Of a stretch of 64,000 bases of DNA, positions 1 through 64,000 are shown in pieces. Position 1 is the first letter of the stretch, and the number at the start of each line of letters is the position of its first letter. Position numbers and translations under genes: made by a program. Under the pieces are notes generated by a model. That model made no database searches. It was given only the letters and a program-made list of their open reading frames with translations, and was not told the origin of the DNA. This DNA is from Escallonia rubra (taxonomy: Eukaryota > Streptophyta > Magnoliopsida > Escalloniales > Escalloniaceae): contig JAVXUO010000138.1 in NCBI GenBank assembly GCA_033065855.1, positions 124,001-188,000 on the forward strand, given 5' to 3'.

Positions 1-137
1 CTTTGTTTTACCTATCACTTGTACACGAGTTATGGAGCTAAAAGTGTCGAGGGTAGTAGAAAATGTAGACCATCTTGTGCTTGATTTGATGTAAAGCTTG
101 AAAGTAGGGTAAAAGGCATTTACATGTATTCCTAACC
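1..137 (+). repeat. 3' flank of a further BAHD repeat unit
   Basis: This stretch closely matches the DNA just downstream of BAHD copy 1 (about 9793-9900) and copy 3 (about 16190-16290); for example the run 'gagttatggagctaaaag' occurs in all three with at most one change. It is therefore the 3' flank of another unit of the same array, whose coding part would lie left of the window. A short open frame starting at the shared ATG (MELKVS...) is conserved in all three flanks, but I do not recognise it. The homology stops near position 137, where the large insertion begins. Confidence 0.75.
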
Positions 138-382
138 TACTTTGGTTGCACCCAAGGGCCCAATGTGGGTCCCGTTTTACGCGACATGTTGGCGCAGTCA
201 ACAGTTAATTTTCAACGCTTTGAACCGGTTAAAACGTGCACACGCAAGTCACGTGTATTTTTTCACTTTTTCTACGGTACTTCGTCACTAAGAAATTGAT
301 CTTTACGTAACTTACGACAACGCCTCATCGCGCCTCGGCCGTCACACACCGCTCGTCAATGCACCTTGCCAAGTTGCCCAAG

Positions 383-560
383 GGGGTTGGCCTTGGCCTG
401 CCCTTGAGGGTTGGCCTCGGCCACCCTTGGAGGGTCGGCCGTGGCTTGGAGGGTCGGCCTTGGTTTTCCCTTGGGAGTCAGCCTCGGCCTTCCCTTGGGG
501 GTCGGCCTCGACCTTCCCCTAAGGGTTGATTTTGGCCTTCCCTCAAAGATTGGCTTGCCT
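383..560. repeat. Degenerate ~25-30 bp minisatellite
   Basis: A unit resembling 'gggtcggcctcggccttccc' recurs about six or seven times with substitutions and small length changes. It lies inside the GC-rich insertion and contributes spurious proline- and glycine-rich open frames on both strands. Confidence 0.7.
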
Positions 561-869
561 TCCCCCATTGCTTGTTCTCCACCTTGACCTTGCGTCATCC
601 GTGCGCTGTATCCGGGACGTACGTTGCCCGCAGTTGCGCGCCGCCTCTGCGTCGCCGGCGGTAATGCACCTGGACACATGTCGTCGCCCGCGGTCACGCG
701 CCGTCTCTATGACGCCCGCGTGCCGACTCCGCGATGCCAGTCGCACGCTGTCTCCGTGACACCAGCCATCGCCTGTACACCGACTCTTTGGTGCCCGTCG
801 TTCGTGGTCGCACGTCTTCTCCACAACACCCGTCGTCAACGACCGTGCGCCTTCTTTGTTACGCGTGCC

Positions 870-1560
870 CACGCGCCGCTCATGCATCACGTGCCCCTAG
901 TACGACATCGACTTCCGCAATAGACGTCGTCGTGCCCACGCGCCGCTCATGCGTCATATGCCCCAAGCTAGATGCCCACTTCTGGGACAGACACCGCTGT
1001 GCCCACGCGTCGCTCATGAGTCACGTACCCCCGGCACGACGCCTACTTCTGCGACAGACGTCGACGCGCCATGCGCCGCTCATGCATCACGTGCCTCTGG
1101 CAGGACGCTTACTTCTGCGACACCAATCGCCCGCGCCCATGAACTGCTCATGCGACACTTGCCCTCGGCTTGACGCCCACTGCTGCGACAGCCATCGCCA
1201 GGACCCATGTGTCGCTCATGCGTCACGTGCCACCGGCACGATGCCCACTGCCACGACAACCATCACCCGTGTCCATGCGCCACTTCCATGACATATGCCC
1301 CTGGCATCAGGTATTATCTCGCAATAGAGGTCGCTGCACCCATGCGCCGCTCATGTGTCACGTGCCCCCGGCACGACGCCCACTTCGGCAACTGTCGTCT
1401 CATGCACCCATACGCCACTCCCATGACATGTGCCCCTGGCATTTGGTATTATTTCGCGACTGGTCGCTGCGCCCATGTGCCAGTCTCATGTCTCGTGCCA
1501 TTGGCACCGCGCCCATGCGCCACTCTTATGTTACGTGCCCCTGGGCACCACATTCATTCA
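870..1560. repeat. ~67-bp GC-rich minisatellite, about 10 copies
   Basis: The landmark 'gccgctcatg' or a close variant recurs at about 876, 943, 1010, 1076, 1144, 1212, 1280, 1347, 1414 and 1480, a steady spacing of 66-68 bases. Each unit continues with a 'cacgtgcccc' type block and a 'cgacgcccacttc' type block. A last partial unit lies at about 1520. More decayed versions seem to extend left to about 620. The period is not a multiple of three, and the open frames across it are not convincing proteins. Confidence 0.8.
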
Positions 1561-1580
1561 CCACACCATGCGCCCCCGCC

Positions 1581-2035
1581 ATGGACGTGGAACATGTTTC
1601 GACCCACTTTTCGAAATGTGCAGTATTCCAAGGGGCTCTACTCGTAGTGCTCCGGCATGAGGACCGTTCGCAGCGGGATAAGCTCGCTACCACAGAAACT
1701 ATCTCCGCTTGGGGCGGCTTGCATGACACTAGGCACGCCTGAGCTATGACCACGTCGCACTCACGTTACTGGTGATCGTCGACTCCCGCGCCTATTCTTC
1801 ACACCCTGTGCACCCGCCATGGACGTGGAATATGCTTCGACCCATTCTCCGAAGTGTGCAACATTCTGAGGGGCTCCGTTTGCAGTGCTCCTGCATGAGG
1901 ACCCTTCGCAGCGGGATAGGCTCGTTACCATAGAATCTATCTCCGCCTGGGGTGACTGCATGACACTAGGCATGCCTGAGCTGTGACCACGTCGCACTCA
2001 CGTTAGCGATGATCACCGGCGCTCCCAGGACGATG
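1581..2035. repeat. 238-bp tandem duplication
   Basis: Copy A begins at 1581 and copy B at 1819, both with 'atggacgtggaa'. They share further blocks such as 'gcagcgggata', 'catgacactagg' and 'gaccacgtcgcactcacgtta'-like sequence. The two copies differ at roughly one base in eight by eye, so the duplication is not recent. Confidence 0.8.
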
Positions 2036-2392
2036 ACCCCCGGGTCACTTTAAGACGGGAGCAGGTCTTTAGAGGGCATCGTGCCTAGTCCGCCTGGCAA
2101 TTGGGCACATGGAGCCTCCCTCACCACTATCACGTTCTCTCCGCGTCTCTCGATGCACCCTTGTGGGATTCAGTAAAGGCCTTGACCGATGGCTAGGGCA
2201 AATACTTACTCTGATCATGTCGACGTTGTGTGGTCAATATTTTCAGACAAGCAAAGCAACGTTGTATGAGGCAGATAGAGCGAATATGGGAACCGACAGT
2301 CCAAAGGAGCACCAGTATTTGTGGACCCCCTGGTGACGTGTCACTCCCAGTGGACGACACGTGGCAATTGATGACACATGCATATTTTTGTC

Positions 2393-2400
2393 TATAAATA
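2393..2400 (+). promoter_or_regulatory. TATA box of the LTR-like insertion
   Basis: The sequence tataaata is followed by a leader rich in CT and AG runs (2410-2510). This is the usual arrangement of a plant LTR promoter. No host gene starts directly downstream. Confidence 0.45.
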
Positions 2401-2784
2401 GAGGACGCTGGACTTCATTTTTGACAGAACTTTCTCATTCTGATACAGAGCACTTTCTCACTCTAGCTAGAATCTAGAGCTCTTGAATTCTAGAGAGAGA
2501 AACACAGTTGTATATAATCTTGAACACAACACTGGACCGTGACGTTGGACCCTGACTTGGATCTTAGCTTGGACTGTTGACTGTCGGCCATGTTCGTCTC
2601 AGCCTTGTCTCTACAGCATTGTCACTCTTCACGGCCTATCTGGGAAGCCTTGCTCTCTGCCCTTACTCCACCCTCACTGTGTCTCACTTTGTACATCTGA
2701 CAGCTGACACGAGCTATATTTTTTGTGGCACGTCCACGTAATTACGAACCCACTTTCTGTGGCATCAACTTGTTTGGCAGCAAA

Positions 2785-3409
2785 ATACTTTTGTCATCAT
2801 TGGTAATAATCGCCATTGGAAAAATATGCATGATTGGGATTCTTTAGGTGACAATAAGCGGTCGTTATAGTTGTAGACATTATCACTTTTTTATAACTTT
2901 TGGTGGCATTTGAGATAACAAAATAAGAGCATTTTAAGTAAAGTTTTGGGGCCAATGACGCCAAACTCCATTTGATGTCAAGTTTTGTTCTTTTAAATTA
3001 GGACCGTAGACCATCACAAGTACTCGAGCTCGACTTAGCTAGTGTTTGCTTGCTTAGAAGCTTTTTCAAGATCGTCAGGCAAGATAGATGAGCTGAACTT
3101 GAACGCAAAAGTTTAAGCTCAGCTTGATAAACGTTATTCTATAAAACTCGAATTCGACTCATTCAAAAGCGGTTTGAGAGTTTTGACAATCTAAACTTGA
3201 TTACAATTTCAAACTCAATATAAAAATGAAAATACAAGTAATATATACGGGAAGTGCAAATTACGCTAAAAACAAGTGCAGTCATTTTTGTTAACCCCGT
3301 GGTGTTTTTTCCAAACAGAGATATTTTGGGTAAGCAAGTGAAATTCTTTGAACCAAAATTGGTCATAAACGGATAAACTGATTGGCCACCCTGTGTGTGT
3401 AAGCAAACC
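2785..3409 (+). repeat. Duplicate of the DNA upstream of CRP1
   Basis: This 0.6 kb runs parallel, with about 75-85% identity by eye, to 16310-16953, the intergenic DNA between BAHD copy 3 and the CRP1 gene. Shared landmarks include 'aatgacgccaaactccattt' (about 2953 here, 16490 there) and 'cataaacggataaact' just before the start codon. Together with the tail at 1-137 it shows that a block running from the end of a BAHD unit into CRP1 was duplicated. Position 3171-3290 is unmatched AT-rich sequence. Confidence 0.8.
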
Positions 3410-3501
3410 ATGGACATGGTTCTTCTTCCCCCACCTCTCCCCACCCGCTTCCATCCAATCAACTTCAACTCCTCATTCCTCACCACCTACCACCCCTCTC
3501 G
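3410..3501 (+). pseudogene. 5' fragment of a duplicated CRP1-like PPR gene
   Basis: From the ATG at 3410 the frame gives [14 protein letters not shown] and continues for about 23 codons, nearly identical to the start of the intact gene at 16954. After 'tcattcctc' the sequence jumps to 'accacctaccacccc', which in the intact gene lies about 165 bases further on (near 17197). Both places share 'ttcctc', so an internal deletion through a short direct repeat explains it. All similarity ends near 3500, about 60 bases before the monooxygenase start codon. It cannot make a functional PPR protein. Its promoter might now lie upstream of the monooxygenase remnant. Confidence 0.85.
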
Positions 3502-3564
3502 GTATTAATGGTCTGTTTGAACTCTTTGTCTCTTTACTCATAAAAGTACTCTTCTGGACCAAAA

Positions 3565-6500
3565 ATGGAGAAACAGATAGCCATCATCAATGCCGGAATC
3601 AGCGGCCTGCTCGCATGCAAATACGTACTCGAAAAGGGCTTCACTCCGGTCGTTTTCGAGGCCCGAAGCGGCATTGGTGGCGTTTGGTCCCAAACCATAG
3701 ATCTAGAGTCCACCAAGCTCCAGACGCCCAAAGGTTACTACCAGTTTTCAGATTTTGCATGGCCAAGTTCGGTGAGAGAAACATTACCCGATCATAACCA
3801 CGTGATGGAGTACCTCCAAGGCTATGTTCTCGCCACTTCAACCTCCTGCCTTTTATCAAGTTTAATACTAAGGTTGTTGCCATCGATTACGTTACCAGCT
3901 CGTCCGGGGGTGAAGGCCATTTTTCGTCATCTTGGGAACCGTAGGGTGGCACTGGAGAAGCCTTCTCATCTAGGGGAAAATGGAACGTTGTTGTAGAGGA
4001 AGTTCACCTTTCCTTTAGAGACACCAAAGGTATTTTGCTGTCTCTGTCCTTTGCTTCCATTTTGAGGAATTCTACTGCTCAGACTACAAGATCAACAGAA
4101 AAGCATAGCTCAATTGACTTTGCCACAAAAGTTTGTCGCTTTAGTTTTTGGCAATAGGGATGAGCACTTATAGCGACATCTCTAAAGCTGGAGCAGCACC
4201 TCTAGTGTACCTATCCCAAGATACAGCCGTGTTAACTACGTTGTAGCCCTGATTCGGTTTTTTAGTTTAAATAGGATCTTTATTAAGAAAAATGAGAACA
4301 AACATTTAAGAGATTGTCACTAGATGTACTGGAAAAGATGTCCCGTAAGACCTTTAGAGGTGGAATTAATGTGGAATTGGTGCAAAAAAGAGCTCATATA
4401 GAATCTAGAATTTGGTTATATATGACGTCACATAGTAATGCATGACCGTCTTATCTAAGCACAAAAAGGGTAGTGCATATACTGATTTTACAGTGCATTA
4501 GAAGAAGGATTTTCAGCTTCTCCATATTTTCGTCATAAAAATGAAATTAACTTAGTACTGCATTTTTCAAAGTTAATCGTCAATGTCAATAGAAAACTAG
4601 GAAAAAGAATTAATTTGAATAGTACTGAGGCTGAGGTATAATTTTGATGTTCTTAATTATCTATAGATTTGGACAATATAGCAGGTAAACCAAGTAGATT
4701 TTGTGATCCTGTGCAATGGCAAGTTCAGCGATCTGCCACGCATACCACATTTTCTGGTAAACAAAGGACCAGAGGCATTTCATGGCGAGGTCATACCCTC
4801 CATGGATTTTTTTGGGTAATAGGTCATTTTATTACCAATGAAAAGCATCATAGTCCATATACAATCCTATTTTCAACTATCAAAATACTAAAGAAAGCAA
4901 GCTATCTACAATTATCCATTTTGCAACACCATTAGAGGTAGTTCCCAGTTTTGGCAGAGTTGCAAGTTTGTGGTAGATTTTGCTATCTTCTTCCAGCTTA
5001 GGACTCTGTGTAGGATCCATTTCTGAATGTTTGCTAGAATCTCAGCCCTCCCCTTATGACTCCCAGTGAAAATCCTTTGATTCCTTTCTTCCCATAGGGA
5101 GTAAACTGTGACAGCCAAGGTTAATTTACTTAACTTGGCTCTAAAACTCTTCCCCCTAAAATTGTTGCATGCATAATGCAGGAGTTGAGACCATGTATTG
5201 AACTGCCTTGTAACTTGCAGTTTATTTAGAACCTGCTTCCAAATCTCCTTGGTCATATTACATTCCATAAACAGATGCTCCATTGTTTCCTGTTGTTGCT
5301 CACACAAGCTGCATTGGTCCTCAGCTATTATGTTCCATGCCTTTAGCTTGTCTTTAGTCTTCAGTCTTCTTTTGCACACCAGCCACAGTATAAAAGCACA
5401 CTTTGGGATGTATCCCGAAAACCATACTATCCTCCACCAACTCACAGCTGGATTATGATTTCGGATAGCATGCCAGGCCGAATTGGTGTTGAATTTTCCA
5501 CTAGGGTGAGGTAGCCATTGTATTGTATCCTCATTCTCTGTATTAATAGATAAGTCTGGGAGTTGGCTATTTAGCAGTCTCAAATCTGGTGATCTTCTAG
5601 GTATATTCCACATGCCATGCACCAGCATTTCACTCACCTTTAGTTCCAAAGAACTTGCAGCATCATACAGTATCCTCATTCCATATTGATTGACAATAGG
5701 GCCATTAGGTAGCCAATTATCAAGCCAAAAACAAGTCTTGTTACCATTCCCAATTTGATATGCTATGAGTGGCTGTATCTTACCTCTGAGCTGAATAAGC
5801 TTTCTCCAAGTCCAGGATAGATTAGCTGGTGGTTTGAAAAACCAGAGATTTTGATCTTTGATTATATATGCTATGAGTGGCTGTATCTTACCCTCCATGG
5901 ATTATGCTGCAATGGACAAACTTCGTGCCGTTGATTTCGTGACAGATAAGTTGGTCACTGTTGTTGGATCTCAGAGATCAGCACTGGATGTCGCAGCGCA
6001 AGTTGCTAAAACAAATGGTAGGCGTATCTACCAACTACTCGGGACACCTACCGAGTAGTTTGATTTTAATGTTTGCAAGGAAAAACTGAGCCAGCAAATT
6101 ATTCAGCACAATTTTTCTTTCTTTTTGGTGGGGGGAGAGGGAAGGTAAGAGTCAGTGGCAGAAATGATAAAGAAGATACTAATATCCAAGAAAACACGGG
6201 GAGGTGGGGGAGTTCACTGTTTTGTCGCTATAGAGGAGATCCTAATATGAAAGTCTTCCTCGATTCATTTAATTTATCAATCTGCCCTTCCATAAAAGAG
6301 TTATCCAAAATTTATCTGTGTCAATACAGTTGAGGAGAGGTCTAGAGGTAGCTTTGATGGCATTCTTATCTCATTGGTTAAGAAGAGGTAGCATTGAGAG
6401 GCAGCAACCCTTCCCCTTTCTGTAATAGAGTCGGCTTCTCTATTTTCATGGCATAGAAATACGAGCATATAATGCAGGATAAGTGTTCAATACTACGTGA

Positions 6501-6708
6501 AATGGAAGAAGATGTGATGAACTGGGAAAATGCCATGAGGCGCTACGCTTGCAAGCGGTACAAAAGAACTTGTGTTAGCGTCTTGCTTCAGATTTACTGC
6601 AATGATCAGCTATGCACGGACATGGGGTGCAACCCAAGGAGGAAGAAATGGTTTCTTTCGGAGCTGTTTGCTCCTAATGGTCCTATGGATTACGCCGTCC
6701 TGACTTGA
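3565..6708 (+). pseudogene. FMO1-like flavin-containing monooxygenase pseudogene
   Basis: Family: plant FMO1-type N-hydroxylating flavin monooxygenases (FAD and NADPH dependent). Exon 1 (3565-4029) starts [20 protein letters not shown]; the FAD motif GxGxxG reads NAGISG, so its first glycine is lost. A frameshift lies near 3830 (after LQGYV), after which the family sequence resumes as [12 protein letters not shown], and a TAG replaces a tryptophan codon near 3949 in the WGGTGE stretch. Exon 2 (about 4675-6017) encodes [15 protein letters not shown] and, after an inserted LINE, SMDYAAMDKLRAVDF. A last exon (6479-6708) encodes the C-terminus ending in FAPNGPMDYAVLT. The middle exons, about 200 residues, are missing; 6018-6478 shows nothing recognisable. 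The gene is dead through several independent lesions. Confidence 0.9.
4809..5888 (-). mobile_element. 5'-truncated L1-type LINE in the FMO pseudogene
   Basis: The minus strand carries an open frame (4912-5898) ending a LINE ORF2: a reverse-transcriptase zinc-binding (zf-RVT) domain with WWRIVWFSGYIPKCAFILW and the CSLC...EHLFMEC cysteine/histidine cluster. The element is flanked by a perfect 15-bp target-site duplication, taccctccatggatt (4794-4808 and 5889-5903). A short T run after the left copy is the remnant of the poly(A) tail, so the 3' end is on the left. Only about 1.08 kb of a usual 5-6 kb LINE is present. The frame is still open, which suggests a fairly recent insertion. A 27-bp segment near its 5' end occurs twice (5758-5784 and 5867-5893). 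Confidence 0.93.
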
Positions 6709-7230
6709 CACATAATGATTTTACAGGTCATCAACTGATAGTGTGTCTTATGAAGAATCCTATTAAGTGAATCGCGGTTGATTTCTTTGTTTCGTATGGA
6801 GTTCGAAGTCTCAGTACAAACAAGTAGGCATAAAGCAGTCAAAACTCTTGGCCTCTGACTTACATTACAATGTAGAAAGCAACACTACACGAGCCACTGA
6901 TATGAGGCAGAGAATGGCACTTTCTGTAAGTGGAGAATATAGAGTGGGGTATCAGTCCAAGAGCCTTGCTTAGCCGAGAGGAATATGGTCACATTATTAG
7001 CTTGTTCTTATCTTTGAAGACAAGAAAAACACCACCATTGCAGAAGAATGGACCTTTAACTAATTTGTCATGATGTGATTGCTTTTATGTGCTCCATGCA
7101 ATGGACAATCAAGGCGGCAGTAGTACCTTCACAATCCTAGAACAGAAAAAGATTCTCAGTCCTATAACAATTTGCCTTCTTTTGGAGTTCTTGCTTTAAA
7201 CTTCCTTAATGTTTATGAAATTGCACTAAA
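6709..7230. other. Intergenic, nothing recognised
   Basis: AT-rich DNA after the monooxygenase remnant. I see no gene, no clear repeat and no match to the BAHD units; the shared BAHD flank begins near 7235. Confidence 0.5.
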
Positions 7231-8100
7231 GTTAATTTGTCTATAACAATAGCATTGTTGAGCTAAAGCGTGCAAACAATTAGACTACTGCCCCTTTTTA
7301 ATCAACATGAGCTGAAGTACAACGCTCGTTTGATTTCGTAAATGAAACTTTATTAGAAATTACGGATCAAGTAACTATACTACAATAAGTTAACTTTACA
7401 TGTTTAAATTGTATTCTAAGTTCCTCCAAAAGATTGAAGTCGACCAAATTTAATTTGTAACGCGGATAGAGTAAAATTTGGTTCGAGGGTACTAATAGCA
7501 TTCACATGCTAACCGCATCAAGTACCTAAAACTTTTAACCGGGGTTCCTTACAGAAAAGTTCGACCACGGATAACGTATTCACTGACCAAACCCTATGCA
7601 TGATGATGAGCTCCATTGAGAGTGACGGGTAAAATAAGCTTAGGGCCAATGTCATATTGGGCTCATGCTTGTGGTGCAGTGGCAGCTGCGTCATGGACAT
7701 TGGTCACTGTAGCAGTGGTGCCAAATCGGCTAATATCTTACCAGTACAGCCTCTGTTCATGATACAGATCGAAGGAACCTTTCATGAGCATTTGTTTACT
7801 ATGAAATGATGCGCAAGAGATATAAATCAAAGCACCATTCCAATTGAAAGGGAAAGCTTCAGCCATTTGAAATGTGAAATTATTACATCTCTACAAGCCA
7901 TTTGAAAAGCTTTTGACCAGATTGGACATTGACCTTAGTATAGTATTTTCCCGCCAAGGAACAAACGCCAACCTCCAGTGTCTATGGAATATGACTTCCT
8001 CCCATGCGCTAATTTCAAGGGGGACTTGCACTTTTGTTGTCTGGAAGGATTCCATCTCTCAGCAAAGCTGAACAAGACAAGATTGAAGTATCTAATTAGA

Positions 8101-8180
8101 TGCTTCAATCGTGGAAGTGTTGATCTTATCAACTTCAGGATGCTTCAATCTTGGAAGTGTTGATCTTATCAACTTCAGTA
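8101..8180 (+). promoter_or_regulatory. 40-bp promoter duplication with palindrome, BAHD copy 1
   Basis: Two adjacent 40-bp copies (8101-8140 and 8141-8180) differ at two positions. Each contains the perfect palindrome-like motif gttgatcttatcaac (8119-8133 and 8159-8173). Units 2 and 3 have a single copy at the same place, 10-20 bases upstream of the TATA box, so the motif is a good candidate binding site. Confidence 0.75.
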
Positions 8181-8186
8181 TGTGCC

Positions 8187-8196
8187 TATATAAATA
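8187..8196 (+). promoter_or_regulatory. TATA box, BAHD copy 1
   Basis: tatataaata lies about 70 bases upstream of the start codon at 8266, in the same position as the TATA boxes of copies 2 and 3. Confidence 0.75.
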
Positions 8197-8265
8197 AGAC
8201 TAATTAACTAGCAGTGTGTACCCTTGTGATTCACATTAAACTCAACTAATCGGGCAAAAGAGAAG

Positions 8266-9742
8266 ATGTTGAAGGTTCAAGTCATTTCAAACGAGAACGT
8301 GAAACCATCTTCTCCAACCCCACATAACCTAAGAACCTATAAACTCTCCCTCTTGGATCAGCTAATTCCAGCTCCTTATGCTCCCCTTGTCTTGTTTTAT
8401 CCCAATCTTGATGGTGCTCGCCATCTCCAAATTCTAGAACGATTAGTGGTGTTAAAGCAATCACTTTCAGAGACCTTAACTCGCTTTTACCCTCTTGCGG
8501 GGATCATCAAAGATGACCTTTCTCTCGAATGTAACGACGAAGGGGCTCATTATGCCGTAGCCGAGGTCAATTGCCATCTGGCTGATTTCCTAAGCCATCC
8601 TGATCTGCACTTGATTCTTCGGTTCCTTCCTTGTGCACCAAGTTTCAATAAATCTGGTACAGGAACCCGCGTGACTAATTAACATTCAGGTACCCTTGTG
8701 TCAATGCATTAAGATCTGTAGTATGAATCTTGATAGCCTTTCTAGTAATACTTTTTTCAAAACATTCATGCACGTATGGACTCTCGAACCTAATTCTTTG
8801 AGCCTTCACTGCAGGTAAATGTTTTTGAGTGTGGTGGGATTGCCATTGGGTTGCGCATTTCGCACAAGATTCTTGATGGAGCTTCACTGAACACATTCCT
8901 CAAAGGGTGGGTTACCACAGCTCGTGGATCAGAAGACGTTGTATATCCTGATTTTACCGCGCCTTCTCTCTTTCCCGCAAATGATTTGTGCTTTAGAGAT
9001 TCATCAAGGGGAATGTGGGGTTCTTTTTCCAAGAAAGGCAACTGGATCACAAGGAGATTCGTGTTTAATGCCTCAGCAATATCCGACCTCAAGGCCAAGG
9101 TTACTGAATCTGGTCTAAAACATCCTACGCGCGTTGAAGTGGTCTCAGCTTTCCTCTGGCAGTGTGCTATGGCTGCGTCGCAGGAGAAATGTGGGTTCGC
9201 GAGGCCTTCTCTTCTTACTCACACTGTCAACCTGCGTAGAAGAACAGCACCAAATTTGTCGGAGTATTCCATCGGAAACTTGATATGGATGGCTAGTGCA
9301 AAATGCATGGCCAAGTATGATCAATCACTGGGCGTACTACATGGCTTGGTGGATCGGGTACGAAAAAGTATATCGAACATCAACGAAGATTTTGTGAAGA
9401 CGCTGCGATCCGATGAAGGGACTGCTGTGATGTGCAAATCCGTGGAACGTATGGTCGATTTTGGATCGAAAGAGGAAGTGGACTACTTTGTGTTTACTAG
9501 TTGGTGCAAGTTTGGATTCTGAGGCTGATTTTGGATGGGGAAAGCCCATCTGGGTGAGCAGTGTTGGTAACTCGGGTGGTTCAGTGTTCGTAAATGTCAT
9601 CATACTGATGGATACAAGATGTGGGGAGGGAGTTGAAGCATTGGTGACCTTGGATGAACCAGAAATTAATATACTCGAACGCAACGTTGAGCTCCTAGCG
9701 CTTGCTTCATTAGATCCTTGCCCTCTGGAAATTGGTAACTGA
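8266..9742 (+). pseudogene. BAHD acyltransferase copy 1, pseudogene
   Basis: Two exons as in copies 2 and 3: exon 1 8266-8689, intron 8690-8814, exon 2 8815-9742. The protein has the BAHD catalytic motif HKILD and, further on, DFGWG, and resembles vinorine-synthase-like (clade III) acyl-CoA-dependent acyltransferases. Two lesions break it. Near the end of exon 1 the intact VTNIQ codons are interrupted by four extra bases (8677-8682 region), giving a stop directly after VTN. Just before DFGWG two bases are missing near 9520, where intact copies read GFYEADFGWG, giving an early stop. The rest stays highly similar to copies 2 and 3, so inactivation is recent. The promoter still has its TATA box and a doubled upstream motif, so a transcript may exist. 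Confidence 0.9.
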
Positions 9743-11247
9743 GTCATTGCACCAATCCACCCATATCTGCGTAAGGGAGGTGAAGGGGTCTTTTGATATA
9801 CCGATCACATGTACACAAGTTATGGAGCTAAAAGTATCCATGGTCGTAGAAAATGTAGACCCTCTTGTGCTTGATGTAAAGCTTGAAAGTAGGGTGACTG
9901 GCGGCGATCGTCACTAAAAAAATACGCATGATTCGGGTCTTTGGGTGACAACAACATTAGCATCTAGCCATAGTTATAGTTATGGCTACTATCACTTTTT
10001 TAATAACTGTTGGTGGCGTTTGTGATTACAGTGTGATGAATGGTTGAAAAGATAAAAAAGTGATAAGGCAAGTAAAGAAGGTTTGAATTGTAAAAAGTAG
10101 TTCTCCTGTGGATTTGACAAAGCATTTTGCCTCACCAAATCTTTTCAAGAATTTTACAAATTCTCTTTCATATTACCAAATATTGGATTTCATTGTGAAG
10201 TATTTTCAAATTCTCAGCCAAATTAAAATTATCAGTTAAAATACATCATCCAAACATATCCTAAAAGTAATGTGCTATTAACAATAGCGTTGTTGAGCTC
10301 AAACATGCAAAAAATTATCCTCTGCCCCTTTCTAATTAATACAAGGCGAAGTACTATTGCCCCATCGAGAGGTAATTAGATACGTTGATACAGATCAAGT
10401 AACTATAGTGTACTAGGTCAACATTTACATGTTGAGATCCTATTCTAAGTTCCTCCAGAAGATTGAAGTCGACCAAATTTGTAAGACAGATAAAACTTTT
10501 AAAGAAAAGTTCAACCACGGATAACGTACTCACTGACCAAGCTCTATGCATGATGAGCTTCATTGAGAGTGATCAATGGGTAAAAGAAACTTAGGGTCAA
10601 TGTCATGGTGGTCCCATGCTTGTGGTGCATCGGCAGCTGCGTCGTGGACATTGGCCACTGCAACAGTGTCCTAATGGTGGTGCCAAATCGGCTAATATCT
10701 TACCATTATAGTCTCTGTTCATGATAAAGATCGAAGGGTTTGTCAAACCTTTCATGACCATTTGTTTACTATAAAAATGATGCGCAAGAGATATAAATCA
10801 AAGCACGGTTCCAATTGAAAAGGAAAGCTTCAGCCGGCGACAACTTTTCCTTCTGATTCACATTGTAATCCAAGTCCAAATGTGAGATTTTTACATCTCT
10901 ACAAGCCATTTGTAATGCTTTTAAGCAGATTGGATATGGACCTTAGTGTACTTGCCTGCTTTGGAACAAACGTCAACCTCCAGTGTCTATGGAAAATGAC
11001 TTCCTCCCATGCGCTAATTTCAAGTGGGACTTGCACCTTTGTTGTCGAGAAGGATTCCATCTTTCAGCAAAGCTAAAGTAAGACAAGATTGAAGCATCTA
11101 ACTTTGGAAGTGTTGATCTTATCAACTTCAGTCTATGCCTATATATATAAGACTAATTAACTAGCAGTGTGTACCCTTGTGATTCACATTAAACTCATTG
11201 TGTTCTTTTCTCTTCCATCAACTTCAACTAGTCAGGCAAAAGAGAAG
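9743..11247 (+). repeat. Spacer between BAHD copies 1 and 2
   Basis: 9743-10050 is the BAHD 3' flank shared with 1-137 and 16170-16440. From about 10066 ('caagtaaagaaggtttgaat') it matches the DNA directly after copy 2 (12736 on), and from about 10271 it is the upstream flank of unit 2. No gene is seen apart from the promoter of copy 2. Confidence 0.8.
11112..11150 (+). promoter_or_regulatory. Core promoter of BAHD copy 2
   Basis: The motif gttgatcttatcaac (11112-11126) is followed by a TATA box, tatatatataa (about 11139-11150), roughly 100 bases before the start codon. The leader has a 28-base stretch (about 11195-11225) absent from copy 1. Confidence 0.7.
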
Positions 11248-12728
11248 ATGTTGAAGGTTCAAGTCGTTTCAAACGAGAGCGTGAAACCATCTTCTCCAAC
11301 CCCACATGACCTGAGAACCTATAAACTCTCCCTCTTGGATCAGCTAATTCCGGCTCCTTATGCTCCCCTTGTCTTGTTTTACCCCAATCTTGATGGTGCT
11401 GGCCATCTCGAAATTCTAAAACGATTGACGGTGTTAAAGCAATCACTTTCAGAGACCTTAACTCGCTTTTACCCTCTTGCGGGGATCATCAAAGATGACC
11501 TCTCTCTCGAATGTAACGACGAAGGGGCTCATTACGCCGTAGCTGAGGTCAATTGCCATCTGGCTGATTTCCTAAACCATCCTGATCTGCAATTGATACA
11601 TCTGTTCCTTCCTTGTGCACCAAGTTTCAATGAATCTGGTACAGGAACCCGCGTGACTAACATTCAGGTATCCCTTGTTTTGATGCTTAAAGATCTGTAG
11701 TTGTAGTATGAATCTTGAAAGCCTTCCTAGTAAAACCTTTTTCAAACATTCATGCACGTATGGACTCTCGGGCCTAATTCTTTGAGCCTTCACTGCAGGT
11801 AAATGTGTTTGAGTGTGGTGGGATTGCCATTGGGTTGTGCATTTCGCACAAGATTCTTGATGGAGCTGCACTGAACGCATTCCTCAAAGGGTGGGCTACC
11901 ACGGCTCGTGGATCAGAAAAGGTTGTATATCCTGATTTTACCGCGCCTTCTCTCTTTCCCGCAAATGACTTGTGCTTTAGAGATTCATCAATGGGAATGT
12001 GGAGTTCTTTGTTCAAGAAAGGCAACTGGATTACGAGGAGATTCGTGTTTGATGCCTCTGCAATATCCGACCTCAAGGCCAAGGCTAATGAATCTGGTTC
12101 AAAACATCCTACGCGCGTTGAAGTGGTCTCAGCTTTCCTCTGGCAGTGTGCTATGGCTGCGTCGAAGGAAAATTGTGGGTTCACAAGGCCATCTCTTCTT
12201 ACTCACATTGTAAACCTGCGTAGAAGAACAGCACCAAATTTGTCGGAATATTCCATCGGAAACTTGATTTGGGTGGCTAGTGCAAAATGCATGGCCAAGT
12301 ATGATCTGTCACCGGGAGTGCTACACGGCTTGGTGGATCGGGTACGAAAAAGTATATCGAAAATCAACGATGACTTTGTGAAGACGCTGCGATCCGATGA
12401 AGGGACTGCTGTGATGTGCAAATCTATCGAAGGAACGCACGATTTTAGCTCGAAAGAGGAGGTGGATTACTTTGGGTTCACTAGTTGGTGCAAGATTGGT
12501 TTCTATGAGGCTGATTTTGGATGGGGGAAGCCTATATGGGTGAGTAGTGTTGGTATCTCGGGTGGTTCAGTGTTCATGAATCTCATCGTACTGATGGATA
12601 CAAGATGTGGCGAGGGAATTGAAGCATGGGTGACCTTGGATGAACAAGAAATGAATATACTTGAACGTAATGTTGAGCTTCTAGCACTTGCTTCATTAGA
12701 TCCTAGTCCTCTAGAAATTGGCAGTTGA
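11248..12728 (+). CDS. BAHD acyltransferase copy 2 (vinorine-synthase-like)
   Basis: Acyl-CoA-dependent BAHD acyltransferase, expected in the cytosol, transferring an acyl group (often acetyl) to a hydroxyl or amine of a specialised metabolite. The true substrate cannot be read from sequence. Exon 1 is 11248-11667 (140 codons, ending VTNIQ), intron 11668-11798, exon 2 11799-12728, in phase; total 449 residues, normal for the family. The catalytic HxxxD is HKILD at about residues 157-161 and the structural DFGWG lies at about 379-383. The N-terminal part has the clade III pattern of LSLLDQL followed by FYPNLDG and LTRFYPLAG. It sits between a dead copy and a second intact copy with the same promoter layout. 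Relative to units 1 and 3, about 310 bases are missing right after its stop codon. Closest named relatives by memory are vinorine synthase and stemmadenine acetyltransferase. Confidence 0.93.
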
Positions 12729-13722
12729 GTGATTGCAAGTAAAGAAGGTTTGAATTGTAAAAGGTTGTTCTCCTATGGATTTGACAAAACATTTTGCCTC
12801 GCCAAATCTTTTCTAGAATTTTACAAATTCTCTTTCATATTACCAAATATTGGATTTCATTGTGAAGTATTTTCAAATTCTCAGCCAAACTAAAATTATC
12901 AGCTAAAATACAGCATCCAAACATATCCTAAAAGTAATGTGTTGATAACAATAGCGTTGTTGAGCTAAAACATGCAAAAAATTATCCTCTGCCCCTTTCT
13001 AATTAATACGAGGCAAAGTACTATTTCCCCGTCCAGAGGTAATTAGATACGTTGATATCATCATATGTTATTTCATTTCGTCAATAAAACTTTATTAAAA
13101 ATTACAAATCAAGTAACTCTAGTGTACTAAGTCAACATTTACATGTTGAGATCATATTCTAAATTCCTCCAAAAGATTGAAGTCGACCGAATTTGTAAGA
13201 CAGATAAAACTTCTAAAGAAAAGTTCAACCACGGATAACATACTCACCGACCAAGCTCTATGCATGATGAGCTTCATTGAGAGTGATCGATGGGTAAAAG
13301 AAGCTTAGGGTCAGTGTCATGGTGGTCTCATGCTTGTGGGGCATTGGCAGCTGCGACAGTGACCTAATGGTGGTGCCAAATCGGCTAATAACTTACTATT
13401 ATAGTCTCTGTTCATGATAAAGATCGAAGGGTTTGTCAAACCTTTCATGACCATTTACTGTAAAAATGATGCACAAGAGATACAAATCAAAGCACGGTTC
13501 CAATTGAAAGGGAAAGCTTAAGCCGGCGACAACTTTTCCTTTTATTTTACATTGTAATCCAAGTCCAAATGTGAGATTATTACATCTCTAGAAGCCATTT
13601 GAAAAGCTTTTAAGCAGATTGGATATGGACCTTAGTGTACTTGCCTACCTTGGAACAAACGTCAACCTCCAGTGTCTATGGACAATGACTTCCTCCCATG
13701 CGCTAATTTCAAGTGGGACTTG
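12729..13722 (+). repeat. Spacer and upstream flank of BAHD unit 3
   Basis: The sequence follows 10066-11028 closely, at an offset of about 2.67 kb, up to the point where a solo LTR interrupts it. It lacks the 3' flank block found after copies 1 and 3. No gene is seen. Confidence 0.85.
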
Positions 13723-14440
13723 TGTTAGAAATAAAGGCAGTATGTAGAAACTGGACTGAAGATGCCTGAGTCGAATGCGTTGCACTCTTTCCTTAAGACA
13801 GTATTTGCTCCCTTATAATCTGCTTAGGGTAGCAGCAAATCTGCCTCCCAAGATAAAACAGGCGAAACTATGTTGATCACAGCAGAATGCAATCAACAGA
13901 CAGAAATTTGAGAGAGAGCAAGAGAGAATTCGAAGTGAAGTTGTATGTTCTGACCATCAGCCTATTTATAGACACCAAAGGGTGCTTTGAACAGGTGCAA
14001 ACAGTTGTGGCAGTTAAGTGGTGCAGTTGTCATTTCGAATTAATTGTCGCAAAAGTTAAGGCTGGGCTCGGGGCGAGGGCTCCTAGCGACGATGCGCGCA
14101 CGTGCGAAGTGCGCCTAAAAGCGCCAATAGCGCCTTTAGGCCGCCGCCGCCGTCGCGCGTGTGCAGTGCACCGCACATGTGCAAGTGCATGGCCATGCAT
14201 ACCATGTGTTTCTAGAACAATATGGTATGTCACATGTCCATTTAAATACCCTTAACTTTTTCATTTCCCAAGCCATGTGGGAACCCACTTCATGATTAGT
14301 TTCAACCTTATTAAATGTCAATGTTTGAGAGTTAATATCTCTCAAACCAATCATTCAATTTGATTGATTCTTTTTGCATCTTATTCCTTGTAGTACAAAC
14401 TTTAATAAGGTAAGAATCAATTATTGGAAAATTTCCAACA
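13723..14440. mobile_element. Solo LTR (Copia-like) in BAHD copy 3 promoter
   Basis: A 718-bp element begins TGTTAGAA and ends TTCCAACA, the short inverted ends of a plant LTR. It is flanked by a perfect 5-bp target-site duplication, acttg (13718-13722 and 14441-14445). The uninterrupted site is seen in unit 2 near 11027, where the two flanks are continuous. A TATA-like tatttata near 13970 fits an LTR promoter. No internal coding region remains, so it is a solo LTR left by recombination between LTRs. The intact duplication and clean ends suggest it is younger than the BAHD duplication. Confidence 0.92.
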
Positions 14441-14523
14441 ACTTGCACCTTTGTTGTCCAAAAGGATTCCATCTTTCAGCAAAGCTAAAGTAAGACAAGA
14501 TTGAAGCATCTAACTTTGGAAGT

Positions 14524-14562
14524 GTTGATCTTATCAACTTCAGTCTGTGCCTATATATATAA
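14524..14562 (+). promoter_or_regulatory. Core promoter of BAHD copy 3
   Basis: The motif gttgatcttatcaac (14524-14538) and a TATA box tatatatataa (about 14552-14562) are the same as in copy 2. The solo LTR ends about 85 bases upstream, so distal control elements of this copy have been pushed 723 bases away. Confidence 0.7.
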
Positions 14563-14659
14563 GACTAATTAACTAGCAGTGTGTACCCTTGTGATTCACA
14601 TTCAACTCATTGTGTTCTTTTCTCTTCCATCAACTTCAACTAGTCAGGCAAAAGAGAAG

Positions 14660-16164
14660 ATGTTGAAGGTTCAAGTCGTTTCGAACGAGAGTGTGAAACC
14701 GTCTTCTCCAACCCCACATGACCTGAGAACCTATAAACTCTCCCTCTTGGATCAGCTAATTCCAGCTCCTTATGCTCCCCTTGTCTTGTTTTACCCCAAT
14801 CTTGATGGTGCTGGCCATCTCGAAATTCTGAAACGATTGACGGTGTTAAAGCAATCACTTTCAGAGACCTTAACTCGCTTTTACCCTCTTGCGGGGATCA
14901 TCAAAGATGACCTCTCTCTCGAATGTAACGACGAAGGGGCTCATTACGCCATAGCCGAGGTCAATTGCCATCTGGCTGATTTCCTAAACCATCCTGATCT
15001 GCAATTGATACATCTGTTCCTTCCTTGTGCACCAAGTTTCAATGAATCTGGTACAGGAACCCGCGTGACTAACATTCAGGTATCCCTTGTTTTGATGCTT
15101 AAAGATCTGTAGTATGAATCATGAAAGTCTTCCTAGTAAAACCTTTTTCAAACATTCATGCGCGTATGGACTCTCGGGCCTAATTCTTTGAGCCTTCACT
15201 GCAGGTAAATGTTTTTGAGTGTGGTGGGATTGCCATTGGGTTGTGCATTTCGCACAAGATTCTTGATGGAGCTGCACTGAACGCATTCCTCAAAGGGTGG
15301 GCTACCACGGCTCGTGGATCAGAAAAGGTTGTATATCCTGATTTTACCGCGCCTTCTCTCTTTCCCGCATATGACTTGTGCTTTAGAGATTCATCAATGG
15401 GAATGTGGGGTTCTTTGTTCAAGAAAGGCAACTGGATTACGAGGAGATTCGTGTTTGATGCCTCTGCAATATCCGACCTTAAGACCAAGGTTAATGAATC
15501 TGGTTTACAACATCCTACGCGCGTTGAAGTGGTCTCAGCTTTCCTCTGGCAGTGTGCTATGGCTGCGTCGAAGGAAAATAGTGGGTTCACAAGGCCATCT
15601 CTTCTTACTCACACTGTAAACCTGCGTAGAAGAACAGCACCAAATCTGTCGGAATATTCCATCGGAAACTTGATTTGGGTGGCTAGTGCAAAATGCATGG
15701 CCAAGTATGATCAGTCACTGGGAGTACTACACAGCTTGGTGGATCGGGTACGAAAAAGTATATCGAAAATCAACGATGACTTTGTGAAGACGCTGCGATC
15801 CGATGAAGGGACTGCTGTGATGTGTAAATCTGTGGAACGTGTGCGCGATTTTTGCTCGAAAGAGGAGGTGGATTACTTTGGGTTCACTAGCTGTTGCAAG
15901 TTTGGCTTCTACGAGGCTGATTTTGGATGGGGGAAGCCTATCTGGGTGAGCAGTGTTGGTATCTCGGGTGGTTCAGTGTTCATGAATCTCATCGTACTGA
16001 TGGATACAAGATGTGGCGAGGGAATCGAAGCATGGGTGACCTTGGATGAACCAGAAATGAATATACTCGAACGTAACGTTGAGCTTCTAGCGCTTGCTTC
16101 ATTAGATCCTGCTCCTTTAGAAATTGGTGATCGTGTGATTTTGCAGCAACCCATATCTCCATAA
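14660..16164 (+). CDS. BAHD acyltransferase copy 3 (vinorine-synthase-like)
   Basis: Exon 1 14660-15079 (140 codons), intron 15080-15204, exon 2 15205-16164; total 459 residues. The catalytic motif HKILD (about residues 157-161) and DFGWG are intact. It is over 90% identical to copy 2 by eye, with scattered amino-acid differences such as WCKIGF versus CCKFGF just before DFGWG. The stop codon used by copies 1 and 2 is lost here, so the protein runs on about ten residues (DRVILQQPISP), about the only length difference. Expected role: acyl transfer from acyl-CoA to a specialised metabolite in the cytosol. Promoter sequence near the TATA box matches copy 2, but a solo LTR lies just upstream, so expression may differ between the two intact paralogs. 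Confidence 0.93.
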
Positions 16165-16953
16165 GTGATGTGAGGGGGTCTTTTGATATACCGATCACTT
16201 GTGCACGAGTTATGGAGCTAAAAGTGTCCCTGGTAGTAGAAAATGAAGACCCTCTTGCGCTTGATATAAAGCTTGAAATTAGGGCAAGAGGCATATGAAT
16301 GTTTGATACTTTTGTTGTCATTGGCGACAATCGTCACTAAAAAATTCACAAGATTCGGATACTTTAGGTGACAATAACATTAACGCCTTAGCCGTAGTTA
16401 TGGTTATAACTATTATCACTTTCCTTATAACTATCGGTGGCGTTTAAGATAGCCAAGTAGAACACTTTAAGTAAAAATTTGGTGCAAATGACGCCAAACT
16501 CCATTTGGTGTTAAGTTTTGTCCTTCTAAATTACGATCGTAAACGATCACACCTTCTCGAGCTAGCATTTGCTTGCTGAGAAGCTCTTCAAGCTCGTACG
16601 TAAGGTAGATAAGGTAAGGTCAAATGCATTTAAAGGTTTGTTAACTAGTTAAGCTGAGCTCGATAACTAGTATTCTGTAATATAAAACTCGAACTTGATT
16701 CGCTGAAAATTACGACTCGAGAGTTTAAGCTCAGCACAATAAAAATTATTATAAATAAAACTTAACTGATTTCAAAGCGAGTCAAGAATTTAAAAAACCT
16801 CAACTCATCCCAATTTCAAACTCACTTTACTTTTGTTACTCCTTGGGTTTTGCCAAAAAAGATATTTTGAATTATGGGTGAAATTATTTGAACAGAAATT
16901 GGGCATAAACGGATAAACTCACTAGCCACTGTGTGTGTGAGAGAAAGCAAACC
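16165..16953 (+). other. Intergenic DNA between BAHD copy 3 and CRP1
   Basis: 16165-16300 is the BAHD 3' flank also seen at 1-137 and 9760-9900. The remainder, up to the CRP1 start codon, is the parent or sister of the duplicate at 2785-3409. It includes the CRP1 promoter; no clear TATA box is visible near the start. Confidence 0.75.
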
Positions 16954-19900
16954 ATGAACATGGTTCTTCTTCCTCCACCTCTCCCCACCCGCTTCCATCC
17001 AATCAACTTCAACTCCTCATTCCTCCGCCACCACCACCTCTCCCAACCACCACTCCGCCACCTCGCCGCCGCCGCCGCCCTCCCCCCCGCCACCACCACC
17101 ACCTTATCCCACACCACCACCACCGACGAACACGTAAACGAGGACGAGGACGCCTCCCTCCACACCCCTCGCTACGACTTCACCCCCCTCCTCCACTTCC
17201 TCACCACCTACCACCCCCCCGACTCGCCCTCCCCACCCGACTCGCTCCACCCCACGGAGTTCCAACTGGCCGAGTCCTACCGCGCCGTCCCTGCCCCGCT
17301 CTGGCACTCCCTCCTCAAGTCCCTCTCCACCTCCTCCATCCCCGCCGCCTACTCCCTCGTCACCTGGCTCCAAACCCACAACCTCTGCTTCTCTTACGAA
17401 CTTCTCTACTCCATCCTCATCCACGCCCTCGGCCGCTCCGAGAAGCTTTACGAAGCCTTCTTGCTCTCCCAGCGCCAGTCCTTAACCCCGCTAACCTACA
17501 ACGCCCTAATCGGCGCGTGCGCCCGGAATGACGACCTCGAAAAAGCCCTAAACCTGATGGCCAAAATGCGCCGGGACGGATTTCAATCCGATTTCGTGAA
17601 TTACAGCTTGATTATACAGTCATTAACGCGTAGCAACACAATTGACTGCTCCATGCTACAAAAGTTATACGAGGAAATTGAGGAGGATAAGATTGAGCTA
17701 GATGGTCAGCTGTTGAATGACATTATTGTGGGGTTTGCGAAGGCGGGGGATGTTAATAAGGCAATGTATTTCCTAGGGCTGATTCAGGGGAACGGGCTAA
17801 GCCCCAAAACGGCGACCCTTGTGGCAGTGATAGCAGAGCTAGGGAATTCTGGACGGACAGAGGAGGCGGAGGTCATTTTCGAGGAGTTGAAGGAAGGGAA
17901 ATTGAAGCCGCGTACACGTGCTTACAACGCGCTCTTGAGAGGGTACGTTAAGAGCGGCGCATTGAGGGACGCAGAGTGGATCGTGTCGGAGATGGAGAGG
18001 AGCGGGGTTTTGCCCGACGAGCATACATATAGTTTGTTGATTGATGCGTACGGGAATGCGGGGAGGTGGGAGAGTGCTAGGATTGTGTTGAAGGAGATGG
18101 AAGCGAACAATGTGCGGCCGAATTCGTTTGTTTTTAGTAGGATATTGGCAAATTATCGCGATAGAGGGGAGTGGCAGAGGTCGTTTCAGGTTCTTAAGGA
18201 GATGAAGAATAGTGGGGTTTATCCTGATAGGCAGTTTTACAATGTGATGATCGATACGTTTGGGAAGTACAATTGTCTTGATCATGCGATGGCCACGTTG
18301 GAGCGGATGAGAGAAGAGGGGATTGAGCCTGATACTGTCACTTGGAATACACTCATAGATTGCCATTGCAAGTCGGGGCATCATAATAAAGCAGAGGAGT
18401 TGTTTGAAGCGATGCACGAGAGTGGGTGCTTGCCTTGCACCACTACATATAACATAATGATTAATTCTTTTGGGGAGCAGGAGAGATGGGATGGAGTGAA
18501 AGATTTGTTGGGGAAGATGCAAAGCCAGGGACTTCTGCCCAATGTTGTTACGTACACCACGCTCGTTGATATTTATGGACAATCTGGGAGATTCAGTGAT
18601 GCCATCGAGTGCTTGGAGGTCATGAAGTCTGCAGGGTTGAAACCATCATCGACCATGTATAATGCCTTGATTAATGCCTATGCACAAAGGGTACATTGTT
18701 AGCTCAATCTCATACTCTATTCGTTATTATCTATATGCTTTTGGAGGAGTAACTGTAGAACTGTGGTCAGATGTCAAGTAGCCTTTTTTCATTATTTTAC
18801 AGCACCAATATAGATTAACTCCATTGTTATGTACGCAAAAAGAGGTAGCTTTTAGGTACTCCTGATGATCAAGTATGAGATTTTTTCTTCTGGCTGAAAC
18901 CCTGCTGTAATTCCTATTGGTGGTATGTCAGAGATTAAAATAACTGATGGTACATCTGATCTTATATCTAGATATACTAGCTAGTCACTCTGTTAGGCGT
19001 AACATAGTTAGAGATTGAGGAGATGAAGTATGTCCCTTCATGGAAATCAGCATGTTCTTTTTAACTTAAGTTCCTAGAGGAATGCAGGAAGCCCATAGCT
19101 TATATGTTTCTGCGCTCCAACAAGACCTGAAATGGACAAAGAGGTAAGTAGATTGAAGAGCCAGCATCTGCTGCAGACTACATCACTGCCTTTCCGGTCC
19201 TCGATACAAAATGAGTTAATAAAATTTAATTTTCACCCGATTGCAATGACGATACTGTCCATACGAAGATTTAGTCTCCCTGTTATGTTTTTAGTTTAGC
19301 AAAATTCCAGGTGAAAACTTGAACACCTAAACATGGACCTTGCTCATGGTTTTTGCACTCATTTGGCTTGTGAAAAGATGTCTACTTAATCTCTAGTTCT
19401 GTACTTAATATGTCACTTCTGTTCTGTCAAGATATCCTTTAGCGCCTAGGAACGAGGAATGGTTTGCTTCCTATACATGGTAGGCTTATCCTTCTCTTGA
19501 GCAATGCTTTGGGGTTGGATCTTGGTCTTATATGCCTTACGTCATAGTCCATCTCTCGTTTAGTTATCTTATCTTGAGCATACTTTCTGGTTGACTCCAG
19601 GTGTTATCAAAGAGACCCCCTATAAACTAGTGATAATTCACAAGGCTGAATAACAATTATTCTGATTAAAAAAAACATGAATGAGACAACCAGGAACCGC
19701 TTTATGCTTTTGACTTTGAGCTTACCAGACTCAACTTTCTGTCAAGAATTGTGATTTCAGTTTTGCTATGACTTGTCTTCCTGTGATATATTTTGTTTTT
19801 GAACTTTAGGCTATAACCTTGTTCTTGTTTTCTTCTTAACAGGGACTGTCTGAGCAAGCAGTAAATGCGTTTAGGGTCATGAGGGGAGATGGCCTAAAGC

Positions 19901-21336
19901 CTAGTAATTTAGCTCTCAATTCATTGATCAATGCTTTTGGTGAGGATAGGAGGGATGCCGAAGCATTTGCAGTCTTGCAGTACATGAAAGAAAACGTTAG
20001 TTACAGTCAACTTATTTATACCCTTGCCTTTCGCTGCGGAAAATTCCTCTGCCGTGGAAATGCTTTTAACATTTTCAGCTTTCAATGCATATCTAGATAA
20101 TCATCTCGTGTCTTTTGGCTCTGTTAACTGCAGGACCTAAAGCCTGATGTAGTCACCTACACCACACTTATGAAAGCTCTAATTCGCGTGGAGAAATTCA
20201 ACGAGGTATAGTTTGGCTTTTATTGTTGTCAGCGAAAGAACCTCAGCCATGGCAACATCATGCCCTTTCCTAAGACGCAATTTACCTAAGAGCATATCTA
20301 GCTTGGACATGTGACTCATGAGATCTGAGTTTTACGACTGCTACCATCTACTTTATGAAGCATGTCAAAACCTTGCTTATATGTCTTCCAGTAAAATAAA
20401 GTTAACATTGCTATCAGAAACATTGTTCTCAGGATGATGTTTTCTGCATGATTCTCAATGTCTGGTTAACGCTCTTACTTACTGAATAGTATAGTATGCA
20501 TGAACACTCGGATAAGAGTAGTCAAAGAATTGGTCAGCATGATAATAAGCACTTGTAAAGGGAGTCTAAAAAGCGTGCAAATATCTTTAATAAGTCACAA
20601 TCTCGGAACCATCTGAATTTTTGTCATGTACTTATGTTGTACGATTTTCATGTACTTGCTTATCATGCTAGAGATGAGAGCCTGCTAGCACTTCGTATAG
20701 CAAACAACTAAAAAACTGGTTTTTGATTGCTGGAGCTGTTGTCAAATTGGCAGAAGTTTGAAAGGATCCAATGGAGCTTAGTTTAGCATATAGCTCTTAG
20801 GTTTATAGAGTTCGTATTCTGACAGTGCTGTAACCCCCTAGGGTTAGCTCGTTATACAAATTCGATGGTAGAGCTCTTTATGGTGATTGACAACTGAATC
20901 AGCATGTTTGGCAGAGCCAAACAAGTTATGTGCAAGTTGCAAAGCACCCATATTCAGGTCATACATTGAGGCTTCTTGTAGCAGAACTAATAGACTGGTG
21001 GTCAAGCTCCCACCTATGTTCCTACACAAGACGGCTGCAAAAGTAGGCTCGATCAAGTAATAAACAACAATGAAGGAGAAGCAAAAAGTAAACTGAGGTC
21101 ATTTAGAAAAGATAATGACAAACAAACAGGACAGCAGTACATTATGGTTTTGTTTATATATGCTGATATAGTTTAGAACTGATCTATGTATAACGTTACT
21201 GACATACTGATATATTGAGTTTCAGGTTCCGGCTGTTTATGAAGAAATGATTTTGTCTGGGTGCACTCCAGACAGGAAAGCTAGAGCAATGTTACGGTCT
21301 GCTCTGCGATACATGAAGCAGACACTGAGAGTGTAG
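16954..21336 (+). CDS. CRP1: CRP1-like pentatricopeptide repeat protein
   Basis: P-class PPR protein matching Arabidopsis At5g42310 and maize CRP1, which act in the chloroplast on translation and processing of petA, psaC and petB-petD RNAs. Exons: 16954-18690, 19843-19995, 20134-20205, 21226-21336, all in phase 0; 690 residues. The start is ATG 16954 ([10 protein letters not shown]); a second ATG follows two codons on. The first ~60 residues, rich in P, H, S and T, fit a transit peptide. Fourteen PPR motifs of about 35 residues run from about residue 170, for example [20 protein letters not shown], up to the last one in exons 3-4. The C-terminus is [12 protein letters not shown] with no SMR domain. 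The first ~200 codons are strikingly C-rich at third positions, unlike the rest. An AATAAA signal lies at 21831. Intron 1 (1.15 kb) and intron 3 (1.02 kb) hold nothing recognised. Confidence 0.94.
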
Positions 21337-22708
21337 TTGACAACATGAGCTATTCTGCCGCAAGCAACTCATCGTCTAACCTTATTGATTTGAGGAGGAG
21401 TCCTATCCCTCAATTTGTCAATCATTCATTTGAGGAAGGTCAGCTGAAGTTCTTTAATGTGACCTCCTTTTCACTTAGGTAAGTACCTCTAGAGTAGATT
21501 TTCATTGAACTACTTTTCTGAGATGGTTGGTTCATGCTTAGGGATTTCTTCTTGACTTATCATATAGATCCGACAAAAGTGCAATGATGTTACGAGTTTG
21601 GAAGTGAAGATGGAGACCATAAGCAAAAAGATACAGATGCGTCCACGGACTGAAGAATTTCCTGTATTTGTTTTACGGCGCCAACAGAAACCAAGGTGCC
21701 ACTGTGGTTGTATTAAACTGCACATATCGTCATTTTCGTGTAGTGATGCAAAGGAACACAACTATAAATCCTGATGACGTAGTTGATATTTTGCTGTATA
21801 AAGGATATACCTTGTAATCGGTACATTATGAATAAAATCAAGGGCATTTGTTTTCAAGTCGTTATAATGTATAGAGAAAGATCATTGACCAACTGATTCA
21901 TGTTAACCCACAGTTTATATATGATATGTCTTTGTCATTGGTACATTATATAGAGAGAGATGGGAATGTTACCTTCTGTGAACGATAATGTGGTATTTGC
22001 TTTCAGTCATCCTCTATGTAGAAACCCTTTTATTAGAGCAAACTAGCTTTTGCCTCAGGGTACCAGTCGGCGAGTCAAATGATCAGAACTAGCGTGGGTT
22101 TGGGCTTGGAAACCACAGGAAGCCTATGGTTGGACTATTCTTGCACAAGTAAAATTATGCCATTGATTGTCATTTGTCAACTTGTTGATCTGTAAACTTT
22201 ACTAAGCAAGTGTACTGGTAAGAACCCAGCTTGGGGCTCAAAAGTTTAGTGGCTCGACTTTAGCTACTTCAAGAAGTTATGAATTATGATCCCCCACTGT
22301 TGTTAAAATAACAGCAAGGGTGATATTTACCTCTAACTCATCTTTAGCGACAAAAGAGGTTCTATATTGGTCGTCACAAAACTTGAGCAACCCTATCTGG
22401 ACAGCACCAATCCCTTAACAGCATCCGATGGTGTGGTAGATCAGACCTTTTATAACTTCAAATACTTAAAAGTGAGGACAAAAAGATAAGAGACAAGTTG
22501 TGTCTCCTTACATCAGTGCAAAACTAATGTAATGTGGGAAGAATCAATCAATCTATTCTGTTGTTTACAAGACCCTCTTACAAAAATGCTGTGTGACCTG
22601 TATATAATCAACTGTACAACGTAAATCTTACTGTCTGTATCCCTCCCCACCTTACCTTTCTTTTTCCTATTAAATCTAGTAGAATAAATAAGACCCTAGA
22701 GGGGAATA
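21337..22708. other. 3' regions between CRP1 and the carboxypeptidase
   Basis: The two genes are tail to tail. An aataaa at 21831-21836 is a plausible poly(A) signal for CRP1, about 500 bases past its stop. The rest is AT-rich with no gene seen; the last few hundred bases should include the carboxypeptidase 3' UTR. Confidence 0.6.
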
Positions 22709-25700
22709 TTAGAGGGACAAAGTAGAAACAATTGGCCTGCTACTCTTTGAGATTCTAGAACAAAACATGAACATTAAAAGGACCGACGATAGTAAGAAGA
22801 GCCTAAAATAAGTTCTGATCTCCTGCATTCCAAGCTCAAGCATCTCCATCTTCTTCCCGTATCTACTACTCCTCTCCATAAGGTATCCATTCAAATAGTC
22901 ATCTGTAGATACCAACTTGTCCAACTTGGATAAGGAGGCCTTCGGATGAAGCTCATCTAACTGGTGTGCACCCATGTTGAACATCGAGATGAATGCAGCA
23001 GACCAAGAGTTGAGAACTCTCTGAAAGCCAAAAGAAACAAGAAAACTTTAGTCAACAAATAAGGAGTTTATCATCGGCCCTTCCAGCTGGGACAGGTTTT
23101 TCAGGTGAAATCACTTCCCCCCATCCCCCCAAAAAAGGGAAAAAGGAAAAAAATCCAAAAGAGATGCTAAGCTGGATAAAATGATCTAAAGAATGAAGCA
23201 TTATCGTCAACATGATGTAACATACATTGAAATTGGTTACATCAATGGGGTTGAACATTTTGAAGCAGTCTTTCGAGGAAGCTGTTCCATCTCCATAAAT
23301 CTGCGAGTAGACACACGTCACAACAGTTTTTTGTAAAATGTTTACAAAAAAGAGAATGATTCACAAACCTCAAATGTGAAAGCCATGGGCACCCCGACAA
23401 TGTCAAACATGTAATCTGTCGCTGTCCCATGTGCCAGATACCTGCAATATAAGAACACTGCCGATGTTATCAATAAGCTCTCTGCAAGTGTTATATGCCA
23501 GCTGTGACCACAAAATTTGCAACTCTCTACATCCTAATTTGTCAGCTAAGGATCCTAATATATGCTTCTCCACGACGTTACCTACCCTGGATGCCATAGG
23601 TGACTGCCAATAGGGTGTCCTGTCAAGGATGACTAATAAGTCCTAATCAATGTGTATTCCCTCCGCTGCCCATTTCAAGATGTCAAATTGTATTGCTTTA
23701 TTAACTGAAGTAAGCAAGGAAGTGGATCCAAAAAATTAACCACCGCTCTCTAGTGCTGAATGAATTTTGCAACCATTAGCTTAGTTGCAATAACCTCCAA
23801 ATTAGTTCCCTCATTTTCCTTTGTTTCGTGCTCTATGCTATTTCTTTCATATTCCTCAACCCCCCCCCCAACAACAACAACAAAAAAAAGAAATTTTGAA
23901 AATTGCTCACATGGTATTGTAAAGCTTTTTTCCTACTCGAACTCTCAAAGTCATGTTATTATCAGTGTCTGGCACACTGTCCATGTCTGTAACATGCGCC
24001 AGAAAGCTCATCCACCACAACAGTTATATGCAAAAAACAATCATATCATAAGATAATAAAGACATCAGAAGATACAAACCCAACAGAGCCTCCACCCGAT
24101 CCAACCATGCAACGGTCTTCACAATGAAGATGGTTCAGCTCTTCAAGCATCGACCTCATTCTATGGGATAATATTCCATCTGGGGTTGTGTTTTTGTGAT
24201 CGTATGGCATAAATAGAGCCTAGATGAACAAGCCACAGTTGAGAACAATGTAAACAAGCAAGTAATGCAACAGATAACCTTATGATATCCGAAATGAATG
24301 TAAAAAGGACCCTTAGAGATCTAAAGAATAAGAGCCACATCTTTTGATCAATTTCCGCCCGATTATCAGTTCCCAAATTTCCTCATAGACACAAAATAGT
24401 TGGTTTTTTATTTATCAGCAAGTTCATTTGATGACAAGAAGGGAAAATCAAGTTCTCCTCAACGGAACAGAACATACCAAGCTCCTACCTAAGCATCCAA
24501 AACCCCAAAAGATAAGTAGGTAAATAGAGAGAAAGAAGAACTGAAAAATGCAAAGAATGAAAAGATGGAACCCTCTGACCTAGGTCTGACAAGTGCAAAT
24601 GTGCTCCAGTGAGAGGCATTGCAAATGACAACATCTTAGGTTATCCTTAAAACACTGTTAAATGCTTGAACTTGTTACATGACTTGCATGCAAAAAACAA
24701 ACAAGGAAAGAAAGGAAATCTGAAGTATGAAATATTGAAAAGGAGGGAAATGGAAGAGGAAGAGCTATGACTTACTTCCATTCCAGAATGCACATTAACC
24801 CATATATGTGGTCGGAATGAGAGTGAGAGTTTTCGCATTAATTGAGCCTCAGGTTCACTAAAAGGAGCAGTTCCAGGATTTTCTTCATATGGATCATAGT
24901 CCTGAATAAGCCAAGCGAAAAGGGGGGAAGTTTTAAAAGAAAGTCAAAAACTCTGAAGTCTGAACCTACAGCTCATAATGTGATTAAAAGAAAGCAAGCA
25001 AAGGGATCATAGCATTGGTGGTAGGTATAAAAATTGGTTCATAACCAACACCCCCCCCCCCCTCCCAGTTAAATAAAAGAACTAACCTGCTCTTTTTTAC
25101 CCCAGTCTACACTCCAGTTCCTATTGAGATCAACTCCTCTTCCTGAAAGAAAACACAGACATAAGCATTTGCACACCTTTCCAAGCACTTATGTGCCTAA
25201 TTCAAAGTCGCAAAGATGAACTTCAAGACCATTTCTTCTCTCACAAAGGTCTCCTGCTTCAACAAGTTTCCGGCCATTCATGTTTTCAACTGGTACCACC
25301 TGGCAGATAATATAAATTAGCCAATTCCAAATCTATATTACCTAAACAGGTAATGCCTCTTCCAAAACGATAGTTGCATAGAAGAACATCCCCACCCAAC
25401 CCAACCCCACCCCACCCACCCCCCACAGTAGGTTTCTGAACTACGCACTAGTTATAATTATGGTGCATTGATCGAAGTTAAATTAGCATAAAGGCATGTA
25501 AATGACCCCCTCATGACTCATGTAATGCACCATTATACGAGCACTTGGTAAATCGTTTGTCTCTTGTAGCAATAAACAATTGTAATCTATCTCAGCAATG
25601 AACATATTTCTTACATGCTAGCTGAAATAAAGTAAAAGCTTCGTTTCTAAAAGAAGATGAAACAGGCGAACTACTCCAATCCGTTTAAAGTTGGACGATG

Positions 25701-27653
25701 TTCAATAAGTGTATTACATGGATGTACGACAGATCAGGTGAAGGATATCATTGCTGGCAAATTCAAACAAATAGACACATATCCTATCCCGTATTCCATA
25801 TAAAACAAATAAATAATCCAGCAATTGCCTTTTTTCAGTACAATAGTACATAATGTCCAGAAATTGGCTAAAGGAGTTACCTTTATAACAAGCTCTTCAA
25901 ACGTACTGTTTAACAAAGCCTGATCCATTTTGGGTAAAAACTGCTCTTCACTTAAAATGGAGAGGATTCGGAATGCAAGCTCAGTCGTAATAAGCTCCCT
26001 CCCATGCTGTCCAAAACTCTGGAATACAAGTAATCATCTGTCAAAAACACCAGGAATTAACAATCTGAGATTTTCTAGCCACCTAAATAGCATGGAGAGA
26101 TGTCGCCAACGGAGTTCCTGCTATCTTTATCCAAGCTATAAGAATAACTCAAAAGTATAATTATTTCCCTCCCTTGCCTTCTTTCTTCAGTATATTTGGT
26201 TTCCCACCGAGAAAGTTGAAATAAAATGTTCTCTAAAAGTGTAGGGTCCATCTGGTTGCCCCTCAATTCCGAATCGTGTCATCTTCTTATATTTACGTAG
26301 ATTGTACTTCCACTTCGTATTCCAAATTGCAACTGAGCAATTGGGAATAATGGCAATCATCTCATAGATAAGATTAAATTATTGGAATCTCTCAATCAAG
26401 GAAAGCATCAAATGACCCAAGAAACACTACAGAAAAGTGGGTGGCTCCAGTTTGTTTTCTCCAATGCTTTGTTCAGCTATTCAAGACAGTGAATTTAAGA
26501 TCCATTACTGCTTATGAAGCGACAAAAGGTGAACAAGACAAATAAAGTTTGAGGGACAACCAAACAGGCCCAACTGCTTCCAACTGTTTCAAATGCAATG
26601 CGACAACGCAGGAGATAAACTTACAAGAAGGATGCGAAACTTTGACCTGTCATCAATCTCTTTCCTTTTCCTGCCATACGTAACTACAGTAATTTCTGCT
26701 GTATACCCCTTATTTCTACTTTTCACCATCTCCATCTGCACAACATGTGGCCTAATCAGAGATGAAATCAAACATTTCACCTGTGGAAAAGAAGATATAT
26801 AAATGAAACGCCACCCCCAACACCCACCGAGAGCTTGTCCGGATGACGGTCGACCAATGCTTCAATTTCTTCCATCAAAGCGCCACTGTATATAATCAAG
26901 GAAAAGTATATGATCATATAAAAAAAGAAAGAAGGGAACAGTTGAGTTAAGGTGGAAAATGCCTCAAGCAAATTAAATTAAATTTATATGTTTTTTCAAC
27001 AATTGTTTGCCATATACTACTACTGTGTCACAATATTTGTCGCCTTTGATGTTTTTGTAATTTTCTATGATAGAATTCCAGCATCTAAACGTCAAATTGA
27101 ACCCTATTCTATGGACACACAATAAAGTCAAAAGGGGAAAAAAATGCAACAAAGCTGGAGTGTCAAAGACACTACAAACAGGGAAACGGGTTTGAAATAT
27201 CAGTCTAGTGGAAGTTGATTTCCATTTCAGAGATCCCATATTATGGGAAATACCCACTGAAAATTTTAAACAAAAAAAGCTTATTCTCCTTCCATTATGT
27301 ATCTCAACAAAATTAAATGACTAAGCTCATCGATGAAATTAAATCATTCCAGTCAACATGGGCATAAATCTTACACCAAATTAAATGACTTGAACAAATT
27401 CACCCACCCTAATATACACATACATGGATATTAACACACGGGTAAATTTTATTAACGCACATAGAAGATATATACGTCAACCCAGGAGTAGATTCGGTAA
27501 AGAAAGTTACCTGGTATGGTAAAGATCGTGATTGATGGGGGCAAAAGAAGGTGGGGTGAGATTAGTGTCCCCATTTATGACTGAAAAACGAGCAAAGAGT
27601 ATTAATGAGCAGCATAGCCGCAGAAAGGAAAAGAAACAACGTCGTCGGGCCAT
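22709..27653 (-). CDS. M14 zinc carboxypeptidase, membrane-anchored
   Basis: Metallocarboxypeptidase of the M14 family, matching the Arabidopsis protein of At5g42320 from memory; it would remove C-terminal residues in the secretory system. Eleven exons on the minus strand: 27653-27511, 26885-26828, 26735-26625, 26018-25881, 25299-25230, 25142-25087, 24901-24776, 24219-24080, 23441-23369, 23300-23226, 23020-22709. They keep the frame and give 433 residues. An N-terminal signal peptide (CCSLILFARFSVING) is present. Zinc ligands are in HGRE (exon 4) and NVHSG (exon 7), the substrate-binding NRNW in exon 6, and the catalytic glutamate in FTFEIYG (exons 9-10). Near the C-terminus FLLSSVLLMFMFC is a likely membrane segment, so the enzyme would face the lumen or apoplast. 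The natural substrate is unknown to me. Confidence 0.9.
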
Positions 27654-28222
27654 CTGAAACTACGAATGCATATCAGAGATGGCAAACTGCTCTTTCATGG
27701 CGATTCATTTCAGTTTTCTAATCGAAGACTTTGGAGGATGATGTAACAAGGAGGAGGAAGTATTCGGTGGGCATCGGGTTCCAGGTCACATGCTGTTGTG
27801 GTCAGTTGGAGCCAATAGTACGGTGACAGCCAGGCAGAAGCCATTGATGACTTTTCTCGTTCTCCATTTGTCACTAAAAGAAAGTGTATAATTGAAGATG
27901 CATTTGAGCTTTGCAAGTGTGTTGTTTGTTGAGTGATACTTGAAATACTTTTAATGGCAAGTGAAGCTCAATGACTAAAAGTCGAATTCAAGTATTAGCT
28001 TTTTAAGATAATTTACGAGCTTCTAAGAGTTTTATTTAAAATGTAGAAAGTCAAAAAAAGAATGGTTTGATACTCTTATTTTTATTTCTCTAATCAGGAG
28101 ATTTGTGATCAGGAATCTTGCTGCATAAACATACAAATGGTTCAAGGGTGATGATTGGTGGATATATTATCGTCTCGGAAACAAATAGTCAAGCAATTTT
28201 TAACTTGTTCACCTTGAGGGTT
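27654..28222. other. Intergenic, carboxypeptidase promoter side
   Basis: Contains the promoter and 5' UTR of the carboxypeptidase (minus strand). Nothing else is recognised. The last 12 bases (28211-28222, accttgagggtt) are the left target-site duplication of the LINE that follows. Confidence 0.6.
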
Positions 28223-31200
28223 TTTTTTTTTTTTAATAAACGAGAGAATTGGATAGATAATAAAAGCGGTTACAGAGGTTGCCATTACATCGGCGCTAAA
28301 GTAGTCATGACACAAGATGTCACGAGGCATACAAAACAGATACAAAGGGAAAGCAACAAAAGATACAAGTGACACCAAACAAGAAGTTTTGCAAAAGTGA
28401 GGGAACACAAATATGATGTAGAGAGAGAGATCTCATTGCAGCATTGTCTCATGCACCCAGTCTTGATATACGGGGATACGGGCATGACACGCAAAAGCTG
28501 CTAAAGATCTGGCCTCTTTAAGATACAAATCTGTAGTCCTGTCAATGCTGCAGTAGTGAAGATCATTTATAATATAACAGGTGTCATATAGAATTGGTGT
28601 CACTTGAGCTGGGATATCTTCAGTGTCCGTCATCTGGCGGATTTGGAGGGTTTGCCAGGATGAGCTGCTTAAGCTTTTTCCTTCCTTGTTCATCTGCTTC
28701 ATCATTTACAGTAGTGGCACGCTTTTTCTCCATGTTTGAGCGGCTTTTCGGCATGTCTAGGGTAGCCACTGTGAGTGAGAGATCAACTAATGGGTCTTCC
28801 ATATGATCAGAATCGTCACTTGAGATTTCAAATTCAAGAGCAGTGAATATTTTCCCCTGGAAAAAACTGGATTGTTGTTGAGAGTTTCCTTTGAGAACTG
28901 CCTGCCAATAAGGATCACTAGCCATGAAATGCGGTGGGAGGGATTTGGGTGAGTAAGTAGAGTCAGGTGAGGTAGAGAGGTTTAGAATCAAGTCTTGATG
29001 GCTTCGTATAATGTTCTGAGACAAGGCTTGGGGTGACGGATCAAAAGGTGTGTGAGTGGGATGTTTGAGAGCTGGGTTCTGAGTGGTGTTGTGTAGCAGG
29101 TTGTCCGGGGGGGAAGTATGGGAGAGGGATGTTGCAAGTGGCGTGATTTGGTTGGAGTTGGGTTTGAGAGGGAATGGTGCTGTTTTTTCTGGCCAGGTGA
29201 GACTCCATGAGAGGCATGGTGGGGCTGGTATTTTCAGCCGAGAATAGCTGGGAAAAGGAAGAGGAATGTGAGGTTGGTTGGAATTGAGTTTGAGAGGGAA
29301 TGGTGCTGTTTTTTCCAGCCAGGTGAGGCTCCATGAGAGGCGTGGTGGGGTTGGTAATTTCGGCAGAAAGATGCTGGGTGGAGGACGAGGAAGGTGAGAA
29401 AGGATGGGGTTAGGCTTGGGAGTTGGGAATGGGCCATGAGGGAGGTTGATCATTTATAGTGGATATGGGCCAGGGATTTGTAAAAAGATGGTGATTTATA
29501 GGATGGGCTAGAAGTGAAAGCCCAAAGTCGGATAGCCCCAATATAAATTTTGCTAGATTAATTGGGGGGTTGGGGTGAGATGGTGGGCTAGCCCACGGTA
29601 TAAGAGCTTGGTCCTGATTTTCATTGTAAGGAGCAGTGAGGTCAAAGGCTATAGAGGAGCCCACATCGTGCTGAGAAGAGATGGGTAATGTCTGTGGATT
29701 TGCTGAAGATATTGTATGAGATATGGGATAGATTTGGGGGCAAGTGGTTGAGATCAGAGAAGATTCAGTTGGTGTATCAGCAATCATTGTGTTCATTTCA
29801 AAATCTGTGTCAGAGTGTTTGGTCGGCAAAATCATTGGAAATATCGCGTTATTTGACGTGGCCATTGGCGAACCTGGGCTTGGTTGCGGCAAGATGGTAC
29901 CGCCGGCGAGTTGATTATCAACATGCGCCAGTGAATCGCCGTCGACATCTTCTTCTGGTGAAATTTTTTCATTTTTCGGCTGCGGAATGTCGAAAAATTC
30001 CGGGGATGTTTCATTTGAGGTGAAGCTGGAAGTTTCAGATAGAACTAGGAGATTTGCACCAATGGGGTTGGACATAGCTGGGAATTGTCCAGGGTCTATT
30101 TCTTCATGGTATGGTGATGTGCCGTCATGAAGTTGAACATTCAGGTTCGGTAGAGTTTCAATGGCATCAATGGCATCAACTGGGGTATTGATATCAGCTG
30201 GGTTGTGGTCAAGTTCAGTTTGTGGAAGGTCCATCATCTCTTCATCAAAGTTAAAGGGGTTTCCAATAGGTTCGACATCATTGGGAACGAGGGAGGTGAG
30301 GGCAGTTGTGAAAGTTTCATCTTCACTAGAGTCCGTTGACGGTCCTGGGGAGAAAGCGTCATACATGTGGGTTAAAATAGGTCCTGGGCCGTGGTGTGAG
30401 ATAATGATACGTGAGGTGCGGTTCCAATCTGAGTTTGGGAAAGCTCGAAGGGTTCGGGCAAACATGGGATAGCCATCAAGAATGAAAGTTTCGTCCAGGT
30501 TTGGACCATGTTTGTGGGCGGTACGCCTTCCTAAGGATTCAACGACTTCAAGAAGAGAGGCAGTGCAGTGGGTGTTTTCATGGCCTATACGGCCGCAACG
30601 AAAACATGCCATAAAAATCCGTTCGTAAGTGCATCGAAGGATCTGGACTCCCATGTTGTCTAGGAGCTGAAGGAAGATGGCCGGTAGAAGAGGGGCATCA
30701 AGGAGCACCCGGGTTTTGATACGAAAATAGTCACAGTGGGTTGTTCGATTTTCCGACCAATCTATCTCAAGAAGAAGTCTAGCCGCTAGCCCTATTTTTT
30801 TGGCTAAAGAGTAGTGATAACAGTCACTCGGTATGTTAGATACCTACATCCACAGGTCCACTGTTTTGAATTTGATGGTGCGGTAGACAACATGGGGGAA
30901 CCATTCATGAAGGACTAAGAGGGCACCAAAGAAATTCCAGGGTCCGTTGACTAGCATCAAACGAGCATCCGAGATAACTGAGAAGTGGAAGAGAAACAGG
31001 TTGGGCACCTTAGTTACTTGCACTGGACCTTGAAGTGCCCAGCAAGAGTGTACTCGGTTTTGGATCTGGGCTTGGGAAAAGACACGAGAGTCTTGGAATT
31101 TTCCAAGAATGACAAATTCCTTGCCAATTCTTGCATTGCGTACCTGTTGCTCATTTAGGGGAAGTATGAAGGTGCGCATGTGTAAATTGATATCTTCATG

Positions 31201-31713
31201 CACGTTGCCATCTCGGAAGTAGGGGTCCTCCATGAGTAAGAGGGACAGGTGGTGAGGGGTACTTTGCTGAAAGATTAAAGTTGGGCAGAAACGTGATGGG
31301 GAGGGGGATGTTTCATTGACATAAAATGAAAGGGATAAAGTGGGTTGAACGTGGAAATGGACAGAGAGAGTTGGGGAAGGATGATAGAGAAAGCAGAAAG
31401 AATGTTGGGTTGGTGGGGATCACAGGGTTGTAAAAGAGGGAGATTCAGACCAGGTAAAGGTAACCAAAAGAGGAAACTATTACATGGAGGTTTGAGAGAG
31501 AATTTGGGACAACTGAGAATTTAATAGATGTAAGACATGATTTGAGCTGGTTGGTAGGAACACAATGGACTTGAAAAAGAGAGTTATAGTTCAAGGGGAA
31601 AGGGATTTAGAAGAGAGAGGGAAAAGATGGAGCTTCTGGGTTCAGGGGAATGGAGTTTAAGAAGAGAGAGAATAGAGGATTTCACTGCGCAGGCGACACA
31701 GCTTTTTTCATAT
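28223..31713 (-). mobile_element. Internally deleted L1-type LINE with ORF1
   Basis: Flanked by a 12-bp duplication, accttgagggtt (28211-28222 and 31714-31725). The left end is a T run, the poly(A) tail of a minus-strand element. ORF1 (about 31233 down to 28620) has the DUF4283 domain typical of plant LINE ORF1 and a CCHC zinc knuckle, CFRCGRIGHENTHC, near 30590; then a long low-complexity proline/serine region. One in-frame stop lies at 30841-30843 and one frame change near 29430. Directly after ORF1 only a short frame (28705-28433) remains, which could be the tail of an ORF2 ribonuclease-H domain. Endonuclease and reverse transcriptase are absent, so about 3 kb were lost inside. It is non-autonomous and broken. 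Confidence 0.88.
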
Positions 31714-31741
31714 ACCTTGAGGGTTCTTAACTTTCTCTTTT

Positions 31742-31885
31742 ATTAACATAAGATCTTGAAAAATGGCGGCCTTTATAGTTTTGGTGGGACGTGCTTTTCA
31801 AATCAATAGAATTATTAACATAGGATCTTGAAAAATGGCAACCTTTACGGTTGTGGTGGGACGAGTTTTTCAAATCAGTAGAATT
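31742..31885. repeat. 72-bp direct tandem repeat
   Basis: Two copies (31742-31813 and 31814-31885) share 'gatcttgaaaaatggc' and 'ggtgggacg' blocks and differ at about ten positions. Confidence 0.8.
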
Positions 31886-33306
31886 AGTCTCGTTACTTAT
31901 AAAAGGAAAAGAATGAAGGACATCCAAATTATTTTTGAAAAACAAAAAGGTGTATTTGTGCAAGTATGCAACATTTCTCACTTTAAAGTGTAATGGTGGA
32001 GCATAAACTTGTAGTTACTGTCGGTTGTTTCTCTGATTCTCTCTTACGACCATCAATTCACTTCCTTTCTCAAATATGTATAAGCACTTCTTTTATGGTT
32101 CCTAGAGGTCACTTAGGATCCCAAACACATCTTCTTCAAGTATCTATAACAATTCCCATATATGTAAACCTGTGCCAAATCCAAGCCCTTACGAACAATC
32201 ATTCCATGTATGTGAGTATATGAAAAAAAACGCACAAGACTCTATGCATTTTGTTTTCAATCAAATTTGATCTTTAAAAATGATGCTCGCGATTGATATG
32301 ACAAGACAAAGCAAGCATGAAACATGGGCTGGAGGCCAACACTAAGCACGAAACTTTATAGAACAACTAAAGATATGACCAATGTAAACATATATACCAT
32401 AAAAGTGAAGTGACGCTCTTTACACCGAATGAGATACATGCAAGGAGAAGGACAAATGAATCTGAGCGCTATCGTGCAGCTAAAAAACGTGAACGTGTTT
32501 TATGTTGGCCAAATCAAACCTCTCCGATACAATATCCGACCTTGGGTTTGGGATATTATGAGACTGTGTTTATAAGAAATCGCTTACAATCTTGGAAATA
32601 CAGGTTGACTAACCTTTTTTAGAGATGCAGAGTTCTGTAGGTGAGGCCATTGACTAAATCATTACAGATGGTATTAGAAGTCGACTTTCGAAAGTTCAGA
32701 CTAGGCTATCCACTTGGATTCCTGATGGTTGGGAGAAACAAAAGTAAGCACATGTATGGCGTGCATCAAAAGGATGGTATTGGAAGCGAGGGCAAGCCTA
32801 GATTCACATTAAGAGTATGATTAGGTCAAAGAAGGACGAGCTAGGTATACCTCGCATTGGCTAGAGAAGAAGAGTACGTGTTACTCGCGATTGACCCCGT
32901 GCAAGAACGCTAAGACATAAGGAGAGGAGATTGCGATATTGCACGTATAGAATAATATGAGATTGACCTTATAAAACTTTATTTATGATTTTAAGAATAC
33001 CTATTGACTGGCCCTTTTGAAAGAAACAACACTATGTGATGGAGCCGTGGAGTAGATCGTCACATCGAGCATATTGGTTAATGATAATCTAAGGGTTAGT
33101 TTTGGTGAAAAAGGATGATGGTTGTCTATTGATTTTAATTTTAACCTTTTATTTTTCATTTTTGTCTTCGTAGATGGTCACATGTCGTGCACATGACCAC
33201 TTAATGCCATGAAAGAAAGAACCAATACAACGTACGACGAGATAAACATTTTTATAAACCTTTGAGGACCAAAAGTGCAATTTACCCAGTATTTTTAATC
33301 GTCTTG

Positions 33307-33315
33307 TTAGGGTTT
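33307..33315 (-). promoter_or_regulatory. Telo-box in TSR1 promoter
   Basis: ttagggttt (aaaccctaa on the other strand) lies about 45 bases before the TSR1 start codon. Telo-boxes near the start are a known hallmark of plant ribosomal-protein and ribosome-biogenesis genes, which fits the product. Confidence 0.75.
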
Positions 33316-33356
33316 ATCAAGTACAGCAATCGGCGTTGCTTTGCCTGCAGCTGGCC

Positions 33357-36300
33357 ATGGCGGGCTCTAGAGTTCAACTGAACAAATCCCACAAAACTCG
33401 CTTCGCTTCCAAATCATCCCGTAATCTCCACAAAACTTCCCTCAAAGGTGAACATATCATCAGGACTCTCTGGTTCTTTTCTTAATTTTTTGGCGTTATG
33501 ACTGGTCTCCAAATATAATTTTGAGTTGTTTATGCCTTAGATAAGAGTAAGATTGCAAAATCTGACCGGAATGTCGGTAAAGGAGGACGTGCTGCACGAG
33601 TTCAGCGTAGCAAGATGGTAATCTCTTACGCTTGTCGTACTTACTGGTGAAGGAATTGATTTGAATTTAAACCTAAATGGTGAGATATTGTTCAGATGAG
33701 GGAGCAGAAGCGGGCGGCAATTTTGAAGGAGAAAAGGGCTTCCACTGGAGCAACGAGCCCGCCGCGTGTTATTGTGAGTAATTGCGATTTAAAGTTTGAA
33801 GTTGAATCATTCGATTGCTAACTTGATTTTGTGTAAAATGGTACTTGCATGGAGAAGTTTGGATTTTCCATTCGTATATATGTATCTATATAAATATTCA
33901 TGTGTCTAAGACCATGAACCCCCGTGAGAGGAAAAAAATTGTTCGACAGTCTGATGATAAGTCGGAGTTAAGTTTGAGACATCATTGGCACTTACGGATA
34001 CTTGTTTACGCATCACAAACCATGCCGTTGCTAGGTTTTTATTCTATTTTTGCATACCGAAGAGTAGTAAAGTATCCATCGTATAGGAGGAAAGTGTTAT
34101 AGATGCTTGTCTTGGCATGTCAATCCCGAGGGTCTATCCAAAAAGATTAGCTTAGGATTCCAGCATACCACACTTCACGGTTATTTGGGGATATCAGTCC
34201 TGTTCGGAATTGACACGTGCCAAAGAATCAGAAGTATGCATTTTCCACTAGCGCAAGTGACCTGCTGGGTGCAATGCTGCTTCTAAGTTCTAAGCTTGAT
34301 GTAGAGCTATTGTGATATGGTCTTTTATATTGTCCAATGTTATTTACTTTTACCCATTTTCATCTTTCAAATTATTGCTCGAACAGGTTCTCTTTGGCCT
34401 TTCTGCTACAGTGAATCTCAGTTTACTTGCAGAAGATATATTGGCGTTATTATCCTCCGAGAAAACTGGAGCTCTGTGGCCGACAGTAGCTTCTTCTGAT
34501 TACAAGTTGAGGACAACGGTAGGCTTCCATATACCTTTTGGGTTAAAAGTGTATCAGTTATGGCGTATTAGTGATAGCTTGTACTATGGCACAGTTTTCA
34601 TTTGTCTTGTTGTTTTCCTTTATATATTTAAAACTGAGAAATCCACTTGCTTTTCCTGGTGTTTGTTGCATAATTGTTTTAGGGTTTGTACAGTCTTTGA
34701 TTCCTTGTTTACTTCTGGAAAGCGTAGTTGAAAGACAGTTTGAAGTTCAAGGACAAGGGTAATTGTCATGGTCTTGGTTGTAAAGATAGTGAATGATTAT
34801 AAGATAGTCATGGCCCAACTAGATTTGACATAACGAATATGTGATTATAGTTTTTTACATCTTCATTGGGTTTCGTAAACTCCCAGATTACTATATCTTT
34901 CTGTTGCTGTTTCCCTGTCATCTTCAGTTACTGTTACATCTCTATTTTCCTAGAGACAATAACAGCTGATCCCAATAAGTACTGGTTCTATATGTCTAGT
35001 GTTACATGAGATATATGCAGCTTGTACCAAAAATAACTATCAGTTGGTTCATTCTTTAAGTAAAACGTCTAACAAACGTGGTCTATGCTAGATTCTGACG
35101 GCACCTCATGGCGATCTGTTGGCATGTATGGAAATGGCCAAGGTACATATTGTTATGGTTCTTAGTTTACTCTTGCACTACGGACTTTCCTTTTGCTATG
35201 TTTGGGTGATGCTTATGTACAATTTAAACTGTAGGTTGCTGATCTGATTGCTTTCGTAGCATCTGCAAGCTCTGCATGTGAAGAAGATGGCCCTAACAAT
35301 TTTATGGACGCATTTGGTTCTCAGTGCCTCTCTGTGTTTAGATCTCTTGGATTACCAAGCACTGTTGTGCTGATTCGTGTAAGCTTCTCAAGATTTTCTT
35401 TGCATCTATTACTTACTTCTAGGAGAGTTCTTGTTTGGAGGATTTAGTCTTTCATGTTGTGCCTTAGGATCTACCTACTGAGCTGAAAAGAAGACATGAT
35501 ATGAAGAAGACATGCAATTCTAGCCTTGCTTCTCAATTCCCTGAGGATTGTAAGTTTTACGCGGCAGATACAAAGGATGAGCTGCATAAGGTAATTATCT
35601 GTAGGCTTGTTGTTGTTACAAGATCACATGCTTTTACCTTTAAGGGTTTCGTGGTACCAAAAATTAACTGAGGGGCACGTTCTATTCTGGCTTCATTCAA
35701 AAATATTTACGTACTATATGTCACATTGTTCATTGGTTGTAGTTCATGTGGCTGTTTAAGGAGCAAAGGCTCACAGTTCCTCATTGGCGTACCCGGCGGC
35801 CTTATCTGGTGGCTCAAAAGGTTTTATTTTCATTTCTACCAGATTGATGCTTCTGGTTCTTTATGGTTCAACTCTGTCTTCTTGTTAATCTGTTTATGTT
35901 TTTCAGAACACTATTTTCCAGATGAACTTTGCTTTATTCCTACTTCTTTATCGGTACTATTGCAATGTGTTCTTTGGCCTTTGGCATGAAATTCTTTGTG
36001 TATATGTGTTGTCTGATCTCCCAAGTTGTGTTAGTTATGGTCTATAGTGTTCGTCCAATAAATTTGTGTTAGGATTGTGTGCCAAGCATGAAGAACTTTG
36101 TTTTACTGAAAAAGCAAACTGCAAAGGCACGGCATAGGGTAGCCTCTCCCACATTTTTTGCACAAAATGGCTATTGGCCACCCTTCCCTTGATCAAGTGA
36201 TACTCCTACTTAACTAATTGAGCAATGCTTATCTGACCTTATAGACGTCTCTCGTTGAACCTCAATAACTACTGTACTTGTAATTATGAGTTTCTGTAGG

Positions 36301-39300
36301 TGTTCTTCTTGTGTTTCCACCTGTCCCTCTGCATCTCCAATAATGCAATGTAACGAGTACTTCACGCTTTTTGAACTGAAAGCAAGCATGTGCATATTCA
36401 GTAATATTCTCTTTATATTGAAGTCTATATGTGTTTCCCTTTCGTTGAACGAAATTATCTAGATATTTAGCAGGCATTATATGAGCCCTAGGTATAGGCC
36501 ATTTACACTAGTTTTGACTCTGAATTTACTAATATATTACAGGTTGATATGGTGGCTGATGACAGTAATTCAGAAAAGTGTACCGTCTCTCTGACAGGAT
36601 ATTTGCGTGCTCGTAGTCTCTCAGTAAATCAGCTGGTAATTTGCTAGACTTAACATATTCATTGGTGGCTCTGTATAGTGTTAAATGATCTTTTTTTACT
36701 TATCAAAAAACAAAAAAAAAGTGTTGAATTATCTTTTTGATTGGATCAGGTTCATGTCTCAGGTGCTGGAGATTTTCAGTTGTGCAAAATTGAACTTCTC
36801 CAGGATCCTTGCCCTTTAAATGTGAGGAAAGAAGGGGACTTCATGGATTCAGATGTTCATGATTTGCAGGTATTTGTGTTCCTAAACAAACTGAAAGTGA
36901 AGTACTGATTGGTTCATTGTACAGACATCCCTTTTAGTTTTCCCTTCTGTTTAAATGAATTCTATGGTCAAGTAAAAAATGTAAGCTGCATCTAGAGGAA
37001 GATAACTGTATAGGAAACGAGGCGCTAGTTTTCCTTTCGTTAAGAACTGTTTGTGGTAAAGTTGAAGCTCTGGTAGGATCAATATCTTTCATGCATCGAT
37101 TTACTTAAAACACTGTATAAACATGAAAAGAAATTTTAAAAAATTAATTAAATGTACACATGGTAGCACATCTTGTTGACATGTAGGACGTAAACAATAA
37201 CTGTAGGACATCTTCTTTCTTACATTTGCATCTGGCGACTTACCACACTTCTTTTTTTATGGTGGATTCTGGTTGTTTAGATCCTGTGGTCCGGAATTTT
37301 CAATGTGCTTATAATACTAAGTTTTTCCCTCCTGAAAGTACTTATTGAAGTGCTGTTAAGCTAGAAGCGTAAGTTGTTGAATAAGCTTACTTCCCAAAGA
37401 GTGAAACCCTGACATCGACGACAGTCAATGGGCCGTGAGCCTGTTGCTGATACCACTTGGGTAGTCTGGTGGTATATTAACAGCCAATCTTGTAATTTTA
37501 AATGTATTCATTCCATTTCACCTTAAATATTGCAGGTCATCAGTTCTCTAATTCCTGATCCTATGAAGCAAGAGCCTTTACTAGTTGAAAATGTTCCTGA
37601 TCCACTGGCAGGAGATCAGGTACATTATGAGAAATCAGCTCATGGATTTTATAGATGCTTTTTGGCTTTTTTGCTGGGAAACTATATGCACATTTGAAGA
37701 TATTTTTCTTGAAAGTTAACTTTGTAGGTAATCACTTTCCATTTGCTTTTACTATGTTTTGTGTTCACATTATGTTGCAATTTATTTGATTTGTCAAATT
37801 GTCACCAAATGCAATGTCTGATATTGTCACACAGTCCGTTTCTTTCGCATTATTATTGACTAACTATAGTATTTTCCAAGGTGATAAGCAATCTTCTTGA
37901 GCATTGTTATTTACAAGATTGTTCTTTATGACCAGACCTGGCCGACAGAGGCAGAAATGACCGAAGCTGATAGAATTCACAATGAAAAAAAGCTGAAAAA
38001 AAGGGCTCTTCCTCGCGGAACTTCCGAATATCAGGCCTGTGTTTATATATAGTTTGAACTTTCTGTTTTATCTTTTAGTACTTTCTTTTATGAACTTTTT
38101 ACCTTGATGGCGGGTAATTTTCTGACTTGAAGTGAACACATGCACACACTTGTTATACAGGCTGCTTGGATTGTTGACGATTCAGATGTGGACAACTCAG
38201 ATAGTGATGGTGATGATGCAGACAATGGTATGGTGCTGGATGAGAAAGATAGTAGCTTTTCTAACCAGGGAAGCCATGATAGATTCAATTTTGATGACGA
38301 CCAAGCTTCTCTTAACTTGAGAGAGTCAGATGAAGAAACCGATGTTGATTCCGTGATGATGGTGAGTTTTTCTAAACATGACAACATTATGATTCTTGTT
38401 TCGGAGAGGATGCATTTTGCCAGCAATTTAGAATGTTGACAATGTCAATGTTGGAATGTTTTGGCAGTTTAGCACTTGAGCAACTAACTAAACTAACATG
38501 CAAGCCTTTTTTCTGTAATAAGCCCTAACTTTTTCCATCATTTTGTAAAAAAGCACATTTGAAAAATGTGTAACCAGGCACAAGCTGTTTCTAAACTTTC
38601 CTGAGTTTACAAACTATGCTACCATTTAAATGTCTTTTTTTAAAACACACCAGTTTTCACTTCTCAGAATTTAGCTGTTTTTTTCTTTTTTCTTTTCCTG
38701 CAGTGGCTCCTTAACTTCGTTTCTTTTAAAAGTTTAAATTATTTGAGTAAAGTTACAAAATTAGGTTATACTGCATGTCTTTTTAAATAAGGCATCAGCT
38801 ATATGACTTCATTTCGAATCCCTCTCCTTAACTTTGTCTGTGGTGCATGATTTTTTAAGTTGTCTCGATGTAATTAAGGGTATACATGGAACATGATGGC
38901 ATTATATTGTCCCTTTGGAAAGTGCCTCTCAGTCTTTAGAGACTTACCAACAAGTAAATGTGTTTCGTATTAAGCAAAGGGGTGGTATGGATTTTGCTGA
39001 AAACGAAGTTACAAGTACTTAATCTAGACGTGAACTTGCATTCCTATCAGCCAAGCATCTAGATTCGCCATCCATTGTCAAAATTTGACACAAACAATCA
39101 CATATTTCATCAGTAATATCTAAAATGGCCTAAATAATGTAGTTTAATAACTGTTATATCCACTTAGAAATTGTATTAACAAATCCATGCTCTCATGGTC
39201 GCAAAGGTGGCCTATGAACTAATATAGTGAACAGTCAAAGGTCTGCATTTTGTAAATCCGTTTCAGGCTTCTAAACCACACATGGCCTTGCGTATGTACC

Positions 39301-42300
39301 ATGACAAGTAATTTCCTAAATCTCTTAAACGACCCAATTTGCTGTGCAGGAGGATGAGAACTTGACAAAGGAGCAGATAGAGGACGAGATTCAGAAAATT
39401 AAAGATGCACATGCTGAAGATGAGGGTATTCCCAGATTTTCAAGCCTAGCTTAGAAGTGAATACACATCATAGCATAGAAACATTTTAAAATAAGCTGGC
39501 TCATACACTTCCTTTTCTTTATCCTTGTTACTCTTCAATTTTCCATGGCGTATTTCAGAGTAAGTTTTTTTAAAGATCGTTGTATTGCGTACTACGTGTC
39601 GATAACATTCTTCTCCTTTTTGATGGCTTCAGCAAAGTTAAAAACCGTGGAATATGCAATGCAACGATCTTTACAATGACTTTTGCAGTTTGTTTAAGCC
39701 AAGGATAGTTTCAGCCAAGCATACAGATCGAACTATGGTGCCCATTTTCTTTGCAATTGTGAATTTGATAAATGGATCTTTCTATAAATGTCTGAACAAG
39801 GTACGGATGGATATGAGTGTTATGTCTACATGTCAGAATCTGATATACGGGTCAGGGTGCCTTCTTAAACAAGGTTTAGTAGTAGGCAGAGTTTGAATGT
39901 TGGAGGCCGTCCTTTTCTTCTGTTAATTGTTCTTTCAATTGTTGGCTTGTTGCCTAATGTCTGTTATTACATTTCAGAATACCCGGATGAAGTGGATACC
40001 CCATTGGATATTCCTGCTCGGAAGCGTTTTGCAAAGTATAGAGGCCTCAAGTCTTTCAGGACATCATCATGGGACCCCAAAGTAGATATTTTACTTTTTA
40101 CAGATTGTGTTTTATGTGAGTGGCTGAGTGCTTCGTGTTTTCCCTTGTTGGCACTAAACCCCATACATTTGATTTCAGGAATCTCTACCTCCAGAATACT
40201 CGAGAATTTTTGAATTTGATAATTTTACGAGAACGCAGAAACACGTCCTTGCTAAAGCTCATGATATAGAGCAGGGCGGCATCGATGAATGTATACCAGC
40301 AGGCTCATATGCAAGACTTCATATCAGTGGAGTGCCAATTGCTGTTGCTTCCAAATTAGGTGTAATTGCAAAGACAGCGCCTGTCATAGCATGTGGGCTA
40401 TTGCAACACGAGTCGAAGATTTCTGTCCTTCATTTCAGGTGCTTTTCTCTTTTTCTTTGTCAATTCCCATCACATTCGGCTGCTTTATCTTGTTTCTTCT
40501 TTTTCGTTTTGTTGGTTTTACAATTCAGATGTGTGGTTTTACAGTGTGAAGAAGCATGACACATACAGTGCCCCAATAAAAGCAAAAGAAGAACTGGTAT
40601 TTCATGTTGGTTTTCGCCAATTTGTCACGAGGTAAATCTTTATGTCGGTGGCGATTTTGTTGTTTCACCATTTTCTTTAATGCAAATCTTTAGGTTTTTA
40701 TTTGAAACAATAAAATGCAGGCCAATGTTCTCTTCGGACAATATTAACTCCGATAAGCACAAGATGGAGAAGTTTCTTCATGCGGGGCGGTTCTCTATAG
40801 CTTCAGTTTACGCTCCAATTTCTTTTCCTCCTCTTCCTCTGATCGTCTTGAAGAATGGAGGAGAAGCTGCCTCACCAGCTGTTGCTGCTGTTGGTTCATT
40901 GAAAAGTATTGACGCAGATAAAATTATTCTGAAGAAAATTATTTTAACAGGGTAAGTTCTTCTTTCATGTAACACTCCCAACCGCAACCCCCGCAAAAGA
41001 AAAAGACCAGGTAGCCACCCAGAAACTGCACGCATATACAACAAAGATGTCAAAGGATAAAGAAAAGATAATAGCTGTAATGACAGTATAACTTACATAA
41101 GTCATGCTTGATATTGCTCTTCAGTTAGATACTTATGGAATCATGCTTGCAAGAAGGTTATTCTACTGTTGAACAATCATTTTTCTAATCATTTTCCTTT
41201 CTGTATTTGAGTAATTTGACGCTTCTGATACATTTGTACATTGGACTAGCTTTTATAGCATCTTCACCAGAAGTTTTCAGTATGATCTGATGAAATGCAT
41301 TACCAATGCAGGTACCCTCAACGAGTTTCAAAATCAAAAGCTTCAGTGAGGTACATGTTTCACAATCCGGAGGATGTGAGATGGTTCAAGGTAGGAACAT
41401 ATCCTAGCGGATATGATTGAATGTTCAGTTTTACGACTTATATTTAATGGACCCCCTGTTCTTGGTGTATATGGCAGCCTGTGGAAGTATGGACAAAATG
41501 TGGTCGCCGTGGTCGCATTAAGGAGCCAGTGGGAACACATGGTATGTTGCCATTTTGAAAGATAAAGAAGATTTTCTTGTCAATAACTGATTGTCTGGCT
41601 GATGTATTGCAAAATATCTAAGTGTCATCATACCCCCTTGTGTTTGTGCTATGCTTGCGGATAAAAGTCTAGTGTCTGCATACATCTACCAAGTATATGT
41701 CTTGTAAATCCTTTGCACCTGGATTGCAAATAAAAAATAGTTGAAAATGGCAAGATAACATCACAGTAATATCAAACTAGGGTGAACTTGCTGCAGCACA
41801 AGGATGCTCATTGTTACCTTTACCTCACGGCACTTGTTTGAGCTGCATAACTGCCTCACCAGGAAGTCGGGGCTAAGGTTGTTTACACCTGATCCTCCCT
41901 GGAGCCCTTGGTGGCGGGGACCCTTGATGGCTCTTCCCTAGTTGTCTATCTTCTTTATGCTTTATGATGTTTTAAATGTTGCAGATTATGCGCATTACCT
42001 ACATTTTGTATTTACCTGGCAGATATAATGGAAGAGAAGGGATGAGTAGTAAGTAATTGAGTTGAACTACGTTTTGAGTTTGCGGATTGGTTTTTGAACA
42101 TGGTGGAGTTAATTGCTAGTATTGGAAGAAAAATAAATCTCTTTGCTACCCTGTTTTGGCTATTAAATCTGCCAGTAGTGGTTCCGAATTTTTTTCTGGT
42201 CTATGCTCTTTCGTCTTATTTTCTTTATCCCACGTTAGAGCCCCTACATAAGCATCACATTTTTTTTATGGGCGAACTTACGTTTCAAGAGTTGCTATAT

Positions 42301-42508
42301 GCGTTCACCGGTGATATATTAGCATTTCTGTCTCTTGATTTGTTAGAGAATGGATTCACTGCTCATATTCGCTTCTTTGAATATCGCAGGGGCAATGAAG
42401 TGCCTCTTAAATGGGGTCCTCCAACAGAATGATACTGTGTGCATGAGTTTATTCAAGCGCACATACCCCAAGTGGCCAAAACATTGGTTCCCTATTCTTG
42501 GTGCTTGA
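33357..42508 (+). CDS. TSR1: Pre-rRNA-processing protein TSR1
   Basis: Nuclear/cytoplasmic assembly factor of the 40S ribosomal subunit, a relative of Bms1 with a GTPase-like fold but no GTP-binding motifs. Twenty-one exons: 33357-33447, 33541-33617, 33696-33773, 34387-34518, 35092-35142, 35235-35378, 35468-35590, 35743-35820, 36543-36635, 36750-36869, 37536-37619, 37936-38034, 38161-38361, 39350-39425, 39978-40081, 40179-40438, 40545-40631, 40721-40951, 41312-41390, 41478-41541, 42390-42508; 796 residues, in frame throughout. The N-terminus is basic ([19 protein letters not shown]), followed by the GTPase-like part ([17 protein letters not shown]), the AARP2CN region ([20 protein letters not shown]), an acidic stretch ([16 protein letters not shown]) and the conserved C-terminal domain with [20 protein letters not shown], ending [12 protein letters not shown]. 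Intron 12 appears to be GC-AG. Intron 20 (848 bases) holds a possible SINE remnant. Confidence 0.96.
41855..41935 (+). repeat. Possible decayed SINE fragment
   Basis: The segment with 'ggggctaaggttgtttacac' followed by 'cctccctggagcccttggtgg' resembles, from memory, the body of tRNA-derived plant SINEs (GGGGCTAAGGCTGCGTACA... type). No tRNA-like head, tail or duplication is evident. It lies in intron 20 of TSR1. Confidence 0.3.
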
Positions 42509-43795
42509 TCAGATTTCAGCTGAGCACAAAAATGGGGGTGGGGTGAAAGTTTACGATGGGAATGAAGCTTTGGTTCAGATTTGGCTATTCAGGTTGTGTT
42601 TAGCTGGCTACTCGAGTTTATGCAATTTTTATTTTTTGGTCTGAAGGAGGCTTAAGAGTTTTTCGTTCTCTCTGGCATTCGTATTTCAGTACTTGGGGCT
42701 TAGCAGTTCTTAGGAAGTCATACGTCCAAAGAAAATGTATTGAGCACACCCATGTCTGTTCAGAGATGTACCGTACAAGGGTCCGAGGATATCCCGAGTG
42801 TATATCAGTTTTGCGGGTTAATTTTTGTGTTTATGTTATAGTCCTATTCATTCATGTATTCTCCGATGTTTTGATAATTTATTAAGGTGGTAGCTGTTTA
42901 CAAGCCTAGACGTTGAATCTGAATAGACGGTTAAAGCTTGAAGAGGTGATTGGTCGGGTCGCATGCTTGTAGTAAAATTTCATGGAATCACATGACAGGA
43001 TTTTGTTTTTTGATTAAATAGCAAAAACATTGTATTGCCGGTTAGAGAGATTTGATTACAAGAGGACGAACATAACATATTTTGTATGAAAGAATTTAAA
43101 TTACTTTTCAGGACTCCCTGTACAAAATTTACTAAAAGTGTATTCAAAAACAAATTGAAGCAGTGTTATTTCTGACCGGTCTTAAAGCCAAATCGAAGCA
43201 GTGTATTCAAAAACAAGCTTTGCTTCGGCAGAAGGCATACCTGCTTTGACAAAGCGGCTACCCTTCTTCTTTGTCCATTCAAGCTAAGCATAAGGAGACT
43301 TGAGCAGTGGCAGCAACATCATTCACAGAGGTAACTTCAGCTGTCAAATTGATAGCAAGTCTTCAATTCTCTTCGCGAAAGTCTTCAATTATCTTCGTTT
43401 CAAAAAACAGCACATCCTTTTTCTCTTTGCTTTGTCCGTTCTCACATGTAAATTTAACAATAATGAACAGCTCTCTTGAAGGGCACATGAAATTATATCA
43501 TTCAATGAAGCCTTGAACACTATATTACAGTTCAATTAAGGTCTTTTAAGGGAAATGTATCGTTTGGCTCCACACTTGTAGAACATTCCAAAACCTGCAT
43601 TTGATAATTTGTCCAACTGTTAGGCGTCCTTGGTTAGAGTACCAAAATTCTGCACGATTCGTCTAGGCTTATACAAAATGGTCATCTTGATGCCTTAAGG
43701 TGTAATAAAAATCCTTTGCACCAAAGACCCCAGAATGATAGGTATATTTGCTCCAACTTGTGATTCATCTCAAAATCCAAAGCTGGGGATTGTGC
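42509..43795. other. Tail-to-tail spacer, TSR1 and DUF760 gene
   Basis: 3' UTRs of the two convergent genes and AT-rich DNA. The phrase 'gaagcagtgt' with 'attcaaaaacaa' occurs twice (about 43140-43165 and 43196-43217), a small local duplication. No gene is seen. Confidence 0.5.
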
Positions 43796-46700
43796 TTAGA
43801 TATCCTCGCCAGGAGGTAGCTCTGCAAGTTTTGGTGGAGAACCAAGTACTCGTTCCATATCAAAGCGAACTTCAATGTTGCGAATGCTGTACCCAACAAC
43901 CATCAGCCAGTAAAGCAGTTTGGCAAGTTCTGATGCACTTGTCTCTGTCACACTAGTCTGCAAATTGAACACACGAATGATAAAGAATGATCAATGCAGC
44001 TATTGGAGGAAGTACCGATTGTAACAACCTGGTCAAGAGGACCTGTTTGTTGGTAGCATACAGGCTGCAAAAACTTGAAACACCATATGCTAAAAGGTTA
44101 CTTCACATCTATTTGTGCATGTACGGCATCGACTAATTGATAGAAGAACACAGATGTCATTGTATGGCAAGCAAATGATAACTATGAGTTTTTTATTGAA
44201 AGATATTTGTTCTAATGTATCAAGCAGTTCACTGTCATGTTTTGTGTGTCAAAAAAAAAAAAAAAACGGAGGAATAGTTTTGTGTTCTTCTGAAGCAAAG
44301 AATAACTCCATAGCTGTATCAATAATCTTTGTAGTGAAAACTAACAAGGCTGAACATATTTTATCTCAACGAACTCCAAGTGCTGCAAAATTCTAGTATT
44401 ACTACGGTCAACAGTCTGAGAATATGCCACAGAAAGTACTGGAAGAGCAAGAAAATGCAATATAATCTTCAACCTTCATTTCTCCAGGATCTGCAACAGA
44501 CAGGAGACGTTTTATGAATGTGTTCATTGCAAGCACAACATCCTCGCCAGCACTACTTGTCAACTCCTGCAACATAGTGGACGTTAAAATATAGGCATTA
44601 TACGCGCACACTTTTTTCTACGCTAAATAGCAGATCCAGACGCAAGAACTGATTTACTAGGCAAACAATCCTAGAATCTTTAGGGATCAGCCAACAAAAA
44701 AGCGGCTGACCTGCAAATTTTGGGGCTCAAGAGACTTGAGATATTCCAACAATTCATTCTGTCCATCAACAGATTTCCGCCCTACTTGACGATTGAGTTC
44801 CTCAATTTCAGCTTCAAGCAATTCAATGTATTTGACTGCATCTATTTTCTCAATACCAGAAACATTATTCCACCTGATAACTTCCCCCATCACCTTTTTC
44901 TGTGTACCTGGTGCATAATCCGGTGCATCCTATAAAGGCAGCGGATCTAGTTTAAAACTAATTATAGCACACCAAACTTTGAGCAGAAAAGATGCCGAAA
45001 GGGAAAAAATTATGATAATATTTCATCAAACCCCTTACTATGGTTTAGTTTTTCGCAAATCCGTATGAATGCAAAAACAACTTGGGAACATGGAGATGCA
45101 GATAGAACATATACAGTTATATACTGATCTAGATTGTGGTACATTAATTTCAAGCAGTATGTAACATACGCTGAACGAGAAACATGTCTGGGCAGTCAAA
45201 ATTGAACAAAGGTAAGGTTTCTTTACATCAGGTCCAATGCATATGTCTTAAGAGATGAAATAATTAGTCAAGGCAAATAGCTGGAGGCAAAAGAGTCAAA
45301 ATAAATTACTTATAACACAGTGAACGGTTATATTAAATGTTGTAGCTTAGCAAATCATAGAACTTCTAGATTTATAGTAAACCAAGAAAAGAAAATAGGT
45401 GGTAGAAGACCGAACCTCTCAAACCGACTTAGAAGGCTAGAGAATTGATTGAATCACAATTTTGCTAGCGAAGAATATGTTTGAATCCTTAAAACTTTTT
45501 ATGATTTTAGATTGATAGGTATAGGGAAGCACGTATATAAGTCTATACGTGCCAAATAGTTAAGAACATAATAAGGACGAAGGATATTAACAATAGACTA
45601 GTGCCTGCAGAAATGGTTGAATAGGCAAATAAGCGGAATCAACGTTTCCACTGGCATTCAATTATAAAATAAACGGCAAAGGCCATTACATGAGAATAGC
45701 TGATTCGAAGTGCAAATAGATCTTCTTTCACCACTCAAGGATGAAAAACATTGAAAATCAAGGTGGGGGCAGAAAAAACCCGGGATCAGTAACCCCACAC
45801 CCTATCAAAACACGTTTCTCTCCCCTTAAAACATTGTGTTCCTCTAAGAAAGTCCTAGAACCAGAAAACAATCCTCCCTCCTCCTCTCAAATCAGATCAT
45901 ACCTCTAATCCAATCACGGAGACAAACCCCACCCGGGCGTGAAAAAGTAGACACAAGTTTATTTACAACCATATTGCCTATATGTTTCCCTCTCTTTCTT
46001 TTACCAATCTGGATTCCCCTCCCGCACCCATTTTCACCAAGTAGATTACCAATTCAGGCACATACAAGACATAACACAAGGATCTAAGAGTGCGAAGTAC
46101 TTAAGGACTAAAAACATTCCTCCGCTCATGGAAAGTTAATGAGGCCAACTTTAAATGCCGGTGGAGCTATATTGATGGCACAGTCACCACAGATTTTTGA
46201 ACTATTATGAGAGCAATCTAGGCACCATACTATACTTATCAGACAATGTGGGTTGAAGTGAGTGGTAGAAGTAACCATTGAGGTTCCACTGTGGAGAGCT
46301 TTCAGTCTGACTACTTGTGCAGGTTGTTTTCATACCTCTCAAAGATCCATCCTCCAGTGATGGACAAAAAGTGGGCAGCAAGTTCAATGGCTTTTTGGCA
46401 TTCTTTCAGAATGATAAATAAATCAGAGACTTCAAGGACATATAGAGAAACATTACCTTTTTGTCTTGTGTATCAGGAAGAGCAACTTGTTCCACACTCT
46501 GCTGTAGTTCCAATCTGTATTGCGCATTCCTAAACATATATCCAGTCATCAGTACGCTGTACATGAGCTGTGCAAGATTTTCAGCAACCTGAGCAAATGC
46601 AAGAAGATTCCAGATTAATATACATCCTAAAAGTTTAATCCACCAGATTAGAAATGATGCAGAGGAGAATTGGGCACACACTGAAGGATTACATATACTT

Positions 46701-49035
46701 ACAGTCGTTACTGTTACTGCAAAAAACTGCGGGGGTAGTGTTCCAATCATATTTGTTACGGTATGGCGCATAGCTTCAACTACCTAATGGAGACGGTTAA
46801 AAAGGTGTCATTTTCTTTACTAGTGTCAGCCACACGTTTATCAAGTAATACAAAAGTGCAGCTGTATACAAGAGATACATATAAGAGAAGGACGGATATC
46901 ATACCTGCTGGGGAGCTCTTTTAACGAACATCTCCATGAATTCTGGTTTAACATTTTTAACATATTCTTGCAGAATTTCCCTCCTGCTCTTTCGCTGTAT
47001 GTAGGGTGATGGAAAAGTAAATGCTGATTCAGATGTAACTCTAGCAGGGTAAGTCTCGAGTTTTGATGATAGTTTCCCATGTATAAGAAACAAAGAAACC
47101 AAAAGAAAATATATTCGTAATAACTCTGCATGGTAATAAAAAGTTCTGCCATAAAGGTGATGCAAACGAGGTCCAGAGTGGGGATGCCAAAAGCTCAAAC
47201 ACAGCTGTTGTACACCAAACTTGGGCCTCGTTTTGTAGAGAAAGAGTTGATGCCTTGGAGAAGCGTAATATAACCATACATGGCTGAAGGATTTTGACTG
47301 ATTAGCTCTCATAACGGACTAGTCTCTTAACACATATGAAGGGTAATGAAATCATTGAGGATTTATCCATTTTGCTATAAAACCTTTCCACGAGAATCTA
47401 GGTATCTTCAAGCCCTGGAAATGATACCCCCACCTGATGTATAGTAGTTATTCCGGATTTGCTTTGTTTTGTGTTATTAAGAAATGTGGGGATAATGTAC
47501 AAATAGTTCTGAATTGTACTCAAAATGCACGGTTTCTTTGATGCTACAAACAACATGTGGGTGACGAACGAGTACGGCATCCAACAGTCTTGGATAGAGA
47601 GATCTAATATTGGACCCTTTGAACGTCCTCGTCCATTGGTTGCGAGAAAAACAACAATGGTGCATTCCAGAAGTCAATGAATGTAGAAGATTGAAGAGAA
47701 GTTGTTGGCGTAAGAAATTAGTTCTCCAGAAAGAAAGCTCTTCCTATTTCGGAAGGAAGGGAAGCATTACAGAAGCATCAGGCACACAGGGCTAAGCCAT
47801 AGCCCTGCTTTGATTTCAAGCCATAAATGCAACACCCCTACCCCTGCTACTGCACTATTGATTTTCATTTGAATAAAAAGAGCACCAACAACAATGAGAA
47901 AATTGGGTAAAACGTAATTTTCTACAATTTGGCATGTTTCAGTGCCCCAAATATTGTAAATATGAATGATGCAATACAACTATTCCCCCTTAAAGGCTCC
48001 ATTATAAAACCAAAGATATAAACAGTGTAGCTGCTACTAAAATGGCGATCATACCATTCACAATTAGAAGGCCATCAGAAATTGTTCGATCGAAATTGAT
48101 TCCAGCGTTAATAAATCCTTTATTTCGGCCTCTCAAAAATGACAATTTGATCACTATCCAGCAATTGACTCTGTTGTGATGATTCCAAGTCTTATGACAT
48201 ATGTCTCATGCAGCGAACACTCGTCGTACTGGACTAAAATCAAATGCATCTTTAAACTCAAAACGCTCGGTACAAATGCACTATAACGCAATCTTACAAT
48301 ACATAGACCTTGACCTGTGTATTTCTCGCTCACTTCATTATCCACAAACTGTCAAACCCACAAAGATAACATACTCAACCTTTCGATGAAAATGAGCAAA
48401 GTTACAAATTTGTATGCTTGAGTAACCTGTATTCCCTCTGTCTCATTAGTTTTGTCATCTTTATGTGTTTAAACATTTAATCGAACTCAGATACTCCCTC
48501 CGTTCCATAGGATTTTCTTTTTGAATTTTTACAAAATTCTAGGATTAGTGTTTTAGTACGTGTAAACCTGAAATTGAACTCAGATAAACAATGAGTAAAG
48601 TCAACATTCGCATGCACTAAATCTAACTAGGAATTCATTAAAAGTCAAAAAGGTGAAGTAACTACAAATACGACGGGTGTTAACGAGCAAAGTCAAGGTT
48701 TTTCAAATTCTATTCCAGGAATTCGCCAAAAGTAAAAAATGGAACCAAAAATAAAATGAAACGGAGGGAATTGTGGTGTGTGTTGATTGGCGATAGAGGA
48801 GGGGTACCAGAGTGCCGTTGGGTGGTTTTGAATCGTTGGCGTTAGAGTTTGTTTTGTCGTTGTTGTTGCTGCTATCTTGAGATTGAGCCCTTACAGCCAA
48901 TTTTCGTCTGTGAAGAGGCTTCCTCGGGAAGCAGATCACAGTGCAACGATAAAGATGATTACTTCGAGTGGGTGAGGTAACAGAGGATGAAGAATGTGGT
49001 GATGAGAGAGATGATTTCACTGTCAACAACGACAT
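43796..49035 (-). CDS. Chloroplast DUF760 protein (At2g14910-like)
   Basis: Conserved plant plastid protein of unknown biochemical role with two DUF760 helical regions; by memory it matches Arabidopsis At2g14910. Seven exons on the minus strand: 49035-48808, 46994-46905, 46783-46703, 46588-46457, 44929-44711, 44566-44474, 43957-43796; 334 residues, in frame. The N-terminus, rich in serine and basic residues up to about residue 50 (KLAVRAQSQ), fits a chloroplast transit peptide. The first DUF760 block spans REILQEYVKNVKPEFMEMF to NAQYRLELQQSVEQVAL; the second spans GQNELLEYLKSLEPQNLQEL to WLMVVGYSIRNIEVRFDMER. Between them is a charged, coiled-coil-like stretch (KYIELLEAEIEELNRQVG). Introns 1 (1.8 kb) and 4 (1.5 kb) are long; intron 1 holds a MITE. 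Three TGGGCY motifs lie in the promoter. Confidence 0.9.
48493..48770. mobile_element. Short inverted-repeat MITE, intron 1 of DUF760 gene
   Basis: Left end 'actccctccgttcca', right end 'tgaaacggagggaat', inverted over about 14 bases, 278 bp long. The terminal CTCCCTCCG is typical of Stowaway/Tc1-mariner-derived MITEs. It shares an internal 'gagtaaagtcaa' motif with the elements at 50502 and 57681. It has no coding capacity. A clear TA duplication is not visible. Confidence 0.7.
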
Positions 49036-50173
49036 TGGAAATCAACTCCTCTGCGAATATGAGGTGGAATTCTACTCTCTAAAACCCTATTACCTCCATT
49101 AACGATAACAAAAAGCTTGGAGATAGAAGGAGAAGGTGAATATTGGGCTTTCTTGTGGCACTGACTCGGGCTTTGTGATGATGGGCTGAAGCTTTTGGGC
49201 CCTTTTATTATGTTGCTTTTTTAAAAATTAACATAATACATATTTTAGAGAAGGCAAAATGAAAAAAAAAAAGTAACAAACAAAATAACAATATAAAAGA
49301 AAAAACAAGTGCGTGCGATTATAAAATTCAAAATATAACTTCAGAATCAACTCGTACTCTAGTCACAAGACCAACTGAAGTATGACGTGATGTGACAAAA
49401 TACAGCTCTTGCAATTCTCTTTGTTTTCGATACCATCATCAAGAGAGAATGTCCAGCCCAAATCACCTGGAGGAAGACGCTTGGCAGCAAAATCAAACAA
49501 GCTTGAAGATGTTGTATGTGTTATAGTAGAGTGAACTTCAGTTGTATACTTTAAAAGAACAAACGAAATTATTGCACACGCGAGAAAAATAGGAGAACCC
49601 CTAAGCTTGGATGAAAGTTGAACTTGAACCAAACAACAAATACTCATTTCTAAATAATCATTTTTTAGAGTGGAAGATAAAAAAATTCGTATAACATATT
49701 TGAACACAAGTTAGAGCAACGATACAAGTTTCACCCTTAGAATAGAAAGTTAATTTTTATAAGAGCGTGACTTATTACAGTTCACTTGTTTGAAAACAGT
49801 TTGTCATTACAAATGCTAAATTTGCAATCTTTGTCGTCAACTTACAACCGAACCTTCATTCCCGAGCGTAAAATTTGATCCAATAATCGCTCTTTACCAA
49901 CATCTAACTTGACACAAAAAGCGTACTCAAAATATTTCTTACAATATTTGGGCACAGTTGATGTGCAACAACAATTGCCAAAAAAAAAAAAAAAAAAGAG
50001 CATAAGAAAAGTAATACACAAATGGAATCTGTTGTCGTTATCGCAGAAGCTTCGAAGGTAAAAATGGAAATGTCGAGCTCACGGATAGATCGTGTTCCCT
50101 CCCTTTTTCTCTCCCTCTCCCTGCTAATTACAGAAAGCTAAAACTACACACCACCACCTCAGCTCATCTCATC
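49036..50173. other. Divergent promoter region
   Basis: Head-to-head spacer between the DUF760 gene (minus) and the GT106 gene (plus). It contains the TGGGCY cluster on the DUF760 side, a poly(A) run at about 49980-49997 and a CT-rich leader (50094-50125) before the GT106 start. No gene is seen in the AT-rich middle. Confidence 0.6.
49144..49202 (-). promoter_or_regulatory. Cluster of site II (TGGGCY) motifs
   Basis: TGGGCT at 49144-49149 and 49182-49187 and TGGGCC at 49197-49202 lie 109-167 bases upstream of the DUF760 start codon. Site II motifs bind TCP factors and are common in promoters of organelle and growth-related genes. Confidence 0.6.
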
Positions 50174-53100
50174 ATGGCTCCCCGCCGGCGGCGCCACCAC
50201 AATCACAGCCGCTTCCGCTGCCCTACCCTCTACATCGGCGCCGCAATCGCCGCCTTCCTCGTCGTCTTCGCTCTCGCTTATTACATTCTCGCCCCTTCCC
50301 CCGTCGAAAATCACCATCTCACCCGCCGAAACCACGCGGTATTACTTCTCCGTCTCCGTGCATAATCGCATATACAACTCTGTGTGCTCATATAGCCTAA
50401 TGATTTACTTACTTGATTCAGCTTAGCAATGGCGGTGCTGATAGTGCGATTGGAGTGCCGATATTTCATGTTCCGGTGAGGTTTCGTTTAGGCTGAAATG
50501 CACTCCCTTCGTTCCATATGGATGGCTTTCGCGAAATCATAAGATCGATTTAGTACCCTGTAAGCATCGAAATGAACATAAATTGCAATCACTGATTAAA
50601 TAACTATAGTTTGACAGGGTCAAGTCAGGATAGAAAATAACAAGTAAAGTCAATATTTACATGTACTAAATGGTTTCACAAAGTATCAAATGAATAAAAG
50701 TTAATGGAGCGGAGGGAGTTGTAATTTATCAGCATTTATGTGTTTCGATTTGAGGTTTGATTGGATCTCAGGTTAGTGAAATGTGATTATTGGCTTTTTT
50801 TTGTGATATAGACCAGTGGAGGGAGATCTAATCGAGATATTTGGACATTGAGGATGTCCAAATTCTACTATGGCTGCAGTAATGCCAGCAACAAGTTTTC
50901 AAGTGAGTGAAAGCCTACGAATGCAGTGATGTTGCTTAGGCTTTGTAGACAACATAACTTGTTCATAATGCTTAAGATTGTGTTTTGTTTGTAAAATTCA
51001 CAGAAGCTGAGACGATCACGCGTCCTAATCGGTACTTATGGATTGCAACCAGTGGAGGTTTAAACCAACAGAGAACCGGGGTAAATTGCTGGACACGTCT
51101 TTGATATCGTGGTCTTAGAAGTTGGTTCAAGCTCACGAAGTTATCCACCAATTTTTGCTACTCTAATTTATATTTAAAATGCGTAAAAGATCACCAGGAA
51201 TAGTTAGAGATACATGGTGTTGTTTCGTTTTTGATGCACATATATTTCTTACTTCCACGGCAGTCGCTGTTCTGCGCCACATATCTGATAAATAGAGAGA
51301 TCTCCTAAGTCATATGAGCACAATGGGATAAAAGCAGCTTCCCAACTATTCTTCTTATCATTGCATCTTGCGGTTCTTGTATGTTCATTCATGTCCCAAC
51401 TCACATAGCTGTCGTAATGGGTATTGCATATGCATCACGTCTTTGAGTTGTACATTCATGTTATAATTCACATCACTGGGGTAATAAGTATCATTTACGC
51501 AACATGTCCTCGAGTTTGTACATGTATGTAGACAAATCAGAAGGCCTGCTGTGTTCTTAAGACGTAAACATTGTACACAAATACTCTTGTCTCATGAATC
51601 TGTCGCAGAGCTACCGAAATCTTGTCTTAGGGTCACAAATCACTCTGAGATTCTTGATCATCCGGTTGTTACTTAGGAGCTCTTTTGAAACTTGTCTAAG
51701 GTAAGTAGAGAGCTCTCTTCAAAATACAACAAGAAGAGAAGCACAAGTACTAGACTTTGCTAGCCGCGGACTTGTCTCTAAACCCAGGTTGTCACCTACT
51801 TTCACGTAAGGCATACATAAGGAAGTTATATATAAGCATGAATATTTATTTCAACTGCAACATTCTAATAAATTCGAAGACTGAGAACATGAGCTGTCTG
51901 CTCATGAAAAAGTAAGAAAGCTCTTATATGAAGATAGAATTTGATACGTAGAATATATCTAGAATGTCTTTGTGAAGCCGCTCCCAAAATTTAACTCTTC
52001 TAGATGCCTACAATTATCGATCCCTTCCAAATTGAGTGAAGTTCTATGTTGAACGCACCTTCTTCTATCCCGCGTAAAGGAAGAACCTAGGTACACTAAA
52101 CTTGAAAATGACCTGTGTGATCGATGGGACAAAGGATGCCCCCTTCTGATTATAGCCATTGGTTAGACCTGCAATGAGTTCTCTTTGAATTGAGTGCCAA
52201 TTTGAACACTCTTTTACTCTATGTTTTTGTTTTTTCAAATGTAAGTTATGATTATTCTTTACCTAGCTTAACTACTAATTGCTATGCTATTCGATTGTCT
52301 AATACTCAATGGTATGATAATGGTTGATGTTGGATGTATAAACAAAATTGTGAAGATCTACACCTGAGAACGAGGATTACATCCTTTATCTAGCAAAGAG
52401 CAAAACCATAATATAAGCTAAAGTAGCAAGTACCTTCAATGCTACTTAATACAATTGGAAATGTGCTAATTACTAAAGCATCCTTGTTGTATATAAGATT
52501 ACGAGCATTACAACTTGTCTGCTTTCAGCTTTTCCACCAGGCTTAATCCTTCCATTTGCTTCAAGTCTCAACTTATGTATCTGTCCTCCTGAGACTGTTG
52601 CCGCTTAGCATACTACTACATATTACTTTGTAGAGACCATAAGATAACAAACTATCAAGGCAAAAAATAGCATGAAGTGCGAAGCACCCATGTCACCCCA
52701 CTAGTTATACTTGTAAGAAGATAATATTATGACTGTTCGAGCCTGGTTCAAACTGGATCAGACACCATCTCTGTTGGACTGCCTGAGAGATTGGAATCTT
52801 ATCTACGCTGCTCTGTATATAAAACGCATGCCGTTACTTCAACAATTAGCCACTGCATTGTCACCTTTTTCTTGGGTATAAATTGATTTCATGTACTGGA
52901 GCTAGTTGTTGGTGCCAAAGACATTAATTTTCTTCTCTGGCAGATTACTGATGCTGTTGTTGCTGCTCGTATTCTGAATGCTACTCTTGTTGTCCCAAAG
53001 CTGGATCAGAAGTCCTTCTGGAAGGATGCAAGGTTAGAGTCAGTGTTCCTTCCTTTTAGTGTAACCTTCCTTATTAAACGTAGCTGTTTGTTCATGAATA

Positions 53101-54520
53101 AAAGTTTGTAATTTGTATCGTATGGTGGCAATGTTAAGTAACAGATATATTTCTTTGCCCTTTGCAGTAACTTCGCAGAGATATTTGACGTTGATTGGTT
53201 CATATCACATTTAGCAAATGATGTTAAAATCATAAAAGAACTCCCTCGAAGGGGAGGGAAGACATGGACCCCATACACCATGCGTGTTCCACGAAAGTGC
53301 AATGAAAGGTGCTATCAAATACGCGTGTTACCGGTGCTTCTAAAAAAGCATGTAAGTTATCATGCCCTTTAAAAGTTTGCTCTTGTTAGATATAGACGCA
53401 CGCACTCACATTTATATGTGACATATGTACATGTATATTCTTACTATGTTAATATTGGTTGTGTATATGAGATATTTGACGCAAGTCTTATATGGCACTC
53501 TCTCTTTTGAATTAAGATGTTTTCTTTTCATTATGTATCATGTGCCATTTTTTTTTATAGCTAATTCGTATTTTTTGCTATTCTCGTGACAGGCTGTTCA
53601 GCTTACCAAGTTTGATTACAGACTTGCTAATAAGCTGGAAACAGATTTACAAAAGCTTAGATGTCGAGTGAATTACCATGCTCTAAGGTTCACGGATCCT
53701 ATTACAAAAATGGGTGAGACTTTGGTTCACAGGATGAGGATGATGAGCAAGCACTACATTGCCCTTCACTTGAGGTAGTACAGTTGAGTTTTGGTCTTGT
53801 ATGTGTGTGTGTGTATTGCTTTCTAGATCACTCCACATTGATGATATATTTAGCGTAGACAAAAACAGTACGATATTTCACAATTTCCTCATTGAGCCTA
53901 TTTTACTGCATATGTTGTCTGTAAATTATTAGGCTGTTTTATAACCGATTAAATAGAACAATGTAAACATCTAACTGCACGACCGTATCAATTAGTAGGG
54001 TAAACTATGGGATGACGTGTACCCAGAAAACGTTTTGATAATATCATAAAGGAACCACATCGGGCCGCATATTGCATAACTTGATCGCTGGGCGACTACG
54101 TACAGTTGTATTAGGGTGGGCGTATCACCTAATTGCTATACTTTTTTGTCCCCACCGGCCCACCTCTTGCTTTCTTCTCCTGCAGATTATTCAGTGGAAG
54201 TTTCTGATACTTTAAGAGTTTAAGGTCACTGCACCTCAAGATTGATTTTGATACTGAAGGATGTAAACTTTCCTTATGCACCATTTTCTTTCTTATTACA
54301 GGTTTGAACCTGATATGCTTGCATTCTCAGGATGCTATTACGGTGGAGGAGACAAGGAGATAAAAGAACTGGGTAAAATTCGAAAGAGATGGAAAACTTT
54401 ACATGTAAGGGTCCAGATCTCGCCCTTAATTGATATGTATATCTAAATCCTTATCAGAAACGACTGATTATCATTAGTTGTTGATTACTTGGGTTTATAT
54501 CAGAGGCATTGTGACCCTTC

Positions 54521-54565
<45 letters not shown>

Positions 54566-55723
54566 ATATGCACATATGTGTTTATATCTGTTTCAGACTG
54601 TTCCTTCATCATTAAATCGAATTTTGTGCATTACATATCTAGTGGAATGTTTTTATCAGCTAATGATATGATACATGATGTATGCTTTTCTCCCTCTTTA
54701 ATTTGGCGAAATTTCGTGATTAGATAACGACCATAGGGGTGATCATTGATGTCTATATGTATGGAAATTAAACCTGACTCTGGGTTACAATACCATTGTA
54801 TGTATCACAAAGGGTCTTACTATGATGCATGGGCTGAGTTCTGTTAAATTGATATGCAGACGAGCAATCCAGACAAGGTGAGGAGGCAAGGAAGATGTCC
54901 ACTTACCCCAGAAGAAATAGGTCTGATGCTGAGAGCACTTGGATACGGCAAGGAAGTTCATATTTATGTGGCTTCTGGTGAGGTATATGGCGGGGAAGAC
55001 ACATTGGCTCCCCTGAAGGCACTCTTCCCTAATACTCATTCTAAAGACACTATTGCCAGCAAGAAAGAGTTGGAGCCATTTTCTGCATTTTCTTCTCGCA
55101 TGGCTGCACTAGATTTCTTGGTGTGTGATGAAAGTGATGTATTTGTTACAAACAACAACGGCAATATGGCAAAAATATTAGCAGGACGAAGGTATTCTTC
55201 TTTATGCTGTTAATCATTTTCTCAAGCAATGTCTGAATCAATTTGCTGAGTAAATCCTGTGTTTCCGGGTAACAGGAGATATTTTGGACATAAACCTACT
55301 ATTCGTCCGAATGCTAAGAAACTGTATAGATTGTTCTTGAACCGAGATAACATGACCTGGGAAGAATTTGCCTCTAGAGGGCGTAGGTACCAGAAAGGTT
55401 TTATGGGAGAACCGAAGGAGACAAGGCCAGGCAGGGGTGAGTTCCATGAAAACCCGTCTTCTTGCATATGTGAAGATTCTGAGGCCAAATTAAAGATGGA
55501 ATCAGGTTCTCGTAAACTTGGTAGGGGTAAAGAGGGTACAAAGAACGATTTGGGTGAAGCAGTTGATGATCAAAATAATGACAACGAGCTGGAATTGTCT
55601 GATCCAGAAGACGAAGAGGATCTAAGCGACCCTCAAGGCAAAGGTCTGGTAGATGGTACAAGTGAGGATTATGACCCTAACACATCGGAGGAGCCTGAGT
55701 TGGAAGTTTTACTTTCGGATTGA
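50174..55723 (+). CDS. GT106 O-fucosyltransferase-like glycosyltransferase
   Basis: Golgi type II membrane glycosyltransferase of the plant O-FucT/GT106 family, closest in sequence memory to the clade with the rhamnogalacturonan I rhamnosyltransferases (RRT1, At5g15740); pectin synthesis is therefore likely but not proven. Exons: 50174-50338, 50422-50475, 50812-50902, 51004-51080, 52944-53032, 53168-53351, 53593-53774, 54302-54404, 54860-55191, 55276-55723; 574 residues. A basic tail (MAPRRRRHHNHSR) precedes one membrane anchor (about residues 19-41). The catalytic domain has TSGGLNQQRTGITDAVV, HLRFEPDMLAFSGC (with the conserved HxRxE-like HLRFE) and DVFVTNNNGNMAKILAGRRR. The last ~90 residues form an acidic, disordered tail (DPEDEEDLSDP). 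Intron 4 is 1.86 kb with nothing recognised; intron 2 holds a MITE and intron 8 a CT/CA microsatellite. Confidence 0.93.
50502..50719. mobile_element. Short inverted-repeat MITE, intron 2 of GT106 gene
   Basis: Left end 'actcccttcgttccat', right end 'atggagcggagggagt', which are inverted with two mismatches; 218 bp. It contains 'caagtaaagtcaatattta', the internal motif shared with the other two elements of this family in the window. Confidence 0.75.
54523..54564 (+). repeat. (CT)n(CA)n microsatellite
   Basis: Fourteen CT units run straight into about seven CA units, in intron 8 of the GT106 gene. Confidence 0.95.
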
Positions 55724-57087
55724 ATATGGGTGCCTTGGCCTTATCGAGAGTTGTGTGTTATAGATGACCCCTTCACTGCTGATTTCCTTCTTATGTCCAG
55801 TTATACTGCAACAGTGTGATCCCGTTGCTGGACTGTTGTACAGCATGAAGTTTGTGCGGAATCCATGACAGAATGAGGACATCCGCAACATAACTTTGGT
55901 CCCTGCATTGACGATTTAGTACATGGGCGACCCTTCAGATAGTTTTGTACAAAGTTTAGTGGTTGAAACTATGAAAGAGAAGCAACCGGTTTTGAGGACA
56001 GGAGTTGAACTGCATTAGCATTTCTTTGGCTGCTTAAACTGCCGAAGCAACCGGTTTTGATGTTTTCTTTCCTTTTAATTTTGGAGGGGAAGCATAGTTA
56101 TTTAATAGATCTGCACTGCTGACCTCTGTAATGGACTGAATTTTTGTGGTAGCTTTCACAGTAGAAGATGATATGGAGGTGACGAAGTCAAATTTGTTAC
56201 TTGAGTTTCTATATCTTTGAATTGCTTCTGACAGCTTAGAGCTAGGAGATATCCTGAACACCTGATCATTTCTGGAGGAGGCCCATGATTTTCTATGACA
56301 GAATCACCGGTTTGGCACTCAAAGCTTTTGATGTACAGACATTGTTTGGTGGAATGGAATCGATTACAATTGCTTGTATTACGGATTACATCAATTTTGA
56401 AAATTAACTGTCACAATTGCTCATATTATTAATTTTTGCCATGAAACAAAGTTATCGGAAGGAAAACAAATCGAATGTCACCGATAGATATAACATGATG
56501 TAACGGATGGATGATACGAAGGGATGATAAAATATTGACCTTCCGCGTTTCGTTACATCACGTCATATCTATTTTGGATAAGGCAAAGGGATAAAAAAAA
56601 TATTGACTTCCCGTTATTTTGTTGTATCAGGTCGTATCTATTACAGTTATACTCAAAATTTTCTCGTTTGGAGGAGCATTAATCGTTAATATTAATTTTT
56701 GTCGGCCAGTTGTTATTAGTAACTAATTTTCTAGATACAATGTGATTGCATCTCGTAAACAATCATTCAAAAAAATTTGAACGTAACAATAGATATAACG
56801 TAGTGTAACTAGATAAGAATGTAATAAAATATTGACAGCTTCTTATTTAAAAAATTTATGTCTCGTCAAATCTCATCTGGTATACTGTGTTCCATGAATT
56901 TTGGTAGCAAAAGTTAAAAAAGAAATAGCCAAAACAATTTAACAGGTCAAACCCAAAAGATTTAACAAATATCTGCTTCACTTCTCAATTAGCAGAGTCG
57001 CAGACTGACCGTTTTACGCCATTGACGCATTAAGATACAGGAAAGCTTCTCGGATCAAACGGTACTCACAACTCAATCGGTGCAGCA
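55724..57087. other. Intergenic with inverted-repeat element
   Basis: 3' UTR of the GT106 gene, then an AT-rich region with the repeats listed at 56483-56811, and finally the EIPR1 promoter. The phrase 'gaagcaaccggttttga' occurs twice (about 55979 and 56043), a small local duplication. No gene is seen. Confidence 0.6.
56483..56811. repeat. MITE-like cluster of inverted repeats
   Basis: The motif 'agatataacatgatgtaacg' (56486-56505) recurs inverted at 56551-56570 ('cgttacatcacgtcatatct'), again as 'gttgtatcaggtcgtatcta' (56621-56640), and in direct orientation as 'agatataacgtagtgtaact' (56790-56809). 'taaaatattgac' or similar lies between the copies. It looks like nested or tandem short inverted-repeat elements. 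Confidence 0.6.
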
Positions 57088-60000
57088 ATGCAGGGAGGAT
57101 CAACGGGCATTGGCTATGGCCTCAAGTATCAGGTCAAGCCCCAGAAAAATCTTCACTAGACCTTACAGGATTTTGCAAATTCGTAACCCTAATTCTGTTT
57201 CCATTTCTTACTTCCAGGCAAGGTGCATTGCAGACGTGAAAGCGGACACGGATCATACCAGTTTCATCACTGGCACTCTCAGCCTCAAAGAAGAAAACGA
57301 GGTCCTAATTTTGATCTTTCACTCATACGACTCGTAATCAATTAACCTAATCGTTTATTTGATTTGAGTTGAATATGATTTAGCCTTTCATTTTCTCAGG
57401 TACATTTGATCAGGCTCTCGTCTGGTGGTACCGAACTTGTATGTGAGGGTTTGTTTTCGCATCCGAACGAGATTTGGGACCTGGCTTCTTGCCCTTTCGA
57501 TCAGCGCATCTTCTCCACCGTCTTCTCTTCCGGTAATCAGTCAATTCTATCCTGTAATCTCTTCGTTTTGGCTGTCTAAGTTTGACATTGCTAAAGCGCG
57601 GATTTGGCATCCGATGAATGTTTAGTATTCGATCTACACTAATAAGAATTGCTGAGTTTGAAATTTTGTATGGCATTGATACTCCTTCAGTTTTGCAATT
57701 CTTGTCCCTTTGACTTTTTGCTGAGTTTATAGGATAGAATTCGTATATCTGAACATTGTATTAAGGTCGAGTAGTAATCGTGGACCAAATAGCCGTTGTT
57801 TGACAAGTCAAACTAGCAAAAGCAACGAGTAAAGTCAATGTTTAGATGTTCGAATCCTGTTCGGGTGATGCAATAAGTCAAAGGAGGCAAAAATTATGAA
57901 ACTTGGGGAGTAGTTCACTAATACAGCATTTTGACAGCTCTTGACCTAAGTGGTAGTTTCACGACATAGGCAATTTTAACACAAGCAAAAACATTTTGAT
58001 AACCTGTAGATTTTCCACCTCGAAGAAATCAGGATTTTGTTTGGTGGAATTTTTTTGCATTCTTATGTTCCTTCACGTTCTTAGAAATTAGTGGTGTAAA
58101 GGCTGCTTTGGTATTGCTTCACGTTTTGAAGGGGACTCGTATGGAGCAGCAGTGTGGCAGATGCCTGAACTATATGGCCAGTTAAATTCTCCTCAGTTGG
58201 AACGAGTTGCTTCTCTAGATGCGCACAGTTCAAAGATTAAAAGGTAAATCTTCTGGTTTTGCAATGTAGATGAGATTATTGTTTGTTCCTCCCCCCCCCA
58301 CACCCAAAAAAAAAAAAATTCTTGTGAAATCTACATTGTACAAAGGTAGAAGTAGGTTTAGGTTCTTTCTCTGGCTATATTTTTGGGCATCTGAAGGTTT
58401 TAGTTAGCTCCTAAGTTTTGGGGGAAAATCTGACTGCTCCTATGCCTTTGCATTTGGACTTCGATTCTATCTGATATTGAAGTTGTTTGTATGCAAACTT
58501 CATGACTTAGCTCTCTTAGCATGGTTATAGAAGAACAAAGATACAGTATAATCATTTCTTCTATCTATTTGAAGGTTGAGTGCCATTTGCATTATAATGT
58601 TCGCCACCAAACTTTCTAAAGTTAAGCTAAACCAATTTACTTGATCGTGGTGTGCTATGCAATTAATGGCTACTTCAATTGTTTAGCACGTAGGGAACTC
58701 TACAAGCACTTCTTCACCTGGTTTGTCTCTAGTTTTGACAGAATGCTGATAATAGTTTGTAACCAGTAGGTTTGTCTGGCTTGGAATGAGTCTCCGCTAA
58801 CTCATTGATCCTGACACTGTAAACTTCAGTTATGGGTCAAAATGCCATAGACATAGTCTTTTGTGGTTTGAATGTTTTAAATTGCAAACGGTTCCGCTTT
58901 CTCGTGATGGTTATAATACTGTGAAACTGCTACATTGTAGAACACAGCATTCTGGTGAAAATTCTAGGTTTCACGTTCAGGGAATACTTATATGTCCATT
59001 TTCTTGAAAACATTTTTTCTTTTGTTTGTTTTATGAAGTTGAAGAACTTGTTGTTCATGCATCTTTTTGGGCAGCATAACGTACTATATAAACTTGGCAG
59101 CATACTTTGGTGGCCATCTGGAAAGCATGACAAGTTGATCAGTATCGATGAGCAAAATCTCTTTCTTTGGAGCTTAGATTCTTCTAGGAAGACCGCACAG
59201 GTAGGGCAAAATAATTTTGGATAACGATATATAAATGATCGCGTTGCATCAATAAGTTGAAGCTTGTTATTTCTATTTTTGCTATCTGCTAGTAAGTGCT
59301 CTGTATAGTTGTTTTCTTGAGGGGTCGACGGTAGTTTTCTTCCTCTCATTATATTATTGCAATCTTTTGCAACTCCTTTTTAAATAATGAAGTAGTTTTA
59401 TAGCAAGGAGAGAAACAGAAGATTAAACAAGAAGAAAACTGTAGGAAGGAATTGTGGTTAGTGTTCCTACGTGTAATTGGAAAAGCTGATTCTTTGTCAA
59501 ATGGACCGAATAAGGGCAATGATCACCATAACTGGCTGTTTTGAGATAATTTGAGGTGGCTTCTTAAGAAGGATTTGGCTTGGCATACAAGTTTTAGTGG
59601 TTAGTAAAATCTATCTGAATGAACTGTTTGATCTAAATACCTGCAAAGACTTATCCTGCGTTCCAATCCAACATGCAAAAAACTAGGTTAGCTCACGCTT
59701 GCGAAACTATACATGATCACTTATCTAATACACGTCAAAGAACTGTTTGATTTCTTTAAGTGGCTCCATCGGAGCCATAAGAAAACCCTCAGCAAAAAGA
59801 AAAACTACGGACGATTAAATGATCATAACGATGCCACTTCCCCACTTAAAGCAGCTATCTGTCTTTTCCTTGTATAGGGATGTGTGCTCAAAAGTCCTGG
59901 TAATACATTCCATAAAATCCTCTCGCCTCCCCCCCTTCTTCCACCCTCTCATGTCAGAGAAGACCCAACTGTGCAACAGCTGAACTACTGCCCTTGCAAG

Positions 60001-62524
60001 ATCGACGAATGCTTAAAAGGCTGAATAACGAGCTAACAACTCCCACCTGCTTTTCCACCCTGCGAATCCGCAGATTCCCATCCTTCTTGTACTCAAAGCA
60101 CCAAATTTACTTATTTCTCAAACTTTCCCTAGTGAAATCCGCCTTCATAGTCATGTCCCTAGGGAAAGTGACCACCTTAGTGGGGCAATGACCCTCCGAA
60201 GCAAGCTCCAAGAGAATACAAGTCCCTCCATGCTACTGCTAAAACAGACCGAGACAGAGCCAAATTTTCTCCTCTTCCTCCTTCGTCCTCCACCTCAAGG
60301 AGTGACCCAATCTCCCAATTTTGCACACTTCTTATGTATATTAGGTTCCAGTTATTATATCCATTGAAAAATGTAAATGCATTCACACACGCAGCGCACA
60401 CGCACACGCACCCACTACCCATACACACACGCACCCTCACAGGTATATACATGTACATGCATACCAAAAATTATGAGCGCCAGTCTTGGTGTGATTCTTT
60501 ATTCTTTTAGCATCTTTAAGTTATCCTCACACGTTGAAATCGCATATTATCTAACTTTGTTGTCAATATCGATTTCGTAGGATACACCCCATCGTAAATG
60601 TTAATTTGAGATACATATTGTAGATGTTGCTAGACACCCTAGGATGTCATTTTTTATGCATGCAAAGATCAGATTTTGATGCACGATACTATCTCAGTTT
60701 AACAACTATAATATGAAATTTGTAGGCTCCTCCAACCCCCAACAAGGGATTGGCTAAAGTAGTAAGCTTGTTACTGCTGAATGCTTGAGTTTGAGCTAAT
60801 TCTTATTCAGGTTATGCTGCATAATCTAGGTACAATCACAAGAGTCGGCTGGAATGCTGCATTATTTGTCTGGGGGAGCTTGGGACCCGCATGACGTGAA
60901 CAGTGTTGCATCAACGTGTGAATCATCAATCCAGTTTTGGGATCTGCGAACAATGATGTACGTTTTTGTGTGCTATACCCTTGCAAAATTTTAAATGTAT
61001 GTTCTGAACATGAAAGCGGTGCAAAAAGATGCTAGATGAGTGCTACTGCTGGGGACACTTTTTGGAACTTTGAAATTAAATTTATCCTGGGTGGGAACAG
61101 GGCTTGTAGGGGCTGATTATGATTCATCTTGTTTATAAGCATAATTGTGTGAAGATAGATGGGTTGAAAGGTTTACTAGAGGCACGGAAAGTGAGAAGAG
61201 TTCAATGGTTGAATTAGGACAAGTAGTTGGTGTTTTATTGCATTGAGAAGAGTTCAGCCTTCCTTTTATTGTCTTCTTTTGTCACAGTTTTGGGTTTTCA
61301 AGGGGGTGTGGTAGGATTGGAACAGTTGTTGGCATCACAGCTAGATCCCATAGACATCTTACTCAGGGTTAATAATTGCATCACAAGACCCAAAGAAAGC
61401 ATAGTTTCTGCTCACTTTTGGTTCCTTAAATTTATCGAAAGTCCGTGAACTCTTAAATAAATGAAAATGTTTTAAAGAACTGCAGAGTCAATAATATGTA
61501 TACCTTCCATCCATTTTTCTCTCCATTTTACTAACAACATTTGTAAATGCTTTCTGCCGATGCTAATTACATTAAAACTTTCTGGCTTGCAGGAAAACAA
61601 ATTCAATTGAGCATGCCCATGTCCGCAATATAGACTTTGACAGCAAGAAGAAGTATATGCTCGTAAGTATGTCGTTTTCAGTGCAGTAAAGCCCCTACCT
61701 CTGTGCCTACATTAAATTTTTTACCTTAATGATGAGCTTGTATATGATTATAACTTCAGTGGATGTGTTCTCTTTGAATAGTGCATTTATTTATGGAACA
61801 CCTACTTCCTGTTTTCACTTTTTGTGATAACCTCAAATCTTTGTGACTTATTTCCTGTAACCGTCATGCTTCAAATGAAACCGTAATTTGCTATAGTTAA
61901 AGTACTGCATTCCATGTTGATCAAGTCTCTGTGCTGGTATTTGGATGGGTTTCAGCGCTTTTATAAGTTGGCGTTACAAACTGCAAACTGCAAATCCCTG
62001 CTTTTTATTCATTGTAATTTTTGTTGATTTAGCTTGGCCTCTGAGTTGTTATGTTGTTGCTCTTTTGGTGCTGCTTTTGATGTCTCTGTTTAGTTTTCTG
62101 TTGTATCCTCCTAATGTGCATGCGTTGTCCCCCCTTGGGTCCCCTTGGGACGTTGTTAATAGAAGGCATAAATATTCAAAAAAAATTCTTGGTCATGGAC
62201 AAAGTAACTGTATACAAATATATACTTCTCTTTTAGTTTGCTTCGGATGTTAAGATATTGGTGCTGAAAGTACAGGTAACTGCTGAGGATGAGTTCGGGA
62301 TACACATATGGGATCTTAGAATGCCTAAGGCTCCTGTCCTCGAGCTCCCTGGGCATGCACATTGGTATGTTGCTACATTATGCTGGAGGCATGCTAACAT
62401 CGATGTTTTGACTTGTTTTTTGTCTGATGTTTCTGTTTCTCAGTTCTTACTGAGACTCTTGGTAATATTGGTGCAGGACATGGGCTGTTAGATGTAATCC
62501 GGAATATGAGGGCTTGATTTTGGT

Positions 62525-62569
<45 letters not shown>

Positions 62570-63711
62570 TAATACATATGCATATGTATATATTTTGGGT
62601 TAGGCATGCCAGGGCCAGAAAGATGCTTGATGATTTGTTTAAACCATCTAGTCTGGTCTTGCCATGGCCTATATGACTCCAACATTTGGACCTTTAGGGA
62701 GCAGTAAAATTTTTGAATCTGGTCCATCCTCTCGTTGGTGGCAAATATTTTCTTGATCTGGTTACTTTCATAGTAATGCTGATGGAATGATAGCTTATAC
62801 AGAGTGCAGGTACAGACTCAGCTGTTAGCTTGTGGCTGGCTTCTCTTCCTAGCAGTGATGATTTAACATCTGAAAGGTCTTCTCTTGTTTTGTTAGTTTT
62901 GGACACTGAACATTTCTCATTGTTTGGTTTGTTCTGATGTTTCATCCTTAATGCTTACTGTTTTTGCAGCTTGGTCGAGTCACCTACTAGGCGGGTTGAT
63001 CCATTGCTCAATTCATACAGTGACTATGAAGACAGTGTTTATGGTACTTGACAACATGTTTTTTCATTTTTTAATGGCTGAAGTTAGCCTTACTACTTGG
63101 AACTGAAATTGCAGGTCTTGCTTGGAGTTCTAGAGAGCCTTGGATCTTTGCATCATTGTCATATGATGGGAGGGTAAGACCATTAAAGTTTTTGATTGTA
63201 GAGTTCGCATTAGACAGATATTATTAGGATATCCACGTGGTTTTGTTATTCCTTCAAAAACCCCATTCAAGCTGTCCAGTATACATCATGCAAAGAAACT
63301 ATCTGCGCCACATTTCCATACACTTCATCATTTTAACTCACCAATTATGTCTTTTGGCTTAGTGATCAAGCTCACACAGGGCTTATTCTGAGATAGACCG
63401 ATATGGCACATCTGTACCTTTGTATCTTCTCTTTATCTGTAGGACTTATTGCCACCATCTATTGTCAATTGGTTTGACAATCAATGCCAAGTAGAGGCGG
63501 ATTACACTAAGAACACTTCTTCGCAGTATTGTAGCGCCAGGAAAAAAGGCAATTAACGATCCTGAAACCCCAGATCTTGCCTTTGGAAATGTCTTTTGAA
63601 ATCTTTTCATAATTTACTTATGGTACTTGGAGGTTCAGGTAATTATTTTTCTCTTTTCATGCAAAGCAGGTGGTTGTAGAATCGATAAGGCCTCATCTCC
63701 CCAGAAAGTGA
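57088..63711 (+). CDS. EIPR1/TSSC1-type WD40 repeat protein
   Basis: Homolog of EARP-interacting protein 1 (TSSC1), a WD40 propeller that binds the EARP/GARP tethering complexes in endosome-to-Golgi recycling. Exons: 57088-57132, 57218-57301, 57400-57532, 58132-58243, 59101-59200, 60830-60957, 61593-61662, 62276-62364, 62477-62522, 62803-62876, 62970-63043, 63115-63173, 63670-63711; 351 residues, in frame. The start MQGGSTGIGYGLKYQARCIAD fits the family start. WD-type strands include SILWWPSGKHDKLISIDEQ, GGAWDPHDVNSVASTCE, GIHIWDLRMPKAPVLELPGH and GLAWSSREPWIFASLSYDGR. An upstream acceptor at 62236 would add 13 in-frame residues to exon 8. The donor of exon 9 abuts a CT/CA microsatellite. Introns 3 (MITE) and 5 (1.6 kb, CA-rich near 60390-60440) are the long ones. 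Confidence 0.9.
57681..57911. mobile_element. Short inverted-repeat MITE, intron 3 of EIPR1 gene
   Basis: Left end 'actccttcagttttgcaatt' is inverted at the right end ('aattatgaaacttggggagt'), with further inverted match inwards (about 30 bases with mismatches). It is 231 bp long and contains 'gagtaaagtcaatgttta', as in the two other elements. Confidence 0.75.
62524..62569 (+). repeat. (CT)n(CA)n microsatellite at a splice donor
   Basis: About 13 CT and 9 CA units start within two bases of the exon 9 donor site (62523) of the EIPR1-like gene. Confidence 0.95.
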
Positions 63712-64000
63712 ATCCAACCATGCAAGGCAATGGTCTATTACTCGCATCTATCGTTGATTTGAAGGAAAACTAGAAAGCTGAGGTGCTGCTATGAAATTCC
63801 CGCTAAGCTGACATGGATTTGTTGGTTCGAGGTTTGTCTTGCAAGTTCTTGTGGAATTGGATTTCCGGGCCCTTGTTTTAGCCCATATTTTTCTTTGCCC
63901 ATACGGGCATACGGCATCTAGGCTAGTCAAGTTATTGCATGAACTCACAATACCCATGGACAAGTAAGTTCCTATTCTGTCATCATGAGGGTATGTACCA
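63712..64000 (+). other. 3' UTR and downstream of the EIPR1-like gene
   Basis: Non-coding sequence after the stop codon at 63709-63711. No further gene start is recognised before the window ends. Confidence 0.6.

Follow-up and report, generated by a model that had tools for sequence, protein, structure and literature searches.

How did the left edge of an acyltransferase array come to carry the flank of a BAHD gene and the start of a PPR gene, both of which recur at its right end? The window considered here is a stretch of 64,000 nucleotides, positions 124001-188000 of contig JAVXUO010000138.1 (534,030 bases) of Escallonia rubra, and the setting of the locus is a plant-type nuclear genome. 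I analyzed the window together with 40 kb to its left and 10 kb to its right. Negative coordinates lie left of the window, with 0 at contig position 124000. The genome searched comprises 566,129,122 bases in 3222 contigs, and in the whole-genome DNA search simple repeats and very frequent words are passed over. CRP1 and FMO are provisional labels taken over from the preliminary description; the domains found here are PPR and FMO-like.

Repeated flanks and a BAHD gene beyond the window edge

It had been proposed that positions 1-137 and 2785-3500 repeat DNA found farther right, and that the missing BAHD gene should end shortly before position 1. Both proposals held. In a self-comparison, positions 2-127 match 16182-16302 downstream of BAHD3 (82.5% identity) and positions 2-110 match 9792-9895 downstream of BAHD1 (86.2% identity). 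Positions 2785-3498 match 16306-17042 with 71.4% identity over 763 columns (E 1.2e-94), and the match reaches the first PPR codons. Against -39999 to 0 plus 5000-64000, the best scores were 130 bits for the left-edge piece and 344 bits for the 2785-3500 piece, far above the maxima of 31.9 and 40.1 bits from 100 dinucleotide shuffles per query. In the whole-genome DNA search each piece gave 3 matches, itself included, every one of which lies inside this cluster. As far as this search reaches, the similarity is specific to the locus and is not that of a dispersed repeat.

The first exon of the PPR (CRP1) gene lies at 16954-18702 on the plus strand, with its ATG at 16954 (Pfam PPR_2, E 3.1e-80). 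The only other genome match of this exon at E<=1e-60 is 39% identical. The copy at 2785-3498 (plus strand) contains the DNA 5′ of the gene and its coding start, as described before; the "first codons" of that description can now be given as about 27-30 codons. The counterpart of 1-127 plus 2785-3498 is 16165-17042 on the plus strand, which consists of the BAHD3 3′ flank and the PPR gene 5′ part. What separates the two left pieces is a dispersed repeat at 128-2784, absent at the equivalent site (16302/16306). When this 2.66-kb repeat is removed, 1-127 and 2785-3498 become contiguous, as they are in 16182-17042. Across the genome the repeat has at least 100 matching pieces, with 40 of 6655 first-look candidates scored, and no clear target-site duplication was seen by eye in its ends. 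Within it, positions 864-1515 hold imperfect repeats with a period of about 67 bases.

The predicted gene, BAHD0, lies directly left of the window edge and ends 48 bases before position 1. Its gene model has an open frame of 449 amino acids in two plus-strand exons (-1526 to -1107 and -977 to -48), and its 3′ flank is cut by the edge, with positions 1-127 inside the window. The region from -1720 to 127 aligns with the BAHD3 region (14454-16302) at 91.5% identity over 1865 columns. A tblastn search (E<=1e-3) of the 40 kb left of the window found no additional BAHD copy. Thus, a gene outside the window had been predicted correctly from a reading of the raw sequence.

The four BAHD copies

All four copies are on the plus strand. 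BAHD1 (8266-9763; exons 8266-8689 and 8815-9763) is broken, with a frame break in both exons. BAHD2 (11248-12728; exons 11248-11667 and 11799-12728) is open over 449 amino acids, and BAHD3 (14660-16164; exons 14660-15079 and 15205-16164) over 459. The profile search, made with BAHD3 only, found the Transferase family (PF02458) in exon 1 (E 4.8e-24) and exon 2 (E 2.6e-44). At about 16128-16164, the TGA stop shared by BAHD0, BAHD1, and BAHD2 is CGT in BAHD3, which results in an extra tail of 10 residues. A 40-base unit in two tandem copies (8099-8178) lies immediately 5′ of BAHD1.

PMC3123328 gives HXXXD and DFGWG as BAHD motifs and an IKPSSPTP-like motif for clade IIIa, the vinorine synthase type. 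HKILD, an HXXXD motif, and DFGWG are present in all three intact copies, as is VKPSSPTP, whose first residue differs from IKPSSPTP. On this motif, the intact copies are putative members of clade IIIa. YPLAGI and QVNVFECGG are also carried by BAHD0, BAHD2, and BAHD3. Vinorine synthase (PDB 2bgh) is the best match of BAHD3 exon 2 among solved structures (E 1.8e-33), 3 of which match at E<=1e-10. The BAHD3 exon-2 protein gave 97 matching rows genome-wide, 5 of which are the four copies themselves (BAHD1 accounts for two rows); outside the cluster, the top-scoring match is 46% identical. In a protein tree with 8 BAHD outgroups from the same genome (8 of 10 candidates; 2 with an open frame of <=380 amino acids were omitted), the four copies form their own long branch of 0.55 changes per column.

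In all three intact pairs, the per-site frequency of nonsynonymous changes is below that of synonymous changes (Fisher p 3.6e-4, 8.8e-6, and 1.1e-5), and dN/dS is 0.33-0.37 across them. These values are signs of purifying selection in BAHD0, BAHD2, and BAHD3. Since their frames are open, their motifs are conserved, and dN/dS is in this range, these three genes probably encode working acyltransferases.

Junctions, FMO copies, and inserted elements

From left to right, the locus has an AMP-binding enzyme gene, FMO, BAHD0, the PPR 5′ part, a second FMO copy (FMO′), BAHD1, BAHD2, BAHD3, and the PPR gene. The AMP-binding enzyme gene adjoins the left FMO at -9717 to -8218. The two copies of the stretch that starts with FMO are adjacent and in the same orientation with one joint, which is the arrangement of a tandem duplication.

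That joint, J0, lies at 3486-3520, where the CRP1 5′ part meets DNA from upstream of FMO. The CRP1 alignment ends at 3498/17042, and the alignment with DNA upstream of the left FMO starts at 3520, equivalent to -7250; by eye, a weaker likeness begins at about 3497 and on the left side reaches about -7303. J0 thereby joins CRP1 codon 27-30 or so to a point that precedes the FMO start codon (-7195 in the left copy) by about 55-110 bp. The homology visible at J0 is limited to short stretches, which makes end-joining or template switching its probable origin rather than crossing over between long repeats.

The left FMO copy (-7207 to -3634) matches 3553-7200 in three collinear pieces at 83.8-84.8% identity (BLAST). 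FMO′ (3553-7200, plus strand) is broken, with a frame that differs from that of the left copy, and it lacks a stretch of about 924 bases that the left copy has. The FMO-like family (PF00743) was found in the first exon of the left copy (E 1.3e-17) and in the right copy (E 4.6e-9). A later exon of the left copy, part of which lies inside the stretch of about 924 bases, scores as FMO-like at E 0.0006, below Pfam's cut-off; 2 further ORFs gave no Pfam family. The same stretch holds an ORF that is FMO-like by eye and has no Pfam family. The left FMO is a putative gene. Because the FMO copies are collinear in three pieces and the CRP1 5′ part is joined to FMO-upstream DNA, FMO is part of the duplicated block. 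The preliminary description took the block to be a BAHD gene plus the CRP1 5′ end; the duplication is supported, and its unit has to be enlarged to include FMO.

The remaining joints lie within the BAHD array. At J1 (10022-10034), pairwise alignments place the BAHD1 3′ flank next to upstream DNA equivalent to -3401. At J2 (12728-12738), the stop-codon bases of BAHD2 adjoin upstream DNA that corresponds to about 10065, and AGTGAT and GCA(AG) are common to both sides. From one gene start to the next the distances are 2982 and 3412 bases, and the second, which contains a 718-base solo LTR, shrinks to 2.69 kb without it, in keeping with the unit size of 2.7-3.4 kb given earlier.

Several gaps between the copies result from transposon insertions into single copies. 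The solo LTR upstream of BAHD3 (13723-14440) has TG...CA ends and a 5-base duplication, ACTTG; its relatives occur on several contigs as paired copies about 5.3 kb apart, indicating full-length elements. It stands upstream of BAHD3 only and could affect BAHD3 expression. A LINE-type fragment at 4807-5868 (minus strand) is found in FMO′ only and has many genomic copies (40 of 281 candidates were scored); it is flanked by a direct repeat, and ORF 4912-5898 on the minus strand encodes a zf-RVT domain. Another dispersed repeat accounts for about 670 bases of the DNA upstream of BAHD0 (at least 42 matching pieces; 40 of 711 candidates were scored).

Order of the duplications and related loci

I read the locus as an ordinary, well-preserved series of local tandem duplications. 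In the reading that I consider quite likely, FMO, BAHD, and the CRP1 5′ end were copied as one local tandem block, after which BAHD was duplicated locally. The ancestral order would have been AMP-binding enzyme, FMO, BAHD, and PPR. The block would have run from the FMO gene through the BAHD gene into the PPR gene, ending near codon 27-30, so that its copying would give AMP-binding enzyme, FMO, BAHD0, and the PPR 5′ part, followed by FMO′, BAHD, and PPR. In the right block, two further local duplications (J1 and J2) would have produced BAHD1, BAHD2, and BAHD3. FMO′ and BAHD1 would have decayed later, and transposons would have entered single copies. It is part of the same reading that FMO′, at its birth, received PPR 5′ DNA and the first PPR codons just upstream. 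That FMO′ then ran for a time under the foreign PPR promoter before its decay, which would make it a fossil of promoter capture, is a tentative idea and rather doubtful.

How far does divergence date these steps? BAHD2 and BAHD3 are the youngest pair: their silent K is 0.054, 33 of 37 informative sites pair them (the other 4 pair BAHD1 with BAHD2), and a deletion of about 60 bases is common to both. Their dS is 0.077. Silent K is 0.140 for the block split and 0.133 for the BAHD1 split, and the difference of 0.006 has a bootstrap 95% interval of -0.017 to 0.030 (830 silent sites); on the 643 noncoding sites alone it is 0.015 (95%, -0.012 to 0.046). Thus, silent divergence does not distinguish these two splits. 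The earlier statement that BAHD multiplied after the block duplication therefore stands for BAHD2/BAHD3 only. The protein tree likewise gives a three-way split of the BAHD copies. In unfiltered upstream DNA, which includes poorly aligned repeat-rich DNA, BAHD0 is the farthest copy (K 0.21-0.33 vs 0.15-0.16). Coding dS leans the opposite way, with 0.126-0.137 between BAHD0 and the others and 0.166-0.169 between BAHD1 and BAHD2/3. About 250 bases upstream of BAHD1, BAHD2, and BAHD3, absent at BAHD0, were considered as a shared insertion and dropped as a marker of order; since they are found only in this cluster, an insertion in the right block is indistinguishable from a deletion at BAHD0. A gene conversion tract between BAHD2 and BAHD3 ending at the solo LTR was suggested by raw BLAST identities (gene 96.2% vs upstream 87.7%) and was dropped because, with gap columns excluded, the values are 94.4% upstream and 96.6% in the gene region.

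The overlap of the two silent divergences, together with the higher coding dS of BAHD1 against BAHD2/3, would also suit a history in which the J1 duplication came before the block, so that two BAHD genes were copied with the block and one of them then disappeared from the left block. I regard this order as unlikely. It requires that extra loss, and BAHD0, if it had retained the upstream DNA of the first copy, should there be nearest to BAHD1. This is not so in the filtered proximal upstream DNA (K from BAHD0 of 0.158 for BAHD1, 0.137 for BAHD2, and 0.148 for BAHD3) or in the unfiltered upstream DNA (0.325, 0.212, and 0.237, respectively). Copying of the block before J1 is preferred on structure and parsimony, as no loss is then required.

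Divergence is uneven along the block. K is 0.12-0.14 between the FMO copies, 0.17-0.20 between the BAHD0 3′ flank and the flanks of BAHD1 and BAHD3, and 0.295 for the CRP1 5′ DNA, and parts of the block may have different histories. If taken at face value, the contrast between CRP1 and FMO would fit several overlapping events, with the CRP1 5′ part copied at one time and the FMO-BAHD part at another, so that they merely resemble a single block. However, one joint with full collinearity explains the layout, and the CRP1 value is inflated by about 200 columns at 56-57% identity, the remaining 100-column windows being at 72-90%; part of this excess is probably replaced sequence. Such separate events seem improbable to me. 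A misassembly, or the end-to-end joining of two haplotypes, might be suspected in an assembly of 3222 contigs and is very improbable here: about 14% of silent sites and several indels distinguish the copies, beyond what is expected of alleles, and there is no N in the 114 kb read. It is hardly conceivable that a transposon brought the gene pieces here. The dispersed repeat at 128-2784 does adjoin the CRP1 5′ part, but it merely splits a collinear stretch, both pieces are matched at this locus only, which indicates that the repeat's other copies do not carry them, and gene order, introns, and intergenic DNA are kept in the copies.

Under the preferred reading of one block copied first, the locus combines features of two known systems. 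In PMC6343889, the AT3 locus of Solanaceae is described as a locally rearranged tandem pair of BAHD genes (AT3-1/AT3-2), of which one is a pseudogene. The present locus likewise has tandem BAHD genes, one of them decayed, and local rearrangement; unlike that pair, it has four copies, and an FMO copy together with the beginning of a PPR gene is found at its oldest joint. In Drosophila yakuba, according to PMC5460883, tandem duplications shuffle regulatory elements and make chimeric structures. Here, too, a duplication boundary inside a gene sets the 5′ part of one gene before another, although this plant-type locus is old, decayed, and known from its sequence alone. The locus is thus both a case of tandem BAHD decay and a case of duplication that shuffles regulatory elements. 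The PPR 5′ DNA in front of an FMO copy appears mildly unusual, and a literature search on BAHD tandem duplication in combination with a gene fragment, unequal crossing over, and a promoter found no report.

What the locus offers is the readable history of one acyltransferase array, a low-homology block copy with smaller copies inside. As an ordinary example of plant gene family growth, it leaves the general understanding unchanged. Its practical value lies in annotation, where the CRP1 5′ part, FMO′, and BAHD1 are not to be labelled as functional genes. A metabolic gene cluster was also considered, as the AMP-binding enzyme, FMO, and BAHD genes are neighbours; the reading of a shared pathway, being conjectural, was dropped. 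Farther left, an ORF with an alpha-amylase domain lies at -26330 to -25293.
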